In this document: positions 1 through 64,000 of the stretch, in pieces
Position numbering within the stretch: the stretch's first letter is position 1
Layout of the letters: the number at the start of each line of letters is the position of its first letter
Notes under the pieces: model-generated
Databases searched by the model: none
Told to the model about the DNA's origin: nothing
Seen by the model: only the letters and a program-made list of their open reading frames with translations
Translations under genes and position numbers: made by a program
Assembly (NCBI GenBank): GCA_001548435.1
Contig: AP017308.1
Span: forward strand, 2,241,030-2,305,029
Direction: 5' to 3'
DNA: 64,000 bases
Origin: Leptolyngbya sp. NIES-3755
Lineage (GTDB): Bacteria; Cyanobacteriota; Cyanobacteriia; Leptolyngbyales; Leptolyngbyaceae

Positions 1-131
1 GGAACTATCATCGGTTTCGAGTGAGCCGCATCTTTTCTGGACAAGGAAGCGCGATCGACAAAAATGGCAATCTGAACCTAGAACACTTCTACGGCGCGAT
101 CGAAGTGTCGTTTCTTGTACTGCCTGCTTAA
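1..131 (+). CDS. C-terminal end of an unidentified protein
   Basis: A reading frame open from the left edge ends at a TAA at 129-131 and gives about 42 residues ending in EVSFLVLPA. It lies 17 bases before the creatininase gene on the same strand, so it may be the last part of the gene ahead of it in the same transcript. I do not recognise the family. The coding call rests only on openness, plausible composition and position. Confidence 0.4.
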   Translation, partial: NYHRFRVSRIFSGQGSAIDKNGNLNLEHFYGAIEVSFLVLPA

Positions 132-148
132 TCTGAGAGGAAAAAACA

Positions 149-913
149 ATGCACCCGTTATTAATGGGCTGTCTGAGTTGGGTGGAATATCAGCAACGAA
201 TACAAGAAAGTTCGATCGTCTTAATTCCCTGTGGCGCATTAGAGCAGCATGGTCCGCATTTGCCATTGGGAACCGATGCTTTATTGAGTAGTGCGATCGC
301 TCAAGGAGTCGCAGAACAGATCAATGGCATTGTTGCTCCAACCTTTAGCTATGGTTATAAATCTCAGCCCAAATCGGGTGGCGGACAGCACTTTCCAGGA
401 ACCACCAGTCTAGACGGTCATACCTTGAGCCAAATGCTGCGGGATGTGATTCGAGAGTTCGATCGTCAAGGCGTGAAGCATCTTGTTGTTCTGGATGGAC
501 ACTATGAGAATCAGTGGTTTTTGACTGAAGGCATTGATCTTGCACGGCGGGAAATTGGACAGACTCATTTGCGAGTGATGCGATTAGAATATTGGGATTT
601 TTTAAGTGAAGCCACTTTAGAAACTGCTTTTCCAGAAGGCTTTCCAGGATTTGCACTAGAACATGCGGCTGTAATGGAAACCTCATTAATGTTGCACTAT
701 TATCCTGATTTAGTGCGATTGCATCTGATTCCTGATGATCCACCTGCTGATTTTCCGCCTTATGATCTTTATCCACCGAGATTAGAATGGGTTCCTGCTT
801 CTGGAGTGCTTTCTTCTGCAAAAACTGCGACTGCTGATAAAGGCACATTAATGGCAAATCAAGTGATCGAAAGTATCGCAGCGGCAATTCGACAGGAATT
901 TCAGGCAGTGTAA
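149..913 (+). CDS. Creatininase (creatinine amidohydrolase)
   Basis: A 254-residue cytosolic metal-dependent cyclic amidohydrolase. True creatininases open the creatinine ring to give creatine. The family metal-binding pattern is complete: E32 and H34 in GALEQHG, D43, and H118 with E120 in DGHYEN. The stretches YGYKSQPKSGGG, HFPGTTSLDG, PEGF and LSSAKTA resemble bona fide bacterial creatininases more than the broad creatininase-like family; this comparison is from memory. The length matches the usual 250-260. The ATG at 149 follows a GAGAGG ribosome site. Neighbours are a solute-binding lipoprotein and guanidine-degrading enzymes, so a guanidino-compound substrate is likely. Other cyclic amides remain possible. 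Confidence 0.85.
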   Translation: MHPLLMGCLSWVEYQQRIQESSIVLIPCGALEQHGPHLPLGTDALLSSAIAQGVAEQINGIVAPTFSYGYKSQPKSGGGQHFPGTTSLDGHTLSQMLRDVIREFDRQGVKHLVVLDGHYENQWFLTEGIDLARREIGQTHLRVMRLEYWDFLSEATLETAFPEGFPGFALEHAAVMETSLMLHYYPDLVRLHLIPDDPPADFPPYDLYPPRLEWVPASGVLSSAKTATADKGTLMANQVIESIAAAIRQEFQAV

Positions 914-1024
914 GCGGATTAACAATGGATCGTACTCAAATCGAGTTAAATGACGCTATACTTCTTGCTGCAAATCGTTCTGTGCGATCGCAGTTTGATC
1001 CCCCATTCTAAAGGAGCCGATTCG

Positions 1025-2029
1025 ATGAGCCGTACTACTGATTTACTGAACCGTCGCCAAGCCCTTTGGTTGATGGGTGGATTAGTCGGGAGCATGGCGT
1101 TACACGGTTGCAATCAAACGACAGCAAACTCGTCTGGTACTGCGCCCCTGAAGGCAGGAATTAGTCCTTGGCCCGGTTATGCAGGACACTATATTGCCAC
1201 TAAAAAAGGCTTCTTCAAAGAAACTGGAGTAACCGTTCAAGAGATCAATTTTCCAGGTGCAACAGAATTGATTACCGGATTTTTAGCCCAGCAAGCGGAT
1301 GTCGGTTGGGTGACTTCTGGGGATGCGATTCAGGCAGCGCAGCAAGATCCAACGATGCGAATTATCTATGTAGTGGACTATTCTAATGGTGCAGATGGCA
1401 TCATTGGACGTGGCATCAAAACCCCTGCCGATTTGAAAGGAAAAACAGTTGCGCGGGAAAATTTGCTCTTCACCAATGTTTTACTACGAGAATATTTGAA
1501 GAAAGGCGGGCTAACAGAAGCTGATATCAAAATCAAAGATCTCTCAGCGGCAGATGCAGCAGCAGCATTCGCAGCGAAACAGGTTGATGTGGCAGTTGCT
1601 TATGAGCCTTGGTTGACGAAAACAACTAAGGAATCAGGAGGGGAGATTTTATTTACTTCAAAAGATACAAACTTGATCGCAGATGTGCTGGCAACTCGTC
1701 AGAACATTATTGCAACTCGTAAATCGGAATTGCAGGCTTATATAAGAGCGATCGATAAAGGGGTGAAGTTGATCAATAGCGGCGACCCTGAAGCGGTAAA
1801 AATTGTGGCAGCAGCACTGAATGTCTCAGTGGACGAAGCAAAACAACAGCTTGCAGGAGTAAAAATCTTTGACATTGAAATGAACAAATCCATCGGATTT
1901 AATTCAAGCAATGCGAAGAATATTATGAAAAATCTTGAGCTTAGTATTGATACAGGCAAACAGATGAAAGTGATTGGAGATATTAAAGTTGAGAATCTGT
2001 ATGATGACTCGATCGTGAAGTCGCTGTGA
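1025..2029 (+). CDS. ABC transporter solute-binding lipoprotein, NitT/TauT (NMT1-like) family
   Basis: A 334-residue periplasmic binding protein for a NitT/TauT-type importer. The N-terminus has Arg residues, a hydrophobic stretch and a lipobox-like LHGC, so it is probably exported and lipidated. The KAGISPWPGY start, TPADLKGKTVA and VDVAVAYEPW are typical of the SsuA/TauA/NMT1 fold. The ATG at 1025 is chosen because AAGGAG lies just before it; an upstream in-frame start at 950 lacks such a site. The gene follows the creatininase after 111 bases. No cognate permease or ATPase is in view; they may lie left of the window. The substrate is unknown; a guanidino or ureido compound is inferred from context. 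Confidence 0.85.
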   Translation: MSRTTDLLNRRQALWLMGGLVGSMALHGCNQTTANSSGTAPLKAGISPWPGYAGHYIATKKGFFKETGVTVQEINFPGATELITGFLAQQADVGWVTSGDAIQAAQQDPTMRIIYVVDYSNGADGIIGRGIKTPADLKGKTVARENLLFTNVLLREYLKKGGLTEADIKIKDLSAADAAAAFAAKQVDVAVAYEPWLTKTTKESGGEILFTSKDTNLIADVLATRQNIIATRKSELQAYIRAIDKGVKLINSGDPEAVKIVAAALNVSVDEAKQQLAGVKIFDIEMNKSIGFNSSNAKNIMKNLELSIDTGKQMKVIGDIKVENLYDDSIVKSL

Positions 2030-2690
2030 TCAGTTGTTCTGAAGTTGCCACCCAACCGATTGCCCCATTTTCAGATAGTAGAACTGCGATCGCGGCTTCG
2101 TGTTCGATCGGATCAAAGGCTGCACAACAATCTTCTAGCAAAAGCGCATAAAATCCTAAATCACTAGCTTGTCGATAGGTTCCTAGCACACAGCATTGTG
2201 TCGTCACGCCTGTAATCAACAGATGAGTGATATCACGTTGGTGAAGTTGCTTCTCTAGGGAAGTTCCAATGAAGATAGATTGTGCAGGCTTATCCAACTG
2301 CCAGTCGTTTGCTTGCGGTGCTAGTTCCGGGAGAATTTCAGTTCCTGGTTCACCTTGAATGAGAAATTTTCCTCGATCGCCCAAACTGCCGACCGGATAG
2401 CCTGCGTTCGTATACCGTAATTGTTTGCTCGGTGACAAATCAGAGAGATCTGGTTTATGACTTTCTCGCGTGTAGATGATCCAAATTCCTTGACGACGTG
2501 CCCATTCAATCACGTTCCGCAATCTTGGTATCATGGCTTGAATTGCAGATACATCCGCTTTGAGATTTGCACTACAAAAACCAGTACGATCGCAGAAATC
2601 GATCTGCATGTCGATCACAAGCAGTGCCGTCTGTGATACGTCAAATTCAAACGGATGCTGACGAGTTAGAACTGTTCTTTTAGTTATCAT
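1983..2690 (-). CDS. Isochorismatase-family cysteine hydrolase, biuret-hydrolase-like
   Basis: A 235-residue cysteine hydrolase of the isochorismatase-like fold. The catalytic triad is visible: Asp in LLVIDMQIDFC, Lys in LDKPAQSIF and Cys in GVTTQCCV. The segments YTRESHKPDLSDL, GEPGTEILPEL and LLLEDCCAA resemble biuret hydrolase (BiuH) more than RutB or nicotinamidase; this is from memory. N-carbamoylsarcosine amidohydrolase, a creatinine-pathway enzyme, belongs to the same fold and is an alternative. The ATG at 2690 is preferred over a TTG at 2708. Its 3' end overlaps the convergent solute-binding gene by 47 bases. It lies on the strand opposite the rest of the island, so it is separately transcribed. 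Confidence 0.8.
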   Translation of the reverse strand: MITKRTVLTRQHPFEFDVSQTALLVIDMQIDFCDRTGFCSANLKADVSAIQAMIPRLRNVIEWARRQGIWIIYTRESHKPDLSDLSPSKQLRYTNAGYPVGSLGDRGKFLIQGEPGTEILPELAPQANDWQLDKPAQSIFIGTSLEKQLHQRDITHLLITGVTTQCCVLGTYRQASDLGFYALLLEDCCAAFDPIEHEAAIAVLLSENGAIGWVATSEQLITATSRSSHHTDSQL

Positions 2691-2775
2691 TCTTTGAACG
2701 TAGAACAACGATCGTCATCAGATTGCTATTCTCGATACTGAATTTAGAAATGTTTTATCGAATCGACGGAGACAA

Positions 2776-3543
2776 ATGATGGCGCGATTAAGTGGAAAGA
2801 TTGCTTTAATCACAGGTGTGAGCGCGGGAATTGGGCTTGCTGCTGCACGATTATTTGCATCAGAAGGCGCATCTGTGTTTGGAGTCGATCGAAATGTTGA
2901 AGCAGGACAAACGTTAGCTGATGAACTCAACGAACAAGGAATGAATTTTGAGTTTTTTGCCGCAGATTTATCCGATCGGCAAACCGCGATCGCAGTTGTA
3001 GAACAGTGTTATCGACGCTACAACCGAATTGATATTCTCTACAACAATGCGGGAATTTCATCGATCGAGCCTTTCACCGCTGTCGCACCTGAGACATTAG
3101 AGAACCTATTTGCAATTAACTTCATGGCGACCTTTTACCTATGTCAGCAAGTTATTCCACACATGCAGCAACAGAAAAGCGGTGTGATTATTAATACTGC
3201 CTCTGAACTTGCGATCGTCGCTCAACCTTTATACTCTGCTTACTGTGCCACGAAAGGAGCCGTTTTATCTTTGACTCGTGCACTGGCGCTAGAATATGCA
3301 CGAGAGAACATTCGGATCAATGCACTTTGTCCAGGACCGATCGACACTGCACTTCTAAATCAGGAATTTGAGCAAGAAGCTGACCCCATAAAAGCAAAAG
3401 CTGAAAGTGTTGCATTAATGCCGATCGGACGATTGGGAACACCCGAAGAAATCGCCCAAGTCGCATTATTTCTCGCGAGTGATGCACCTCAGTTAATGCA
3501 GGGAGTTGCCCTATTAGTAGATGGTGGAAAAACAATCATATAG
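2776..3543 (+). CDS. Short-chain dehydrogenase/reductase (SDR)
   Basis: A 255-residue classical SDR. The cofactor motif TGVSAGIG lies near residue 14, followed by an NNAG motif, a catalytic Ser in NTASE, and Y-x3-K in YCATK. The tail LVDGGKTII is typical. D in VDRN after the second strand suggests NAD(H) preference. GGAGA precedes the ATG by three bases. It is divergent from the isochorismatase gene, with 85 bases between them, and ends about 100 bases before the guanidine riboswitch. The substrate cannot be told from sequence; a role in the nitrogen-compound island is only positional. Confidence 0.85.
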   Translation: MMARLSGKIALITGVSAGIGLAAARLFASEGASVFGVDRNVEAGQTLADELNEQGMNFEFFAADLSDRQTAIAVVEQCYRRYNRIDILYNNAGISSIEPFTAVAPETLENLFAINFMATFYLCQQVIPHMQQQKSGVIINTASELAIVAQPLYSAYCATKGAVLSLTRALALEYARENIRINALCPGPIDTALLNQEFEQEADPIKAKAESVALMPIGRLGTPEEIAQVALFLASDAPQLMQGVALLVDGGKTII

Positions 3544-3644
3544 TAGCTTTGAATACAGTTTTACGCTCTATCTTTGTTCATATTTACATCTATCTCCAAT
3601 TCATGCTAAAAGTTTTGGCAGACAGATTCACAACACTACAAATT

Positions 3645-3780
3645 TGCTTCTAGGGTTCCGATTCAGCTTGAATGTCTGGTCCGAGAGAAGCCGCTGTTCT
3701 ACCCAGAGCAGCTACACGGAGGGAGAAAAGCCCGGGAGAGCCAACCAGCAGTACGATCGCTGAAGGCTTCCTGGGCTTTT
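3645..3780 (+). promoter_or_regulatory. Guanidine-I (ykkC) riboswitch with overlapping terminator
   Basis: The conserved ykkC aptamer segments appear in order: CTAGGGTTCCG (3650-3660), TGGTCCGAGAG (3677-3687), ACACGG (3714-3719) and AAAAGCCCGGGAGA (3726-3739). These are the hallmarks of the guanidine-I class. The last segment also pairs with CTTCCTGGGCTTTT (3767-3780), giving a strong hairpin ending in Ts just before the deiminase gene. Guanidine binding should hold the 3726-3738 strand in the aptamer, prevent the hairpin and switch expression on. The two-state logic follows the known class; the pairing was read by eye. Confidence 0.93.
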
Positions 3781-3803
3781 GCAGTTTCAAACAGGAGATG
3801 GTG

Positions 3804-4505
3804 ATGTCCCCAGATACAACGATTGACACAGCCCTAATTGCTTGCGATGAAACGATTCCAGGCGGTGCTTACTGGTCGCAGATTGTTCCGCGTAGTCGAA
3901 CATTGCGAATTATGGCTCCAGAAGGATCAAGCGGCGTAGCAATGCTCTGTTACAACGCGGATAACTCGATCGAGCGTTACAATGCTGCCGATACTGCAAA
4001 AATCCAGTTCAATGCGTTTCTCAAAAAAGGTATGGTGCTTTACTCAGACATGGGGCGCGTTCTGTTTTCAATTACTGAAGATACTTGCGGCTTTCACGAT
4101 ACATTAGGCGGCTGTAGTAACCTTGCGACCAATGCGAAGTACGGTGACGGAGATTATAAAAATTCACGCGATAATTTTATGCTTGCCCTGATCAAGCGCA
4201 ATCTTGGCAAAAAAGATATCATGCCGAACCTCAATCTCTTTACTCAAATCAGCGTTGAGCCGAATGGAAACTTAGTATGGGCAGGCAAAACCGCGCAGCC
4301 TGGAGATTTCATTGATCTAAGAGCAGAGATGAATGTCTTGGTCGTTCTGTCAAATTGTCCGCATCCGCTCGATCCGAACTATGATCCGAAGCCGATTCGT
4401 GCGATCGTATGGAATTCTCCCGCCCCGACCTCGGATGATCTCTGCCGAACTGCGAATCCAGAAGTGCTGCGAGGCTTCCAAAATACAGATGCTATTTTTG
4501 CTTAA
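3804..4505 (+). CDS. Carboxyguanidine deiminase subunit-like (urea carboxylase-associated, DUF1989)
   Basis: A 233-residue protein of the urea-carboxylase-associated family. In characterised guanidine pathways two such proteins (CgdAB) deiminate carboxyguanidine to allophanate. The signature DTCGFHDTLGGCSN is present, with Cys and His residues suited to bind metal. ATG at 3804 is chosen because AGGAG sits six bases upstream; GTG 3801 is possible. An in-frame ATG at 3672 lies inside the riboswitch and is not a credible start. The gene is the first under riboswitch control and is followed after 12 bases by a paralogue with the same motif. Which of the two corresponds to CgdA or CgdB was not resolved. 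Confidence 0.9.
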   Translation: MSPDTTIDTALIACDETIPGGAYWSQIVPRSRTLRIMAPEGSSGVAMLCYNADNSIERYNAADTAKIQFNAFLKKGMVLYSDMGRVLFSITEDTCGFHDTLGGCSNLATNAKYGDGDYKNSRDNFMLALIKRNLGKKDIMPNLNLFTQISVEPNGNLVWAGKTAQPGDFIDLRAEMNVLVVLSNCPHPLDPNYDPKPIRAIVWNSPAPTSDDLCRTANPEVLRGFQNTDAIFA

Positions 4506-4517
4506 TCAGGAGTATCA

Positions 4518-5159
4518 ATGATGACTACGATCGATGTTCAGCTTGATCCGAAATTAGCGATCTATGATCAAGTGTTGCCTGCTCGTAAGCCTTGGGCAAA
4601 AGTGATCAAAAAAGGGCAGATTCTTCGCATTGTTGATCTGGGTGGCAATCAAGCCGTTGATTTTCTTGTTTACAATGCGGATGATACGAGTGAGCGCTAC
4701 AGTGCTCCCGATACCATTCGCGCTCAGGGAAACATCTTCATTACCACAGGTACAAAGCTTTACTCGAACGACGGAAACGTTTTGATGACCGTTCTGAATG
4801 ATACTTGTGGGCGACATGATACTTCTGGAGGAGCTTGTAGCTGCGAAAGCAACTCCGTTCGGTTTGGATTAGATAAAAAATGGCAACATGCTTGCGTCGA
4901 GAACTTTCTTTATGCACTGAAAGATTACGGTATGGGCAAACGAGACATGACGAGCAACATCAACTTTTTCATGAATGTTCCCCTGAGTGAAGATGGAACG
5001 CTTGAAATTGTTGATGGAATTTCTGATCCGGGTAGCATTGTCGATTTGCGGGCTGAGATGAATACATTGGTTGTCATCTCGAATTGTCCTCAGATGAACA
5101 ATCCGTGTAATGGCTACAATCCAACTCCGATTCAACTGATTGTGTGGGATAGCATCTAA
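4518..5159 (+). CDS. Carboxyguanidine deiminase subunit-like (second DUF1989 paralogue)
   Basis: A 213-residue paralogue of the preceding gene, expected to form the second subunit of the carboxyguanidine deiminase complex in the cytosol. It keeps the signature [14 protein letters not shown] and the shared segments DLRAEMN, VISNCPQ and [14 protein letters not shown] lies upstream of ATG 4518; a second ATG follows at once. Its stop codon overlaps the start of the carboxylase gene as TAATG, which indicates translational coupling and matched expression of deiminase and carboxylase. Confidence 0.9.
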
Positions 5160-8100
5160 TGTTTCAGAAAGTTCTGATTGCCAATCGTGGAGAAATCGCC
5201 TGTCGGATTATTCGGACCCTCGATCGATTAAATATTGCTTCTGTTGCGGTCTATTCTGAGGCGGATCAGTACACGCCTTTCGTATCGATGGCAACGGAAT
5301 CGATCGCGATCGGGTCTGCATTGGCATCAGATAGCTATCTCAGATGGGATCGAATTCTCGAAGCGGCTCAGAGAACAGGAGCACAAGCAATTCATCCAGG
5401 CTATGGATTTTTGAGCGAGAATGCTGAGTTTGCGGAAGCTTGTGCAGCAGCGGGAATTGTGTTTATTGGACCGACTCCCGATCAGATGCGAAGCTTTGGA
5501 CTGAAGCATACAGCACGAGAATTGGCTGCCCAAAATCAAGTCGCTTTACTGCCAGGAACTTCGCTGTTAGACAGTGTTGAACAAGCCCAAATTGAAGCAG
5601 AGCGAATTGGCTATCCGGTGATGCTGAAAAGTACAGCGGGTGGAGGTGGAATCGGATTACAGCTTTGTCGGAGTCGAGAGCAATTAGCGGAACTGTTCCA
5701 AACGGTACAACGGCTGAGTCAGAACAATTTTAAGCAAGGTGGAATCTATCTAGAACGCTATGTAGAAAAAGCACGACACATTGAAGTGCAAGTGTTTGGG
5801 AATGGACAAGGGGAAGTAATTGCACTGGGCGATCGAGATTGTTCAATCCAACGCCGCAATCAAAAAGTCATCGAAGAAACTCCTGCACCGGGTATCAGTA
5901 ACGAACTTCGCCAACAGCTTTATGATGCAGCATTGCGATTGACGAAAGCTGTAAATTATCGATCGGCAGGCACAGTGGAGTTTGTGTTTGATGTCGATCG
6001 ACAATCTTTCTATTTCCTAGAAGTCAATACTCGCCTACAAGTTGAACACGGTGTCACAGAAGCAGTCACCGGAGTTGATTTAGTTGAGTGGATGATTCGG
6101 TTAGCAGCGGGAGAGAATGGTTTTCTACATCAGCCTAGAACTCAAGGGCATTCGATCGAGGTTCGTCTTTATGCTGAAGATCCCGGTAAGAACTTTCAGC
6201 CGAGTTCTGGAACATTAACTGAAGTCAGTTTTCCCGATTCCATTCGATGTGATACTTGGATTAAGCGCGGGACTGAGATTACACCATACTATGATCCACT
6301 GATTGCGAAATTGATTGTTCATGCAGATTCGAGAGAAAGTGCGATCGCTCAACTAACCGCAGCATTAGAACAGTCAACTGTCGCGGGAATTGAGACGAAT
6401 CTAGATTATTTACGGCAGATTTTAGAAAGTTCGGAATTTGCGATCGCGGATCTTAGTACTCGGTTTCTCGAATCTTTTCACTACGCACCGAACTCGATCG
6501 AAGTGCTTTCCCCTGGCACATTCAGCACGATCCAGGACTATCCGGGACGAATGCACTATTGGAACGTGGGAGTTCCGCCATCAGGATCGATGGATCATCT
6601 TGCGTTTCGACTTGCGAATCGTATCTTAGGAAATTTAGAGTCTTGTGCTGCACTAGAACTTACCGTGACAGGTCCAACATTGCGATTTAACTGCAACACT
6701 GTGATCTGCCTAACAGGTGCGCCGATGCAGGCAGAACTTGATGAAGTTCCAATTCCTTTTTGGTCAGCAATTTCTGTAGCAGCAGGAAGCACTTTGAAGC
6801 TTACTACAATTCAAGGTGCTGGAGCACGAACTTATCTTGCAGTACAGCATGGCTTTGATGTTCCTGACTATCTAGGAAGCAAGTCAACCTTCACATTGGG
6901 GCAGTTCGGTGGACATTGTGGCAGAGTCCTACGAATTGGGGACATTCTAAAACTCAATCGATCAGGTGAAACAATCAATCCAAGTCCAATCTTCCCTGAA
7001 CTGATTCCAAACTATACGAATCACTGGCAAATTGGTGTTCTCTACGGACCTCATGGCGCACCCGATTTTTTCACCGATGAAGACATTGAAATGCTATTCT
7101 CAACCGATTGGGAAGTGCATTACAACTCCGCTCGAACTGGAGTGCGATTAATTGGACCAAAACCAAAATGGGCGCGTCCAGATGGCGGCGAAGCAGGATT
7201 ACATCCCTCGAACATTCATGACAATGCTTATGCGATCGGGACAATCGATTTTACGGGGGATATGCCGATCATTCTCGGTCCTGATGGTCCCAGTTTAGGC
7301 GGATTCGTCTGTCCTGCTACGATCGTACAAGCTGAACTCTGGAAAATCGGGCAGCTTAAGCCGGGTGACAAAGTTCGATTTCAACGTTTAACACTCGCAG
7401 AAGCGATTCAAAAAGAACGAATCCAAGACGAAGAAATCAAAACTTTAAAGCCAGTCGCACCGATTGAAGCTCCAAGTTCTAAGCTGCCAAATAGCGCGAT
7501 TCTGCATGAGATTTCAGCATCTTCAGAACAGCTTGCAGTGAAGTATCGTCGCTCTGGAGATAAGTATCTATTAGTAGAATACGGTGACTTAGTACTCGAT
7601 CTCAATCTGCGCTTTCATGTTCATGCTCTGATGACTTGGTTACTTGAGCATCCACAAGATGGAATTTTGGATTTAACACCGGGGATTCGATCGCTACAAA
7701 TTCACTATGACAGTCGCATTTTATTAGATGAGTTGCTTGATGTCCTAATTGCAGCAGAACAAGAACTTTCTACGATCGATGATCTCGAAATTCCGACTCG
7801 CATTGTTCATCTTCCGTTGTCGTGGGGTGACGAATCGACCCAACTCGCGATCGAGAAATATATGCGATCGGTGAATCCTCACGCCCCGTGGTGTCCAAAC
7901 AACATTGAATTCATCCGTCGCATCAATGGACTAGAAACAATCGAACAAGTTCGCGAAATTGTCTTTAATGCCAGCTACTTAGTTCTTGGTTTAGGTGATG
8001 TCTACTTAGGTGCTCCTGTTGCAACCCCGATCGATCCTCGTCATCGCTTAGTCACGACAAAGTACAATCCCGCTCGAACTTGGACACCCGAAAATGCTGT

Positions 8101-8749
8101 TGGAATTGGAGGCGCTTATCTCTGTGTGTATGGCATGGAAGGACCTGGAGGCTATCAATTTGTAGGGCGCACTGTGCAAATGTGGAATACATTCCATGAA
8201 ACACCAGAATTTGAGCCTGGAAAGCCCTGGTTACTCCGCTTCTTTGATCAGATTCGCTTTTATCCGGTTACTGCCGATGAACTATTACAACTCCGCAAAG
8301 ACTTTATTCAGGGTAGAGCACATCTAAGAATTGAAGAGACTACTTTCAGTCTGAAACAATACAACGAATTTCTTCGATCGATTGCAACCGAAACCGCAAT
8401 TTTCAAAGCCACTCAGCAAGCCGCATTTGAAGCAGAGCGCGAACGTTGGGCAGCAAATCCTCTCCTAGCTCAAGTTGCTGAAGATCCAGAAGCAACCGTA
8501 GAAGAGCAATCATTTGAGCTTCCTCCGAATAGTCAAGCTGTCATCGCACAAGTGCCCGCGAACGTGTGGCAGATCGTGGCTGAAAAAGGCGCAACCGTGA
8601 AAGCAGGCGATCGCTTAATTATTTTAGAGTCGATGAAAATGGAGATTACCGTAGATGCTCCGACTGACGGAACGATTTCCGAAATCTTCTGTACTCAAGG
8701 GCAAATGGTATCGACTGGACAAATGCTATGTGTGATTCAACAGACTTAA
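5159..8749 (+). CDS. Guanidine carboxylase (urea carboxylase family, biotin-dependent)
   Basis: A 1196-residue single-chain carboxylase. Its parts in order are: biotin carboxylase N-domain (about 1-110), ATP-grasp (about 115-320) with the glycine-rich GGGGIG loop, biotin carboxylase C-domain (to about 450), carboxyltransferase AHS2-like half (about 465-770), AHS1-like half (about 800-1010), and a C-terminal biotinyl domain with ESMKME, where K1160 should carry biotin. The family uses ATP and bicarbonate to carboxylate urea or guanidine. The guanidine-I riboswitch and deiminase genes upstream point to guanidine, giving carboxyguanidine. No allophanate hydrolase domain is fused, and none follows in the window. 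Confidence 0.92.
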
Positions 8750-8782
8750 GTGCTTGTCGATAACCTGTAAAGATCTAAGTAG

Positions 8783-10093
8783 AAATCGTCTTCCACAATT
8801 GATCTGTTTTATACTCAGGCACTCAAACTCACTGAAAAATATAAACAACAATTAGACAATTACTGTGGCGGAAGTAGTGTTAGCTGTCAGTTTGCTATCC
8901 TGGTTGCCCTGAGTAATGCTTATCAATCTCTGGGAGAGTATCAGCAAGCTCTTCTCTATGGCAACAAGCTTCAAATCCTTCTCCAGCGAAACAGTTCCTA
9001 CAAGAAAGATGACCCTCAAACATTGGTAAATTTAAGAGCAGCATTCAACTTAATTCAGACTCTTTCTTCCTTTGATTTGGGCGAAAAAGCTGTAACAACC
9101 CAAGCTTTCCAAAACTATTTCAAAGCGATGATGGATTCTGCAAAGGTAGAAGAAGCAAACGATCCTGAAAGTTACGCGGCTCAATTAACGATGCAACAGA
9201 CGATCGTGCTTATGACAAGCGTGATGAGTGGAGAGAATAAAACGCTGCTCGTGACTATGTTGAATGATTCAACAAAAATCTTTGAACAGTTGAAGAAAAA
9301 GATTGCCTCTCAACCTCAAGCACAGGATTTTCTAATCGGAATTCAAGCGACCTTTCTATCAATCATTGGCACTCAATATCAAGAAATTGGTGAATATACA
9401 GCGGCTCTAAATTCGTATCATCAAGCACTCCTACTCTATGAGCAATTAGAACAAACTCAAGCGAAATCGATGCCAGCAAGCTCTACTTTTAGTGAGTTGA
9501 TGAAGTCTCAGCTATACCAAACTGCTCTAGTAGGTAAAGCGACACCCTTGAAAGACATGGGCACAACGCTGGTTAGATTGGACAAAAAGCCAGAAGCGAT
9601 CGCAGCTTTTCAGAAAGCCCTAAAACTATTCCAAGACCTCAAAAATAAGCAATCGCAAGGAACAGTATTAGTCGAGCTTGGAAAAGTTCAACGCAGTTCA
9701 AAGCAGTATCAAGCCGCGATCGATAGTTTTAATCAAGCGTTAACGATCAATCGTGAATTTGGAGCAATTGTCAATGAAGCCAATACACGACTTGAGATTG
9801 CAAGGACAGAACGCGATCGTAATAATCTCATTGCAGCACAAGCCCAAATCGAAACCTCCATTCAACTGATTGAAACAGAGCCGCCTTCCTTAAGCCAATC
9901 TTCTTCACTCTCAGAACAAAAGCAGTTCACAGCATATATTGAGCTTGCATCTTACTTTTCCACTCGACAGTATTTCTATGATTTCTACATCGATATAATT
10001 TGGAGCAATCTGAAAAATTTGTCACAAAGCTCAAAGATTGTTAAATATTGCAATTTCTTCAGCTCGATCCCCAATGGCTTCTATGCAAATTAA
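8783..10093 (+). pseudogene. Decayed TPR protein truncated before its CHAT domain
   Basis: The reading frame is open from 8783, after TAG and TAA codons at 8780 and 8768, but has no ATG near its beginning; the first usable start is TTG 9023, which would cut off TPR-like sequence. Several TPR units are visible (AYQSLGEYQQALLY, AIAAFQKALKLFQDL, AAIDSFNQALTI). Near the end, ASYFSTRQYFYDFYIDI matches the linker that normally precedes the CHAT caspase-like domain in cyanobacterial TPR-CHAT proteins. The frame then ends in unrelated sequence, so the CHAT domain is missing. Loss at both ends suggests a relic, though the middle could still be translated. Confidence 0.65.
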
Positions 10094-10314
10094 TAGAACC
10101 CTTATATTTCCAGAAACTTTATAGAGTTTTCCAAAACTTTCCATGATTCTACTTAACACGCTAGGTATTTAGCGAATATAACCAGACACATCAATACAAA
10201 AGCACTGGAACTGTTTTACGAGTATTTCGCCAGAACACAGTATTTCTTCGCGCTCTAGTTCAACCCCTATGAAGTAGTTGCTAACCTTGCCATTCTGCAA
10301 TCTAAGGAACAACA

Positions 10315-10821
10315 ATGTTAAAACCTCGATTCATTGCATCTTTGCTCGCTTTTTCTGCTTTATTCACGACTTCAGTTTCTGCGCGACAACCCGATCACGG
10401 TTGCTACCTGCAAACTAGCAGCGGACAAATCATCAATCTATCTCAATCGGTTTGTCAATTTGATTTAGGTGATTTCACCAAACAAGATGCCGCCTATCTT
10501 TCCGCAGTCCGACGCATGATGGAAGGCTACGATGAACCGTGGATGACAGAGATGGTTGCGAACAATCCAGGAGCATTCACCGCAGCAGCACGAGAGTACT
10601 GTGAGGCACGACGCTCTGGAGTGTCCCAACAGCAATTCATGGAAAGCCGATATCGATCCGTGTTGCAGTCCCAAGCATCCGTTTCCTCTGCACGAAGTGA
10701 AGCGGAGTTTGAAGAGCAACAGCGATCGTATCAAGCGAAATTACTACCCGTGTCGATCGCGATGTCACTCGCTCCTCAACATTACTGTAGTGAAGTGCAA
10801 CAACGTCGAGCAATTCGTTAG
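10315..10821 (+). CDS. Secreted hypothetical protein
   Basis: A 168-residue protein with a clear Sec signal peptide: basic MLKPR, a hydrophobic core and a likely cut after SVSA near residue 23. The mature part has four cysteines (GCYL, VCQF, REYC, QHYC), consistent with two disulfides outside the cytoplasm. Two short segments, AREYCEARRSGVSQQQF and APQHYCSEVQQ, look like a duplicated Tyr-Cys helix motif. AAGGAAC precedes the ATG. I do not recognise a named family. It stands alone between decayed genes. Confidence 0.7.
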   Translation: MLKPRFIASLLAFSALFTTSVSARQPDHGCYLQTSSGQIINLSQSVCQFDLGDFTKQDAAYLSAVRRMMEGYDEPWMTEMVANNPGAFTAAAREYCEARRSGVSQQQFMESRYRSVLQSQASVSSARSEAEFEEQQRSYQAKLLPVSIAMSLAPQHYCSEVQQRRAIR

Positions 10822-10931
10822 ATCTCCTGCACGTTCGCTAAGAGTATCAGCAATTAGAGATGGAATGTTAAAGCGTTGATCAAAAAAGCTCCCCCGATTG
10901 AGTGAGGAAGCGATCGCACTAAAAATCGAGC

Positions 10932-11160
10932 TTAGTTCGCTGGATCAAATCGATTGACCGAGGTTGCAATCACAATCATTGGAGAACCGACTAGCAAGCA
11001 AATTAACCATTGATTCAGTGTTAAAGGTGCAGTCTGGAAGGTTTGATTGATGATCGGAACCTGACTAAAGATGACTTGCAATACCATTGCACCGATCATC
11101 AATCCAGCCGCGATCGTGGGAGAACCATTTGAAGCTGTGATCCTTGATTGACCTCGCTAC
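10932..11160 (-). pseudogene. 3' remnant of a P-type cation-transporting ATPase
   Basis: The minus strand has an open frame of about 75 codons ending at TAA 10932-10934, with no start. Its product runs through GLMIGAMVLQV, a VPIINQTFQTAPL segment and LNQWLICLLVG. That is the pattern of the last transmembrane helices of cation P-type ATPases. The remainder of the gene is absent: a stop interrupts the frame upstream, and the sequence there becomes a histidine kinase remnant in another frame. Confidence 0.6.
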
Positions 11161-11240
11161 TAACAAGGATTTCGCCACCAAAAATTTGTACGATTTGTTG
11201 AGCGATCGCGAGTCCTAATCTGAATCCTCCGGTTTTAGTC
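11099..11240 (-). pseudogene. 3' remnant of a histidine kinase
   Basis: On the minus strand, just after the carbonic-anhydrase-like gene, a frame reads TKTGGFRLGLAIAQQIVQ, then FGGEILVSSEVNQGS and LQMVLPR before a stop at 11099-11101. This is the G1/G2 end of a HATPase_c domain from a sensor kinase, with no upstream kinase sequence. It overlaps the ATPase remnant in a different frame, so two gene ends appear joined by a deletion or recombination around 11105-11160. Confidence 0.6.
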
Positions 11241-11244
11241 GTTT

Positions 11245-12021
11245 CTAAGCTTTTTCGACTTCGACCTTGGCATCATCAAGATCGTAATAAGCTGTGACAA
11301 CTTTTAGAGAGCCGTCTTTAATTGCCTTTGCCAAAATTGGAGACTGCCTGATGCGATCTGCCTGCCGCTTCATGTTGGCTTTAATCGATGCACTGAGATC
11401 GCTCCCTTCAGTTTTTCCCCGATTGGGTTCTACCGCAGGTTTAATTTCAGGAGTAAGGACTTTCATCTTGCTCAAAACACTGGATTGATCACGAAGAATC
11501 GCTTGAACAATAGGTTCTCGATCGCTACCCATGACCATAATCAAAGGGACTTTGAGAGTTCCCACCGCATATTCGAGTGATTCAATAATTTCTGGAGTCG
11601 CAGCAAAGCCAGCAATGCGGGCAACAAATAGATCGCCAATCCCTTGATCAAAAATAATCTCTGGGCTAACTCGCGAATCCGCTGAACAAAGAATTGCAGC
11701 AAAAGGAAACTCATCTACTGCTGTATCTTGCACCCTGGCAAAACTATGACGAGGATTGGCAGATTTTCCTTCAGCAAAGCGCTTGTTTCCGTCTGCTAGC
11801 AATTTCAAAGCTTCATCGGGTTTCATTTCATTCGGTCGTCGTTCGATCGCTTGATCTACAGTCGTTGTCTGTGCAACTGGAGAAGCGGTTGCTGCTGGTG
11901 TATTGCCCGTGGTCTGAGTGTTAGCCTGAGCGCAGGCAGTGGTTGTAATCAGTCCAAATCCTGCTGCACCTAACGTTCTGACTAAATGACGACGACGCAA
12001 CATTTTAGTAGGATAGTTCAT
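11245..12021 (-). CDS. Tat-exported beta-carbonic-anhydrase-like protein lacking the HxxC zinc motif
   Basis: A 258-residue protein with a twin-arginine leader (RRRHLVRTLG) and a following Cys in TTACA, so it is probably periplasmic and perhaps lipidated. The middle is a beta-carbonic anhydrase fold: FAAILCSADSR holds the first Zn Cys and its Asp-Arg dyad, and DLFVARIAGFAATPE matches the active-site strand. Where the family has MGHxxCGA, this protein reads VMGSDREPIV, so both His and the second Cys ligand are missing. Zinc hydration activity is therefore doubtful. AAAGGAGG sits seven bases before the ATG at 12021. Confidence 0.85.
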   Translation of the reverse strand: MNYPTKMLRRRHLVRTLGAAGFGLITTTACAQANTQTTGNTPAATASPVAQTTTVDQAIERRPNEMKPDEALKLLADGNKRFAEGKSANPRHSFARVQDTAVDEFPFAAILCSADSRVSPEIIFDQGIGDLFVARIAGFAATPEIIESLEYAVGTLKVPLIMVMGSDREPIVQAILRDQSSVLSKMKVLTPEIKPAVEPNRGKTEGSDLSASIKANMKRQADRIRQSPILAKAIKDGSLKVVTAYYDLDDAKVEVEKA

Positions 12022-12382
12022 CGAGATACCTCCTTTGCAATGATTAAATGGGTTAGGAATGCTTGGGTAGAATCACGGATAGCAATGACTTTGACTACCC
12101 CGAACTTCTTTTAGATAGGCTGAAATACTACGATCGCTCACCTCAGCCCGTTTGATAGCTGTAGATTAACACGACCTAAACTCAAGATAGAGGTTCAATC
12201 GATTGGTTTTTATTGATCTTGGTCGTTAACAAGTTCAATTGATTTTTCTATGATGAAGAAGCTTAGAGCGATTCACCGTCCTTAGGCTGCAATTTTTGCA
12301 GGTCTCCCTGGGATGTTCTCATCATTTTCTTAATTTGCGCTGGTATGGTCTGAACCATTACCCTTTCAGCGCTTTATCTACA
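12022..12382. other. Divergent intergenic region without recognised gene
   Basis: These 361 bases separate the divergent carbonic-anhydrase-like gene and the ABC exporter and should hold both promoters. I see the AAAGGAGG ribosome site for the minus-strand gene at the left edge and AT-rich stretches around 12190-12250. I see no convincing gene, repeat or terminator. Confidence 0.5.
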
Positions 12383-14131
12383 ATGCAAGACACAACGAGC
12401 GGATTGAATCGTGTCGATCGACAACTATGGAAAAAGTTTTGGAAACTCGCAAAACCGTATTGGTTTTCTGAGCAGAGATGGAAAGCGAGAAGATTGCTTC
12501 TAACCCTGTTAATTTTCGCAGTGCTTGTTAATGGGATCAATGTTGGAATTAGCTTCATTTTTAGGAACATTGATACATCACTCGCAGGATTTCCTGATAC
12601 GGGAGATAGCAGCACGTTTTGGCGACTGATTGCGGTTTATGTTGGGCTTTTAGTGATCGCAACTCCGATCGTAGTTTTGTTCGATTTCATCCGGGAACGG
12701 TTAGCACTGCGGTGGCGAGAATGGCTTACCCATCGTTTCTTGGAACATTATTTAGAGGATCGTGCTTACTATCAAATCAATGCAAACGCAGCGATCGATA
12801 ATCCTGACCAGCGGATTGCTGATGACATTTGGGCTTTTTCTCGAACTAGCTTGACATTCTTGTTGATTGTTTTATCTTCGATCATTACGCTCATTTCATT
12901 CACAGGTGTCTTGCTTTCAATTTCTGTGACGTTATCTCTGACGCTGATTGCTTATGCGATCGTGGGTACAGTCGTTACCACCTGGATCGGTCGAAGATTA
13001 GTCGGCATTAGATTTAATCAACTAAAACGAGAAGCTGATTTTCGTTATGGTCTCATTCATGTGCGGGATAATGCTGAAGCGATCGCTTTCTATCAAGGTG
13101 AAGTTCCAGAACTGAATCAACTCCGACGACGATTTGGCGAAGCATTACAGAATTTTGATTTGCTCATTCGTTGGGAGCGCAATTTGGGCTACTTTACCAG
13201 TAGCTATAACTTTTTAGTGCGGGCATTACCTTACTTGGTTGTTGCACCAATTTATTTTGCAGGACAAACGGATTTTGGTGCGATTACTCAGGCTGCGATC
13301 GCATTCACTGAGATCTTTCGAGCATTGTCGATCGTGGTCACTCGATTTGAGGATTTAACGGCATTTGCAGCAGGTATCGAGCGATTAAGCAGTTTTGCAG
13401 AAGCGCTTAAACCCGTTGAACTAGAACAGAAATCAGCCATCATTACAACTGAAGATGAATGTATTGCACTCGATCGAGTCACTGTTCTAACGCCGAACTA
13501 TCAGCGAACTCTCGTTAAAGATCTGACCTTGAGTTTAGAAGCTGGCGAAGGATTGGTCATCATCGGGCAAAGTGGAAGTGGTAAAAGTTCCTTGCTCAGA
13601 GCGATCGCTGGACTCTGGAAGACAGGACTTGGAAATATGACTCGTCCGGTATTGGGAGAAATGCTGTTTTTGCCACAACGTCCTTACATGGTGCTGGGTA
13701 CGCTGAAAGCTCAGCTACTTTATCCTCATCACGATCGAGTAATCGATGAGAATCAACTCTATCAAGTCTTAGAACAGGTGAATTTAGCTGAACTCCCTGA
13801 GCGAGTCGGCGGTTTTGAGGTTGAGCGAGATTGGGCAAACACGCTTTCTTTGGGTGAGCAGCAGCGTCTTGCTTTTGCTCGATTGTTGTTGGCTAAACCC
13901 CGCTATGCCATCTTAGACGAGGCGACGAGTGCCTTAGATTCAGAGAATGAACGCCGTCTGTATCAGCACCTTCAGAAGCTAAACATTACTTTCGTTAGCG
14001 TTGGGCATCGAATTAGTTTGATGCAATATCATGACTATGTTTTGAAACTAGAAGGGAACGCTCACTGGAAACTGTTGCCCACTCAAAGTTATTTGAAGCT
14101 CGATCGACAACAGGAAGCCGCGCTGAATTGA
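12383..14131 (+). CDS. ABC exporter, fused permease/ATPase (SbmA/YddA-like, ABC_membrane_2)
   Basis: A 582-residue half-transporter. The N-terminal part (to about 330) has about six membrane segments and the ABC_membrane_2 signature of the SbmA/BacA, YddA and ABCD group (RWREWLTHRFLEHYL, NPDQRIADD). The C-terminal ATPase has Walker A GQSGSGKSS, signature LSLGEQQR and Walker B YAILDEATSALD. It should act as a homodimer in a membrane; the cargo is unknown. ATG 12383 is chosen because it starts the conserved amphipathic segment; a TTG at 12296 would add 29 unlikely residues. Confidence 0.88.
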   Translation: MQDTTSGLNRVDRQLWKKFWKLAKPYWFSEQRWKARRLLLTLLIFAVLVNGINVGISFIFRNIDTSLAGFPDTGDSSTFWRLIAVYVGLLVIATPIVVLFDFIRERLALRWREWLTHRFLEHYLEDRAYYQINANAAIDNPDQRIADDIWAFSRTSLTFLLIVLSSIITLISFTGVLLSISVTLSLTLIAYAIVGTVVTTWIGRRLVGIRFNQLKREADFRYGLIHVRDNAEAIAFYQGEVPELNQLRRRFGEALQNFDLLIRWERNLGYFTSSYNFLVRALPYLVVAPIYFAGQTDFGAITQAAIAFTEIFRALSIVVTRFEDLTAFAAGIERLSSFAEALKPVELEQKSAIITTEDECIALDRVTVLTPNYQRTLVKDLTLSLEAGEGLVIIGQSGSGKSSLLRAIAGLWKTGLGNMTRPVLGEMLFLPQRPYMVLGTLKAQLLYPHHDRVIDENQLYQVLEQVNLAELPERVGGFEVERDWANTLSLGEQQRLAFARLLLAKPRYAILDEATSALDSENERRLYQHLQKLNITFVSVGHRISLMQYHDYVLKLEGNAHWKLLPTQSYLKLDRQQEAALN

Positions 14132-14250
14132 ACCTCGATCGAACAAATGAGAACTTAGACTGTCTTTCTCATGATTTTCTTAATCTTGGCTTCTAATCTA
14201 GAAGTATGAGCAAAAAACTCAAGACTCTCTGAAATTTAGGAGTTAGAAGT

Positions 14251-14589
14251 ATGAATGCTAACCAAAAGATTGCAGGTGCAATTGGGGCTGGAGTTCTGTT
14301 GATCAGTGGAGCGTTGTGGTTCAAACCGAGAGAAGCGCAAGCCTCTCCTCACAACACCGCACCCACGATTAGTTTAGTTCAAGCGGTTCAGACTGTGTTG
14401 ACAGCGAATCCGGGAACTGCTGCGGTAGATGCCACCTTAGAGCGCGAGAACGATCGAATGGTTTGGGAAGTTGAGCTTGATAATGATTTAGAAGTCTATG
14501 TCAATGCCAGTACCAACCAGATTGTCAAGACCGAACAGAACTGGGATTTTGCGGATATTCCACTGCTAGGAGAATGGATGCCAAACTAA
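14251..14589 (+). CDS. Exported PepSY-domain protein
   Basis: A 112-residue protein with one N-terminal hydrophobic segment (AGAIGAGVLLISGALWF) serving as signal or anchor, and a PepSY domain in the rest (ISLVQAVQTVL, WEVELDNDLEVYVNAST). PepSY domains are often extracytoplasmic and may bind or inhibit peptidases. TTAGGAG lies nine bases before the ATG. The stop overlaps the next start as TAATG, so the two small genes are translationally coupled. Confidence 0.8.
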   Translation: MNANQKIAGAIGAGVLLISGALWFKPREAQASPHNTAPTISLVQAVQTVLTANPGTAAVDATLERENDRMVWEVELDNDLEVYVNASTNQIVKTEQNWDFADIPLLGEWMPN

Positions 14590-14795
14590 TGGAAGCAACC
14601 ATGAAAGAGACATTCATTGCGGACTGGCAGAACTATCTGTACGAGCTAGGGCTAGTTATTTCTTGGGATACAGAGGGTAAAACCAATCCAGAGGCAACGA
14701 TGCAATCTGAACTTCGAGAAACAGTCGGGCAATCCTTACCCGAAATCGAGAATGCTGATAGATATAGTCTCTCTAAACCAGAGAAATCGAATTAG
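14589..14795 (+). CDS. Small hypothetical protein coupled to the PepSY gene
   Basis: A 68-residue acidic soluble protein starting at the ATG that overlaps the PepSY stop codon. An in-frame ATG at 14574 lies inside the PepSY gene. No signal peptide or membrane segment is visible. I do not recognise it. The coupling suggests a function tied to the PepSY protein. Confidence 0.55.
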   Translation: MEATMKETFIADWQNYLYELGLVISWDTEGKTNPEATMQSELRETVGQSLPEIENADRYSLSKPEKSN

Positions 14796-14944
14796 TTGTT
14801 TGATAGCTCAAATAGACAGTTAAACGAAGTTTCTCTCCTTAACTCATTGTTCCTTGTGCCTCTCCTGAGTTCTTGCTAAAGCGTAGAAATCAGGAAGGGG
14901 TACTTCAGGGAACATTTTTTTGAAAACACCACGGAATACTTACG

Positions 14945-15478
14945 ATGCAATTCTTTCAACAGTACTGGAAAAGGTCAGTTGTAACGACTGGTAGTTTGTT
15001 GTTTAGTTTCTCGATCGCGCCATCGGTCTACGCTGCTACTCATTCGTCGGTCGAGCAATCCAAGCCCGGAATTTTCAGTGAATTTCCCTTTAATACAAGA
15101 CGACTCGATCGCCCGTTCAGCCCTGCGATCGTGCCTCCGCTCCCAGAACAACTTCAACCGCCTAGTGCGATCGTCACACCCGTCGATGGAGCAATCAATG
15201 TACAGCTTACAAATCCTACCAATGCTGCAATTTCGTTTGAGGTAATTGGACATACCGAACCTCGAACATTAGCGCCTCGATCGAGCCTCACACTCAAAGA
15301 TCTGCCTGCTCCGGTCAGCGTCTCATTTCGACGGCAAGATGGTGGACTCCTCGACATTCAGGCTCAAACAGAGGCGACTCCTGGAGTATTACAAATTACG
15401 TTCGATGAAGTAGAAGACTTGAACAAAGACAGAATTGCCCTAAAAGTTCAAGCAGATGGCTCTGTCTTTCTGAATTAG
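14945..15478 (+). CDS. Secreted hypothetical protein, beta-rich
   Basis: A 177-residue protein with a signal peptide that probably ends after SVYA near residue 30. A proline-rich linker (about 55-80: IVPPLPEQLQPP) leads to a C-terminal beta-strand-rich domain of about 100 residues (INVQLTNPTNAAISFEVIG, LTLKDLPAPVSVSF). The domain resembles small cyanobacterial periplasmic beta-sandwich proteins, but I cannot name a family. A small exported protein gene follows after about 45 bases on the same strand. Confidence 0.65.
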   Translation: MQFFQQYWKRSVVTTGSLLFSFSIAPSVYAATHSSVEQSKPGIFSEFPFNTRRLDRPFSPAIVPPLPEQLQPPSAIVTPVDGAINVQLTNPTNAAISFEVIGHTEPRTLAPRSSLTLKDLPAPVSVSFRRQDGGLLDIQAQTEATPGVLQITFDEVEDLNKDRIALKVQADGSVFLN

Positions 15479-15524
15479 TTTCTGACCAATCCCTAATCAT
15501 TTGACACACTGGAGAATAACTCTG

Positions 15525-15911
15525 ATGAAACTTCGATTTGTGTTACCCGTTATCATGATTGTTCCGATGTTGTTCCCAGCTTCAGTACTTGCCAGTAATC
15601 ATCAACGTCTTGAACAAACAAAAGTTTTGGCTCGTCAAGATCTCAGCCGTCCTCAGTTCACGATGCTCACTGGAAGGGTAAATCGAGTCGATGGAAATCG
15701 TATTTTTCTCGATCGTGCTCAAGGACAAATGATCATCAATGCTAAGGAAACCGTCAATTTAGCTTCAAATGAACCGATTACGGTAACAGGCAATGTAATT
15801 CCATCATCAAATGAGCTAAATGCCTTTTCGATTACGCGCTCCGATGGTTCTGTCATTGAATTTCGCGAGGGTAGAAAGACAGTCAGTAGATTGCTCGATC
15901 GATTGAACTAG
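15525..15911 (+). CDS. Secreted small hypothetical protein, OB-fold-like
   Basis: A 128-residue protein with a signal peptide cleaved near ASVLAS. The mature part has a short beta-barrel-like pattern (LTGRVNRVDGNRIFLDRA, then ITVTGNVIPS) that resembles exported OB-fold proteins. ATG 15525 is preferred because GGAG lies about ten bases upstream. It is in line with the previous secreted gene and may share its transcript. The function is not known. Confidence 0.6.
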   Translation: MKLRFVLPVIMIVPMLFPASVLASNHQRLEQTKVLARQDLSRPQFTMLTGRVNRVDGNRIFLDRAQGQMIINAKETVNLASNEPITVTGNVIPSSNELNAFSITRSDGSVIEFREGRKTVSRLLDRLN

Positions 15912-15938
15912 CTAACCCTTTATTTGGGCAAATCTTCT

Positions 15939-17330
15939 ATGGCAACTAAAACTGTACAGCCCCCGTTAGCGTTTCTGTCTCCTCAGTTCAAGCCTTGGGT
16001 TCTTTCCGCTGTGCAACAGATTCTCCCATCTTGGTTACGACATCAAAACGGGATCAGCGAAGTTCAGACCGAGAATCTAGAGCATTTAGCGGCTCTTTAT
16101 GAACAATTCCAACTTGGCAAAGTTCGGTTACTTCTCGCTTTTCGTCATCCGACCTTTGATGATCCCCCTTGTCTACTGCATTTGATCAATTACATGTTGC
16201 CGAGAGTTGCATTGCAGTACAATATCAAGCTGCAATCACCGGTTCACGCTCATTTTTTATACGATCGTGGTATTCCGCTCTGGGCTGGATCACATGCGGG
16301 CTGGTTGTTTTCGCGTTTGGGGGCGACTCCGATTCAGCGAGGCAAACTCGACTGGGCAGGACTTCGATCGATGCGTCAACTCGCGATCGAGGGTCAGTTT
16401 CCTCTTGCAATTGCGCCAGAAGGAGCCGTTAACGGACAAAGCGAACAGCTAAGCCCTTTAGAGCCAGGAATTGCTCGACTGGGGTTTTGGAGCATAGAAG
16501 ATTTGCAAAAAGCAGGACGCTCTGAGGAAGTGTTGTTTGTTCCGATCGGGATTCAATATGGCTATATTCGGACTCCGAGTGCTGCTCTTGAGCGATTGTT
16601 TAATCAGCTAGAGCGAGATAGTGGATTACCAAAGCTAAATCCGCCTCTTCCCGAAATTGGGCAACAGAGCGAAGAATGGTTCCATTATCGCCTCGATCGC
16701 TTGAGTCATCATCTCCTGAACCAGATGGAAGACTTTTACAATCGCTTCTATCGCCAAACTTTGCCCCAGACCGGAACAATCAACGAGCGCTTACACACAC
16801 TGCTTGATGTTGCTTTGGGAGTTACAGAAAGGTACTTTGGCGTGTCTCCGATCGGGGATTTTGTCGATCGACGACACCGAATTGAACAGGCAGCTTGGTC
16901 ACGAATCTACCGCAGTGATTTACCTGCTCTCGATAAGCTATCTGCTGTAGAACGGGGACTTGCGAATCACTTAGCGACTGAAGCAAGTTTGTATCTATGG
17001 CATCTGCACTGGACAGAAAGCTTTTTCAACGTGAGTGAACAGTATGTTGTAGAGAAACCGAGTCTCGATCGCATTTCTGAAATTGCGCTGTTGCTCTGGA
17101 GTTTTGTCACTCGAATGAAAGGGGGCAATCCAGCGAATCGCCCGCAGCTTGGATTACGACGAGCGAAGTTTACTGTGGGTGAGGCAATTTCGGTCACAGA
17201 ACGATGGGAGAGCTATTGTATGAATCGAACAACTGCGATCGCATCTCTCACTGAAACGCTACAAACCTCATTAGAATCAATGATTGCGGAACCCACACCT
17301 GAACCCGTTAAAGTTCCTTTAGCAACTTAA
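15939..17330 (+). CDS. PlsC-type glycerolipid acyltransferase
   Basis: A 463-residue protein whose N-terminal half is a PlsC-type acyltransferase. HPTFDD gives the HX4D catalytic motif, and APEGAVNG provides the substrate-binding EGxxNG-like block after GATPIQRGK. These enzymes acylate lysophospholipid or glycerol phosphate at the membrane. The C-terminal 230 residues are helical and unassigned, making the protein longer than PlsC itself. ATG 15939 is chosen over an in-frame TTG at 15924. A DUF2459 gene follows after six bases. Confidence 0.8.
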   Translation: MATKTVQPPLAFLSPQFKPWVLSAVQQILPSWLRHQNGISEVQTENLEHLAALYEQFQLGKVRLLLAFRHPTFDDPPCLLHLINYMLPRVALQYNIKLQSPVHAHFLYDRGIPLWAGSHAGWLFSRLGATPIQRGKLDWAGLRSMRQLAIEGQFPLAIAPEGAVNGQSEQLSPLEPGIARLGFWSIEDLQKAGRSEEVLFVPIGIQYGYIRTPSAALERLFNQLERDSGLPKLNPPLPEIGQQSEEWFHYRLDRLSHHLLNQMEDFYNRFYRQTLPQTGTINERLHTLLDVALGVTERYFGVSPIGDFVDRRHRIEQAAWSRIYRSDLPALDKLSAVERGLANHLATEASLYLWHLHWTESFFNVSEQYVVEKPSLDRISEIALLLWSFVTRMKGGNPANRPQLGLRRAKFTVGEAISVTERWESYCMNRTTAIASLTETLQTSLESMIAEPTPEPVKVPLAT

Positions 17331-17336
17331 TCATTT

Positions 17337-17987
17337 ATGAAACTGAAGAGATGTTGGGTAGTTCCTTTGAGTGTTGTGCTCTCGATTCCCATCTTACTGA
17401 CGGCTGGATCGCTGATTCCTCGATCGTGGCGCACTTCTGCTCAAACGGGTTGTCGCTACAAAGTTTGTGTTACCAGAACTGATATTCATACCAATCTTGT
17501 CGTTCCAGTGCAAAATGAAGCGGTCAACTGGCGAAATTATCTACCTGAACCGCTGACTCGTTCTCAGTACATCGGCTTTGGGTGGGGTGAGCGCGATTGG
17601 TACATGAATCCGCCCACACGACTAGAAGAGATTGTACCAAGAGGCTTTCAAGCGTTGTTTCTTCCGAATGATGCAGCGATGCGAGTTCAGGCACACGATC
17701 GCTTACCGGATCATGACGAGGTGAAATGTATTGGGGTTGAGCGATCGCAATATTTAGCCTTAGTACAATTCATCAAACAATCGTTTCAACGCACAGAGCA
17801 AGGAAAGCTGATTCAACTTAGCGATCCAGCAACAGGCACAGCCTTTTATGAGGCGACTGGGAGCTATTCTATTCTTCGTAACAGCAATCATTGGACAGCA
17901 GACGGGCTAGACGTTGCAGGTATCAATACACCCCTCTGGGCAGGCTTTTCCCCGGCTGTGATGCACCACGTTCAGGCAACTTGCTAG
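17337..17987 (+). CDS. DUF2459 family membrane-anchored protein
   Basis: A 216-residue protein with an N-terminal hydrophobic segment (VVPLSVVLSIPILLTAGSL). The DUF2459 pattern follows: DIHTNLVVP, YIGFGWGERDWY and SYSILRNSNHWTADGL. The family has conserved His, Asp, Glu and Asn residues like a hydrolase but no firm function. It lies six bases after the acyltransferase gene and is probably co-transcribed. Confidence 0.82.
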   Translation: MKLKRCWVVPLSVVLSIPILLTAGSLIPRSWRTSAQTGCRYKVCVTRTDIHTNLVVPVQNEAVNWRNYLPEPLTRSQYIGFGWGERDWYMNPPTRLEEIVPRGFQALFLPNDAAMRVQAHDRLPDHDEVKCIGVERSQYLALVQFIKQSFQRTEQGKLIQLSDPATGTAFYEATGSYSILRNSNHWTADGLDVAGINTPLWAGFSPAVMHHVQATC

Positions 17988-18016
17988 ATTTTCTCGATCG
18001 CTTATGAGATGGGGTT

Positions 18017-18182
18017 GCCCTCCGCTTCTTGGCTACCCTGTACACACAAGTCCTGGATCGCTTCGTTTCAATCGGCTTCAGCCCCCTAAATCCCCCAGAA
18101 TGGGGGATTTAGGGGGCGAAGGATCTGGGAAACGACAGATCTAATTGATTTGTGTGTACAGGGTAGCCAAGAAGCGGAGGGC
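18017..18182. mobile_element. Palindromic MITE-like element with perfect 33-bp terminal inverted repeats
   Basis: Bases 18017-18049 and 18150-18182 are exact reverse complements over 33 positions. An inner perfect palindrome has arms 18081-18097 and 18101-18117, around CCCCCTAAATCCCCC. The 166-bp unit has no gene and could fold into one long cruciform. Terminal repeats without coding content fit a miniature inverted-repeat element. No clear target duplication was seen. It lies between the convergent DUF2459 and HtrA genes, so it could also act as a two-way terminator. Confidence 0.75.
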
Positions 18183-18211
18183 TGGGACGAGAACAGATTC
18201 ATCGACTCAGA

Positions 18212-19390
18212 TTAGCTCGTCTGAGTGGGTAGCGCTTCAACTCGCACTGTTAAATTCATGTCTCGTCCTTGCCGTCTTACTCCTAGCTGGAGATTGTTCC
18301 CCACGCGGCTCTCTTGTACTTTGCGTTGTAGATCTTCCGAATTTTGAATCGATCGATCTCCCAAGCGTTTGATCACATCACCCGATCGCAGTCCTGCTCT
18401 TGCTGCGGGTGAATTTGGCATAACTCGCACCACGAGCACACCCCGTTCTTCCTCAACCGTTAATCCACTGTTCGGATCTTGATTGAGATTGCGCTTCACA
18501 TCTGGAGTTAATGTCAGCAACCGCACTCCTAGATAAGTATGTTCAACTCTTCCTGTTGCAATCAGTTGATCTGAAATTTGTTGCACTCGATGGATTGGAA
18601 TCGCAAACCCTAAGCCTTGTGCGCCTTGAATGATTGCAGTGTTCATTCCAATTACTTCGCCACGTGAATTGAGCAAAGGTCCGCCTGAATTTCCTGGATT
18701 GATAGCAGCATCAGTTTGAATAAAATCAACTCGCTTGTCAGCAACACCAATTTCACTACTCGATCGACCTGTGGCGCTAACAATTCCCATCGTGACAGTG
18801 TTCTCTAGTCCCAAAGGATTACCGATCGCAATCACCCATTCTCCCGGATTCAGTTGTTCTGAATTTCCTAAACGTGCGATCGGCAATTGATTGGCTTGAA
18901 TTCGCACGACTGCAACATCGGTCACTGGATCAGATCCAACCACTCGACCTTCAAAGGTGCGACCATCTTTTAAAATGACTGATACACGATCGGCACCCTC
19001 AACAACATGAGCATTGGTGAGAATTTTGCCATCTGCACTGATAATAAAGCCCGAACCTGTTCCATTAGAGCGTTCTGGTGCTCGATCGAATCCAAAAAAT
19101 CGCCGGAAAAAGGGATCAATTTGCTCAGAGGAACGCGATCGCGCTTCACGAGAGGCATTAATTTGCACCACGGCAGGTCCAACTTGCTCCACAATGTTCC
19201 TCACAAAATTCGGATCGGTCTGAATTGCTAGGGGATTGGCTGCAATAGCAGGTTCAGTCGGTACAGTCGTGCGTAAAATTTCTGTCATCTGGACGGCTCC
19301 GAATCCAAGCGATACCAGCGCGATCGACATCAAAATTTTTCTACCCAACATCGTTCTACCTAAATCAAGAAACAACTGGTGAAAGCTCAC
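18212..19390 (-). CDS. HtrA/Deg-family periplasmic serine protease with PDZ domain
   Basis: A 392-residue trypsin-like protease. An N-terminal hydrophobic anchor is followed by the protease domain with catalytic His (TNAHVV), Asp (TDVAVVRI) and Ser (GNSGGPL). One C-terminal PDZ domain follows (about 290-385, LGVRLL to GDVIKRLGDR). This is the HhoA/HhoB/HtrA layout of cyanobacteria, for protein quality control in the periplasm or thylakoid lumen. The start is GTG 19390 or ATG 19351; neither has a strong ribosome site. It lies 47 bases after the histidine kinase gene on the same strand, suggesting control by that two-component system. Confidence 0.92.
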   Translation of the reverse strand: MSFHQLFLDLGRTMLGRKILMSIALVSLGFGAVQMTEILRTTVPTEPAIAANPLAIQTDPNFVRNIVEQVGPAVVQINASREARSRSSEQIDPFFRRFFGFDRAPERSNGTGSGFIISADGKILTNAHVVEGADRVSVILKDGRTFEGRVVGSDPVTDVAVVRIQANQLPIARLGNSEQLNPGEWVIAIGNPLGLENTVTMGIVSATGRSSSEIGVADKRVDFIQTDAAINPGNSGGPLLNSRGEVIGMNTAIIQGAQGLGFAIPIHRVQQISDQLIATGRVEHTYLGVRLLTLTPDVKRNLNQDPNSGLTVEEERGVLVVRVMPNSPAARAGLRSGDVIKRLGDRSIQNSEDLQRKVQESRVGNNLQLGVRRQGRDMNLTVRVEALPTQTS

Positions 19391-19437
19391 GCATTTCTAG
19401 CTTAGGAAGTGAAATTAAGAAAATGATGAGAACCCGC

Positions 19438-20805
19438 TCACGCTATAGGCAACTGAACTGTGAATGTAGTGATTCCTGATTGACTGGAAGCCTCGATCGT
19501 TCCTCTATGTCGTCGAATCATCTCCTGCACGATCGCGAGTCCTAATCCTGCTCCAGATTGCAATCGTGCAGAATCTACCCGATAAAACCGTTCAAACAGA
19601 TAGGGGAGATGTTCTGCTGAGATCCCTGATCCTGTATTGCTCACATCAATCTGAATTTCACGCCCCTGAATTCCTGAGCAAAGCCGCACAACTCCAGTGT
19701 TTGGCGCGTATTTCACAGCATTATCGAGAAGATTCAGAAATGAACTGGTGAGATGATCCGGATCTCCCTTGACCCAGAGTTCAGGTACTAAATCAGTGAT
19801 CACTGTAATTTCTTTCGCATCCGCTAAGGGTTGTATCTGTTCAACAATTACTTCTAGTAGATCACTCAAGTTCACCCTTTGCATTTCAAACGGAAGCTGC
19901 CCCTGATCAATTTTGGCAAGGAGAAGCAACCCATTCGTGAGGCGAATTAAGCGATCGACTTCCTGTCCTAGTTTTTGCAGTGTTTGATTGTACTCTTCTT
20001 GGCTGCGTAGTCGGCTCTGGGTGACTTCAAGCTGTCCTTTGATCACCGTTAAAGGAGTTCTGAGTTCGTGAGCCGCATCGGCGGTAAAGCGTTGTTCTCG
20101 ATCGAATGCTCCTTGTAATCGATCAAGCATTTGATCAAAGGTGATAGCTAATTGTCCAACCTCGTCACTCGCACCTTGATAGTGAATTCGTTGGCTCAAA
20201 TCCGTTGCCGTAATTGCCTGAGCAGTGCGTGTGATTTCTCGAATCGGAGAAAGCGCTCGATTGGATAGAAATAATCCTCCCAGAACAGTAACAATTAGAA
20301 TCAACGGTAAGTTGAGTAATAGTTCTGTGGGCAACTCTTGAGCAATGTCTTCCAGCGGTTCTAAAGATTGTGCAATTTGGAACCAGCCGATCGTGCGCCC
20401 CGATCGAATCACAGGTTGACTAATCAATCGCCAATCAATGCCCTCAGTTGCGATCGTCATATAGCCGCCAGTGTTAGGAACCCGAATCGGCACATCCTGA
20501 TAACGACCAAAACCATCGATTACTTGACCCGTTGGAGTAATCAGACGAGCCGCTAACCCTAGTTGACTCAATCGTGAGGCAGTCTGACGCTGCCCAGGTG
20601 TTTGCTCAAATGCTAATACCGTTTTTTGATCCAGATAAACCAGTGATTGAGCCGAAGCAATCTGAAGTGCTGTGTCCGCCTTCACCATCAATTTGCGCTC
20701 TAGCCGAAAGTAGAGATAGCCTGCGGTACTTCCAAGAGTGAGTGCCAATAGCAGAACATACCATACAGCAAGTTGAATTCGGACAGGAATTCGATTCCAG
20801 CGCAT
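19438..20805 (-). CDS. Two-component sensor histidine kinase
   Basis: A 455-residue membrane kinase. Two transmembrane segments (about 12-32 and 155-177) flank a periplasmic sensor domain. They are followed by HAMP (about 178-230), HisKA with the phosphoacceptor in AAHELRTPL, and HATPase_c with the N, G1 and G2 boxes (NLLDNAVKYA, SNTGSGIS, GAGLGLAIV). It is preceded by its response regulator, three bases away, and followed by an htrA gene. Envelope stress sensing is inferred from that neighbour. Confidence 0.92.
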   Translation of the reverse strand: MRWNRIPVRIQLAVWYVLLLALTLGSTAGYLYFRLERKLMVKADTALQIASAQSLVYLDQKTVLAFEQTPGQRQTASRLSQLGLAARLITPTGQVIDGFGRYQDVPIRVPNTGGYMTIATEGIDWRLISQPVIRSGRTIGWFQIAQSLEPLEDIAQELPTELLLNLPLILIVTVLGGLFLSNRALSPIREITRTAQAITATDLSQRIHYQGASDEVGQLAITFDQMLDRLQGAFDREQRFTADAAHELRTPLTVIKGQLEVTQSRLRSQEEYNQTLQKLGQEVDRLIRLTNGLLLLAKIDQGQLPFEMQRVNLSDLLEVIVEQIQPLADAKEITVITDLVPELWVKGDPDHLTSSFLNLLDNAVKYAPNTGVVRLCSGIQGREIQIDVSNTGSGISAEHLPYLFERFYRVDSARLQSGAGLGLAIVQEMIRRHRGTIEASSQSGITTFTVQLPIA

Positions 20806-20808
20806 AGT

Positions 20809-21483
20809 CTAACCTTCCGCACTCAAACGATAGCCCACTCCTCTAACTGTATGTAAAAGGGGTGGATCAAATCCTCGATCGATTTTGCGCCGGAGATATC
20901 CAACATAGACATCGACCACATTGGAATCCCCATAGAAATCAAAATTCCAAATGTGTTCTGTAATCTGATCGCGAGTCAAGACTTGCCGAGGATGGCGCAT
21001 AAAGTACTCTAGCAACGTAAATTCTTTTGGGCTGAGATCAATCCGTTGACCTGCCCGACTGACTTCGCGAAGTGCAACATCCATCGTTAAGTCCGCAACT
21101 TGCAGAATGGTACCACTTTGGAGCGGTGGACGACGCAACAATGCCCGTAATCGTGCCAACAATTCGGTAAATGCAAAAGGTTTGGCTAAATAATCGTCTG
21201 CCCCTGCATCTAATCCTTTGACTCGATCTTCCACACCATCACGAGCGGTCAGCAGCAATACAGGCGATTTAATTTGTTTCGATCGCAGTCGCCGCAAAAG
21301 TTGTAATCCATCGAGTTCAGGCAGCATAATATCTAGCACAATGACATCGTACTCAGCGGAGGCAGCATAGTCCCACCCGCTTTGTCCATCTGATGCAACA
21401 TCCACTGCATAACCCGCCTCTGTTAAGCCTTGTCGGACAAATTGAGCAATTCCCGGTTCATCTTCAACGAGTAAGACGCGCAT
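20809..21483 (-). CDS. OmpR-family response regulator
   Basis: A 224-residue DNA-binding regulator. The receiver has the acidic pair in VEDE, the phosphorylated Asp in VIVLDIMLPELDG, Thr in LLLTARD and Lys in YLAKPF. A winged-helix domain follows (LSPKEFTLLEYFMRHP, HIWNFDF, VDVYVGYLRRKI). ATG 21483 begins the canonical MRVLLVEDE; an in-frame start 13 codons upstream is less likely. AAAGGA lies nine bases before. It is first in a regulator-kinase-htrA unit. Confidence 0.93.
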   Translation of the reverse strand: MRVLLVEDEPGIAQFVRQGLTEAGYAVDVASDGQSGWDYAASAEYDVIVLDIMLPELDGLQLLRRLRSKQIKSPVLLLTARDGVEDRVKGLDAGADDYLAKPFAFTELLARLRALLRRPPLQSGTILQVADLTMDVALREVSRAGQRIDLSPKEFTLLEYFMRHPRQVLTRDQITEHIWNFDFYGDSNVVDVYVGYLRRKIDRGFDPPLLHTVRGVGYRLSAEG

Positions 21484-21608
21484 CGATCGCGATCCTTTTG
21501 AAAAATTAGCTTGCCATTTCAAACCAATTTTAGCTTGCTAAGGGAATGGTAGATGCGGTGCACTCAGGTTAGCTAGAGAGTCAATATCTACCAGAACGTT
21601 GAACCGTC

Positions 21609-22088
21609 TTAGACATGTGGACAAGACACTCCCTCAGTGCTGATTGGCTCGATTTTTTCGGTTTTCGTATTTGCTCTCCAAGCTCGAACAATCTTTGTCC
21701 GAATATCATCGTCGGTCGCTTCTGCGATCGCAAGAATTTCCCGATCGTTGACTCCATTCAACCGACAGAAAGCAAAGTGCAAGGCTTGTGATCTGGGAAA
21801 TGTCGGCAGTTCCATCACGTCCACTACCCGCACCGGAACTGCTCCGCCCGCCTTCCACGGGAGCGCTTTGTTGAACCAAACCATCCTAGTATTTCCTCGC
21901 TGCACAAGATCAGTCCGATATCGCCCCCCTTTCACAACCCAGCCTCCGTTGTCTTTGAAGCCCTGAGGAAGAGTTCGATAGCTTAGCCCAATGTAAGAGC
22001 GAAGATTCGGTTGAGCAGGTTGGCTCAAAGCTGGAAGGATTGGACTCAGTAAGATTCCAAGCAAAGAGAGAGTTAGTAAACGTTTCAT
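21609..22088 (-). CDS. Secreted hypothetical protein
   Basis: A 159-residue protein with a typical signal peptide (KRLLTLSLLGILLSPILPALS) cut near residue 22. The mature domain has two cysteines (AFCRLNG and VSCPHV). I do not recognise the family. It lies upstream of the two-component operon on the same strand with about 125 bases between, so it may be independently transcribed. Confidence 0.65.
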   Translation of the reverse strand: MKRLLTLSLLGILLSPILPALSQPAQPNLRSYIGLSYRTLPQGFKDNGGWVVKGGRYRTDLVQRGNTRMVWFNKALPWKAGGAVPVRVVDVMELPTFPRSQALHFAFCRLNGVNDREILAIAEATDDDIRTKIVRAWRANTKTEKIEPISTEGVSCPHV

Positions 22089-22313
22089 TAGGAATCCTCC
22101 AAATTTAGCGATCGAGCTTTTAGCGCAGTTCTACAACGAGATAATAATTACTAATTCGCCATCGATTCTAAAATTCCGCAAAATCGCTCAAACTATCAAC
22201 TGCAATGATTACGATCGACTTTAGAGCGATTCGACTGATTCGCAAATTGTAAAGAGATTTCAAATCCCAAAAATTCGAGGTTAAGCTATCAATGAAATTC
22301 CTAGCATTCACAG

Positions 22314-23282
22314 ATGCAAAGTCCTTCACCGATTCTCTCATCTCCTCCGCTTGCGATTTCCACCCGACAACTTACTAAACGATTCGATCAACGCGCTGTT
22401 GTTAGCGATGTTCATCTCGACATTGTCAGCGGCGAAGTTTATGGCTTGATCGGTCCCAATGGAGCCGGAAAAACGACTCTAATTCGGATGTTAGCACTCA
22501 TTGAAGAACCCACGATCGGAGAAATCACCTTTAGCGGGCAGCGCTTTCACCCGCGAAAATTCCCAGAAATCAAGCGTTATTTGGGCTATCTTCCCGATGA
22601 TTTCCCACTGTATGACGATCTTAATGTCTGGGACTATCTTGATTATTTCGCCAGATTGTATCGTTTGAAAGAACCGCATCGATCGCAAAGATTGTACGAA
22701 GTCCTCGAACTCGTTCAACTCACACACAAACGCAATGCTCGAATTGCAACCCTTTCGCGTGGGATGAAACAGCGATTGGGACTCGCCAGAACTGTACTTC
22801 ATGAACCGATGATTTTGCTTTTGGATGAACCAGTATCAGGACTCGATCCGATCGCCAGAATGCAGTTCCGTGACATTATCAAAACGCTGCAATCCGCTGG
22901 CATGACAATTTTAATTTCCTCACATGTCTTAAGCGATTTAGCAGAACTTTGCACCTCGATCGGCATTATGGAACTTGGCTATCTGGTTGAAAGTGCATCG
23001 CTTCAGGAGTTGTATCGTCGTCTCAGTCGGCAGCAAATCTTAATTTCGACCTTGGGATCATTGAGTGATCTCAAGCGAGAACTTCAACAGTTTTCGTTTA
23101 TTCAGGGCATCGAACCACAGTCAGACAAACAACTCAAAGTTGAATTTGCAGGAGATCAAGCGGCGTGTGCAGACTTGCTGCGATCGCTGATTGAGGCTGG
23201 AATTCCTCTGACTGAGTTTCACTGTACACAAGACGATCTCGAAACCATTTTCCTTAAACTTGGACATCAACAGGCATCGTAA
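22314..23282 (+). CDS. ABC transporter ATP-binding protein
   Basis: A 322-residue ATPase with Walker A GPNGAGKTT, signature LSRGMKQR and Walker B LLLDEPVSGLDP, followed by a C-terminal regulatory segment. It resembles the CcmA/GldA type of exporter ATPase that pairs with a separate permease. The permease gene starts three bases later. The cargo is unknown. Confidence 0.9.
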   Translation: MQSPSPILSSPPLAISTRQLTKRFDQRAVVSDVHLDIVSGEVYGLIGPNGAGKTTLIRMLALIEEPTIGEITFSGQRFHPRKFPEIKRYLGYLPDDFPLYDDLNVWDYLDYFARLYRLKEPHRSQRLYEVLELVQLTHKRNARIATLSRGMKQRLGLARTVLHEPMILLLDEPVSGLDPIARMQFRDIIKTLQSAGMTILISSHVLSDLAELCTSIGIMELGYLVESASLQELYRRLSRQQILISTLGSLSDLKRELQQFSFIQGIEPQSDKQLKVEFAGDQAACADLLRSLIEAGIPLTEFHCTQDDLETIFLKLGHQQAS

Positions 23283-23284
23283 CT

Positions 23285-24937
23285 ATGTTGGATTACGTTG
23301 GAAATCTCAATCCTCAATTGCTCCGGGAGCTTAAAGGGCGACTGACTTGGCGCACCGTATTGGCAGTGATCAGTTTGTCGATCGTGGCTCAAGTGCTTTT
23401 ATTTCTGTCCTTTTATACGCAGCTTCCAACGCCAGAAAACTTTCATTACTCTTGGTACTGCTCTCAACTAATCGATGGTGTGATGACACGGGGTTGCTAT
23501 GACAATCCCAGTAACTTCGTGATCGATTGGGTATTTTGGTGGCAGCAGATGGCACAAACGCTTTACACAGCCATTCCCTTTCTCTTAATCGCTCCTGGAA
23601 CGTATCTGTTACTTAGTGATTTGCAAAACGAGGAACGTCATGGAACGCTTGATTTTGTGCGCTTAAGTCCACAATCGGCAACGACAATTTTGCTCGGTAA
23701 AATTCTGGGTGTTCCGATCTTGGTGTATTGCGCGATCGCGTCTCTGATTCCTTTTCACCTCCTCACCACTCTGAGGGGATCGGTGTCAATCAGCTACTTT
23801 CTCAGTTTTTACCTAGTCATTGCAGCAGGAGCATTTTTAATTTTTAGCTTCACTTTACTGTTTGGATTTTTCAGTAAATCGATTCTAAAACATTCCGCTC
23901 AAGCACTTGGGGTCACGATCGTTTATGTCTTGATCGTGAGTTCTTTATATGTATCGGGTTATCTAATGTGGAATTCAGAAACCACTTGGAAAGCTTTGCT
24001 ACAACAGCCAATCATCTATTTCACAAACTATGGCGATTCGTACTGGACATGGTACGGATTGCAGATTAGTAAAAATATCGCGATCGCGCATTTATTCACG
24101 CTGACGAACGTTGCCATCCTCTGTGCCTGGATTTGGCAAGGGTTAATTCGATGTTTCCATCAACCCAATGCAACCATTCTGCGAAAACGTCAGAGCTATG
24201 GATTAGTTCTGTACCTTCAAATTGTTGTTTTAGGGCTTGGCATTCAAGATCAAAAATCTCCACTCACATCCGATCAAGCCTTCGGTCTAATCTGGATGGC
24301 GATCGTGATGAATTTGCTAATTTTCCTCACACTCATCGCAATTCTCACTCCTCAGCGTCAAGCCGTGATGGATTGGGCAAGATATCGCCGCAGCCAACCC
24401 CGCAGATCATCCCTGCTCAAAGATCTATTGCTGCATGATCAAAGTCCAGTCGGATTGTCGATCGCTTTAAATTTAGCGATCGCCTTTGTGATGTGGGGGC
24501 TTGTGTTCAGTTTCGAGCACAAATGGGTTGAGGGTCGAGAACAAACTGCAATTATGCTGGTGTTTCTGAGTCTCACCTTAATAGCGTTGTATGCGTCGAT
24601 CGTGCAGTGGATTGTGATTCAAAAAACGCGGAATCGGAACTTTATCGCGATCGGTCTGATTGTTCTACTCACTTTCGTTCCCGCTCTCTTCGCCGCCCTA
24701 TTGTCACTAAGAGGTTTAATTTCAGGCTCATTGAGAGACAGTGTGATTCTCGCCTCTCCGTTTCTCTGGACGTTGGCATCAAGCGAAATATCATTGTCGA
24801 TTTGGAGTTCTTTGATTGCTCAGTTCAGTTTAATGGCTGGAATCAATGCGCTAATTGTTCGACAAGTCCATCACATCGGAGCATCTGAATTAAAAGCGAG
24901 TCAATCAGCAAAATTGCTCTCATCTCCTGAGCAGTAA
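23285..24937 (+). CDS. ABC transporter permease, multi-span
   Basis: A 550-residue membrane protein with about a dozen hydrophobic segments, among them RTVLAVISLSIVAQVLLF and LVFLSLTLIALYASIV. The segment LQNEERHGTLDFVRLSP is common in ABC-2 type permeases that bind a cytosolic ATPase. It follows its ATPase gene by three bases, so the pair forms an export system. Confidence 0.82.
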   Translation: MLDYVGNLNPQLLRELKGRLTWRTVLAVISLSIVAQVLLFLSFYTQLPTPENFHYSWYCSQLIDGVMTRGCYDNPSNFVIDWVFWWQQMAQTLYTAIPFLLIAPGTYLLLSDLQNEERHGTLDFVRLSPQSATTILLGKILGVPILVYCAIASLIPFHLLTTLRGSVSISYFLSFYLVIAAGAFLIFSFTLLFGFFSKSILKHSAQALGVTIVYVLIVSSLYVSGYLMWNSETTWKALLQQPIIYFTNYGDSYWTWYGLQISKNIAIAHLFTLTNVAILCAWIWQGLIRCFHQPNATILRKRQSYGLVLYLQIVVLGLGIQDQKSPLTSDQAFGLIWMAIVMNLLIFLTLIAILTPQRQAVMDWARYRRSQPRRSSLLKDLLLHDQSPVGLSIALNLAIAFVMWGLVFSFEHKWVEGREQTAIMLVFLSLTLIALYASIVQWIVIQKTRNRNFIAIGLIVLLTFVPALFAALLSLRGLISGSLRDSVILASPFLWTLASSEISLSIWSSLIAQFSLMAGINALIVRQVHHIGASELKASQSAKLLSSPEQ

Positions 24938-25073
24938 AACAGCACTTCAACTTCTTGCACTGAGGATCGATCGGGAAACAGTTTCTCGATCGATTTTTCA
25001 GAAATTAACAAACCTATCGCGATGTCGGAGTTTATTGATAGGCTTGACTCTGCCACAAGAAATTCACACAAAG

Positions 25074-26474
25074 ATGACCGACCAAGACGAATTGTTATCA
25101 AAAGCATTCCATCTGATCAATCAATACCTGGAGGAAAATTCTGATACAGCCATTCCAGTGGTGAATTACCTCAAACCAGAATTGCTTAAAACTAAAATCG
25201 ATCTATCAATTCCTGATCAGGGAGTATCGATCGACAAATTCCTGAGTCTGTTAGAAACTTACCTTCACTACAGCGTCAGAACCGGACATCGCCAATTTTT
25301 CAATCAGCTATTCTCTGGGTTTAATCTACCTGGATTTCTCGGCGAGGTCTTCACAAGCTTAACGAATACCTCAATGGCAACCTACGAAATTGCTCCCGTC
25401 GCAACATTGATCGAGCAAGCGTTAATTAAGGAAATGAATTCGTGGATTGGCTTTCACGGTGAAGGAACATTTGTCACAGGTGGCAGTAATGCGAATTTAG
25501 TCGCAATGTTATGTGCAAGAAATCGAGCCTTTCCAGAAGCGAAATATCAAGGACTCTCACAACGTGCTGTGGTATTCGTTTCAGACCAAGCTCACTATTC
25601 TTTCCTCAAAGCAGCGAATGTTCTTGGGATCGGATTGAACAATGTGAGCAAAGTCAAAACTGATGCAAAAGGGAGCATGATTCCTAATGAGCTTGAACGT
25701 GCGATCGCGCTCACTCTCGCATCTGGTCAAACTCCCTTTTTTGTTGCTGCAACTGCGGGTACAACTGTGCTTGGAGCTTTCGATCCGCTTCCTGAAATTG
25801 CTCAGATTGCTCAGAAACACCAACTTTGGTTTCACGTCGATGGAGCCTGGGGCGGAGCAGCAATTTTTAGCGATCGTGCTGCTTCTCTACTTCAAGGTTG
25901 TGAATTAGCAGATTCATTCACTTGGGATGCTCACAAACTCATGAGGCTTCCTTTAATTTGCTCTGCAATTCTCATTAATCATCAAGGCGTTCTCTCTCAA
26001 ACCGTTTCTAATGCGGATACTGATTATCTATTTCATGATCACGAAGACTCTGAGTATGATTTGGGTCTAACCTCGCTGCAATGTGGTAGAAAAGCGGATG
26101 CTGTAAAACTTTGGCTGGCATGGCAGTACTATGGAAAACAAGGCTATCAACAGCAGATGAATCGATTGTTAGAACTCGCTCAGTATGCAACTCAGAAAGT
26201 AATGGATTGTTCAGAACTAGAGTTAATCGCTCCGACACAATTTCTCAACATCTGTTTTCGCTATGTTCCAAACGATCGATCGGACATTGATCATTTCAAT
26301 CTAGCGTTACGCGATCGCTTAGTCAAAAGCGGAAAAAGCCTAGTGAATTATGCGTCGGTTAACGAAAAAACAATTTTTCGCCTAATTCTTGCGAATCCTG
26401 AAATTACGCCAGTGGATCTCGATCGCTTCTTCGACAACCTTTTAGAGGCTGCAAATCGCGGTTCCGCCTCTTAA
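25074..26474 (+). CDS. PLP-dependent group II amino acid decarboxylase
   Basis: A 466-residue cytosolic enzyme of the pyridoxal-dependent decarboxylase family. FVTGGSNANLVAM binds the cofactor phosphate. HVDGAWGGAA carries the Asp that pairs with the PLP ring nitrogen. TWDAHKLM holds the Schiff-base lysine. Members act on aspartate, glutamate, cysteine sulfinate or 2,4-diaminobutyrate; sequence alone does not settle which. ATG 25074 is preferred over a TTG at 25035. It stands alone in orientation with the ABC genes. Confidence 0.87.
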   Translation: MTDQDELLSKAFHLINQYLEENSDTAIPVVNYLKPELLKTKIDLSIPDQGVSIDKFLSLLETYLHYSVRTGHRQFFNQLFSGFNLPGFLGEVFTSLTNTSMATYEIAPVATLIEQALIKEMNSWIGFHGEGTFVTGGSNANLVAMLCARNRAFPEAKYQGLSQRAVVFVSDQAHYSFLKAANVLGIGLNNVSKVKTDAKGSMIPNELERAIALTLASGQTPFFVAATAGTTVLGAFDPLPEIAQIAQKHQLWFHVDGAWGGAAIFSDRAASLLQGCELADSFTWDAHKLMRLPLICSAILINHQGVLSQTVSNADTDYLFHDHEDSEYDLGLTSLQCGRKADAVKLWLAWQYYGKQGYQQQMNRLLELAQYATQKVMDCSELELIAPTQFLNICFRYVPNDRSDIDHFNLALRDRLVKSGKSLVNYASVNEKTIFRLILANPEITPVDLDRFFDNLLEAANRGSAS

Positions 26475-26597
26475 ATTCTTCTAAGATCCAAAATCTTGCG
26501 CTTCAAAAAACATCTACCAATTTTTACGAAATTCCTCAACACAATTCACAACAAAATGGTATAAGGACAGAATTAAAGCTGTATCGGCTCGAAAAGA

Positions 26598-27290
26598 ATG
26601 ACTGAACTCGATTTCGTTCTATTGACAGTCTATTTTTTGTGCGTCACCTACGTGCTCTACCAAATGGTGACTTCATTTAATGATGAATTTACCATCTGGC
26701 TAGATCAAGCCCATCTTGATGAACAACTCGAAACCCTCAACTTAAAAGACACCATTGGGATCAGCTTCAAATTCGAGAACCGATACGAGTTTGACAAACT
26801 CAAAAAACTCCAGATTCGCATCGCCAACAAATCCAAAGAGCAAGCCATCTACGTGGATTGGGACTACTGTGCGATGACCGATCAATATGAACCTCCTCGA
26901 TCGCGTCGTATCACTCGCGGAGTCGCTGGAAATCCGACCGATGTGTTTCCCCGCCAAGCCTTTAGCGCGATCGCTCCTGGCAAAACCCTAATGGAAGACA
27001 TCTTCGCTGAGGATATGCTATCTCGTAAAGACGGCAACAGCGCCCTCCAAGGAGATGCCACCGTTCTCGACTTCAAAAAACCCGCGAAGATAGCTCCTGC
27101 CCCAAAGAAAAAGCTTTATCAACAATTCATGAACGGTGAAGCGCTGTTCAAATTTGATCTTTACCTAGTGCTACGCTTCATGGGATTTGGCACTTCAGCA
27201 GGTGGCAATCAAGTCTCGATCGTCTGTCGTCTAAATGTGCGTAAACTCGACTGGACCGCCGGACTCCCCTGGAATCCCAAAAAACCCTAA
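26598..27290 (+). CDS. Conserved cyanobacterial membrane-anchored hypothetical protein
   Basis: A 230-residue protein with one N-terminal transmembrane helix (FVLLTVYFLCVTYVLYQMV). The soluble part carries the segment IGISFKFENRYEFDKLKKL and a basic Lys-Pro stretch near residue 170 (KKPAKIAPAPKKK). It ends with VSIVCRLNVRKLDW. It looks like a cyanobacteria-specific protein without assigned function. It is immediately upstream of rnpB. Confidence 0.65.
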   Translation: MTELDFVLLTVYFLCVTYVLYQMVTSFNDEFTIWLDQAHLDEQLETLNLKDTIGISFKFENRYEFDKLKKLQIRIANKSKEQAIYVDWDYCAMTDQYEPPRSRRITRGVAGNPTDVFPRQAFSAIAPGKTLMEDIFAEDMLSRKDGNSALQGDATVLDFKKPAKIAPAPKKKLYQQFMNGEALFKFDLYLVLRFMGFGTSAGGNQVSIVCRLNVRKLDWTAGLPWNPKKP

Positions 27291-27313
27291 CTGCGATCGG
27301 CTAAACTCTAGAT

Positions 27314-27782
27314 CGGAGAAGAGTCAGCGAGGCGGTTGCGGATTCGATCAGAATCTGAGGAAAGTCCGGACTCCCAAAAACCCAGACTTGCTGGATAACG
27401 CCCAGTGCGCGTGAGCGTGAGGAAAGTGCCACAGAAAAATACCGCCAAGAGGTACGGGGTGCGGGGTGCGGGGTGCGAGGGGATGAACCCTCATACCTCA
27501 CACCTCATACCTCACACCTCTTCTGGTAAGGGTGCAAAGGTGCGGTAAGAGCGCACCAGCAGTATCGAGAGGTACTGGCTCGGTAAACCCCGGTCGGGAG
27601 CAAGGTCGGACGAAACAAAGGTTGGGTTTTTTCCTGTTTCGACAGCTTACAGACTTCTTCGGAAGCGAGGTGAGCGTGAACCGCTTGAGGTTGGAGGCAA
27701 CTTCGATCCCAGATAGATAACTGCCCTCCGTTGCAATTTGCAGCGCGAGAACAGAATCCGGCTTATGTCTAACTCTTCTCTT
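27314..27782 (+). ncRNA. rnpB: RNase P RNA (type A) with expanded P12
   Basis: The universal core blocks are present: GAGGAAAGTCCGGACTCC near the 5' end, and AGATAGATAACTGCCCTC near the 3' end. P1 is formed by GAGAAGAGT (27316-27324) and ACTCTTCTC (27772-27780), which sets the ends to within a few bases. The RNA is the catalytic part of tRNA 5' processing. Between about 27450 and 27521 the P12 arm is enlarged by heptad repeats. It is long for a cyanobacterial rnpB because of this insertion. Confidence 0.95.
27449..27521 (+). repeat. Heptad repeats (STRR type) forming an extended P12 helix of rnpB
   Basis: Three copies of GGGGTGC (27456-27476) face a complementary run of CCTCATA/CCTCACA heptads (27488-27520) across a GATGAA loop. 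The two arms are each about 33 bases and pair along their length with G-U wobbles and a few mismatches. Heptad short tandem repeats at this place in rnpB are known from other filamentous cyanobacteria. Confidence 0.85.
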
Positions 27783-28031
27783 TCTCGCAAAAACACGGAG
27801 ACTTTATCAAAACTTTGCGGAAAACACGGAACTTTTTGTGCGATCGACCCTTCAATCCTAAAAACATGCCTTTCTAATTTTCGACGTTGCTTTAAACTGC
27901 ACGAAGCAATGTGTAGATTCAGCAAAGTCCGTATCATTGACCGAATCCAATCCGGATCTCCAGTCTAGGATGAGAGTATCGAACGCCCGATGCCAAGAAA
28001 CCTCTCACCTACAGCCGAGTAGGGTCAGTCC

Positions 28032-28640
28032 GTGAAAAGCCAAGCTTCCACTCTCGAACTCCCAACCTTCTGTGAACTTCCCCCTACACAGGAGCCACTG
28101 TTCGCCATTAGTGAACACAAGAAAAGCGGATTAATTCTCTGTAAGCAATATCACGCAGAGTTTGCAGGTCCCGGTGCTGCGGTGAATTGTGCCGTTGAGC
28201 CTGCCTATCGAGCCGTGATTGCGATCGGCTCTCCCGAACTTATCGCCACAACAACATTCGAGGATCGTCGCCGCGCTCACGGTCGCAGAATTCAATGGGG
28301 ACGTTGGTTACAAAGAATTGTTGAGCAACCCGATCCAACGGTTCGTGCAGAGAAACTATTGGCTGGATTTGAAGAATTCTTTGGGCGACAGGTTGTGGTT
28401 GGCTTACCCAATGAAGTCTTAGCGTTACTGGCAGGAGTTTTTCCGGGCACGATCGAACAAGTGCGATCGCAACATTGGCGCAGCACCAAGATCGGTACGA
28501 TGTCTTTTCTCCCCGGTTCCGATCAGTTAAAAGTTACAACCATTTCACCAAACCCCGAAGAAATTCCCGCTGTTCCGCTTCTGACGACCGCTACCGTAAG
28601 CGAGATTGAACGCACGTATGCTGTGTTGAAATCTGCGTAA
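28032..28640 (+). CDS. Conserved cyanobacterial hypothetical protein
   Basis: A 202-residue soluble protein with a GTG start. Recognisable blocks are HAEFAGPGAAVNCA, RRRAHGRRIQWGRWLQR and WRSTKIGTMSFLPG. I do not assign a fold. It lies before rnc on the same strand, with 59 bases between, and may be co-expressed with RNase III. The region between rnpB and this gene (27783-28031) shows a repeated AAAACACGGA but no gene. Confidence 0.6.
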   Translation: MKSQASTLELPTFCELPPTQEPLFAISEHKKSGLILCKQYHAEFAGPGAAVNCAVEPAYRAVIAIGSPELIATTTFEDRRRAHGRRIQWGRWLQRIVEQPDPTVRAEKLLAGFEEFFGRQVVVGLPNEVLALLAGVFPGTIEQVRSQHWRSTKIGTMSFLPGSDQLKVTTISPNPEEIPAVPLLTTATVSEIERTYAVLKSA

Positions 28641-28699
28641 TTTGTCTGAGAGCCGATTCACCCCCTACGATGGAATCAGCCTGATTTTTGATTGCACAG

Positions 28700-29416
28700 A
28701 TGACTATTGCTTATCCGCGCCGCCAGCAGGAACTTCGCACTCTCATACAACGCTTAGGGATCTCTCAACTTGATGTGATCGATTGGAATCTCATGGATTT
28801 GGCGCTAATTCATGTGACGTATTCCGCTGATCGCAATTATGAACAACTCGAATTCGTTGGCGATGCAGTCGTGAAATTAGCCGCAGCGGAATTCTTACTC
28901 AATACTTATCCATCGTTAAAGGTTGGGGAATTTACGGCGTTGCGATCGGTACTCGTCAGTGATCGGATTCTGGCTCAAATTGCGGATTCGTTTGGATTTG
29001 ATCGCTATCTCCTCGTCGCTCCCAGTGCCAAATCTGATCCCGCTGGACGTGCCTCTCGTCTTGCCGATTCTCTCGAAGCCGTTCTTGCCGCCCTCTACCT
29101 CAGCACACAAGATCTCAGCCTAGTTCGCCCCTGGCTCGATGATCAATTCCAACCCCTTGCCGAAGAAATCCTAGCCGATCCTGCCCGTCAAAACTACAAA
29201 GCTGCCCTGCAAAACTGGACACAAGGACATCAGAAAACGCTTCCTGAATATCGCACTCAAGAAACCGGGAATACTCACAACGATCCCCATCGCTTTGTCG
29301 CAGAAGTCTGGATTCAAGGACGCTGCATGGGACAAGGAACGGGTCGATCGCGCAAAGCTGCCGAACAAGCAGCCGCACAAGAAGCGTTTATCGTGCTGAG
29401 CGGTCAGGAGACGTAA
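28700..29416 (+). CDS. rnc: Ribonuclease III
   Basis: A 238-residue double-strand-specific endonuclease. The catalytic signature YEQLEFVGDAVVKL begins near residue 45. A second acidic block, LADSLEAVLAALYL, supplies the metal-binding Glu. A C-terminal double-stranded-RNA-binding domain begins around residue 165 (NYKAALQNWTQG) and ends in GRSRKAAEQAAAQEA. It is thus a full-length rather than Mini-III enzyme. ATG 28700 is preferred over an in-frame TTG at 28688. Confidence 0.93.
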   Translation: MTIAYPRRQQELRTLIQRLGISQLDVIDWNLMDLALIHVTYSADRNYEQLEFVGDAVVKLAAAEFLLNTYPSLKVGEFTALRSVLVSDRILAQIADSFGFDRYLLVAPSAKSDPAGRASRLADSLEAVLAALYLSTQDLSLVRPWLDDQFQPLAEEILADPARQNYKAALQNWTQGHQKTLPEYRTQETGNTHNDPHRFVAEVWIQGRCMGQGTGRSRKAAEQAAAQEAFIVLSGQET

Positions 29417-29454
29417 TCTCGACTTGCCAGCCGCACTCTTAGAGGAGCCTGGTT

Positions 29455-30438
29455 ATGTCAGTTTCGATCGCACTTTTCGGCGTTGGACGTTGGGGCAGTC
29501 ATTTATTGCGGAATTTTTTACAGCATCCAGAAGCGCGAGTTGTTGCGATCGTTGATCCTTGTCTAGAACAGTTAGAAACCATTGCCCAAAGATTTGAATT
29601 AGATCAACGAATCTTCTTGACTACGCAATGGCAAGACGCTTTAGAGTTGAGCGGATTAGAAGCGGTAGCTATTACAACTCCTGCAACAACCCATAACGAA
29701 CTTATTACAGCAGCACTGAAACAAAACCTTCATGTTCTTGCAGCGAAACCGCTAACTTTAAGCGTTCCTGAGTCGCTTCAACTATGCCAACTTGCAGAAC
29801 AGCAACAGCGGCAATTGATGGTGGATCATACTTATCTGTTTCATCCTGCGGTGATTCGAGGGCGAGAAGTAATGCAGAAACTTGGCAAGCTGCGTTATGG
29901 ATATTCAACGCGATCGCATCTCAGCCCGGTTCGTTCTGATGTCGATGCACTTTGGGATCTTGCCATTCACGACATCGCGATTCTGAACTTTTGGCTAGGA
30001 GAAAGCCCATTTTTAGTTGAAGCAAAAGGAGCAGTTTGGTTACAAGAAGGATTGGCGGATACGGTGTGGGCGACTTTGACTTATCCGAGCGGGTTTCGAG
30101 CAACGCTTCATTTAAGTTGGCTCAATCCTGATAAGCAACGTCGATCGTGCATTGTGGGCGAAAACGGTACGCTGATTTTCGATGAACTCACTCAAGATCA
30201 ATTAACAGTGCAATGGGGTAAATTCGACGAGCAGTTTAAGCCGATCGAGCAAAGTCGAGAAATTCTTGAACTTCCAAACCAAGAACCACTCCAGCAAATA
30301 TGCGATCATTTTCTCGATTGCATTCAGAACGATCGAGCTTCTGAGATTTCTTCGGGTTGGCTTGGTGCGGAACTTGTGCAAATTTTAGAAGCGTTATCCG
30401 AATCGATGCGGCAGGGGAAAGCGATCGACATTAAATAA
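29455..30438 (+). CDS. Gfo/Idh/MocA-family oxidoreductase
   Basis: A 327-residue NAD(P)-dependent enzyme. The N-terminal Rossmann domain has GVGRWGSHLLRNF and VAIVDP. The family signature AAKPLTLSV carries the catalytic Lys, and HTYLF and DLAIHDIAIL lie in the C-terminal sheet domain. Members act on sugars, inositols or nucleotide sugars; a sugar-nucleotide substrate is plausible but unproven. AGAGGAG precedes the ATG by seven bases. Confidence 0.88.
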   Translation: MSVSIALFGVGRWGSHLLRNFLQHPEARVVAIVDPCLEQLETIAQRFELDQRIFLTTQWQDALELSGLEAVAITTPATTHNELITAALKQNLHVLAAKPLTLSVPESLQLCQLAEQQQRQLMVDHTYLFHPAVIRGREVMQKLGKLRYGYSTRSHLSPVRSDVDALWDLAIHDIAILNFWLGESPFLVEAKGAVWLQEGLADTVWATLTYPSGFRATLHLSWLNPDKQRRSCIVGENGTLIFDELTQDQLTVQWGKFDEQFKPIEQSREILELPNQEPLQQICDHFLDCIQNDRASEISSGWLGAELVQILEALSESMRQGKAIDIK

Positions 30439-30500
30439 ACCTCTAAAAATTATCTAAATTCAGAAAGGCGCGATATTTTGAGTACGATAGATTTCTGAAT

Positions 30501-30938
30501 TTGCTTGTGACTCCGACTTTTACGCGCCGAATTCACCCTAAACCTGAGCCGAATTATATTTTGTCGCTGACGGCTGAAGAGAGGATGCGATCGCGCTTTC
30601 TTTTCCAATCCGACGACGGGCGAGAAGTGTACCTGAATTTACCCAGAGGCACAACGCTACGAGATGGCGACTGGCTAGAATCCGACAAAGGCGAATTTCT
30701 CAAAATCCAAGCTAAACCCGAACCCGTTTTAACAGTCACCACTTCAGCATTGTTAGATCTACTACAAGCTGCATATCATTTAGGCAATCGTCACGTTCCA
30801 TTAGAAATCACAGATTCATATCTAAGACTATCGCCCGATCCGGTCTTGCAAGATCTACTAGAACACCGTGGACTAGAGATCAAATCTGAAATTGCTCCAT
30901 TCCAACCTGAATCTGGTGCTTATGGACACGCTCACTAA
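30501..30938 (+). CDS. ureE: Urease accessory protein UreE
   Basis: A 145-residue nickel chaperone for urease. It has the UreE N-terminal domain ([21 protein letters not shown]), the metal-site segment [13 protein letters not shown] with the conserved His, and a short His tail (GHAH). The start is TTG 30501 or GTG 30507. The ureF start lies inside its last codons, so translation is coupled. No ureG or structural urease genes are in the window. Confidence 0.9.
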
Positions 30939-31590
30939 TCCAGCATTGTTACGACTATTACAGTTAGCAAGTCCGGCTTTACCTGTCGGTGCATACAGCT
31001 ATTCAGAAGGATTAGAAACGCTCGTACATACAGGTGTGATTCACACTGTAGATGATCTAGAACATTGGATCATTCAAGAATTGCACTATGGAGGAGCACG
31101 ACTAGAAGCAGCAATGTTAGTGCGATCGCATCGTGCCACGATCGCACAAAATTTCGATCAACTCCTCTACTGGAATCAATGGTTTACCGCCGCACGAGAA
31201 ACCGAAGAACTGCGATCGCAATCTCTCCAAATGGGCGGTTCCCTACTCCGATTATTCCGATCGCTCCATCCCGATCCGATTCCGAACTTTGAAGACGGGT
31301 GTAATTTCGCGATCGCGTTCGGACTCGTCGCCGCTCTTTGGGAAATCGATGAATCCGCCGCCTTAGTTGCCTATCTCCACAGTTGGGCAACGAATTTAGT
31401 CACTGCAGGCGTGAAACTGATTCCGCTCGGACAAACCGCAGGGCAGCAGCTTTTGTTGAAATTGGGAGATGAGATTGGGGAAAGTGCGATCGCTCAGCTT
31501 GAAGATTCGGAGCTTGAGAGTTGTGGGTGGGGATTGTCGATCGCTAGCATGAATCATGAAACGCTCTATAGTCGTCTATTTCGGAGCTAA
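30922..31590 (+). CDS. ureF: Urease accessory protein UreF
   Basis: A 222-residue helical protein that, with UreD and UreG, loads nickel into urease. It starts with [24 protein letters not shown], the family signature, and contains [16 protein letters not shown] sequence and an Ala-rich helix near LVAALWEI. The ATG at 30922 overlaps ureE by 17 bases. Its last 34 codons are duplicated about 770 bases downstream, beyond a VapBC cassette. Confidence 0.93.
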
Positions 31591-31618
31591 ACTGAGCAAT
31601 TAAGTAGGAGATATCGGA

Positions 31619-31858
31619 ATGTCGATCGCTGAACAAATTTACACCATCGTCAAAACGCTTCCCCCAGATCAAGCTAATGAAATTCTTGCGTTTGCTGAAT
31701 TCATTCGGTCTAAGCACTCGATCCATGTAGAGGATGATCAAGCGATGTCCTGGGCAGACCTTGTTAATTCTTTATCTGGAGCTTGGGCAGATGACTTCCC
31801 GACTCTAGAAGAGATTCGGGCTGGAGAAGGACAAGATGCTTTACGAGAGAGCCTTTGA
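31619..31858 (+). CDS. Antitoxin-like protein (DUF2281/VapB-type)
   Basis: A 79-residue acidic protein. The N-terminus MSIAEQIYTIVKTLPPDQANEILAF matches DUF2281-type antitoxins, and the C-terminal half is an acidic tail that would wrap the toxin. AGGAG precedes the ATG. The stop codon TGA abuts the toxin ATG at 31859, the usual order and coupling of VapBC operons. Confidence 0.85.
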   Translation: MSIAEQIYTIVKTLPPDQANEILAFAEFIRSKHSIHVEDDQAMSWADLVNSLSGAWADDFPTLEEIRAGEGQDALRESL

Positions 31859-32251
31859 ATGTATGTTTTGGATACGAATACTCTAATCTACTACTTTAAG
31901 GGTCGAGGACAAGTCACTCAAACTCTTGCGAACATTCCCTCTCAAGATATCGTGATCTCTACGATCGTTCTTTACGAATTGCAGGTTGGCATTTTGAAAT
32001 CAACATCGCCTGCAAAGCGAATTCAACAACTTCAGCAGATTTTGAACCGAGCGAATTTAGTTTTGTTCGATCGAGATGCTGCTTTGGCTGCGGCGACGGT
32101 TCGCGCTCAATTGGAGCAACAAGGAACACCGATTGGCGCGATCGACGTTCTGATTGCGGGAGTAGCTGTCTCGCTTCAGGCAACGCTTGTTACTCACAAC
32201 ACTGCTGAATTTTCTAGAGTTTCAGGACTTGCGATCGTGGACTGGTATTAG
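31859..32251 (+). CDS. vapC: VapC-type PIN-domain ribonuclease toxin
   Basis: A 130-residue PIN protein. The acidic residues are in place: YVLDTNTLIYY (first Asp), STIVLYELQVG (Glu), GAIDVLIAG (Asp) and THNTAEFSRV (last acidic position). VapC toxins cleave tRNA or rRNA when freed from VapB. It directly follows its antitoxin. Sequence beyond its stop is a copy of the ureF 3' end, so the cassette sits between duplicated ureF sequences. Confidence 0.9.
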   Translation: MYVLDTNTLIYYFKGRGQVTQTLANIPSQDIVISTIVLYELQVGILKSTSPAKRIQQLQQILNRANLVLFDRDAALAAATVRAQLEQQGTPIGAIDVLIAGVAVSLQATLVTHNTAEFSRVSGLAIVDWY

Positions 32252-32255
32252 ATGT

Positions 32256-32360
32256 ATGATCGCGCAATTAGCCGATTCTGAACTTGAGAGTTATGGATGG
32301 GGAATTGCGATCGCCAGCATGACCCATGAAACGCTCTACAGTTGCCTATTTCGCAGTTAG
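32256..32360 (+). pseudogene. Duplicated 3' fragment of ureF
   Basis: From ATG 32256 to TAG 32360 the frame encodes 34 residues nearly the same as the last residues of UreF: AQLADSELESYGWG against [14 protein letters not shown], and SMTHETLYSCLFRS against [14 protein letters not shown]. There is no upstream ureF body. This marks a partial duplication, with the VapBC cassette between the two copies. Divergence between the copies shows that the event is not recent. Confidence 0.85.
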
Positions 32361-33279
32361 AGCGTTCTATGTCTAGGGCAATCTATTGAGGTACTAGCAC
32401 AGACCGAGATCATGCAATGTTCTTTAAACAATGGTTCGGACAGAATTAAGCGGCGATAATGCCGTAATTGCAAAGGTTTGAGTAGTTGGGATGAGATTTA
32501 ATTTGGCTTGGCTCCAAGTCTAAGTTGCAAATAAATCGGTCAAGGAGGTGCTGATTGAACAGTCGCCGTTTGACACTTGCCATTGAGAAGACAAACGGGA
32601 CTTGTTCTGAATGCTGTTGGAGTGCGTCCAACTTTGCCAAGTTCAGAGCAGTCAGACTAGCATTGAAATGAAACGCAAGCTTCTGAGCATCTCTGGCTTG
32701 GCAATCTTCGAGTCCTGTAAACTGCTTGGCATCCCGGAATAGAAATTCAATTTGGAAGCGCAGCTTGTAATACTGGACAATCTGCCTTGGGTCTTGCTCG
32801 ACATCAGTGGAAAACAACAGACAAGTGCGAACGCGAGTCGAGGAGCGATGATCGACTAGATAAGCAACGCGAATAGCGCGTTTGAGCGAGACGTGCCACA
32901 CGACTGCCGTGTACAGGTCAACATCCGGTTGTACGGTTTCGACGAACGTGAAGCGACTCAAATCGCCCAAGTCCACTTTGCCTGCATACTTGCGCGGTCT
33001 GCCCCGTCGCTTCTGTACTCCCGTGTAGAGAAATTGAAGATTCGCATCACACCGCAGCTTACTGATGACGTGCAACCTCAACTCCACCGCTCCGGTGACA
33101 AAGCCCTCCTTGGCATAAGCACCATCGACAGCGAGATAGGCGACTTCAGGTGGGAGGTGAGGTCGCACACAATCGAGATGTGAAATGACCCCTCGAAACT
33201 AGACCACTTCCTTCGAGAGAAAAGCAACATTAGCTCATAGCTAGTATACTGCTATCTCTCATTCTTTTTCATGTTTGTT

Positions 33280-34158
33280 TTAGTGATTGTTCCTCCATTC
33301 ACTTTCAAATTCAATTGGTGTTAAATATCCAATTGATGAATGTATCCTCTTCCTCATGTACACATCCTCCAAAAACACTTTGATCTGCATGTACGCTTCC
33401 GCAAAGTTACGATACTCGGATAAATCGACTTCCTCCTCTTTAATCGTTCGCATCAGTCGTTCCGCATAGCCATTCTGCGTTGGCTCTCCCACCTCTGCCA
33501 TGCTGATTTCAATGTTTCGTTGCTTTAGTGCCTCAACATAGCCTGTCGCTGCATACTGCACCCCTTGGTCAGAATGATGAATCTCTGGCTGGTAATGTTC
33601 TAAAGCCTTGTTCAATGCGGTTAAGGTCAGACTGTGATCCAGTCCTCACCCTAAGTGCCACCCCCGAATACAGCGAGTAAATACATCCATCAAGACAGCC
33701 AGATAAACAAAGCCTTCTCCTAATCGAATGTATGTGATATCTCCAACCCAGACTTGGTTCGGTCGTTCAATCCTCAGTCCTGCAACTCGATTCGGATAAC
33801 GTGCAAAGCTATGATTGCTATTGGTCGTGCGAACTCGCCGTTTTGGAGCTTTTCCGGCAAGCCCCATTTCTTTCATCAATCGAGCAACCCGTTTATGGTT
33901 GACGACAATCCCTTGCCGTTTCAATTGCTGAGTAATTCGCCGATAGCCATAGCGCGGAAACTCGCCTGCAATTTTGTCGATCGCTGATTTCAGTTCTGTC
34001 TCTGCTTCAAAATCTTCCTCAACGGGCTGATAGTACAAGCTACTTCGATTCACCAATAGTACTTCACACACCAAACGCACAGAATAGCTCGGTTGTAGCT
34101 CAGCTACAATGCACCGCTTTTCTTCGTCGCTGAGATGCTCGATGCTTTTTTTGCGACT
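33280..34158 (-). pseudogene. IS3-family OrfB integrase with a premature TGA
   Basis: Read from the slippery A7G, the frame gives HTH_21 and rve integrase sequence: RYGYRRITQQLKRQG, the first Asp in VWVGDITYI, the second in IHHSDQGVQYAA, and the Glu region near QNGYAERLMRTIKEEE. A TGA at 33648-33646 after RGWHLG breaks the frame between the first and second catalytic Asp. The sequence resumes in frame as GLDHSLTL. One base change from an Arg codon would explain this, so this copy is probably not autonomous. Confidence 0.85.
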
Positions 34159-34409
34159 TCTAATTGCATCGTCAATTTCCCCACCATTTGTTCGAGTTCT
34201 GCAATGCGTGCTTCGGTTTCTGAAACTTGTCCAGTCTCCCCAAACACCACGGGCGCTCGTTCGACGAATTCGTTTTGCCATCGCGTTAACACACTGCGAT
34301 GCACGCCATGCGCTCGACTGATCTCGGTTTGCGTCTTTTCGCCACGCAGCAGTTCGAGGACGACTTTGGCTTTGAATTGGGGGCTGTATTTCTTCGCTTG
34401 ATTTGACAT
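34104..34409 (-). CDS. IS3-family OrfA (HTH DNA-binding subunit)
   Basis: A 101-residue protein with an N-terminal helix-turn-helix (YSPQFKAKVVLELLRGEKT, EISRAHGVHRSVLTRWQ) and a C-terminal leucine-zipper-like helix (AELEQMVGKLTMQLEVAKK). A run of seven A followed by G on the minus strand (34152-34145) is a typical slippery site; a -1 shift there continues into OrfB. It binds the element ends in transposition. Confidence 0.88.
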   Translation of the reverse strand: MSNQAKKYSPQFKAKVVLELLRGEKTQTEISRAHGVHRSVLTRWQNEFVERAPVVFGETGQVSETEARIAELEQMVGKLTMQLEVAKKASSISATKKSGAL

Positions 34410-35069
34410 GCACTTGATCCTACTCCTTAAACGGTTCTTTGTTGCTTTTGGAGTGGTCTAGATTTTTGGGGTCATTTCAATGATAGAGATATTGATCCAT
34501 GCGGCTAAACTCGCTCAGGCTGGATTGAGCATAGGTCTGCTCTGCCGATAATGCATAGCCCTGCTCACGTTCGACATCGACCACCCCGACCACTGACACC
34601 TCTAATCCGGTTTCCACTCGACTGGCACATCCATTCCAAAACGCATCGAGTCCAAACGTCGCTTTGCCACTCTTGATCACAAACGAGCAGTCCATCACCG
34701 CAAGCTTTGCCGTGTCTGCTTGACTTGCCTGCTCGACTATCGCTCGATTCAATGCCACAAACTCAAACTCTTGTTGGTATTGGCGGCGGTAGGTGCGTTC
34801 GCTCAAACTGCTGTAGCGACTCAGGTTGGTGAAGTTGACTTTGCCACACACCAGCAACATTGTGGTGAATAAAGTGACTAAGAATTTCGTTTGCGGTTTG
34901 CGAAATCGCCCACTTCGGCAAGCAGGCTTTGTACAATGGCTTCCATAGCTATCCATTCGGTGCGTTTGTGATTATTTGCACCCTAAGCGATGGGTAGCTT
35001 TCTTGTCAAAATTCTGTCCGGACTATTGTTAAACACGATCACATATATTTCAAGATTAGAATTAACAAA

Positions 35070-35417
35070 GTGTGGGCTAAGCATTTAGAAAGCCAAACGG
35101 TAGTAGAGTTAGACGCTCGTGAGCCTTTTACGACGGAAAGACTTTTGATCGGAAATTTCGATACTGCATTATCACTAACTAAAACTGCAATTAGACACTT
35201 TTATACAGCAAGGCTGAAATGGACCTCTCCAAATATCGTTATCCAACCGTTGGAGTATCTAGAAGGTGGTCTAAGTCCCGTTGAAGAGAGACTTTTCTTG
35301 GATCTCGCTTCTATGAGTGGCGCTTTTGATATGCGGGTTTGGAAAGGCAGCGAACTCGCAGATTTGCAGGTTATACAGTTGTTTCAATCCGCTGCAAATA
35401 GGCAACAACGACCGTAA
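35070..35417 (+). CDS. Hypothetical protein beside the IS element
   Basis: A 115-residue protein with a GTG start 37 bases from the IS4-like element's target duplication. The segment IVIQPLEYLEGGLSPVEERLFLDLA resembles a motif in some actin-like shape proteins (MreB group), but the rest is too short for that fold. It may be intact, or the 3' part of a gene cut by the IS. The start is uncertain, and no ribosome site is evident. Confidence 0.5.
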   Translation: MWAKHLESQTVVELDAREPFTTERLLIGNFDTALSLTKTAIRHFYTARLKWTSPNIVIQPLEYLEGGLSPVEERLFLDLASMSGAFDMRVWKGSELADLQVIQLFQSAANRQQRP

Positions 35418-35433
35418 ACATTGCCTTACGAGC

Positions 35434-35472
35434 TTCTAAGGTAGGATGGAGAAGCCAATGAGTTAGCGATCG
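35434..35472 (+). repeat. Leader-like direct repeat, copy 1
   Basis: This copy contains GGATGGAGAAGCCAATGAGT followed by TAGCGATCG. A closely similar sequence occurs at 36027-36067. It is followed by a short stretch, TTAAAACGCTTCCCC, like the start of the antitoxin gene at 31619 (IVKTLPPD codons), possibly an antitoxin relic. Confidence 0.5.
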
Positions 35473-35518
35473 CTACAGTTAAAACGCTTCCCCGCTCTGG
35501 ACAGCATCACAGTCAAAT

Positions 35519-35947
35519 CTAATCAATGAAATCTTCAACTATGTCCAGCTTTTCTGGAGTCTCCGAAGTGATTGGGCGATTACCATCAACCGGAAGCGTT
35601 TTACGAACTTCAGCTTGATTCGCTTCGATCGGTCGGCTGCCGTCTTCATGAAGCACTTCTTTCACCTCCAAATTGCTCGGAGTGATCGGACGATTGCCAT
35701 CAATGCCTAGAGATTTGTTTGCTTCTAATGTATCCGCAGCGATCGGACGACTGCCATCGACTTCGATCGTGCCTCGCACCTCCATCTCATCGGCTACGAT
35801 CGGACGATTCCCATCGACTTGTAAAAAAGACTGCACTTGAAGATCGCTTTCATCGATCGGACGATTCCCATCGATCTGAAGCATTCTGCCCTCGTCCTGA
35901 TCTGTGTCTGAAGGAATCAGATCACCACTCTTTGACTGTTCCGACAT
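35519..35947 (-). CDS. Six-unit DGNRPI-repeat protein
   Basis: A 142-residue acidic protein without signal peptide or membrane helix. Residues 22 to about 135 are six tandem units of 19-20 residues with consensus L-x-V-D-G-(N/S)-R-P-I, followed by a segment ending in an L/M-E-V-like pattern. The invariant RPI turn suggests a regular beta structure. AGGAG lies nine bases before the ATG at 35947. I do not know a function. The repeat is also visible as regularly spaced nucleotide motifs (GATCGGACGATT on the plus strand). Confidence 0.7.
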   Translation of the reverse strand: MSEQSKSGDLIPSDTDQDEGRMLQIDGNRPIDESDLQVQSFLQVDGNRPIVADEMEVRGTIEVDGSRPIAADTLEANKSLGIDGNRPITPSNLEVKEVLHEDGSRPIEANQAEVRKTLPVDGNRPITSETPEKLDIVEDFID

Positions 35948-36026
35948 CGTTAAAACTCCTGATCTCCATTGCGTCTGTTCTTTTCTACTCGCTTGCTGAA
36001 CGGCTAAACAACTATCTAATGGTTGG

Positions 36027-36067
36027 TTCTAGAAGTTAGGATGAAGAAGCCAACGAGTGAGCGATCG
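36027..36067 (+). repeat. Leader-like direct repeat, copy 2
   Basis: GGATGAAGAAGCCAACGAGT followed by GAGCGATCG matches copy 1 at 35434-35472 with few differences. It lies just ahead of the gene at 36079, so it may be part of that gene's leader or promoter. Confidence 0.5.
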
Positions 36068-36078
36068 AGGATCAGATC

Positions 36079-36351
36079 ATGCAAGCACTTTTCCTAAGCC
36101 GTGAAGAAGTTGCCCGAATTGCAGAGGAATTGTACGAAAACAGTCTTCGTTATCAAATCGAGACAGAAGAAAATATCGGCAAAATGGTCGTCATTGATAT
36201 CGAAACTGGGGATTACGAAATTGATGAGACTGGATTGGAAGCCTCTCACATTCTTAGAGAAAAGCGTCCTCTTGCTCGACTGTTCGGAATCCGCATCGGG
36301 TACAATGTCGCTGCTTCTTTTGGAGGAGTGATGGAGCGGATCAAACGGTGA
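36079..36351 (+). CDS. Small protein paired with a retropepsin-like protease
   Basis: A 90-residue soluble protein with MQALFLSREEVARIAEELYENSL at the start, an acidic middle (VVIDIETGDYEIDETG) and the ending YNVAASFGGVMERIKR. The last segment contains the pattern (G-x-N-V-A-A-S-F-G) seen in cyanobacterial two-gene units with aspartic-protease-like proteins. Its stop overlaps the next start (GTGA), so the two are translationally coupled. An antitoxin-like role is only inferred. Confidence 0.65.
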   Translation: MQALFLSREEVARIAEELYENSLRYQIETEENIGKMVVIDIETGDYEIDETGLEASHILREKRPLARLFGIRIGYNVAASFGGVMERIKR

Positions 36352-36713
36352 TTTCTGGAATTGTTATCGATAGACACGCAATCGTTGCATTACCCGTCTT
36401 CCTTCCGAACGGCGCAACTTTTCCGATTGAATTTGTCGTAGATACAGGTTTCACAGATTGCCTGTGTTTGCCGCCTGATGCTGTTGCCTTGTTACAGTTG
36501 CCGTTCCTTCTCGATCTTCGGGTGAATTTGGCAGATGATAGCCGAACTGTAGTTCCCGTTCATCAAGCGATGATCCTTTGGAATGGACAGGAACGAGCCG
36601 TTCGTGTCTTTGCCACAGGACGACGACCTCTGATTGGAACAGCTTTACTTGCTGAGCAAGAACTGGTGATCCAGTTTACGGAAGAGGGATTAGTCACGAT
36701 CGATAACCTATAA
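36348..36713 (+). CDS. Retropepsin-like (clan AA) aspartic protease
   Basis: A 121-residue protein with a GTG start. FVVDTGFTDCLCLP carries the D-T-G catalytic motif, and the C-terminal hydrophobic block PLIGTALLAEQELVIQF matches the flap and core of single-domain retropepsins. It would act as a dimer, probably in the cytosol, because no signal peptide is seen. It is coupled to the preceding small gene. Substrate unknown. Confidence 0.78.
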   Translation: MISGIVIDRHAIVALPVFLPNGATFPIEFVVDTGFTDCLCLPPDAVALLQLPFLLDLRVNLADDSRTVVPVHQAMILWNGQERAVRVFATGRRPLIGTALLAEQELVIQFTEEGLVTIDNL

Positions 36714-36840
36714 AATTCTTCTGCGTATCATAGAGAACACACCCTTCTTCAATAGGAAAAATTGCTTAATCATCTGTAACCCTTCGGTGATAAGCTAACC
36801 TGTGGCGAATAAGCGCAATTCGTGCATACACAATCGTTGA

Positions 36841-38322
<1,482 letters not shown>

Positions 38323-38383
38323 CTCTCACGGGTGCAGACTGATCCGCACCCTGATCTTTGTTCATTATTCATCCTTAATTACT

Positions 38384-38794
38384 ATGGCTTTAACGGTTCG
38401 CGTCATTGCGCCAGATAAAACAGTCTGGGATTCTTCGGCGGAAGAAGTGATTCTTCCTAGCACCACAGGGCAGCTTGGGATTTTATCCGGTCACGCTCCC
38501 CTGTTAACGGCACTCGAAACGGGCGTATTGCGCGTTCGATCGGATAAAAACTGGGTGCCGATCGCGGTTATGGGCGGCTTTGCAGAAGTTGAAAAGAACG
38601 AAGTGACGATTTTGGTGAATGGAGCGGAGCGCGGCGAATCGATCGATCTCGATGCGGCTCGCACTGCTTACACTGAAGCTGAAGCGAAGTTCGCTCAAGC
38701 GGATCAAGGCGGCTCGAAACAGGAACAATTGCAGGCAACTCAAGCTCTGAAACGCGCTCGCGCTCGTCTTCAAGCGGCTGGCGGTCAGGTTTAG
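38384..38794 (+). CDS. atpC: ATP synthase F1 subunit epsilon
   Basis: A 136-residue epsilon subunit (called atpE in chloroplast naming) that couples rotation and restrains ATP hydrolysis. The N-terminal beta sandwich ([36 protein letters not shown]) and the helical C-terminus ([17 protein letters not shown]) are typical. It follows the beta gene and ends 24 bases before an intrinsic terminator. Confidence 0.96.
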
Positions 38795-38818
38795 AGTTGG
38801 GTTTAGAAGATTGGAAAG

Positions 38819-38842
38819 GAGGGACGATGTGCCCTCTTTTTT
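38819..38842 (+). terminator. Intrinsic terminator of the atpD-atpC operon
   Basis: GAGGG (38819-38823) pairs with CCCTC (38832-38836) across an eight-base loop and is followed by six T residues. Its position just after atpC fits the end of the operon. Confidence 0.8.
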
Positions 38843-38947
38843 CATGCTGTTTCGGGCTGCATGAAGTTTAGATAAAGAGTATTCTTCCTATGAAACCTTC
38901 ACGGCTAGATTAACTTCTAGACAAATGAACTTCTGCAACCACAACCG

Positions 38948-39580
38948 ATGAATCGCAAAACCTGCCTGATTGCTGCGGGCTTGATTGGACTCTGTTTTAG
39001 CGCTCCGATCGCGATCCAAGCCGCACCGAAACCGCTTAGTTCTACGATCGCTTCTGCCTCGTCTCCGTCTTCTCGAACTGCCGAACTGACTCGAAACATC
39101 AGTGCGGTAGAAGTGGAAAAAGCAATTCTTCTTGGTGAATTGACCCCAGATACTCTGGCGCTTGACGAACTCAACAAGCGCTACACAAACTTAATGCTGC
39201 AACTGAGACAGCTTGAACCTGCCCGTTATCAAGCATTGGCAGCTTCTGCAACTGAGACAGCATTAGCAAGGAAGATTGCTGAACTAGATGTGGAAAGAGC
39301 GATCGCGCTATCTCGTTTCACCATTGATGCGCCAGTTGTTCAAACGATCGCTCGACAAAGTCTCATGCTAGAAGCACGACTGAAACAGATCCAACCTACT
39401 CGCTATCAAGCTTTAGCTAGATCAGCAATGCAATCTGCACTCCAAGCTAAAATCGCCGAGTTGCAGGCTCTCTATCAGCAAGAAGATCGAAGACTGATTC
39501 CTTCTGCACCGAGTCAACAGACTTTAAAGACTCAAATTTTTGAACTGAATCGGAGATTAGCTGAAGTCCCGAAAAACTAA
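38948..39580 (+). CDS. Secreted helical hypothetical protein with internal repeat
   Basis: A 210-residue protein with a signal peptide cut near IAIQAAP. The mature part is helical and carries a duplicated block: RYQALAASATETALARKIAE and RYQALARSAMQSALQAKIAE, each preceded by a helix with a Leu/Arg pattern. I do not recognise the family. It lies after the ATP synthase operon terminator and is probably expressed alone. Confidence 0.65.
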   Translation: MNRKTCLIAAGLIGLCFSAPIAIQAAPKPLSSTIASASSPSSRTAELTRNISAVEVEKAILLGELTPDTLALDELNKRYTNLMLQLRQLEPARYQALAASATETALARKIAELDVERAIALSRFTIDAPVVQTIARQSLMLEARLKQIQPTRYQALARSAMQSALQAKIAELQALYQQEDRRLIPSAPSQQTLKTQIFELNRRLAEVPKN

Positions 39581-39626
39581 TTTCTAGTTGAGGCTAAGCG
39601 ATCGTTGAACTTGGTCGATCGACAAA

Positions 39627-39833
39627 TTAAGCGCGATCGCGGCTCTGAAATGATTTGATTCGATGCCCTAACCACTCATTGAACCATTGTTCTGCGATCG
39701 CGAAACAAACATCCCCTCTCTGATCATCCCAAATCGAAACACCAAATCTTTCTTCTAGAAGCTTTGCGCTTTGATATCTCATAAAACGTCGATCGTGCTT
39801 CAGAGATTTATAAACCCGAACTACAGGAATCAA
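39627..39833 (-). CDS. Short hypothetical protein or gene remnant
   Basis: A 68-codon frame on the minus strand beginning at a TTG; the frame is open a little further upstream (FWWLEQQKP) with no ATG. The product, basic then acidic (KSLKHDRRFMRYQSAKLLEERFG), looks protein-like rather than random, but lacks a start signal. It may be the 3' end of a decayed gene. Confidence 0.3.
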   Translation of the reverse strand: MIPVVRVYKSLKHDRRFMRYQSAKLLEERFGVSIWDDQRGDVCFAIAEQWFNEWLGHRIKSFQSRDRA

Positions 39834-39944
39834 TGGCTTTTGTTGTTCAAGCCACCAAAATCATGACCTGTTCCAGACGCACAAGCTGAGCAGCAACATC
39901 ATCCACCATGCTAAAGTAGCTCATCCAGAATTGTATCGGTTGAA

Positions 39945-40280
39945 ATGAAATTGCCAAATGGTGAAAATGCTCAGCTTGGAGATAAGGTTGAGCGGTATTG
40001 CCTAAATCTTGAACATTCTAGAGGCGGAAATAAAGCCATTCTTTTTCAAAGCCGTCTTGGAATCACATTAGGCAATCAAGAAATTCTAAAAATGGCTTTA
40101 TTGGAAGCGGCAATCAGTGGCGACGCTATGATTTACAAAGAAGACCGATATGGAATTCACTACGATATTAAACTCCTACTCGAAACTGAGGTAGGCTCGT
40201 CTTTGATCCTAAGCTGCTGGATTATTCGCAACGACGAAGACTTTCCCAGATTAACGAATGCTTATCCTGTCGATCGCTAA
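39945..40280 (+). CDS. DUF6883-like protein
   Basis: A 111-residue protein with MKLPNGENAQL at the start, then KVERYCLNLEHSRGGNKAILFQSRLGI and a C-terminal RYGIHYDIKLLLET with SLILSCWII. This is the pattern of DUF6883, a small domain also found at the C-terminus of bacterial toxins. The next gene, 12 bases downstream, is a DUF4926 protein, its common partner. A toxin-antitoxin role is inferred from the pairing. Confidence 0.72.
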   Translation: MKLPNGENAQLGDKVERYCLNLEHSRGGNKAILFQSRLGITLGNQEILKMALLEAAISGDAMIYKEDRYGIHYDIKLLLETEVGSSLILSCWIIRNDEDFPRLTNAYPVDR

Positions 40281-40292
40281 GAGGATTTCTTC

Positions 40293-40535
40293 ATGGCAAT
40301 GATTCAAGAATATGACGTAGTTGCATTAACTGAGGACACTCCAGCAACTCATAAAACAACCCATCAGTCGATCGTGCTACGGCGTGGACAGGTAGGAACC
40401 GTGTTAATGACATTCGAGGATGAAGCCTGCTTGGTTGATTTTGCTGATCCTCAAGGAATGACCTACGCAATGGAGACAATTCCGCTCAGTCGATTGCTCT
40501 TATTACTACAAGAACCGGAAGTTGTGTCTGCTTGA
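40293..40535 (+). CDS. DUF4926 protein
   Basis: An 80-residue protein with the DUF4926 pattern: EYDVVALTEDTP, then LRRGQVGTVLMTF, and a short SH3-like beta barrel ending YAMETIPLSRLLLL. It commonly follows DUF6883 genes, as here. GAGGA lies before ATG 40293; ATG 40299 is possible. Its stop overlaps a TTG start of a further small gene. Confidence 0.75.
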   Translation: MAMIQEYDVVALTEDTPATHKTTHQSIVLRRGQVGTVLMTFEDEACLVDFADPQGMTYAMETIPLSRLLLLLQEPEVVSA

Positions 40536-40693
40536 TAAAACCTGAGCTATTTGATCGAATTGAACTTCTAATTGCTTTGCCACAGCAGAGAATACGAGTT
40601 GGAGAGCAAGGCGCGATCGTGGAACAACTCCCAGACGATCGACGTAAGCAAGTTTTAGAGTTTGCACAATCTCTTGTTTTAAAGAGTCGTTAG
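40532..40693 (+). CDS. Very short DUF4926/DUF2281-like protein
   Basis: A 53-residue frame begins at TTG 40532, overlapping the previous stop as TTGA, and ends at TAG 40691-40693. The first half (PELFDRIELLIALPQQ, then RVGEQGAIVEQL) is DUF4926-like. The second half (LPDDRRKQVLEFAQSL) is like DUF2281 antitoxins. It could be a small coupled antitoxin or a relic of two fused gene ends. The minus-strand frame across the same bases is not protein-like. Confidence 0.5.
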   Translation: MIKPELFDRIELLIALPQQRIRVGEQGAIVEQLPDDRRKQVLEFAQSLVLKSR

Positions 40694-40699
40694 ATAAAC

Positions 40700-40969
40700 T
40701 CATCCATCTATCTGATCTTTTCCCCAATACAATCGTGTGAATTCTGCTGCTGCGGCTGGATCAATTCGCTCCAATCCATCTCGAATTTCAAGAATTGCAT
40801 CACCGACGGGATCTGCAAAATTGTTCACCCATCGATTTACGTTCGATCGACCAATTCCCATTTCGACAGCTAAACGGTTCTGACTAATTCCAAAGTCTTC
40901 TAGAACCTGTCTCAGAGCTTGACCTGCTTTCCCCATTCCTAAATGCTGCACAAGCTCCTTGAAGAGCAA
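40700..40969 (-). CDS. XRE-family helix-turn-helix protein
   Basis: An 89-residue protein with an HTH of the Xre/Cro type: LRQVLEDFGISQNRLAVEMGI and SNVNRWVNNFADPVGDAIL. The C-terminal helices (LERIDPAAAAEFTRLYW) are typical of small cyanobacterial XRE regulators. It converges on the DUF6883/DUF4926 group with 6 bases between and may regulate it. The short gap at 40970-41107 toward the next plus-strand gene is a divergent promoter region. Confidence 0.78.
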   Translation of the reverse strand: MLFKELVQHLGMGKAGQALRQVLEDFGISQNRLAVEMGIGRSNVNRWVNNFADPVGDAILEIRDGLERIDPAAAAEFTRLYWGKDQIDG

Positions 40970-41107
40970 TGTTCCATATATGTGTCAATGTGGTAGGATA
41001 TGAATGTCTCATTAAAGGGACACTCATTCGCAAACCAAAAGCCAGTGCTTAGCAGCGACCAACTCCCAGCACTGGCTCGAAATCACCATACAAAAATGGA
41101 GACAGAT

Positions 41108-41284
41108 ATGATTATGCCTTATCAGGAGCGGATTGCTCCTTGGATTGTCGTGCAACTTTTACCGAAAATGCAGCGGGTGGTACGCGGAAGGTATCGAAGT
41201 CGATTGGATGCTGAGGGACATTTAACCGTGTTACAGCGACAGTTGCCACACTACGAATTTGTGCTGCTATTTGATGGCGGTTGA
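41108..41284 (+). CDS. Conserved small cyanobacterial protein
   Basis: A 58-residue basic protein: IAPWIVVQLLPKMQRVVRG, then YRSRLDAEGHLTVLQRQL and an FVLLFDGG end. ATG 41108 is chosen because GGAG lies six bases before it; a frame from 41000 adds 36 unlikely residues. Its last 34 bases overlap the convergent phosphatase gene. The protein looks cyanobacteria-specific; function unknown. Confidence 0.65.
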   Translation: MIMPYQERIAPWIVVQLLPKMQRVVRGRYRSRLDAEGHLTVLQRQLPHYEFVLLFDGG

Positions 41285-42711
41285 TCTTTCGTCGGTTTGA
41301 CCCGCATTACAACCAGCGTCATATCATCCGAATTCGGATTGCCCATGCCAATAAACTGCTGCACACAATCGAATAAGTACTTGAGAATGTGTTGAGGATC
41401 GTCAAAATGCTGACATGCCCAACGAAATGCACTGATCAGATTTTCCTCATCAAATCGCTGTCCGTATTGATTGGCTGCATCGGTAAAACCATCGGTGTAG
41501 TAGATCAGCGTATCTCCCGGTTCTAATTGCACTTGGGCATCCTGGAACTGAGTTTCGATGTCTAAACCGATTAGCATTCCATGAGTATCCAACCGTTTGA
41601 TTGTATTGGTCGCAGCTTGCCAGAGTAACGGTGGATTATGTGCCGCATTGCTATAGGACAGTAAGCGAGTTTTCGGATCGTACTCGGAATAAAACAGCGT
41701 TACAAACCGATTCGAGTTTTCTAAATCGGCGTACATGACTTGATTGAGATGCTGCAAAATTCGGGCGGGAGAGTGACCGTTTAAGACTTCAGCCCGAAGC
41801 ATTCCACGAGTCATAGTCATAATTAGACCTGCGGGGACACCTTTGCCCATCACGTCCCCGATCGCTAAACTCCATCTGCCATCCGAATTGTTCGGATTCG
41901 CTTTTCGAGTTTGTCCATAATCAGCGGGAATAAAGTCGTAATAGTCACCTCCCACTCGATTCGCGGTTTTACACAGGGCGGCAAGTTCGATGCCATCGAT
42001 CGCAGGACATTGACGCGGTAAGAGGCGTAATTGAATATCGGCACCAATTTCGAGTTCTCGATCGAGGCGTTCTTTTTTCTTCAGTTCGACCGTGAGTTCA
42101 TCATTCTCGATCGCGACTGCGGTTTGATCTGCCACGAGTCGAACTAATTTTTGGCGGGTTTCTGTCCAAGCGTAATCCGGTTCTCGACTAAAGACATACA
42201 GCCGACCGCGTTCGTTAGTTTTAACTAAAATTCCAGTGCCGAAGATTTGAATTTCTCCGCCTAAATGTCGGGTAATTTGGTGATCGAGCATTGCGACCAC
42301 TTGAGACGATCGAGCCAGTGCCTCTCCGGGGGGCAATCCGGTTAACGAGGCGGTAATTTGACGAGTCGCAATTTCTAAACCTTTTCGGAGTTCTTGACCC
42401 CACATCGCATCCTGACAATGCAGCCGTTCTAATTTCACCTGACCATTCGGGCGGAACAAAATTAATGCACCGCCGTCAGCATCAGTAACACGACTTGCCA
42501 TCAGGGGGATAAGTTCCAGAAATTGATTGAGATTGCTGAAACTACGAAGCGCGAAACCGAGTGAGCTTAATAAATCTTGAATTTTATGCTGCTCCCGATT
42601 CAGGCGTGCCACCAGTTCCTTGAGGGCAAACACTGGCGTTACGTCTGGGGAACCTGAGTTATTGCGCTCAGGAGGTTGAGAAGAGGGACGGGGAAGGGGC
42701 ACAGCAGTCAT
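41251..42711 (-). CDS. GAF-domain PP2C-type (RsbU-like) serine phosphatase
   Basis: A 486-residue signalling protein. A short coiled N-terminus is followed by a GAF domain (about 50-205) and a linker helix (DELTVELKKKERLDRELEIGA). A SpoIIE/RsbU phosphatase domain follows (about 235-475) with metal-binding Asp in NRVGGDYYDFI, AIGDVMGKGVPAG and DTLIYYTDGFTDA. Such enzymes dephosphorylate anti-anti-sigma (STAS) proteins in partner-switching pathways. No anti-sigma partner is adjacent. The 316 bases upstream (42712-43027) hold no recognised gene. Confidence 0.9.
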   Translation of the reverse strand: MTAVPLPRPSSQPPERNNSGSPDVTPVFALKELVARLNREQHKIQDLLSSLGFALRSFSNLNQFLELIPLMASRVTDADGGALILFRPNGQVKLERLHCQDAMWGQELRKGLEIATRQITASLTGLPPGEALARSSQVVAMLDHQITRHLGGEIQIFGTGILVKTNERGRLYVFSREPDYAWTETRQKLVRLVADQTAVAIENDELTVELKKKERLDRELEIGADIQLRLLPRQCPAIDGIELAALCKTANRVGGDYYDFIPADYGQTRKANPNNSDGRWSLAIGDVMGKGVPAGLIMTMTRGMLRAEVLNGHSPARILQHLNQVMYADLENSNRFVTLFYSEYDPKTRLLSYSNAAHNPPLLWQAATNTIKRLDTHGMLIGLDIETQFQDAQVQLEPGDTLIYYTDGFTDAANQYGQRFDEENLISAFRWACQHFDDPQHILKYLFDCVQQFIGMGNPNSDDMTLVVMRVKPTKDQPPSNSSTNS

Positions 42712-43027
42712 TCAAACTAGAGGTAAAAGAACGGAGTAGAAGGTTGCTCACCGGTCAAATCTAGCGAAACAACAATGTTAGCGAAGTTTGCTAAAAAGTG
42801 GCGGTCTCGTCGCGAATTTCGATCGCAGCTAATTTCTCAAATCTTCCCATCAGAAATCTTTATTCATCAGCCGTATCGAACTTATCCGAGCGGTTGGCAC
42901 TGATTATACACAGTTCCTCGATTTTGCGGATGTTTGCAACCTAGAACTTTCGTCTATTCTGTCGTTTTTTGTCAGGTCGCATCTGTGTTTGATGTATTCA
43001 TGACGCGGTAGAAAAAACCGGACAAAA

Positions 43028-43702
43028 TTAGAGCACGAATTGGTCGTAGCCGCAGTTGGCACAGTTTACATAGTGTCCTCGCCAGCGAACTAATTCACCA
43101 CAGGTCGGACAGTGAAAGCTTAGATCGCCGTTGATGATGTTCGGCTGTTTGGGAGCGGCTTTGAGTTGCAACTGTTCGCGATAATTTTGAGTGGCAAGGT
43201 GTTGGGCTTGTTCGATCGTCCAACGCCGATCGGGCTTCAGAGTCGGAATTTGGCGAAAGGCATTCATGATTGTGTTGTCGCCAGAGATTTTGGCGATCGT
43301 CGATGCGATCGTTTTACAACAACTCTCAGGATTTTTAATCACTTGCGCTTCACTAAATCGAATCACGATCCAGCCGTGAGCAGTGAAAAATTGATTGCGC
43401 GATCGATCTTTGGGACAGTCTAGAAAGTGCAGCGGTTGGCGAGTATCGATCGTATAAGGTTCATCGATTTCGATGTCGATCGCCATATCTCGATCAAGAT
43501 AAGCAAAATCGGGAACATAAGGTTGATCCAATTCTGGGCGTTTCACCAGCAATCCGGTGTGAATCTTGCCGGGAAAATATCGCCATAAGTCGCGCTCAAA
43601 TTGGCTTTCCGATCGTCCGCGTGGTGCTTTATGATGAGTTCCGACTGGCGGCAATGGAAGTCGATCGAGGCTCGGAAATAAAATCGTGGGCAGTTTCTCC
43701 AT
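43028..43702 (-). CDS. PD-(D/E)XK-like nuclease with C-terminal zinc ribbon
   Basis: A 224-residue protein. The core YVPDFAYLDRDMAIDIEIDEPY has a PD-x(n)-ExD/E arrangement, and WIVIRFSEAQVIKNP follows, as in DUF559/Vsr-like nucleases. The C-terminus carries two CxxC pairs (HCPTCGELV and NCANCGYDQ), a zinc ribbon. ATG 43702 is chosen because it lies at the natural start; an in-frame extension to 43741 overlaps the promoter of the divergent uraH gene. Substrate unknown; nucleic-acid cleavage is inferred from the fold. Confidence 0.72.
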   Translation of the reverse strand: MEKLPTILFPSLDRLPLPPVGTHHKAPRGRSESQFERDLWRYFPGKIHTGLLVKRPELDQPYVPDFAYLDRDMAIDIEIDEPYTIDTRQPLHFLDCPKDRSRNQFFTAHGWIVIRFSEAQVIKNPESCCKTIASTIAKISGDNTIMNAFRQIPTLKPDRRWTIEQAQHLATQNYREQLQLKAAPKQPNIINGDLSFHCPTCGELVRWRGHYVNCANCGYDQFVL

Positions 43703-43743
43703 GCTTCCATTCTGCCGCTGAACTCTCAATCTGTGGGGCACTC

Positions 43744-44097
43744 ATGGGTAAGTTAACGACTCACGTTCTCGATACGGCTCACGGCTGTCCAGCAGCAAAT
43801 TTGAAGATCGAACTTTGGTCGATCGATTCCGATCAGAAAGTATGTCTGAAAACAGTGACCACCAATTCTGATGGTCGAACTGATAGCCCGATGTTGAGCG
43901 AGTCAGAAATTAAAGTCGGAACGTATGAGTTAGTGTTCGCGATCGGAGATTATTTCGCGACAAAATCCACGAATGCAACCGAGCCAAGATTTCTCGATCG
44001 CGTTCCCATTCAATTCGGAATTTCCGATACAAACGCTCATTATCATGTTCCGCTACTTGCTTCTCCGTGGTCGTACAGTACCTATCGAGGAAGTTAG
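43744..44097 (+). CDS. uraH: 5-hydroxyisourate hydrolase (transthyretin-like)
   Basis: A 117-residue enzyme of purine breakdown that hydrolyses 5-hydroxyisourate to OHCU. Active-site elements are present: His in TTHVLDTAHG, Arg in NSDGRTD, His in NAHYHVPLL, and the C-terminal YRGS. ATG 43744 begins the conserved domain. It forms a homotetramer in the cytosol. It is divergent from the nuclease gene and overlaps the GDSL gene by four bases at the 3' end. No other uric-acid genes are in the window. Confidence 0.93.
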   Translation: MGKLTTHVLDTAHGCPAANLKIELWSIDSDQKVCLKTVTTNSDGRTDSPMLSESEIKVGTYELVFAIGDYFATKSTNATEPRFLDRVPIQFGISDTNAHYHVPLLASPWSYSTYRGS

Positions 44098-44804
44098 CGC
44101 GAACTCACAGCAGAATTATTCAAAAGATTCAAAAGCACTTTGCGATAGATAACTTTTCCGCTGTCATTGAGATGAACGCCATCGAAAGTCACTTCTTGTT
44201 TGAGACTACGATCGCGAAACAGCGGTTGAATTTCATTGCTAATTAGTTTCACATCTTGTTCGGCTGCGACTTGCCGAATTAACTCGCTAATTTCATCGAC
44301 TCGATCGAGCGTTCCTGCAACATCCGGGTTGTAACTCGCTTCGACTGTGGAATAGAACGCGGGAATCAACGTAATTTCGGATGCGCCTAGAGTGCGAGTG
44401 ATCGTGACGATTTGGCGGAGATTATTTTTGAAAGCGCGATCGCTAATTGAGAACATCGCATCGTTTGTGCCGATCGCAATCACGGCTTTTTGACATTGTA
44501 CGTTCCCTGCTTTCAACTGTTTCAATTGTTCAAGCAGAGAAACTGAACTCATTCCGCCCATCGCAAAATTGTAGTTCGATTGTCCGAGTGTATTACCGAG
44601 TGCAGACGAAATCGAATCTCCGAATACACAGCCGTTGTAGCGTTTTCCAGTCGTTGCAGTAATTTGAGATTGCACCTTAGAGCGCCACCAATCCACAGTG
44701 GGCAGCTTATCTACTTTTGGAGAAGAAATTGCAGGCAAAACAGTAGGCGAACCAACCAGAAGCGCGAATCCAAGTAATAAACTGAGTTTGAAAGAGCGCT
44801 TCAT
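44094..44804 (-). CDS. Secreted SGNH/GDSL hydrolase
   Basis: A 236-residue exported esterase-like protein with a signal peptide (LSLLLGFALLVGSPTVLPAIS). The SGNH blocks are present: FGDSIS (catalytic Ser), FAMGGMS (Gly), IGTNDAM (Asn) and DGVHLND (catalytic Asp-His). The substrate may be an acetylated sugar or lipid. The 458 bases upstream to the next plus-strand gene hold only a doubtful 48-codon frame (45001-45147). Confidence 0.85.
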   Translation of the reverse strand: MKRSFKLSLLLGFALLVGSPTVLPAISSPKVDKLPTVDWWRSKVQSQITATTGKRYNGCVFGDSISSALGNTLGQSNYNFAMGGMSSVSLLEQLKQLKAGNVQCQKAVIAIGTNDAMFSISDRAFKNNLRQIVTITRTLGASEITLIPAFYSTVEASYNPDVAGTLDRVDEISELIRQVAAEQDVKLISNEIQPLFRDRSLKQEVTFDGVHLNDSGKVIYRKVLLNLLNNSAVSSR

Positions 44805-45262
44805 GCCGACGGTTTCTCCTAATGAATTAGCTTTATTCGCTACCAGTGTGATGGATAAACCTTTAATATTTCACACTCGTAATGATGAATTGCAGACTGA
44901 ACTAAAGTTAGATTTCCCCAAAATCTTGATCGCATCAGGACGGATCGATCGAACTGCTTTTCTCTGAACTTTAACGAAATAATTCGTTTCTTAACAAATC
45001 ATGAAACGATCGCTTTATGCAAGCCTGAATTCTAGAAGCGAGTTGTATGAGGCGATTCAGCGATCGGGCACATCCGAGCTAAATTTTACGTCAGCCAAAA
45101 TGTCGATCGTATTTCGCAGTGATGACGATTCGATGTCACACACTTAGATAAAGATTTGACTTGTCTTTTTCTCCTGTCCCGATGGGGCGACGCAATGCCT
45201 GTACACTGTAGGGCTAGTTATTGCAGCCCGCTTAATTTGTTCTGAGGTTGATAGAGTTTCTC

Positions 45263-46513
45263 ATGCTGACTCAATTTCGCGTTCGGTTCCAGCACTGGAG
45301 AAAAGCGGTTCTGATCCCGCTCTTTTTGGTGTCTTTATTCACCGTTGTCTTCACTGGAACACCTGGAATGGCTCAAATTGAAGTGCCGCAAATCGAAACC
45401 CCCAGCGTAACTTCTCCGATCGTTCCGGCTCCTGTTCCAGTTGTTCGCCCAGAGATCCGGGGCGTATGGCTCACGTTGAACGATCTCGATGTCATGAAAG
45501 ACCGCACGAAAGTTCAAGAGGCGATGAATCAATTGGGTCGTCTGAACTTTAATACGATTTATCCAGTGATTTGGAATTCGGGATATGTGACTTATCCCAG
45601 TGCGATCGCTCAACAACAAGGGATTCAACCTTTCGTTTATCGTGGCTCAGACGGACATGACATTCTCGCGGATCTAGTCGATCGTGCTCATGGTCGAGGC
45701 TTATTAGTCGTGCCTTGGTTCGAGTTCGGGTTCATGACTCCGCTCACCTCCGAACTCGCTGTGAATCATCCTAATTGGCTCACTCAGCAACGGAACGGTG
45801 AACAAACTTCAATCAGTGGTGCGGGTGAAGTTGCTTGGCTCAATCCCTTCCACCCTGAAGTACAGCAGTTTATTACCTCACTCGTGGTCGAAGCGGTGAC
45901 TCAATATAATGTCGATGGAATTCAGTTCGATGACAATATGAGCCTGCCGCGTGAGTTTGGCTATGATGCGTACACTCGCGCTTTATATAAGAGGGAAACC
46001 AAGAAGGATGTCCCGAACAACCCCGCTGATCAAGCTTGGATGCGGTGGAGAGCGAACAAGATTACGGCGTTTATGGCACAACTGAAAAAGGCAGTTCGCG
46101 ATCGTAAACCAAACGCGATCGTATCGATCTCCCCGAATTACTTCGATTTCGCCTACAAGTTCCATTTGCAAGACTGGGTGGCTTGGGTGCAGCAAGGAAT
46201 TGCAGATGAACTGATCATGCAGGTGTATCGATCGGACTTGCAAAGCTTTGTTCAAAAGCTAACTCGTCCAGAGGTTCAAATCGCTCAGCAACGGATTCCG
46301 ACTGGAATTGGTATTTTTACCGGACAAAGAACAAATCCCGTGTCGATTCGCCAAATTCAAGAGCAGACTCAAGCAGCCCGCGATCGCGGTTTAGGAGTTG
46401 CATATTTCTACTACGAAAGCCTCTGGGATATTGCCCCTGAACCTGTGAGCGATCGACAGGCAGGATTCCAAGCATTATTTCCAGAACCCGCTTATCGATC
46501 GTCACTTCGGTAA
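45263..46513 (+). CDS. Exported glycoside hydrolase, GHL10/YngK-like (DUF187)
   Basis: A 416-residue protein with an N-terminal signal or anchor (LIPLFLVSLFTVVFTG) and a proline-rich linker. A TIM-barrel domain follows: EIRGVWLTLNDLDVM, NFNTIYPVIWNSGYVTYPS, LLVVPWFEFGF and DGIQFDDNMSLP. The Asp pair in QFDDN lies where the family places acidic catalytic residues. It may act on peptidoglycan or an exopolysaccharide outside the membrane. ATG 45263 is preferred over a TTG at 45248. Confidence 0.85.
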   Translation: MLTQFRVRFQHWRKAVLIPLFLVSLFTVVFTGTPGMAQIEVPQIETPSVTSPIVPAPVPVVRPEIRGVWLTLNDLDVMKDRTKVQEAMNQLGRLNFNTIYPVIWNSGYVTYPSAIAQQQGIQPFVYRGSDGHDILADLVDRAHGRGLLVVPWFEFGFMTPLTSELAVNHPNWLTQQRNGEQTSISGAGEVAWLNPFHPEVQQFITSLVVEAVTQYNVDGIQFDDNMSLPREFGYDAYTRALYKRETKKDVPNNPADQAWMRWRANKITAFMAQLKKAVRDRKPNAIVSISPNYFDFAYKFHLQDWVAWVQQGIADELIMQVYRSDLQSFVQKLTRPEVQIAQQRIPTGIGIFTGQRTNPVSIRQIQEQTQAARDRGLGVAYFYYESLWDIAPEPVSDRQAGFQALFPEPAYRSSLR

Positions 46514-46622
46514 GGTGTGAGGTGCGAGGTGCGAGGTGTGAGGTATGAGGTGTGAGGTGTGAGGTCAATTGTTGACTCTTTGCCATCTTACCCTCGTACC
46601 TTGTACCCCGCACCCCACACCC
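46514..46622. repeat. Intergenic heptad-repeat hairpin (same family as in rnpB)
   Basis: Seven heptads of the type GGTGTGA/GGTGCGA/GGTATGA (46514-46563) are followed, after 27 bases, by a complementary run of ACCCCGC/ACCCCAC-like heptads (46590-46622). The arms can pair into a long stem. They start directly after the TAA of the glycoside hydrolase gene, so the hairpin may stabilise or terminate its mRNA. The heptads match those in the rnpB P12 arm at 27449-27521. Confidence 0.8.
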
Positions 46623-46678
46623 AATTCTTTAGCCTCTCTTCTGATTTATGTGAATCGATATGTGTCAAAATGTGAAGC

Positions 46679-47596
46679 GTGTGGATTACTTCTTCTCCGA
46701 CTACTGCTTTAACTCCGACCGCCGTTGCTCTAGGAAACTTTGATGGCATTCATCTAGGGCATCGACAAGTCATCACGCCTGTCTTAGATAACGATGGGCA
46801 ATCTCGTGCAACCGTTGTCACCTTTAGTCCGCATCCGAAAGAATTTTTTAGTGGAGAACCGCGATCGCTTCTCACGCCTCAAGAAGAAAAGGTTCTCTAT
46901 CTTGAAGAAATTGGTGTAGAACAACTTGTTTTACTGCCGTTTAATCGAGAGTTAGCCAATCTCACCCCACAGCAATTTGTCGAAGAGATTGTTGTCAATC
47001 AACTTCAAGCACGACAAGTGAGTGTCGGAGCCGATTTTTGCTTTGGACATAAGCGATCGGGAAATGCTGAAGTGCTCAAAGAAATTGCTGCAACGTTTGG
47101 CATTGGAGTGACGATCGTACCGTTATTGAAATTCCACGGCACTCGCATTAGTAGTTCTGCAATTCGAGAGGCATTGGTATCAGGACAGTTGCACACTGCC
47201 AATCGCATGTTAGGTCGATCGTATCGATTGATCGGACAAGTCGTAACTGGACAACAGATTGGACGCACGATCGGGTTTCCGACTGCAAACTTACAGCTCC
47301 TTGCAGATAAATTGGTTCCCTGCGGGGGTGTCTATGGAGTCAGAGTTTCAGGCATTGGAACTGATCCGATTCTAGGGGTGATGAACATTGGAAATCGTCC
47401 GACCGTGAATGGAATGAGTCAAACGATCGAAGTGCATCTATTGGATTGGTCAGGTGATTTGTACGGAAGAACTCTGAGTGTTGAACTAGAAGAATTCATT
47501 CGACCGGAACAGAAATTCGCCTCATTGGAGGATCTAAAAGCCCAAATTCACGCAGATTGCGAAACCGCGAGAACAGCACTCACCGCAATTCCCTGA
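46679..47596 (+). CDS. ribF: Bifunctional riboflavin kinase/FAD synthetase
   Basis: A 305-residue enzyme that makes FMN and FAD. The N-terminal nucleotidyltransferase has ALGNFDGIHLGHR and VGADFCFGHKRSG. The C-terminal riboflavin kinase has GRTIGFPTANL and GVMNIGNRPTVNG. Length is normal. The start is a GTG at 46679 near the conserved N-terminus. Confidence 0.95.
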   Translation: MWITSSPTTALTPTAVALGNFDGIHLGHRQVITPVLDNDGQSRATVVTFSPHPKEFFSGEPRSLLTPQEEKVLYLEEIGVEQLVLLPFNRELANLTPQQFVEEIVVNQLQARQVSVGADFCFGHKRSGNAEVLKEIAATFGIGVTIVPLLKFHGTRISSSAIREALVSGQLHTANRMLGRSYRLIGQVVTGQQIGRTIGFPTANLQLLADKLVPCGGVYGVRVSGIGTDPILGVMNIGNRPTVNGMSQTIEVHLLDWSGDLYGRTLSVELEEFIRPEQKFASLEDLKAQIHADCETARTALTAIP

Positions 47597-47664
47597 GTTT
47601 TTTCGCCACTCTGAGAAACCGTGGGTATGATCAACTGGTCTTAACCCGGTAGGAGTGTTTTTCT

Positions 47665-48573
47665 ATGAGAGAGCGGATCGAGCAACTAACGCAACATTTG
47701 AGTTTAGCGATCGTTGGAAAACAGGAAGCGATTCAACTGGTTCTCGTCGCGCTGCTTTCCGGGGGTCATGCTCTATTAGAAGATGTTCCAGGCGTAGGTA
47801 AAACCCTGCTGGCAAAATCACTCGCTCGATCGATCAACGGCAAATTTCAGCGGCTTCAATGCACTCCAGATTTACTTCCGACTGATGTGACCGGAACGAA
47901 TATTTGGAATCCTCGATCGGGCGAATTTGAATTTATGGCAGGTCCAATTTTCGCAAATGTTCTCTTAGCGGATGAAATTAACCGCGCCACACCGAGAACT
48001 CAATCGGCACTCCTCGAAGTCATGGAAGAACAGCAAGTGACGATCGATGGTGTTTCCCGCAAAGTTCCCAGTCCCTTTTTCGTCATCGCGACTCAAAATC
48101 CCGCCGAATATCAAGGTACATTTCCACTTCCAGAGGCGCAGATGGATCGATTTGCTCTATCGCTGTCATTGGGGTATCCCACCGAATCCGAAGAACTCCA
48201 AATGTTAGAGCGACTGCAATCTGGCGATCGCCCCTCAGAATTGCCCCCCTGTATCAGCGTTGAAGAAATTCGAGAATTACAAGCGCTCTGTGCTCAAGTG
48301 CGAGTCGAATCTTCGCTTCAGCAATACATTTTGAGCATTGTCCGCGCTACTCGCCAAGACGAAGAAATCTTGCTCGGAGTCAGTCCACGCGGAACCGTTT
48401 CTCTACAAAAAGCCGTTCAAGCATTCGCATTCTTAGAAGGTCGAGACTATGCGATTCCGGATGATGTGAAAGCGATCGCACCGTATGTTCTGTCGCATCG
48501 AATGATTGCTGCCAGCGGGAGTCGATCGCGGATGATTGTCGATCGCCTGTTGAGAACGATCGCGATTCCGTAA
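47665..48573 (+). CDS. MoxR-family AAA+ ATPase
   Basis: A 302-residue AAA+ chaperone-like ATPase. Walker A is DVPGVGKTLLAK and Walker B LLADEINRATP. The MoxR-specific segment is FFVIATQNPAEYQGTFPLPEAQ, with a C-terminal lid ending VDRLLRTIAIP. MoxR proteins act with VWA partners in maturing complexes; no VWA gene is adjacent. AGGAG precedes the ATG. Confidence 0.9.
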   Translation: MRERIEQLTQHLSLAIVGKQEAIQLVLVALLSGGHALLEDVPGVGKTLLAKSLARSINGKFQRLQCTPDLLPTDVTGTNIWNPRSGEFEFMAGPIFANVLLADEINRATPRTQSALLEVMEEQQVTIDGVSRKVPSPFFVIATQNPAEYQGTFPLPEAQMDRFALSLSLGYPTESEELQMLERLQSGDRPSELPPCISVEEIRELQALCAQVRVESSLQQYILSIVRATRQDEEILLGVSPRGTVSLQKAVQAFAFLEGRDYAIPDDVKAIAPYVLSHRMIAASGSRSRMIVDRLLRTIAIP

Positions 48574-48737
48574 GCTGAGATTCCTCTAAGTGCGGTAAAT
48601 TGTGGTACGCTGTGTGGCAAAAATTCAGAAGAAAACGTTCAATTCTTCCAAACAGTCGGTATAACTAAATATCATTAAATGTCTCTGATTCTAGAAGCGC
48701 TGCTGTGCTGAGTTGATCCCGTCTTGCAGGTTATCCC

Positions 48738-50219
48738 ATGAGTGAAGCTGAAAACCCCAATCTCCCCTCCGAACCCGTTGAATCAAACCAGCCCGAAGAC
48801 GGTTGGACAACGGTGAACTTTCCGAATGCGATCGACATCACCACCATCCCCGAAGCTGATCCGGAACCTTCTCAAGTCGGACTCCGCATCCAAGATTTAG
48901 AACAACAAAATCAACGACTGCGATCGCGGGTCTCAGAGTTAGAATTCTCGCTCGGTGAAGCAAATGCGACCCTCAGAGGCGAAACCAAGCGCCTAGAGAC
49001 CCAACTGAGCACGCTGCAAGCAGAAGCGGAACAGCGATCGATGCGAGAAACGCACTTAACTCAACAACAAGCCGCGATGATTGCGAAACAGCGTCAAGCC
49101 CTAGATGCGTCTCGTCAAAGATTGCAAGATCAAGAAGTGCACATTGCTCAACAGTTAGAAACAATTACTGCGACTCAAGCAGAAGTGGTTCAACTAAATC
49201 AAACATTAGAGCAAGCGCATCAAGCTCAACAAAAACAGCAAATCTTGATTGAAACTTTGACTGCACAGCTTGAATCTAGCCAATCTCAGGTGGCACAGTT
49301 AGAACGCGATTGTGCCTTAACCAAACAGCAATACGATCAGCAAATTCAAGACTTACGGCAATCAGAGAATGCTTGTCGAGATTTGCGATCGCGCCTCCAT
49401 CGCCAGCAACAATACACGCTGCAATTCAAAGCCGCTCTCGAAAAATGTCTTGATGTGACAGCAACTCAGAAGATCGAAGAATCAGTTGATCAAGAGATTT
49501 CAGCCAGTGAAGCGCACACTGAATCGGTTGGATTTGTCAAAGCGCAGCCTGTTCAACCTTGGTCTACTACACTCGATCCGCAACCTTGGGAACTCGAACC
49601 CGTTTCTACCAATATTGCTGTGCCATCCGATAGCGTTTGGGCAACGGCTCCCGATGATGCCAGCTTGTTCGAGGAAGAAGAGTCGATCGCAGCAGAACCC
49701 TTTGAAATGCCAGAAGCGATCAAGTTTGATCAGAGCTTGCTCGAACCCGTTGAGATTCCCCAGCCGGAACCGATCGTCGTTCATCCGCCTTTGAGTTATA
49801 CGATCGCTCGTTCTACTGAAGAAGCTCCCGCAGTTCGCCATAACATCGATTTGTTTGTCCCAACTGCTAGTCAGCCTGTTGAGCCTCTAGCAGTCGAAGC
49901 CCCAATGACCGCTCTAGAACCTGAAGTCACCGAAATTCAGACTATATCGGAGGAGCCGACTTTAATGGAAAGCGAAATCCGCGAGGAAATTGCCGCAAAT
50001 CCGTTTAACTTAGCGTTGCCGCCCGCAGTAGAGCCGACTGTTTCAACTCCGTCACCGTTTATTACGCTGAGTGAAAGCGATCGAACAAAAGAACCTTATA
50101 TCGCGCAATCCACAGAAGGCAGTCCTTCACCTGTCGTCTATCCGCAGCGATCGCAGAAAAAGCGGGAGTCGTTAGCAGCGGTAGAATTGCCAAGTTTTCC
50201 AAAATCAGCAGGTCAGTAA
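48738..50219 (+). CDS. Long coiled-coil cyanobacterial protein
   Basis: A 493-residue cytosolic protein. Residues about 45-245 are a continuous Gln/Glu-rich coiled coil, starting at LRIQDLEQQNQRLRSRVSEL. Residues 250-470 are acidic, Pro-rich and low in predicted structure, and the end is basic (RSQKKRESLAAVELPSF). It could be a scaffold or cytoskeletal-type protein. I do not recognise a named family. Confidence 0.7.
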   Translation: MSEAENPNLPSEPVESNQPEDGWTTVNFPNAIDITTIPEADPEPSQVGLRIQDLEQQNQRLRSRVSELEFSLGEANATLRGETKRLETQLSTLQAEAEQRSMRETHLTQQQAAMIAKQRQALDASRQRLQDQEVHIAQQLETITATQAEVVQLNQTLEQAHQAQQKQQILIETLTAQLESSQSQVAQLERDCALTKQQYDQQIQDLRQSENACRDLRSRLHRQQQYTLQFKAALEKCLDVTATQKIEESVDQEISASEAHTESVGFVKAQPVQPWSTTLDPQPWELEPVSTNIAVPSDSVWATAPDDASLFEEEESIAAEPFEMPEAIKFDQSLLEPVEIPQPEPIVVHPPLSYTIARSTEEAPAVRHNIDLFVPTASQPVEPLAVEAPMTALEPEVTEIQTISEEPTLMESEIREEIAANPFNLALPPAVEPTVSTPSPFITLSESDRTKEPYIAQSTEGSPSPVVYPQRSQKKRESLAAVELPSFPKSAGQ

Positions 50220-50265
50220 ATTCAAAACAGAAGGGGTGAACTACTTGTCCACCCCCCAGAAATTT

Positions 50266-51096
50266 CTAACTTGCTTTGGTCGCTTGCTGAACCAACTGCA
50301 TCACTTCCGATCGCGTTAACTTCTCTGCTCCATGTTCCATCGCCTCTAAGGTCGCGTGAGCCAGCATCAGAATAATCCGACAGAAATCTAGCGCCGGACT
50401 TGTCGCTGGAAGTGAAGCCACATACGCATCTGCAAGCTCAAGCTGACGACGGGAATAAGCCTGCATCTGATCATTGGTCCAACCTTTCGGATAGAACGTC
50501 ACGCCGCGAGTGTAATCCTCACCGTGATTGCGGAGAATATTCACCGATTGCAGCCCGCGTCCAAATCCGACTGCCTGAATGCGATCGGTCTTCGTTCCGT
50601 CATACCAAGCCCACAGATCCGAAAGCAATAATCCCACCGAAGCTGCCACACTGAATGTATATTGATTCAGTTCGGCTTCAGTCTCGATCGACCAATTGCG
50701 ATCCGCCCAATGCGCCATGCGATCGCTCATGGTTGAAATCGCTTCCCAAACGCGTGGTGCAATCTCAGACGGAGCATACGACAACCATTCATCTAATCGA
50801 AGTGTGACTTCTTCGAGATCGGGTCGCTGCGGTTCAAAAATCGGACGAAAATCTTCTGCCGTAAATCCGCGATCGCCTGCCTGCAAAACTAAACTAATCT
50901 GTCGCAACATCCGCGCTTTCACAGCATTATCCAGCGTTGGATGATCTTCAATTTGGTCGATCGCTCTCATGCAGAGATACGCCGAAGCCACCGCTTCTTG
51001 TAATCCACTTGGCAATCGACTAATCGGAATATAAAACGTTCGACTCGTTTCTTTGAGCAAATCCAACGCAGTTCGGTTTAAATTCATGTGATTCAT
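50266..51096 (-). CDS. Phytoene/squalene synthase-like protein with altered second Asp motif
   Basis: A 276-residue head-to-head prenyl synthase fold. SRTFYIPISRLP opens the domain. The first acidic motif is AIDQIED, as in squalene-synthase-type members (DxxED). The second, NILRNHGEDYTRG, has Asn-His where NILRDxxED is usual, so one Mg-binding Asp is missing. It may be a variant synthase or a non-catalytic relative; it should not be taken as the main phytoene synthase without evidence. ATG 51096 has AGGAG three bases before it; ATG 51087 is an alternative. Confidence 0.8.
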   Translation of the reverse strand: MNHMNLNRTALDLLKETSRTFYIPISRLPSGLQEAVASAYLCMRAIDQIEDHPTLDNAVKARMLRQISLVLQAGDRGFTAEDFRPIFEPQRPDLEEVTLRLDEWLSYAPSEIAPRVWEAISTMSDRMAHWADRNWSIETEAELNQYTFSVAASVGLLLSDLWAWYDGTKTDRIQAVGFGRGLQSVNILRNHGEDYTRGVTFYPKGWTNDQMQAYSRRQLELADAYVASLPATSPALDFCRIILMLAHATLEAMEHGAEKLTRSEVMQLVQQATKAS

Positions 51097-51250
51097 TCAC
51101 TCCTCTCTCGAAACTTTTATAACAGGTTGCGCTCTCGAAAAACTGTTTCTCTAGATTCGTTGCTGCTAATTTAGAATGAATTGCCAAAACGCAACGTTTA
51201 TTGATTCAAACACGAATGCGGTAGACTGCCCGCAGAATTAGGACGATGTG

Positions 51251-51703
51251 ATGCAGTATTGGTTAATGAAATCTGAGCCAGAGGTCTACTCAATCACCGA
51301 CTTAGAGCGCGATCGCACGACGATTTGGGACGGGGTACGCAACTACCAAGCCCGCAACTATCTACGATCGATGAACTCCGGAGATGTCGCTTTTTTCTAT
51401 CATTCCAATGCAAACCCTCCTGGCATTGCTGGCTTAATGAAGATTGTGGACTCTAATATCGCAGATCCGACCCAATTTGATCCCGATAGCGAATACTATG
51501 ACGCGAAATCCTCGATCGATTCTCCCCGCTGGCAGACGGTTCGCGTTGAATTTTTACAAAGACTGCCCTTAATTTCGCTTGATACCCTGCGACAATCGTT
51601 TACACCAGAAGAACTAACCGTGGTGCGGCAAGGAAATCGATTATCGGTCTTGCCGGTGGCGAATGAAATCGTCGATCGAATATTGGCGCTAAGTGGTCAA
51701 TAA
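51251..51703 (+). CDS. EVE-domain protein
   Basis: A 150-residue protein of the EVE/PUA-like fold, which binds modified DNA or RNA bases. YWLMKSEPEVYSITDLERD, WDGVRNYQARNYLRSM and AFFYHSNANPPGIAGL are the family blocks. ATG 51251 is preferred; a GTG sits just before it. Its end is 80 bases from the typA start. It may read modified nucleic acid, but the sequence does not tell which. Confidence 0.9.
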   Translation: MQYWLMKSEPEVYSITDLERDRTTIWDGVRNYQARNYLRSMNSGDVAFFYHSNANPPGIAGLMKIVDSNIADPTQFDPDSEYYDAKSSIDSPRWQTVRVEFLQRLPLISLDTLRQSFTPEELTVVRQGNRLSVLPVANEIVDRILALSGQ

Positions 51704-51782
51704 ATTCCCAACTAAAGGTGAAGCCGCTAGGATAGAATTGTTAAGCGTTTTTACGATTTCTTTCCACCCTAACGGTCTATTT

Positions 51783-53579
51783 ATGACTCTTCCCATTCGC
51801 AACGTTGCCATCATTGCTCACGTTGACCACGGTAAAACTACACTTGTCGATGCTCTTCTTAAGCAGGCGGGAACGTTCCGCGAGGGAGAGGAAGTTCCGG
51901 ATTGCGTTATGGACTCGAACGACCTGGAGCGTGAACGCGGCATTACGATTCTGTCAAAAAATACTGCGGTTCGCTACAAAGAGACGCTGATCAATATTGT
52001 AGATACGCCTGGACACGCAGACTTTGGCGGCGAAGTTGAGCGCGTTCTAGGCATGGTCGATGGCTGTTTGCTGATCGTCGATGCTAATGAAGGTCCGATG
52101 CCCCAGACGCGATTCGTGTTGAAGAAGGCATTAGAGAAAGGACTGAGACCGATCGTATTTGTGAATAAGATCGATCGACCTCGCGCCAATCCAATGATCG
52201 CGGTCGATAAAGTATTAGATTTGTTCATCGAACTTGGTGCAGATGATGACCAGTGCGAGTTTCCTTACTTGTTCGGCTCTGGTTTGTCCGCATTCGCGAA
52301 GAACACACTAGAAGAAGAGTCAAGCGATATGCAGCCGCTCTTTGATGCGATTCTGCGCCATGTTCCACCGCCAGTCGGAGACGCGAACAAGCCCCTTCAG
52401 CTACAAGTGACCACGCTTGATTACTCCGATTATCTCGGTCGGATCGTCATTGGTAAGATTCACAACGGTACGATCAGAATCGGGCAACAAGCCGCGATCG
52501 TCACTGAAACGGGCGCGATCGTCAAGTCGAAAATCTCGAAGCTGATGGGCTTTGAAGGCTTGAAGCGGATCGAAATCGAAGAAGCAACCGCTGGAAACCT
52601 CGTTGCTGTTGCCGGATTTGCTAACGCGAATATCGGTGAAACAATTACTGATCCGAATGATCCGCAAGCTTTACCGCTGATTAAAGTGGATGAGCCGACC
52701 TTGCAAATGACCTTCTCGGTGAACGATTCGCCGTTTGCAGGTCAGGAAGGGACTTTCGTCACTTCGCGGCAATTACGCGATCGCTTATACCGCGAACTTG
52801 AGACGAACGTGGCTCTGCGAATCGAAGATACCGATTCACCTGACAAGCTTGCCGTTTCGGGTCGGGGTGAATTGCACTTAGGCATTCTGATCGAAACGAT
52901 GCGTCGTGAAGGTTACGAATTCCAAGTGTCTCAGCCGCAAGTGATCTTCCGCGAGGTGAATGGTCAGCCTTGTGAGCCATTTGAAACCCTGCTGCTGGAT
53001 GTGCCAGAGGAATCGGTTGGAGGCTGTATCGAGCGTCTCGGACAGCGCAAAGGTGAAATGCAAGATATGCAGGTCGGAACCAATGGACGCACGAACCTAG
53101 AGTTTGTGATTCCGGCGCGGGGTCTAATCGGCTTCCGGGGTGAATGTATGCGATTAACTCGCGGCGCAGGCATCGTGAACCACAGTTTCTTAGAGTATCG
53201 CCCAATGAGCGGCGACATCGAAGCGCGTCGAAATGGGGTTCTGATTTCGTTTGAAGAAGGAGTCGCAACCTTCTACTCAATGCAGAACGCAGAAGATCGC
53301 GGCGTGTTCTTCATTCGACCGGGTACGAAGGTCTACAAGGGCATGATTTTGGGCGAACACAATCGACCTCAAGATCTCGAACTCAATGTCTGTAAGACGA
53401 AGCAATTGACCAACCACCGCGCATCAGGCGGGGAAGAATTGGTGCAGTTGAAAGAGCCGATCGATATGAGTTTGGAACGCGCTCTTGAGTACATCGGACC
53501 CGATGAACTGCTTGAAGTCACCCCTCAATCGATTCGATTGCGGAAAGTGGCGAAAGCGAAGAAGTTAGCGAAGAAATAA
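51783..53579 (+). CDS. typA: Ribosome-associated GTPase TypA/BipA
   Basis: A 598-residue translational GTPase for ribosome assembly and stress adaptation. The G motifs are AHVDHGKTT (G1), a switch I Thr in RERGITI, DTPGHAD (G3) and NKIDRP (G4). EF-G-like domains III and V and the TypA-specific C-terminal domain follow ([25 protein letters not shown]). ATG 51783 starts the conserved protein; an in-frame TTG-led extension to 51693 is not conserved-looking. Confidence 0.96.
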
Positions 53580-53605
53580 CCTGATTCGCGAAGAAACAAA
53601 TTGAA

Positions 53606-53640
53606 GCGGGAGATTGAGCGATCAGTTTCCCGCTTTCTCT
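53606..53640 (+). terminator. Intrinsic terminator after typA
   Basis: AGCGGGA near 53608 pairs with TCCCGCT near 53630 across a loop that contains a CGATC core, and the stem is followed by TTCTCTTT. It lies 26 bases after the typA stop. Confidence 0.7.
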
Positions 53641-53806
53641 TTGATAGTTATGCCTCAGCCCTTAACGGGGGCGATGCTACGAAATTATTCTTGACCTTGT
53701 GACGTTGAGTCAGTGTTATTCTGATTCCAAGTCGAGCTTACCCCTTGCTGTCTAAGCAGTCGTCTGTTTTGGAACACTGTAATAATGTTTAGATGAGAGA
53801 AGCAAA

Positions 53807-54325
53807 ATGGATAAGAATCAACAAATCCAGCCTTCAAGTATTAGCGAGGATTCATCATCAAATCCAGTTGAACTCTTTGTAACTCTCCTCATATCAGGTT
53901 TCATCGGTTTCCTTGGATTAGGATTGATTCTCGCAGAGAGCTTCACCAAACTCAATTGCCAACGGGATAGCTTAAATTCAGGGTCCTGTCAGATTATTAG
54001 AGTTGGATTCTTTGGTCAAAGCACCAAACAGAATGTCTTATTGCGTGAAATAAGAAACGTAACCTCTGAACAACCGATTGAGTCTGAATGGTTCAACCTA
54101 TTAATCACTCAAACCGAAGAGGAAATAAAGTTAAACGGTTTCAATCCTGAGCAAGCTGCGACTATTCAATCCTTTCTCAAAGATCCGAGTCAGAAGGATC
54201 TGGTTCTACAGCAACCATACAATAGGCAACCTTACGCGCTATTCATTGCTGGAAGTTTTCTGCTAGTTGGCGCATGTAGCAGTGTTGCAACGATACGAAA
54301 AATTATAGATAACCGTAACCAGTAG
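53807..54325 (+). CDS. Two-span membrane hypothetical protein
   Basis: A 172-residue protein with a membrane helix near 26-47 (LFVTLLISGFIGFLGLGLIL) and a second near 148-165 (YALFIAGSFLLVGACSSVA). They flank a soluble domain of about 100 residues that has two Cys (NCQRD, SCQII). I do not recognise the family. It stands alone between typA and hisZ. A near-perfect hairpin (54450-54475, arms GTACGATCG) lies between its end and the convergent hisZ. Confidence 0.65.
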   Translation: MDKNQQIQPSSISEDSSSNPVELFVTLLISGFIGFLGLGLILAESFTKLNCQRDSLNSGSCQIIRVGFFGQSTKQNVLLREIRNVTSEQPIESEWFNLLITQTEEEIKLNGFNPEQAATIQSFLKDPSQKDLVLQQPYNRQPYALFIAGSFLLVGACSSVATIRKIIDNRNQ

Positions 54326-54484
54326 TTGATACTACGGCAATGCAGCTTTGCCTCAAGAATCACTAACCCTGATGCTGTACGAATGTAGTAATCGAAACTG
54401 CCTTTGAGACATCGATTGACGTGAAAGAGAGTTAAACCGACTAAATGAAGTACGATCGCAGATCCACGATCGTACCGTTGAAAC

Positions 54485-55669
54485 CTACTCTCGATCGACG
54501 ACGATCTCTCCATCCGCTTTCACCCAAGCAATCTGAGAAATCCGCCGCTGTTCTGCGTAGTGCTGAATCTCCTCAACCGTTCCACAACTCAGATCGACCT
54601 CAACTCGATCGCCGTTTTCCCGCAATTTCTGAGCATGAGCAAATGCCAATTGCGGCACTTCCGAAACCACGAGCCAATCACACGCTGCCGTTTGTTTCGG
54701 AAGTTGTCCAGTGGTGAGTAACACTTGATGTAGGTTCTCAAGCTGAAGGGAGAAGCCGATCCCCGGAATTGATTCGCCTTGAGGGTGGAATTGACCGAGT
54801 AAGCGATCGTATCTCCCGCCTTGTCCGAGAACAATTTGTCCCGATTGCGTGACCACTTCAAACACAATTCCGGTGTAATAATCGAACGTGCGAATCAAGC
54901 TCAAATCCAGCACAATTCGGACATCGACGCTGGCTTGCAACAGTTCGATTAGAGATTTGAGATTGTTCACGCTTTCTCGTTCTGTCTCGTTCAAATCTAA
55001 AGCGCTCACTTTCTGGAGAACGTCCGCAGGTCTTCCACGGAGATCGAGAAGGAGTAAAGCTCGATCGCGTTCTGCATCTGACAACGGCAAAGCTTCTAAC
55101 GCCAATCGATCCAAGTGTGCGATCGCATGACGAACTTTCGGACGAATTGCTTCAGGAAAGACAGACAAAAGCGATCGCGTTAATCCCGCTTCTCCAAGAA
55201 TCAACTGCCCAGTCAAATCAACACTCTTCAAACAGTCGAGCAGAATTAACAGAATTTCAGCGTCCGATCGCAATCCGCTGCCGCCGAGTAGTTCGACACC
55301 CGCTTGATAAAATTCCTGCTGGCGACTGTGACCGCCTTCTTGAGCGCGACGAAAAATATTTGCGTTGTAGTAGAGCCGTTGAGGAAAGGTACTATTCGCG
55401 AGGCGGGTCGCAACGGTTCGGGCGATCGATGCGGTCAACTCTGGACGTAAACCGAGGGGATCTTCTTCGAGTTGGTGTAGTTGGATTACTGTTGAGCGCT
55501 CGATCGCGCCACCTGCCATCAGCGTATCCAACCGTTCCAAAGTCGAAGTAATAATCCGGTGATAGCCCCAACCGTGAAACACCTGCTGGAGCCGATCTTC
55601 TATCCAACGTTTTTGGGCGACATCAAGGGGCAGGAGGTCGCGACTCCCTGCGGGGGGCTGGTAAACCAT
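54485..55669 (-). CDS. hisZ: ATP phosphoribosyltransferase regulatory subunit HisZ
   Basis: A 394-residue HisS paralogue that activates short-form HisG in the first step of histidine synthesis. It has the class II synthetase fold with GLRPELTASIARTVA (motif 2 region), FRRAQEGGHSRQQEFYQAGVELLG, and IRTFDYYTGIVFEVV. It lacks the C-terminal anticodon-binding domain of HisRS. The presence of hisZ implies a short HisG elsewhere in the genome. Confidence 0.93.
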   Translation of the reverse strand: MVYQPPAGSRDLLPLDVAQKRWIEDRLQQVFHGWGYHRIITSTLERLDTLMAGGAIERSTVIQLHQLEEDPLGLRPELTASIARTVATRLANSTFPQRLYYNANIFRRAQEGGHSRQQEFYQAGVELLGGSGLRSDAEILLILLDCLKSVDLTGQLILGEAGLTRSLLSVFPEAIRPKVRHAIAHLDRLALEALPLSDAERDRALLLLDLRGRPADVLQKVSALDLNETERESVNNLKSLIELLQASVDVRIVLDLSLIRTFDYYTGIVFEVVTQSGQIVLGQGGRYDRLLGQFHPQGESIPGIGFSLQLENLHQVLLTTGQLPKQTAACDWLVVSEVPQLAFAHAQKLRENGDRVEVDLSCGTVEEIQHYAEQRRISQIAWVKADGEIVVDRE

Positions 55670-55689
55670 TGAATCTGTACTCTGAGAGG

Positions 55690-56604
55690 TTACTTTTTCT
55701 TGCTGAAAAGACCGCCAAACAGACCGCCGCTAGGTTTTGAACTGGGATTCGTCGAGGTTTTGGGAGTGGATTTCGCGGTCGGAGGGTCGAGCTTTTGTTT
55801 GCCCTCCAGCGCGATCGAGTTTTGCGGATCGATCGAGAGCGCTTTGGTGAAATGAATCTTCGCCATCGTCGGTTGATTCTGCCGCAAATACACCATGCCC
55901 ATTAAACTGTGACAGCGGCTACTGTTTGGCTCAATCTTTAGGGCATCTCGCAATTCTATCGTTGCTTGAGCATAATTTCCCTTCGCCATGTATCCTTCTG
56001 CGCGACGATAGTACTGGTCGCTGAGCGATTCAACCTTGGGCTGATCAGGTGGAGGAGACGCTTTGGAGGCGGCTTGAGTCGAAGTTGTGGTGTAGATTTG
56101 GCTCTTGGAGGAATTGCTGTCAGGATTGCCGTCTCGACAGATCAAATATGCCAGGTTGAGTTCGCTGATTTGGGCGGTGAGTTCGATCGCTTGATCGAGA
56201 TGCTCGTATTGTCGATCGGATAAATCTTTGAGGGCGGTTCGATAGAAATAATCAGCATTGCTTGAGGATAAAAGCTGTTTTGCCAGTGGACTTCCCCAGT
56301 TCAATTCGTGCCGTTTGCGGGCTGCTCCTTGCCCCTTCATCTTGAGAACCAGCAGATGATCGGTTCGGGTTTTGTCCTGCGAAAGCTCTTGCCACGCGGG
56401 ATTGACGAGTTTCGACAACAGTTTTTCGGCAAGCTGTTTATCGCTCTCGACTTCTGCCACACAGCTATCGGGATGCAGGCGGCGGGCGATCTTCAGGTAT
56501 TGTTTGCGGATTTCTTTGACTTCTGCCTCGATCGAGACTCCTAAAATCGCGTGAAAGTCGGAGAAGTCAAGCAGAAATAAGCCGCGATCAATCTGGAAGC
56601 TCAT
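55690..56604 (-). CDS. J-domain protein with C-terminal TPR
   Basis: A 304-residue protein. The N-terminal J-domain (about 13-65, DFHAILGVSIEAEVKEI, HPD in RRLHPDSC) would stimulate an Hsp70 (DnaK). A linker leads to TPR units (about 205-260: AEGYMAKGNYAQATIELRDAL). A Pro/Thr/Lys-rich tail follows and ends GGLFGGLFSKKK. This arrangement is common in cyanobacteria and probably serves as a DnaK cochaperone or adaptor. It ends 20 bases before hisZ on the same strand. Confidence 0.85.
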   Translation of the reverse strand: MSFQIDRGLFLLDFSDFHAILGVSIEAEVKEIRKQYLKIARRLHPDSCVAEVESDKQLAEKLLSKLVNPAWQELSQDKTRTDHLLVLKMKGQGAARKRHELNWGSPLAKQLLSSSNADYFYRTALKDLSDRQYEHLDQAIELTAQISELNLAYLICRDGNPDSNSSKSQIYTTTSTQAASKASPPPDQPKVESLSDQYYRRAEGYMAKGNYAQATIELRDALKIEPNSSRCHSLMGMVYLRQNQPTMAKIHFTKALSIDPQNSIALEGKQKLDPPTAKSTPKTSTNPSSKPSGGLFGGLFSKKK

Positions 56605-56797
56605 GGGTTAACCTGTGATTTCAAGGAACAATTGGGCGAATGTTTCACCGTCTTTATAGTTCCTTCAAATCCCTCGATTTGCGACAGATCAGAGCATAAA
56701 TCATCTCAATATCGCTAGGGTTGAGACCGTTCTCTCTGCCAGAACCAAGAACCCTGATTTAAGCTGGAATGAGAGTTTAGGTTTGGCAAGAGGAACG

Positions 56798-57454
56798 ATG
56801 TTTTCACCACAATTGTCTCCAGATGCCATTTTGTTTGACGATCGAGCCGATGCCGCTCGCCAACTTGCTCAACTTGTTCTGAAAGAAGCTCAGTCGATCG
56901 AGGCTCCTTTTATCGTTTACGCCTTGCCGCGTGGAGGAGTCGCGATCGGAGTTGAAATTGCTCAGGCGATCCAGTGTCCCTTAGATATTCTTGTTGCTAA
57001 GAAAATTACTCGTCCGCACGATCCAGAATTGGCGATCGGAGCCGTCACTGCTGATGGGCACATTTTACGATCGCTGAATTCTCGCCTTCCAGGTTGGCAA
57101 GAAGCCGTCGATCGCGCTCAAACGAAAGCAAAAGAACAGCTTGAACAATTTCAAGAACGTCCGGACATCACCGCAACAGACAAGATCGCTTTATTAGTCG
57201 ATGATGGAATTGCTACGGGAATGACGATTTCTGTTGCAGCACAAGCGTTACGAGAACAGCACCCGCGAGAAATCTGGATTTGTGCACCTGTGGCTCCTGC
57301 GGTTTTGATCAAACGCTTGTATGATTATTGCGATCGCGTTTTAGTGCTGGCGGCTCCCGATCCTTTCTTAAGCGTCAGTCGGTTTTATCGATCGTTTCCG
57401 CAAGTGGAGATCGAAAGTGCGATCGCGGACTTGAAAAAAACTTTACAAAACTGA
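56798..57454 (+). CDS. Phosphoribosyltransferase-fold protein
   Basis: A 218-residue protein of the PRTase family. The PRPP-binding motif is ALLVDDGIATGMTI, preceded by YALPRGGVAIGVEIA and LDILVAKKITRPHDPELAIGAV. Members with this layout have uncertain substrates. ATG 56798 is preferred, with AGAGGA just upstream. A small membrane protein gene follows after 12 bases. Confidence 0.82.
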   Translation: MFSPQLSPDAILFDDRADAARQLAQLVLKEAQSIEAPFIVYALPRGGVAIGVEIAQAIQCPLDILVAKKITRPHDPELAIGAVTADGHILRSLNSRLPGWQEAVDRAQTKAKEQLEQFQERPDITATDKIALLVDDGIATGMTISVAAQALREQHPREIWICAPVAPAVLIKRLYDYCDRVLVLAAPDPFLSVSRFYRSFPQVEIESAIADLKKTLQN

Positions 57455-57466
57455 TAAAGGTAGAGC

Positions 57467-57793
57467 ATGACAAGTTTTTTGACGCGGGGAAGGTCTATGC
57501 GGCAGTGGCGGAGTTTTTTGCACACGATCGAGTTTCTGAGCCAGGAGAATCCCCCTCAGCTAATTGAGACGCTGATGTTGGCATTGTCGATGGTGCTGTT
57601 TAGCGTCTGGATTGCTCAATCGGAGTTGGCGTTTTTGCTCTTGGGATTGGTGCTAACCGTGGGGGCTTGTTCGTCGATTCTGGTGCGTGAGGCGTTGATT
57701 CCAGCGCTTCGTCCGCGTCCAACTCAGGTGATGGCAACGCTGCTATTGTTGGTGAGCCTTTATGGGTTTGCGGATTTGCTGTTGGCGCGGTGA
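57467..57793 (+). CDS. Small membrane protein
   Basis: A 108-residue protein with three hydrophobic segments: LIETLMLALSMVLFSVWIA, LAFLLLGLVLTVGACSSI and VMATLLLLVSLYGFADLLL. It follows the phosphoribosyltransferase gene closely and overlaps the convergent glycosyltransferase by 34 bases. Function unknown. Confidence 0.65.
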   Translation: MTSFLTRGRSMRQWRSFLHTIEFLSQENPPQLIETLMLALSMVLFSVWIAQSELAFLLLGLVLTVGACSSILVREALIPALRPRPTQVMATLLLLVSLYGFADLLLAR

Positions 57794-58941
57794 ATTTCTT
57801 CGTAAGCGGTGATCATTTGTTGGGCGATCGCGTTCCAACTGTAGTTTTGTTTGGCATGAATTTGGGCGTTTTTGCCGCGTCGGAGTTGTTCGGCTCGATC
57901 GTGTAGCGCTTCATTGAGCGTTTGAGTCAAGCTCTCGACATTGCAAGAACAGATCCAACCGGATTGCGATCGCTCAATGTCTTGCCAGATATGGACTTGA
58001 TCAGAAATGATAACCGGAGTTCCAACGCTCATCGCTTCTGCGACTGCAATTCCGAAGTTTTCATAGTACGAGGGCAAAACGAATAAATCAGCGGCTTCGA
58101 GTAGAGCGGTTTTTTCGGGTCCGGTGATGAAACCGACGATCGAGGTTTTGTCTTTGAGCGGTGAGGACTGAATGCGATCGCGAATGGCGGTTTCGTAGAT
58201 TGGATCTTGAGGGTTTGCACCAGCGAGAACGAAATGGAAATCTTGGGTGAGTTTCTCTAGAGCAGGGAGTAGCAAGTCTAATCCTTTTTTTGGCTCGATT
58301 CGCGACATGAAAAGTAGGATCGGCTTATCGCTTGGAATGCCGAATTTTTCGCGAATTGAACTCGGATCAGATGGCGGCAAACTTACGCCGAGCGGAATAA
58401 CTAAGTCACGTGTCGCCGTGTTAAATCGTTCTGAAATTTTGGCTTCTTGGTCGCTGGTGAAATGAACAGCAGCAGATCCCATTAGATTCGGGCGTTCTAA
58501 AACCGCAGCGTAGAGCCGTTTAAGTTGGCGTTTCTTCTGAAGATCAGCCGGATCTAACGTTCCGAGTGGGCGAAGAATGTACGGGAGTTGGCGCGATCGA
58601 GCCACCGCAGCAGAACAAGAACTTACTGGAGAAAACAGTGCATGAATATGGGCGAGATCGTAGTTCTGAGCGTTATTGGCTAGCCAGTGGAGAAGATCGA
58701 TCGAGAACTTGTACCGTCGAAACGGTGAACAGCGAAAGTACAGAATTTCGTAACCGTTCTGAGCAATAGGAACGCCCAAAGGAACATCGAGTGGAGCTTG
58801 TCCAACATCACCGTTTGAATTGGTTGTTGCGATCGTCACTTCGATTCCTGCTTCTGCTAATGCGCTCGATAGTCCCAAAACCATTTGACTAGGACCACCG
58901 TAGACTAATGAGATCGACGGCACGATTTGTAAGATTTTCAT
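57760..58941 (-). CDS. Glycosyltransferase family 4
   Basis: A 393-residue GT-B-fold retaining glycosyltransferase. The N-terminus KILQIVPSISLVYGGPSQM and the C-terminal donor-site block LFVLPSYYENFGIAVAEAMS carry the E-x7-E motif (ENFGIAVAE). EPKKGLDLLLPAL precedes it. It is probably cytosolic or membrane-associated and acts in polysaccharide assembly. The next gene upstream is another GT4, three bases apart. Confidence 0.9.
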   Translation of the reverse strand: MKILQIVPSISLVYGGPSQMVLGLSSALAEAGIEVTIATTNSNGDVGQAPLDVPLGVPIAQNGYEILYFRCSPFRRYKFSIDLLHWLANNAQNYDLAHIHALFSPVSSCSAAVARSRQLPYILRPLGTLDPADLQKKRQLKRLYAAVLERPNLMGSAAVHFTSDQEAKISERFNTATRDLVIPLGVSLPPSDPSSIREKFGIPSDKPILLFMSRIEPKKGLDLLLPALEKLTQDFHFVLAGANPQDPIYETAIRDRIQSSPLKDKTSIVGFITGPEKTALLEAADLFVLPSYYENFGIAVAEAMSVGTPVIISDQVHIWQDIERSQSGWICSCNVESLTQTLNEALHDRAEQLRRGKNAQIHAKQNYSWNAIAQQMITAYEEIHRANSKSANP

Positions 58942-58944
58942 GGT

Positions 58945-60108
58945 TTAGAGCGATCGATAAAATTCCAGTAATTCCTTTGCTAACGCCCGATTCGTATATT
59001 TCGCGATCGCACGTTGATAACCTCGCTGACCTAATTCCTCAGCGAAGTTTCTGTTGTCGATTAATTGCTTAAGTCGATCGCTTAATTCCTCGACATTCCC
59101 TTCAGGAAATACCAGTCCTGCTTGTTCAATCACATTCGGAATCTCGCCCGAATCAGAGCCAATCACTGGAACTTGACATGCCATCGCTTCGATCAAGACG
59201 TGTCCAAATTGTTCTTTCCAACCTGCGGAAGTTAAGGTCTTAAATTGATACGTGGTTTCAGAAGGTAAAACTAATGTGTTCATCAAATTGATATAGCGAT
59301 AAACATCGGCATGAGGAACACTTTCGACCCAAATTAGTCGATCGCTAAATCCAAATTGTTCGGCTTGCTGTTGAACTTCTAACTTGAGTTCACCGCGCCC
59401 AAGTAGAAGCAGCTTCCAATTGCGATCGCGAAGTTTCTCCAGCGCTTTAATTAAAGTAAGGATTCCTTTTTCTGGTACAAATCGTCCGACAAATCCCACT
59501 ACGAATTGATCGGGTTGAATTCCTAATTGTGCAGCAAGTTCGGGCTGAGACTGAGGACAAAAAAGCGAATCATCCACACCTAATTGCGGCATGATGCTCA
59601 TCTTTCCGGTGTAACCTCGATCGCGTAAAATCTCCGCTCCGTCTTTATTTCCTACAACAACTCCATTTGTATTTTTTAGGTTGTACGCTTCAAGCAATGA
59701 GACAGGAAACTTTAATGAATAAGGCAAGTTCCACCAAGTAAAAAAGACGTTCTTCGCTTTGAGATTCAATAATTTATTCAGTGTAATGAATTGCGCGTAT
59801 GCAAGCGACTTTGAGCCTTGTTCTACCTGAATAATATCCGGTTTGAATGATCGAAGCAGCGAAATTAAATCGGCTCCAAACGTTAGTAATCCTTGATTGT
59901 TCTCGCTGAAGTTAGAAACGGGAACCACTCGAAAAGAACCTTCTTCTTGATAGCGAGTCTCGATCGTATCTTTCATCACGCCACCCGGTTTCCATCGCTT
60001 CGGAACCACGATCGTCACTTCGATACCCGGTTCTAAGTTCGCTAAAGTTCTCAGCTTTTCGCAGTTGAGGTCAACAATATACGAGTGGCTGGCAACAAGG
60101 ATTTTCAT
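58945..60108 (-). CDS. Glycosyltransferase family 4
   Basis: A 387-residue GT-B enzyme: KILVASHSYIVDLN at the start, FVGRFVPEKGILTLIKAL and the FGHVLIEAMACQVPVIGSDSGEIP donor-site region. Its start overlaps the GT2 stop by four bases (ATGA), so the GT2-GT4-GT4 genes form a translationally coupled operon read right to left. Confidence 0.9.
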   Translation of the reverse strand: MKILVASHSYIVDLNCEKLRTLANLEPGIEVTIVVPKRWKPGGVMKDTIETRYQEEGSFRVVPVSNFSENNQGLLTFGADLISLLRSFKPDIIQVEQGSKSLAYAQFITLNKLLNLKAKNVFFTWWNLPYSLKFPVSLLEAYNLKNTNGVVVGNKDGAEILRDRGYTGKMSIMPQLGVDDSLFCPQSQPELAAQLGIQPDQFVVGFVGRFVPEKGILTLIKALEKLRDRNWKLLLLGRGELKLEVQQQAEQFGFSDRLIWVESVPHADVYRYINLMNTLVLPSETTYQFKTLTSAGWKEQFGHVLIEAMACQVPVIGSDSGEIPNVIEQAGLVFPEGNVEELSDRLKQLIDNRNFAEELGQRGYQRAIAKYTNRALAKELLEFYRSL

Positions 60109-61088
60109 CGTTTCACCTCATCTCGACGGGTGTAAATCTGTCCGTTGTCCCAAAGAGAGCGGATTAGGGTAGCGATCGCACTCAAAAAGCCCAACGTGTA
60201 AAACCCAAATCGCGTCACAATCTTGATCGGTGAACCGCTTTTATGACAGGGCGGACGACCTAACACATGACAATCAAATAAGCGGAAAAAGAATCTTGCG
60301 GCTTGTGAAACGGTGAGATTGTTCAAGCCCATCAGAAAATGATTGTGATAAAAAGTCATCTGATATTTCAGCGACTTCGTACTGATATCGTGACAGCCGC
60401 CCGTTTCTTCTCCCAAATGCACTAATGACGCTTCCGGGTCGTACCAAATGATCAATCCAGTCTTTCGGAATTTCAGACAGAAATCGGATTCTTCACGGAC
60501 TGCACTTCCCCGAAACCGCTCATCAAACCAGATGCCATGTTTCTCAAACACTTCGCGGCGGTAAGACATATTGCAGCCACGAGCACTGAGAACCTGTTGC
60601 GGCTTGACGGTATGCACTAAGTTCAAGTGATACCAAGCAATTCCTGGATCGTATGCTTCCGCTGGCAAATCTTGAATCTCTAATCCTGGCTCAAAGTCGG
60701 CTAACTTCATTCGATCGAAGACTCGTCCCGCCACCGCTCCTATCTCTGATCGCTGATAATTCTTCGCATGTGCCGCTAAGTATCCGGGGTCAAGCTGCAC
60801 ATCATCATCAATAAAGACTAAGATTTCACCCTTCGATCGACGAACCGCATAGTTTCTCGCACCTGGTAAACTCGCCCAATCGAGCTTAAACCATTGAATC
60901 TTTCCAACTTGAGCTAACGCTTCTAAAAACTGTTGGATATCCGGTTCATGCACAGACGTTTGATCAACGACTAACACCTCATAGTTTGGATAATCCTGTT
61001 TCAGAACATCAATCAGCGTCTCTCGTAGCGGTTCTTCCCGCCCGTAAGTTGGGATAATCACCGAGATCAATGGCGGAATCATCATCAT
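60105..61088 (-). CDS. Glycosyltransferase family 2
   Basis: A 327-residue GT-A enzyme. VIIPTYGREEPLRETLIDVL binds the nucleotide, and FIDDDVQLDPGYL holds the DxD metal site. RGCNMSYRREVFEKHGIWFDE and SAVREESDFCLKF follow. The C-terminal part carries hydrophobic segments (LGFLSAIATLI) that may tie it to the membrane. Three successive ATGs occur at the start. It is first in the operon. Confidence 0.9.
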   Translation of the reverse strand: MMMIPPLISVIIPTYGREEPLRETLIDVLKQDYPNYEVLVVDQTSVHEPDIQQFLEALAQVGKIQWFKLDWASLPGARNYAVRRSKGEILVFIDDDVQLDPGYLAAHAKNYQRSEIGAVAGRVFDRMKLADFEPGLEIQDLPAEAYDPGIAWYHLNLVHTVKPQQVLSARGCNMSYRREVFEKHGIWFDERFRGSAVREESDFCLKFRKTGLIIWYDPEASLVHLGEETGGCHDISTKSLKYQMTFYHNHFLMGLNNLTVSQAARFFFRLFDCHVLGRPPCHKSGSPIKIVTRFGFYTLGFLSAIATLIRSLWDNGQIYTRRDEVKR

Positions 61089-61236
61089 GCCAGAGGAAAC
61101 AACGCGGTTAGTGTTCCCAGAGACTTGGACTTTAACCCTTAGACAAAAGACTGATTCCAGTTAAAACCCTGGTTTTCCCACGACATGCTTGATGTTAGTG
61201 TGACAAGCCATTGTTCTTCTTAGAAGAATCGAGTGA

Positions 61237-61360
61237 TTTGTAACAAAAAACGCGACGTTCCTAACCACAAGCGGGATGTTTCTAACCACAAGCGCGACTT
61301 TGTAACAAAAAACGCGACGTTCCTGACTACAAGCGCGATATTTCTAACCACGATCGCGAT
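61237..61360 (+). repeat. Two copies of a 62-bp block of three 20-21-bp units
   Basis: Units: TTTGTAACAAAAAACGCGAC (61237), a GTTCCTAACCACAAGCGGGA-like unit (61257), a GTTTCTAACCACAAGCGCGA-like unit (61278), and the same order again at 61299, 61319 and 61340 with a few changes. Each unit ends in GCGCGA-like bases. A short palindrome, TTCTTCTTAGAAGAA, precedes the array. It sits in the divergent gap between GT2 and the next gene. Confidence 0.85.
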
Positions 61361-61536
61361 ATTGTCACCTTCGCTTTTTCTTGTGATTCGGATCTGCGAT
61401 CGAGAATTGGCTCAAAGCGATCGAGATGCGACAACTTCCGCACATCACATTGAAAAAACCAGCAGTACAGCGATCGTTCTTCTCAAATCATTCTGGGAAA
61501 GATGAAAGAAGCTTGTCCCTGATAAGGTTTACTCTC

Positions 61537-62577
61537 ATGTCATCTCGTGGAATTTATACCCTAGCCAACGATGCGGTTTACGATCAGTGCATTGCTCTAA
61601 TCAATAGCATTGAAGCGAATGTCAGCACCGAAATTCCGATTTATGTCATTCCTTACAATCAGCACTGCGATCGCTTAAAGCAAGAAATCGATAGAAGAGA
61701 CAATGTCATCTTCTACGAAAACAAGGAATCGATCGAGCGATGGGATGCTTTCACAGAAGAAGTTTGGGCTGCCCATCCGATTACAAAACAAGCCGCTTTC
61801 AAACGCCCCAAATGGTATAAAAGTCCATTAATGCGAAAGATGACTGCCTTTGATGGTCCCGCTGAACAGTTTGTGTTTTACGATGCTGACAGTTTAGCGA
61901 TGCAGCCGTTAGATAAAGTGTTTGCGAAACTGCGTGAATATGATTTTGTCTTCGATGATTGGGAACACGCAAAACCAACCCCGATCGCGGCTTTTAATCT
62001 TGAACTCGTTCAGCAAGCAACTCAATTATCTGAGCCAGAAGCACGAAAGAAAATTCATTGCTCTAGCTTTTTTGGATCTAAACGTGGACTGCTCAACGTG
62101 CAAAACCAAGCCGTATTTAAGCAACATTTAATTCAGGATCAGGAGATTGCTTGGATTAATGAAAAATCTTGGTGGTGTGATGCGGACTTATTTAGCTATC
62201 TCACATTTCGGTCTGGTCTTCCCACGTTCAATTTCACGCTTAGCCCTGATGGACAAGATCGAACTGGAAACTGTGCGGATGGCGATCCCTTTGTTGTGCG
62301 GGATCAGGTGTTGTACAACCAAGATGGATTAAAGCCGATTCACCGACTGCACTACATGGGGTATTCGTCGATCGAGTTTACGCGCCTGTCCCAAGGAGAA
62401 GCCGTACAACTTCCACATGAAGAAGTTTTTCTACACTACCGTTTCCTCAAAAATCCCGCTGAAAAACCGCGATCGCTAAAGCCGCCTAGCCCGGTGGTAA
62501 AGTTCAATCGTTTCATCGGTAAAGCGGCAAATAAAGCGAGTACAACCCTTGAGAATTTTGTCGGTCAGCGGAACTAG
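61537..62577 (+). CDS. Npun_R2821/R2823-family glycosyltransferase-like protein
   Basis: A 346-residue protein of a cyanobacterial family: GIYTLANDAVYDQCIALINSI, YDADSLAMQP (a DxD-like YDAD in a GT8-like context), IHCSSFFGSKRGL and IHRLHYMGYSS. It has a GT-A-like N-terminal half but no proven activity. ATG 61537 starts the conserved protein. It is the only plus-strand gene of this polysaccharide cluster. The gap at 61361-61536 has no gene. Confidence 0.82.
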   Translation: MSSRGIYTLANDAVYDQCIALINSIEANVSTEIPIYVIPYNQHCDRLKQEIDRRDNVIFYENKESIERWDAFTEEVWAAHPITKQAAFKRPKWYKSPLMRKMTAFDGPAEQFVFYDADSLAMQPLDKVFAKLREYDFVFDDWEHAKPTPIAAFNLELVQQATQLSEPEARKKIHCSSFFGSKRGLLNVQNQAVFKQHLIQDQEIAWINEKSWWCDADLFSYLTFRSGLPTFNFTLSPDGQDRTGNCADGDPFVVRDQVLYNQDGLKPIHRLHYMGYSSIEFTRLSQGEAVQLPHEEVFLHYRFLKNPAEKPRSLKPPSPVVKFNRFIGKAANKASTTLENFVGQRN

Positions 62578-62663
62578 AATGCTCTAAAAGCGCGTTGAGT
62601 GCCTTGTTTGAGATCAATCTGTTGCCCGTTCTGAGCATATCGGAGCGGGCAAACATTTCACTG

Positions 62664-63530
62664 CTAATTTGCAATCTTAGGCTTCAAACCGCCCTTCCGA
62701 ACATAAGTCCAAACATAGCGACCTGCTGAAAATGCTTGTTTAGAATTCTGCGGCAACGTTGGGAGAGCATTCGACCAAGGAGATTGTTTCAAATACTTCC
62801 AATAAATCGCTTTATCAGGGTTCAGACACCAAATTTGCCAGGGCTTAAGCGAACCCACAAAATGCACGATCGCTGCATCTTCACCCAACTGCGATCGCTC
62901 TGTCGATAAGTCCACCAGCGAATTCCATTTCTCTGGCAACTGCAAGAAGTGACCATCAATAATCTTGTTCAACGCATCCTGATCGACAAAGCGAATCATC
63001 TCAGGATGGTCATTCACAAATTGCATTGCTTTCGTGGGAATTTGATCCCGTCGCCACGCTGCTAGATTGATCAACATCACACCTGAATTGAAGTAGTAAT
63101 CATTTTGCAACTCCAGGCGCTTTTTATTCGTGACCACTCGATGACCCCAAGCCGCGATCGGATAATCTGAAATGTCTAGGTTCGATAGTTCGGCAAGTGA
63201 ACTCCTCACGACTAAATCGGAATCCAAGTAGAGAATTCGATCGAGATCTTTTGGTAGAACTTCGGCAGCCATCAAGCGGAAATAAGCCGCGATCGAGAAA
63301 TGAGCCGACAGTTTAAAACTGCTAAATTGCTTGCCATCAATCTCATAAATACAAAATTCAACCGCATGATTCTTCTTCAGCAAATCGAGTTTGGGTTGTA
63401 GCGATTGACTCGCTCGATCGGTAATGATGTGAACTTTAGAAACTTGCCCCGGATTGTTGATCAACAGTGAGGTTACTGCCACACCAAAATGCTGTTCATA
63501 GCGGGTATCAAAGCAAAATAAGACTTCCAT
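62664..63530 (-). CDS. Glycosyltransferase family 8
   Basis: A 288-residue retaining GT-A enzyme. LDRILYLDSDLVV holds the DxD motif, YYFNSGVMLINL the acceptor-side block, and FVGSLKPW the C-terminal HxGxxKPW-like motif. It resembles bacterial galactosyl- or glucosyl-transferases for lipopolysaccharide. It lies upstream of the GT operon on the same strand but is separated from it by the plus-strand gene. Confidence 0.9.
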   Translation of the reverse strand: MEVLFCFDTRYEQHFGVAVTSLLINNPGQVSKVHIITDRASQSLQPKLDLLKKNHAVEFCIYEIDGKQFSSFKLSAHFSIAAYFRLMAAEVLPKDLDRILYLDSDLVVRSSLAELSNLDISDYPIAAWGHRVVTNKKRLELQNDYYFNSGVMLINLAAWRRDQIPTKAMQFVNDHPEMIRFVDQDALNKIIDGHFLQLPEKWNSLVDLSTERSQLGEDAAIVHFVGSLKPWQIWCLNPDKAIYWKYLKQSPWSNALPTLPQNSKQAFSAGRYVWTYVRKGGLKPKIAN

Positions 63531-63580
63531 GAGAAACTCTTGAGAAATTTGCTCCTAGTGTGCCCAAGCGCGATCGAGCC

Positions 63581-64000
63581 TTATTTGCGCTTTTTCTTCT
63601 TTTTCTTCGGATCTTCAACGGGGAGCGGCTCTAATCGATCGAGTTCCGGTAACCTCAACGCTACTCCAGCAAAAAACCAGTAATACACCGCAACTGGGTC
63701 AACATCCAACGGATAGTAGTAAGTGTTGTAGCTAATGCACAGAACAAACGTCCAGAAAACGGCTCCATAGCCTCGGATGTTCTTATCTTTGATGCCTCGA
63801 AACGCTCTAAAACAAGCGACCGTTAAACTCGTAACCAAGACAAGAAACAGAATCGTCCCAATCGGTCCAATTTCATACATGACCTTGGGATAGTAGGTCT
63901 CAATCAGTCTCGTATCCCCCAATGCCCGTGCAGAGTTCGTCGCTCGTCCTAATCCTTTTCCTAATAGACTCGCGCTAGATGCCACCATTTCAAACTGTTC
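63581..64000 (-). CDS. O-antigen ligase/polymerase-like membrane protein, C-terminal part
   Basis: The frame is open to the right edge (EQFEMVASSASLLGKGLG), so the 5' part lies outside the window. The visible 139 residues have two or three membrane helices (IGPIGTILFLVLVTSLTV, GAVFWTFVLCISYNTY, YWFFAGVAL) and a lysine-rich tail (KKKKKKRK). This fits the end of a Wzy or WaaL-like polymerase/ligase. It is probably part of the same surface-polysaccharide cluster. Confidence 0.7.
   Translation of the reverse strand, partial: EQFEMVASSASLLGKGLGRATNSARALGDTRLIETYYPKVMYEIGPIGTILFLVLVTSLTVACFRAFRGIKDKNIRGYGAVFWTFVLCISYNTYYYPLDVDPVAVYYWFFAGVALRLPELDRLEPLPVEDPKKKKKKRK

Follow-up and report, generated by a model that had tools for sequence, protein, structure and literature searches.

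The stretch of DNA analyzed here (the window) comprises 64,000 nucleotides from Leptolyngbya sp. NIES-3755. All genes named in an initial annotation of its first 9 kb, i.e., a creatininase, a solute-binding lipoprotein, a biuret-hydrolase-like enzyme, an SDR, and a riboswitch-controlled guanidine carboxylase with its deiminase pair, were found clustered at the positions given there. The island begins approximately 4 kb upstream of window base 1, so that the window truncates it, and its missing part was read from a longer stretch of the same genome (L003; window positions are L003 positions minus 10029). All features lie on the plus strand unless stated. The order upstream, outside the window, is an ABC permease (L003:5946-6800, minus strand; PF00528), an ABC ATPase (L003:7008-7823; PF00005), a second guanidine-I riboswitch with its terminator (riboswitch 1, L003:7960-8069; RF00442), and a solute-binding protein (SBP1, L003:8152-9153; PF09084 and PF13379). 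These are followed by an FA_desaturase-like membrane protein, hereafter FAD (L003:9159-10160; PF00487), of whose gene 870 bases precede the window and the last 131 lie inside (1..131), and then by the creatininase. The initial annotation had included neither this oxygenase gene nor the second riboswitch, both of which are sited just beyond the window edge. Within the window, the creatininase-family amidohydrolase of the operon subfamily (149..913) is followed by an NMT1-type solute-binding lipoprotein, SBP2 (1025..2029, open frame from 950; PF09084 and PF13379), which is 49% identical to SBP1, an isochorismatase-like hydrolase (IHL; 1983..2708, minus strand; PF00857), an SDR dehydrogenase (2776..3543; PF00106), and riboswitch 2 (3639..3740; RF00442).

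Both guanidine-I aptamers passed the Rfam gathering score of 63 bits, with 87.7 bits for riboswitch 1, approximately 2 kb before window base 1, and 84.6 bits for riboswitch 2. Each continues into a terminator hairpin built partly from the aptamer's own 3' strand, an arrangement that forms an expression platform. The terminator foldings reached -32.1 kcal/mol (z -6.7) for riboswitch 1 and -30.7 kcal/mol (z -5.6) for riboswitch 2, and in the latter AAAAGCCCGGGAGAG is common to the hairpin (3726..3780) and the aptamer. A promoter and terminator scan yielded counts like those in shuffled sequence.

Riboswitch 2 is followed by the carboxyguanidine deiminase subunits CgdA (3798..4505; TIGR03425, 283.9 bits versus a cut-off of 205.95) and CgdB (4518..5159; TIGR03424, 348.2 bits versus 284.7), which adjoin the guanidine carboxylase (5159..8749). 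The latter exceeded the curated urea-carboxylase-family cut-off (TIGR02712, 1889.7 bits versus 1303.85). According to the accessible part of one study, an Asp at Kluyveromyces lactis position 1330 separates guanidine carboxylase from urea carboxylase, with Asp 1584 as a second signature (PMC11410670). The window's carboxylase carries both aspartates, i.e., Asp697 (aligned to Asn737 of 3va7) and Asp947 in GLGD; the sites were mapped with a numbering offset of 593 from 3va7 to the full-length protein, taken from the 3va7 and 5i8i alignment rows, and that of Asp947 was placed by counting residues within the alignment. Riboswitch 2, CgdA, CgdB, and the carboxylase (unit 2) are the known guanidine carboxylase pathway. 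A one-chain allophanate hydrolase was below cut-off in the window's genome (best TIGR02713 score 235.5 versus 511); the genome does contain an AtzE-family amidase, which is separated by 163 bases from a stand-alone AH_C domain.

The creatininase scored 369.9 bits against the TIGR04448 equivalog model (cut-off 235) and is 51% identical to the Pseudomonas creatininase. Residues E34, H36, D45, H120, and E122, which we take to be the metal ligands, were kept in all 36 operon creatininases, as was H178. Position 174, which in the Pseudomonas enzyme holds a Trp that is presumably a substrate-pocket residue, is Phe in 34 of these copies and Tyr in two, with Trp in none; the window's enzyme has Phe. 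Outside the operon, Trp is found in 1j2t and in five of the six plasmid creatininases read, with Ile in the sixth. The operon creatininases form a separate clade (99/96), and the Phe/Tyr replacement suggests an altered pocket. The description of this protein as a "true-looking creatininase" holds for the family model and the metal site, but it is not a plain member, Trp174 being replaced in every operon copy. A creatinase query found no creatinase in the window's genome (best matches 26-27% identity over approximately 130 residues) and, likewise, no match in the 83 FAD loci searched. At three of the six non-operon plasmid creatininases, an M24-family gene that matches the creatinase-like query at 64-100% lies adjacent or one small gene away; as the other three have no such neighbor, the absence of a neighboring creatinase is not decisive by itself.

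The IHL is encoded on the opposite strand and belongs to neither riboswitch transcript. Its best NCBIfam model was biuret amidohydrolase, at 192.7 bits versus the NF050097 cut-off of 370, so that "biuret-hydrolase-like" cannot be read as an assignment to the biuret hydrolase BiuH. Among solved sequences, it is closest to a "cysteine hydrolase" and to biuret hydrolases; it carries the motifs VIDMQ, LDKP, and TTQCC, and we propose that it may be an acylguanidine hydrolase. The SDR, a candidate carbinolamine dehydrogenase, has the motifs TGVSAGIG at 13 and YCATK at 156; it shares 70% identity with the SDR next to the creatininase of another cyanobacterial locus (L074) but only about 35% identical to the proteobacterial SDR2, within what is a large family. 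FAD scored 106.8 bits against PF00487 (cut-off 29.7) and has His boxes HEFMH, HIAHH, and HNAHH, the His-box columns being invariant in two alignments (A1 and A3). It belongs to the FA_desaturase superfamily (membrane di-iron), and we propose from its context a role as a (methyl)guanidino-compound hydroxylase. In a structure search, the predicted model of the L074 FAD (64% identical to the window's; pLDDT 89) resembled AlkB weakly (E 0.11 and 0.2), and the top two rows were chains of the Orf2971/Ycf2-FtsHi complexes (E 9e-4 and 1.5e-3). A tblastn search of 72,556 plasmid records gave one FAD match, from Gloeothece, at 40% identity.

Loci were collected with FAD alone as the query. The best 80 of 227 relatives comprised 42 proteobacterial and 38 cyanobacterial loci, as grouped by database record names; given that many stem from Comamonadaceae and kin, the counts refer to loci and not to independent events. 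Duplicate DNA, recognized by equal lengths and genes, occurred in three pairs (L042/L070, L044/L087, and L046/L108), the first of each lying outside the 80. Families were assigned to genes from tblastn matches at 1e-8 to generic queries; any SDR close to FAD is therefore counted as an SDR. At least 6 kb of downstream sequence was available at 31 of the 42 proteobacterial loci, and 28 of these 31 have a creatininase. All 28 also hold SDR1, SDR2, and a further protein (protein X), and 26 hold an IHL, with a copy of each of these genes situated 0.5-7 kb downstream of FAD. Both SDRs are likewise missing from the three full-flank loci that have no creatininase. Of the 41 loci that could be assessed, 37 show the guanidine-I pattern at a distance of 1.19-1.39 kb upstream of FAD; this count may be low because a fuzzy pattern was used instead of a covariance model. 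The pattern had no match in five loci after plain shuffling (100 shuffles), nor upstream of FAD in L123, L136, and L141, and Rfam placed the aptamer at the same upstream position in all seven loci scanned.

The carboxylase lies within approximately 11 kb of FAD in 18 of the 42 proteobacterial loci, and 17 of 18 chosen genomes without one at the FAD locus carry a carboxylase over cut-off elsewhere. In 200 genomes of one family, with related genomes counted as separate and an E-value limit of 1e-250, a carboxylase over cut-off was found in 7/7 genomes with FAD and 11/193 without it (Fisher p 1.4e-8, or 1.5e-7 after leaving out the center genome). In Burkholderiales and Halopseudomonas, relatives of the creatininase and the IHL are encoded together in an operon that has a guanidine-I riboswitch. 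The earlier supposition that both enzymes belong with guanidine catabolism is borne out by this shared operon and by the nearby carboxylase.

Among cyanobacteria, the full gene set is rare. A creatininase over cut-off was present in one of 386 cyanobacterial genomes, that of the window, and in one of the 38 cyanobacterial FAD loci; the set is not typical of this phylum. A second candidate, in G101, was rejected, as its creatininase was below cut-off and 35% identical, and the other cluster genes were absent from the fetched stretch. The fuzzy pattern gave no guanidine-I match in the sequence fetched around the 38 cyanobacterial FAD loci, and an Rfam scan of eight of these loci did not find a guanidine riboswitch. 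At the independent locus L074, FAD, a creatininase (75% identical to the window's), an SDR (70%), and an IHL (61%) all lie together, and the genome has a guanidine carboxylase over cut-off. Several cyanobacterial loci carry FAD in other gene settings, which means that guanidines are not necessarily its substrates in every case. The permease in other cyanobacterial FAD loci is 62-84% identical, with the exceptions of L077 (30%) and L094 (50%, 10 kb away). The L003 stretch lacks counterparts of the SDR1, MBL hydrolase, and EamA transporter found in proteobacteria. FAD units without a creatininase also occur (L123, L136, L137, and L163), that of L163 being a small unit in the order riboswitch-FAD-MBL-X-EamA.

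Protein X, which is MgdL-like, was found in 32 of the 42 proteobacterial FAD loci. A conserved Asp-x-Arg pair and a beta barrel are marks of MgdL; in X, residues D41 and R43 (D-x-R) are invariant in 10/10 aligned sequences and lie in strand 38-45 of a predicted beta-rich model (pLDDT 74). In the mgdH-mgdL arrangement, the 2OG-dioxygenase MgdH is followed by MgdL, behind gca and ahead of atzF, in a guanidine carboxylase operon (PMC12508155). Two loci resemble it, i.e., L164 (carboxylase, a 0.9 kb open frame, 2OG-dioxygenase, X; allophanate hydrolase match absent from the fetched stretch) and L166 (carboxylase, 2OG-dioxygenase, X; allophanate hydrolase match approximately 6 kb further). Because X stands behind the 2OG-dioxygenase in both, it is probably MgdL, the enzyme that cleaves N-(hydroxymethyl)guanidine, and FAD is thus probably a replacement for the methylguanidine hydroxylase MgdH. 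In L162, X lies beside EamA, ABC genes, CgdAB, and the carboxylase, with neither FAD nor a 2OG-dioxygenase recognized; in L165, it lies beside none of the genes sought, these two included. The window's genome is without protein X (best match E 0.33).

On balance, we favor the view that the island combines two units, each with its own guanidine riboswitch, into one nitrogen-scavenging pathway, in which unit 1 (riboswitch 1, SBP1, FAD, creatininase, and SBP2, plus the nearby SDR and IHL) would oxidatively free guanidine. That unit 1 supplies guanidine to unit 2 is very likely. Beyond the gene content, riboswitches, conservation, and signature residues observed, we infer the following substrate and reactions. 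The substrate, an N-methylated and probably cyclic guanidino compound, would be imported by the ABC transporter (step a) and hydroxylated beside a guanidine nitrogen by FAD, acting as a desaturase-like membrane oxygenase (step b). The SDR would oxidize the resulting carbinolamine to a cyclic acylguanidine (step c), the creatininase-type enzyme would open the ring (step d), and the IHL would cleave the open acylguanidine (step e). Finally, FAD would hydroxylate methylguanidine, which would lose formaldehyde to give guanidine (step f), aided by an MgdL-type lyase in most proteobacterial loci and unaided in the window's genome. That methylguanidine or a close relative is hydroxylated by FAD seems somewhat probable. 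Creatinine or creatol is put forward more tentatively as the source compound, and the odds are rather against it; in that case, the route would run from creatinine via creatol, its 5-oxo form, oxalyl-methylguanidine, and methylguanidine to guanidine. Steps b and f would both depend on the same oxygenase, which weighs against the pathway.

The score well above the TIGR04448 cut-off, the metal ligands and H178 kept in 36/36 copies, and the 51% identity to the Pseudomonas enzyme would suit a classical creatininase that converts creatinine to creatine, in an island whose genes salvage creatinine, guanidine, and acylureas independently of one another. We consider this unlikely, since no creatinase was found in the genome or the FAD loci, Trp174 is lost in all operon copies, and an independent gene would not be expected to co-occur strictly with SDRs and FAD. 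The residue at position 174 also bears on whether the starting compound is another cyclic or alkylated guanidine (glycocyamidine, 2-aminoimidazolone, dimethylguanidine, or a natural product) instead of creatinine. The altered pocket suggested by a natural Phe or Tyr, together with the FAD units that lack a creatininase, points this way; yet these indicate no particular substrate, and the similarity to creatininase favors a creatinine-like ring, leaving this reading quite unlikely.

An IHL acting as a GuuH-like guanylurea hydrolase or as a biuret/triuret hydrolase, with the island serving guanylurea-type compounds and the creatininase incidental, is quite unlikely. Its nearest solved sequences fit such a role and, in the accessible part of the report on them, guanylurea hydrolases belong to the isochorismatase family and supply the guanidine carboxylase pathway (PMC9800807). 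However, its score falls far below the biuret model's cut-off, and guanylurea can be hydrolyzed without the oxygenase, SDR, and creatininase that accompany the IHL (26/28 loci). Finally, unit 1 might be a transferred fragment without joint function in this genome, as its rarity in cyanobacteria (1/386) and the lack of the proteobacterial accessory genes would allow. Given that L074 independently groups FAD, creatininase, SDR, and IHL in a genome with the carboxylase, and that the island retains two riboswitches with terminators, such a chance neighborhood is highly improbable.

The favored two-unit pathway most resembles the mgdH-mgdL operon of Vreelandella boliviensis, which likewise has a guanidine-I riboswitch, an ABC importer, CgdAB, the carboxylase, and accessory genes for converting methylguanidine to guanidine (PMC12508155). 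Here, however, FAD stands in place of the 2OG-dioxygenase MgdH, the creatininase, SDRs, and IHL are added, and the window's genome has no MgdL-like protein. In the Pseudomonas mendocina guanylurea/metformin degradation system (GuuH, carboxylase, CgdAB, and AtzF), as far as described in the available part of PMC9800807, an isochorismatase-like hydrolase also feeds guanidine to the carboxylase, but GuuH acts on guanylurea, whereas the IHL here accompanies an oxygenase, SDRs, and a creatininase. The creatininase-creatinase route of Pseudomonas putida (PDB 1j2t) shares the creatininase family and the same metal ligands; it differs in that here no creatinase was found, the creatininases form a separate clade with Trp174 replaced, and a guanidine riboswitch stands in front. 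Synechocystis also uses guanidine under a guanidine-I riboswitch, by means of the guanidinase GdmH according to excerpts of PMC8390497 and PMC12186494, whereas the window employs an ATP-dependent carboxylase.

The carboxylase half of the island is thus known, and the second guanidine-switched gene set, common to distant water bacteria, is uncharacterized. No operon joining a guanidine riboswitch and a creatininase was found described in the open-access literature searched, nor did the accessible portions of open-access work on creatininase or creatinine together with guanidine carboxylase yield one; the desaturase named in the open-access guanidine-riboswitch literature covered is the 2OG enzyme NapI. 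In the sections available, the natural origin of free guanidine is called an open question (PMC12186494), and the microbial conversion of creatinine to methylguanidine is listed as not yet characterized (PMC11764249) or termed less characterized (PMC10215027). The conserved operon supplies candidate genes for such a route. In its most specific form, the operon would be an uncharacterized, guanidine-induced bacterial route from creatinine via methylguanidine to guanidine, in which the desaturase-type membrane oxygenase, the SDR, a re-tuned creatininase, and the IHL dismantle the creatinine ring, finished by MgdL where present and acquired by a phototroph, a proposal which taken as a whole is somewhat unlikely. 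If true, it would connect a waste product of vertebrates, creatinine, with guanidine-riboswitch biology and predict a new activity for a desaturase-type oxygenase. The operon is present in Hydrogenophaga flava NBRC 102514 (L146) and H. pseudoflava CZa25-1 (L140), named strains in which the route is testable.

The genes found in the window agreed with the gene list of the initial annotation. Base 1 of the window is base 2,241,030 of the 6.24 Mb contig, and upstream of it lie an ABC permease (- strand), an ABC ATPase (+), a first guanidine-I aptamer, the solute-binding protein SBP1 (+) and the start of FAD (+), an FA_desaturase-family membrane protein whose gene ends at window base 131, 17 bases from the creatininase start. 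Riboswitch 1 precedes a + strand series, SBP1-FAD-creatininase-SBP2; the genes behind riboswitch 2 are those of the carboxyguanidine deiminase subunits CgdA and CgdB and of the carboxylase. In both cases a strong terminator follows the aptamer, formed by pairing of the conserved AAAAGCCCGGGAGAG strand with sequence further downstream. Both riboswitches share the logic proposed for the guanidine-I switch in excerpts of PMC12508155, i.e., that guanidine destabilises an intrinsic terminator.

The non-carboxylase half of the island recurs in distant bacteria as a conserved operon. Searching one-per-species genomes with a FAD alignment returned 227 relatives, the best 80 of which were used (38 cyanobacterial and 42 proteobacterial, by record title). 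In proteobacteria the operon usually runs riboswitch, SBP, FAD, SDR1, SDR2, EamA transporter, creatininase, isochorismatase-like hydrolase (IHL), MBL-fold hydrolase and a protein named X. Some loci continue with riboswitch, permease, ATPase, CgdA, CgdB, guanidine-II riboswitch and carboxylase; others carry this block and an allophanate hydrolase upstream instead. For the 31 proteobacterial loci, from the best 80 of 227, with at least 6 kb downstream, genes lying within about 11 kb were counted: SBP was present in all 31, EamA and X in 29 each, SDR1, SDR2, creatininase and IHL in 28 each, MBL type a in 23 and carboxylase in 16. Operon members lay 0.5-7 kb downstream of FAD, except for extra SDR matches in loci L101 and L122. 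Among cyanobacteria, creatininase exceeded the cut-off in one of 386 genomes, that of the window. FAD homologues (E at most 1e-20) were found in six of the 386, the window's genome among them, and a guanidine-I riboswitch in 121.

All 28 creatininase loci from the best 80 of 227 also carried SDR1, SDR2 and X, and 26 carried IHL. Both SDRs were absent from the three other loci of the 31, L123, L136 and L137, which have no creatininase. Creatininase and the SDRs therefore look like a single added block, whereas FAD combined with X, IHL or MBL looks like a base module. The 8 kb contig of L163 holds riboswitch-FAD-MBL-X-EamA and none of the remaining genes sought.

A fuzzy guanidine-I pattern, which gave 0 matches when five loci were put through 100 plain shuffles, lay 1.19-1.39 kb upstream of FAD, in the same orientation, in 37 of 41 assessable proteobacterial loci (best 80 of 227); L125 was left out, its sequence being too short. 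The pattern was absent upstream of FAD in L123, L136, L138 and L141, with L138 matching downstream instead. None was found in the fetched stretches, some with short flanks, of the 38 cyanobacterial FAD loci (best 80 of 227), and an Rfam scan of eight of these 38 detected no guanidine-I riboswitch. By Rfam, the aptamer was present in the window's locus and in genome G027 (L045), where it stands ahead of ABC genes, not FAD.

As a co-occurrence test less dependent on the locus collection, we used 200 genomes of the family of genome G387. FAD occurred in seven and carboxylase over the cut-off in 18, which included all seven FAD genomes (Fisher p 1.4e-8, or 1.5e-7 without the centre genome; these p values ignore relatedness). 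When 18 genomes whose FAD locus lacks a carboxylase were chosen, 17 encoded one over the cut-off elsewhere, the sole exception being the genome of L135.

Other cyanobacterial settings of FAD were observed. In L042 (same DNA as L070), L043, L044 (same DNA as L087) and L086, its neighbours are an ABC transporter, an isochorismatase-like protein and an MBL-fold hydrolase; no creatininase was found, Rfam detected no guanidine riboswitch in these stretches, and these loci are a variant module. In L088-L093 and L108 (Nostoc and others), a FAD 48-56% identical to the window's has a conserved unknown gene on either side (clusters C7 and C8), and this branch may therefore do something else.

The carboxylase half is an ordinary, known unit, and riboswitch-CgdA-CgdB-carboxylase is also present in genomes G185, a member of the window's family, G060 and G129. 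Judged from its sequence by the two-aspartate rule, which separates guanidine from urea carboxylase in the portion of PMC11410670 consulted, the window's enzyme is a guanidine carboxylase. Only carboxylase fragments >1.5 kb in FAD loci were considered (n = 14); the discriminating site was covered in 13, all with [IV]DFTGD. No one-chain allophanate hydrolase exceeded the cut-off in the window's genome. A stand-alone AH_C (allophanate hydrolase C-terminal) domain followed by an adjoining AtzE-family amidase (L147:9481-11410, i.e., C1:4190480-4192409 of that genome) is possibly a split allophanate hydrolase.

Protein X had no Pfam match. A profile search of the class to which genome G386 belongs (369 genomes) located it at eight places in seven genomes, three at FAD loci (L133, L161, L163) and two at dioxygenase loci (L164, L166). 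L166 reads riboswitch I, SBP, permease, ATPase, CgdA, CgdB, riboswitch II, carboxylase, DIOX_N/2OG-FeII_Oxy protein and X; L164 is alike, except that a 0.9 kb open frame separates carboxylase from dioxygenase and that neither riboswitch I nor allophanate hydrolase was found in its fetched stretch. Both have the arrangement of mgdH (methylguanidine hydroxylase) and mgdL (N-(hydroxymethyl)guanidine lyase) given in PMC12508155, where MgdL is described as a beta barrel whose catalytic residues are D49 and R51. In X, an invariant D-x-R is sited in a strand of the beta-rich structure model, and with the gene arrangement this led us to take it as probably MgdL-family. FAD would therefore occupy the hydroxylase's place, by analogy the strongest hint to its function. 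X was searched for and absent in the window's genome; PMC12508155 reports that hydroxymethylguanidine also breaks down on its own, its half-life exceeding 1 h. Drouetiella hepatica (L095) is one cyanobacterium with FAD, IHL and X together. The other three of the eight places are L162, L165 and L167. L162 (G474:C16:41001-61000) has an X/MgdL-like protein, EamA, ABC genes, a 33% creatininase-like match, CgdAB and carboxylase, with no FAD recognised, and L165 has X but none of the genes sought. By eye, L167 (G755:C1:4001701-4021700) holds a second, diverged MgdL-like protein alongside a spermidine-type ABC transporter, preceded by two short ORFs resembling fragments of a 2OG-dioxygenase.

The window's creatininase is 51% identical to the Pseudomonas putida enzyme, whose numbering is used here. 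E34, H36, D45, H120, E122, W154 and H178 were kept in all 36 operon creatininases. A tree branch supported at 99/96 has all 36 on one side, and the two cyanobacterial copies group together; the placement of some non-operon rows, which form long branches, is unsure. Position 174 is Phe in 34 operon copies and Tyr in two, versus Trp, which we take to be a substrate-pocket residue, in the P. putida structure 1j2t and in all but one of the six non-operon plasmid creatininases (the exception has Ile). Ala at 175, 179 and 180 is constant in operon copies but less telling, because it also occurs in three, three and one of those six. Structures 3a6e and 3a6f seem, from their printed sequences, to be W174F mutants.

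Creatininase opens a cyclic acylguanidine, and a creatinine-to-methylguanidine route would pass through 5-oxo and oxalyl intermediates. Four activities would be required for it, those of oxygenase, dehydrogenase, ring-opening amidohydrolase and acylguanidine hydrolase, and demethylation of methylguanidine would come after them; we infer that the operon's gene set fits these four activities. Passages of PMC3775425 describe creatinine oxidised at C5 to creatol and then methylguanidine, and part of PMC9800807 describes guanylurea hydrolase, an IHL enzyme, freeing guanidine from guanylurea. Two reviews list microbial conversion of creatinine to methylguanidine as uncharacterised or less characterised (PMC11764249, PMC10215027, in the parts seen), and no description of the creatininase-FAD unit was found in the open-access literature searched. 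The joint function of the island genes is well supported, their substrate is not. Elsewhere in the window, 11245-12021 (-) looks by eye like a secreted beta-carbonic anhydrase, and 27320-27780 (+) is a bacterial class A RNase P RNA with a long insert mid-way.
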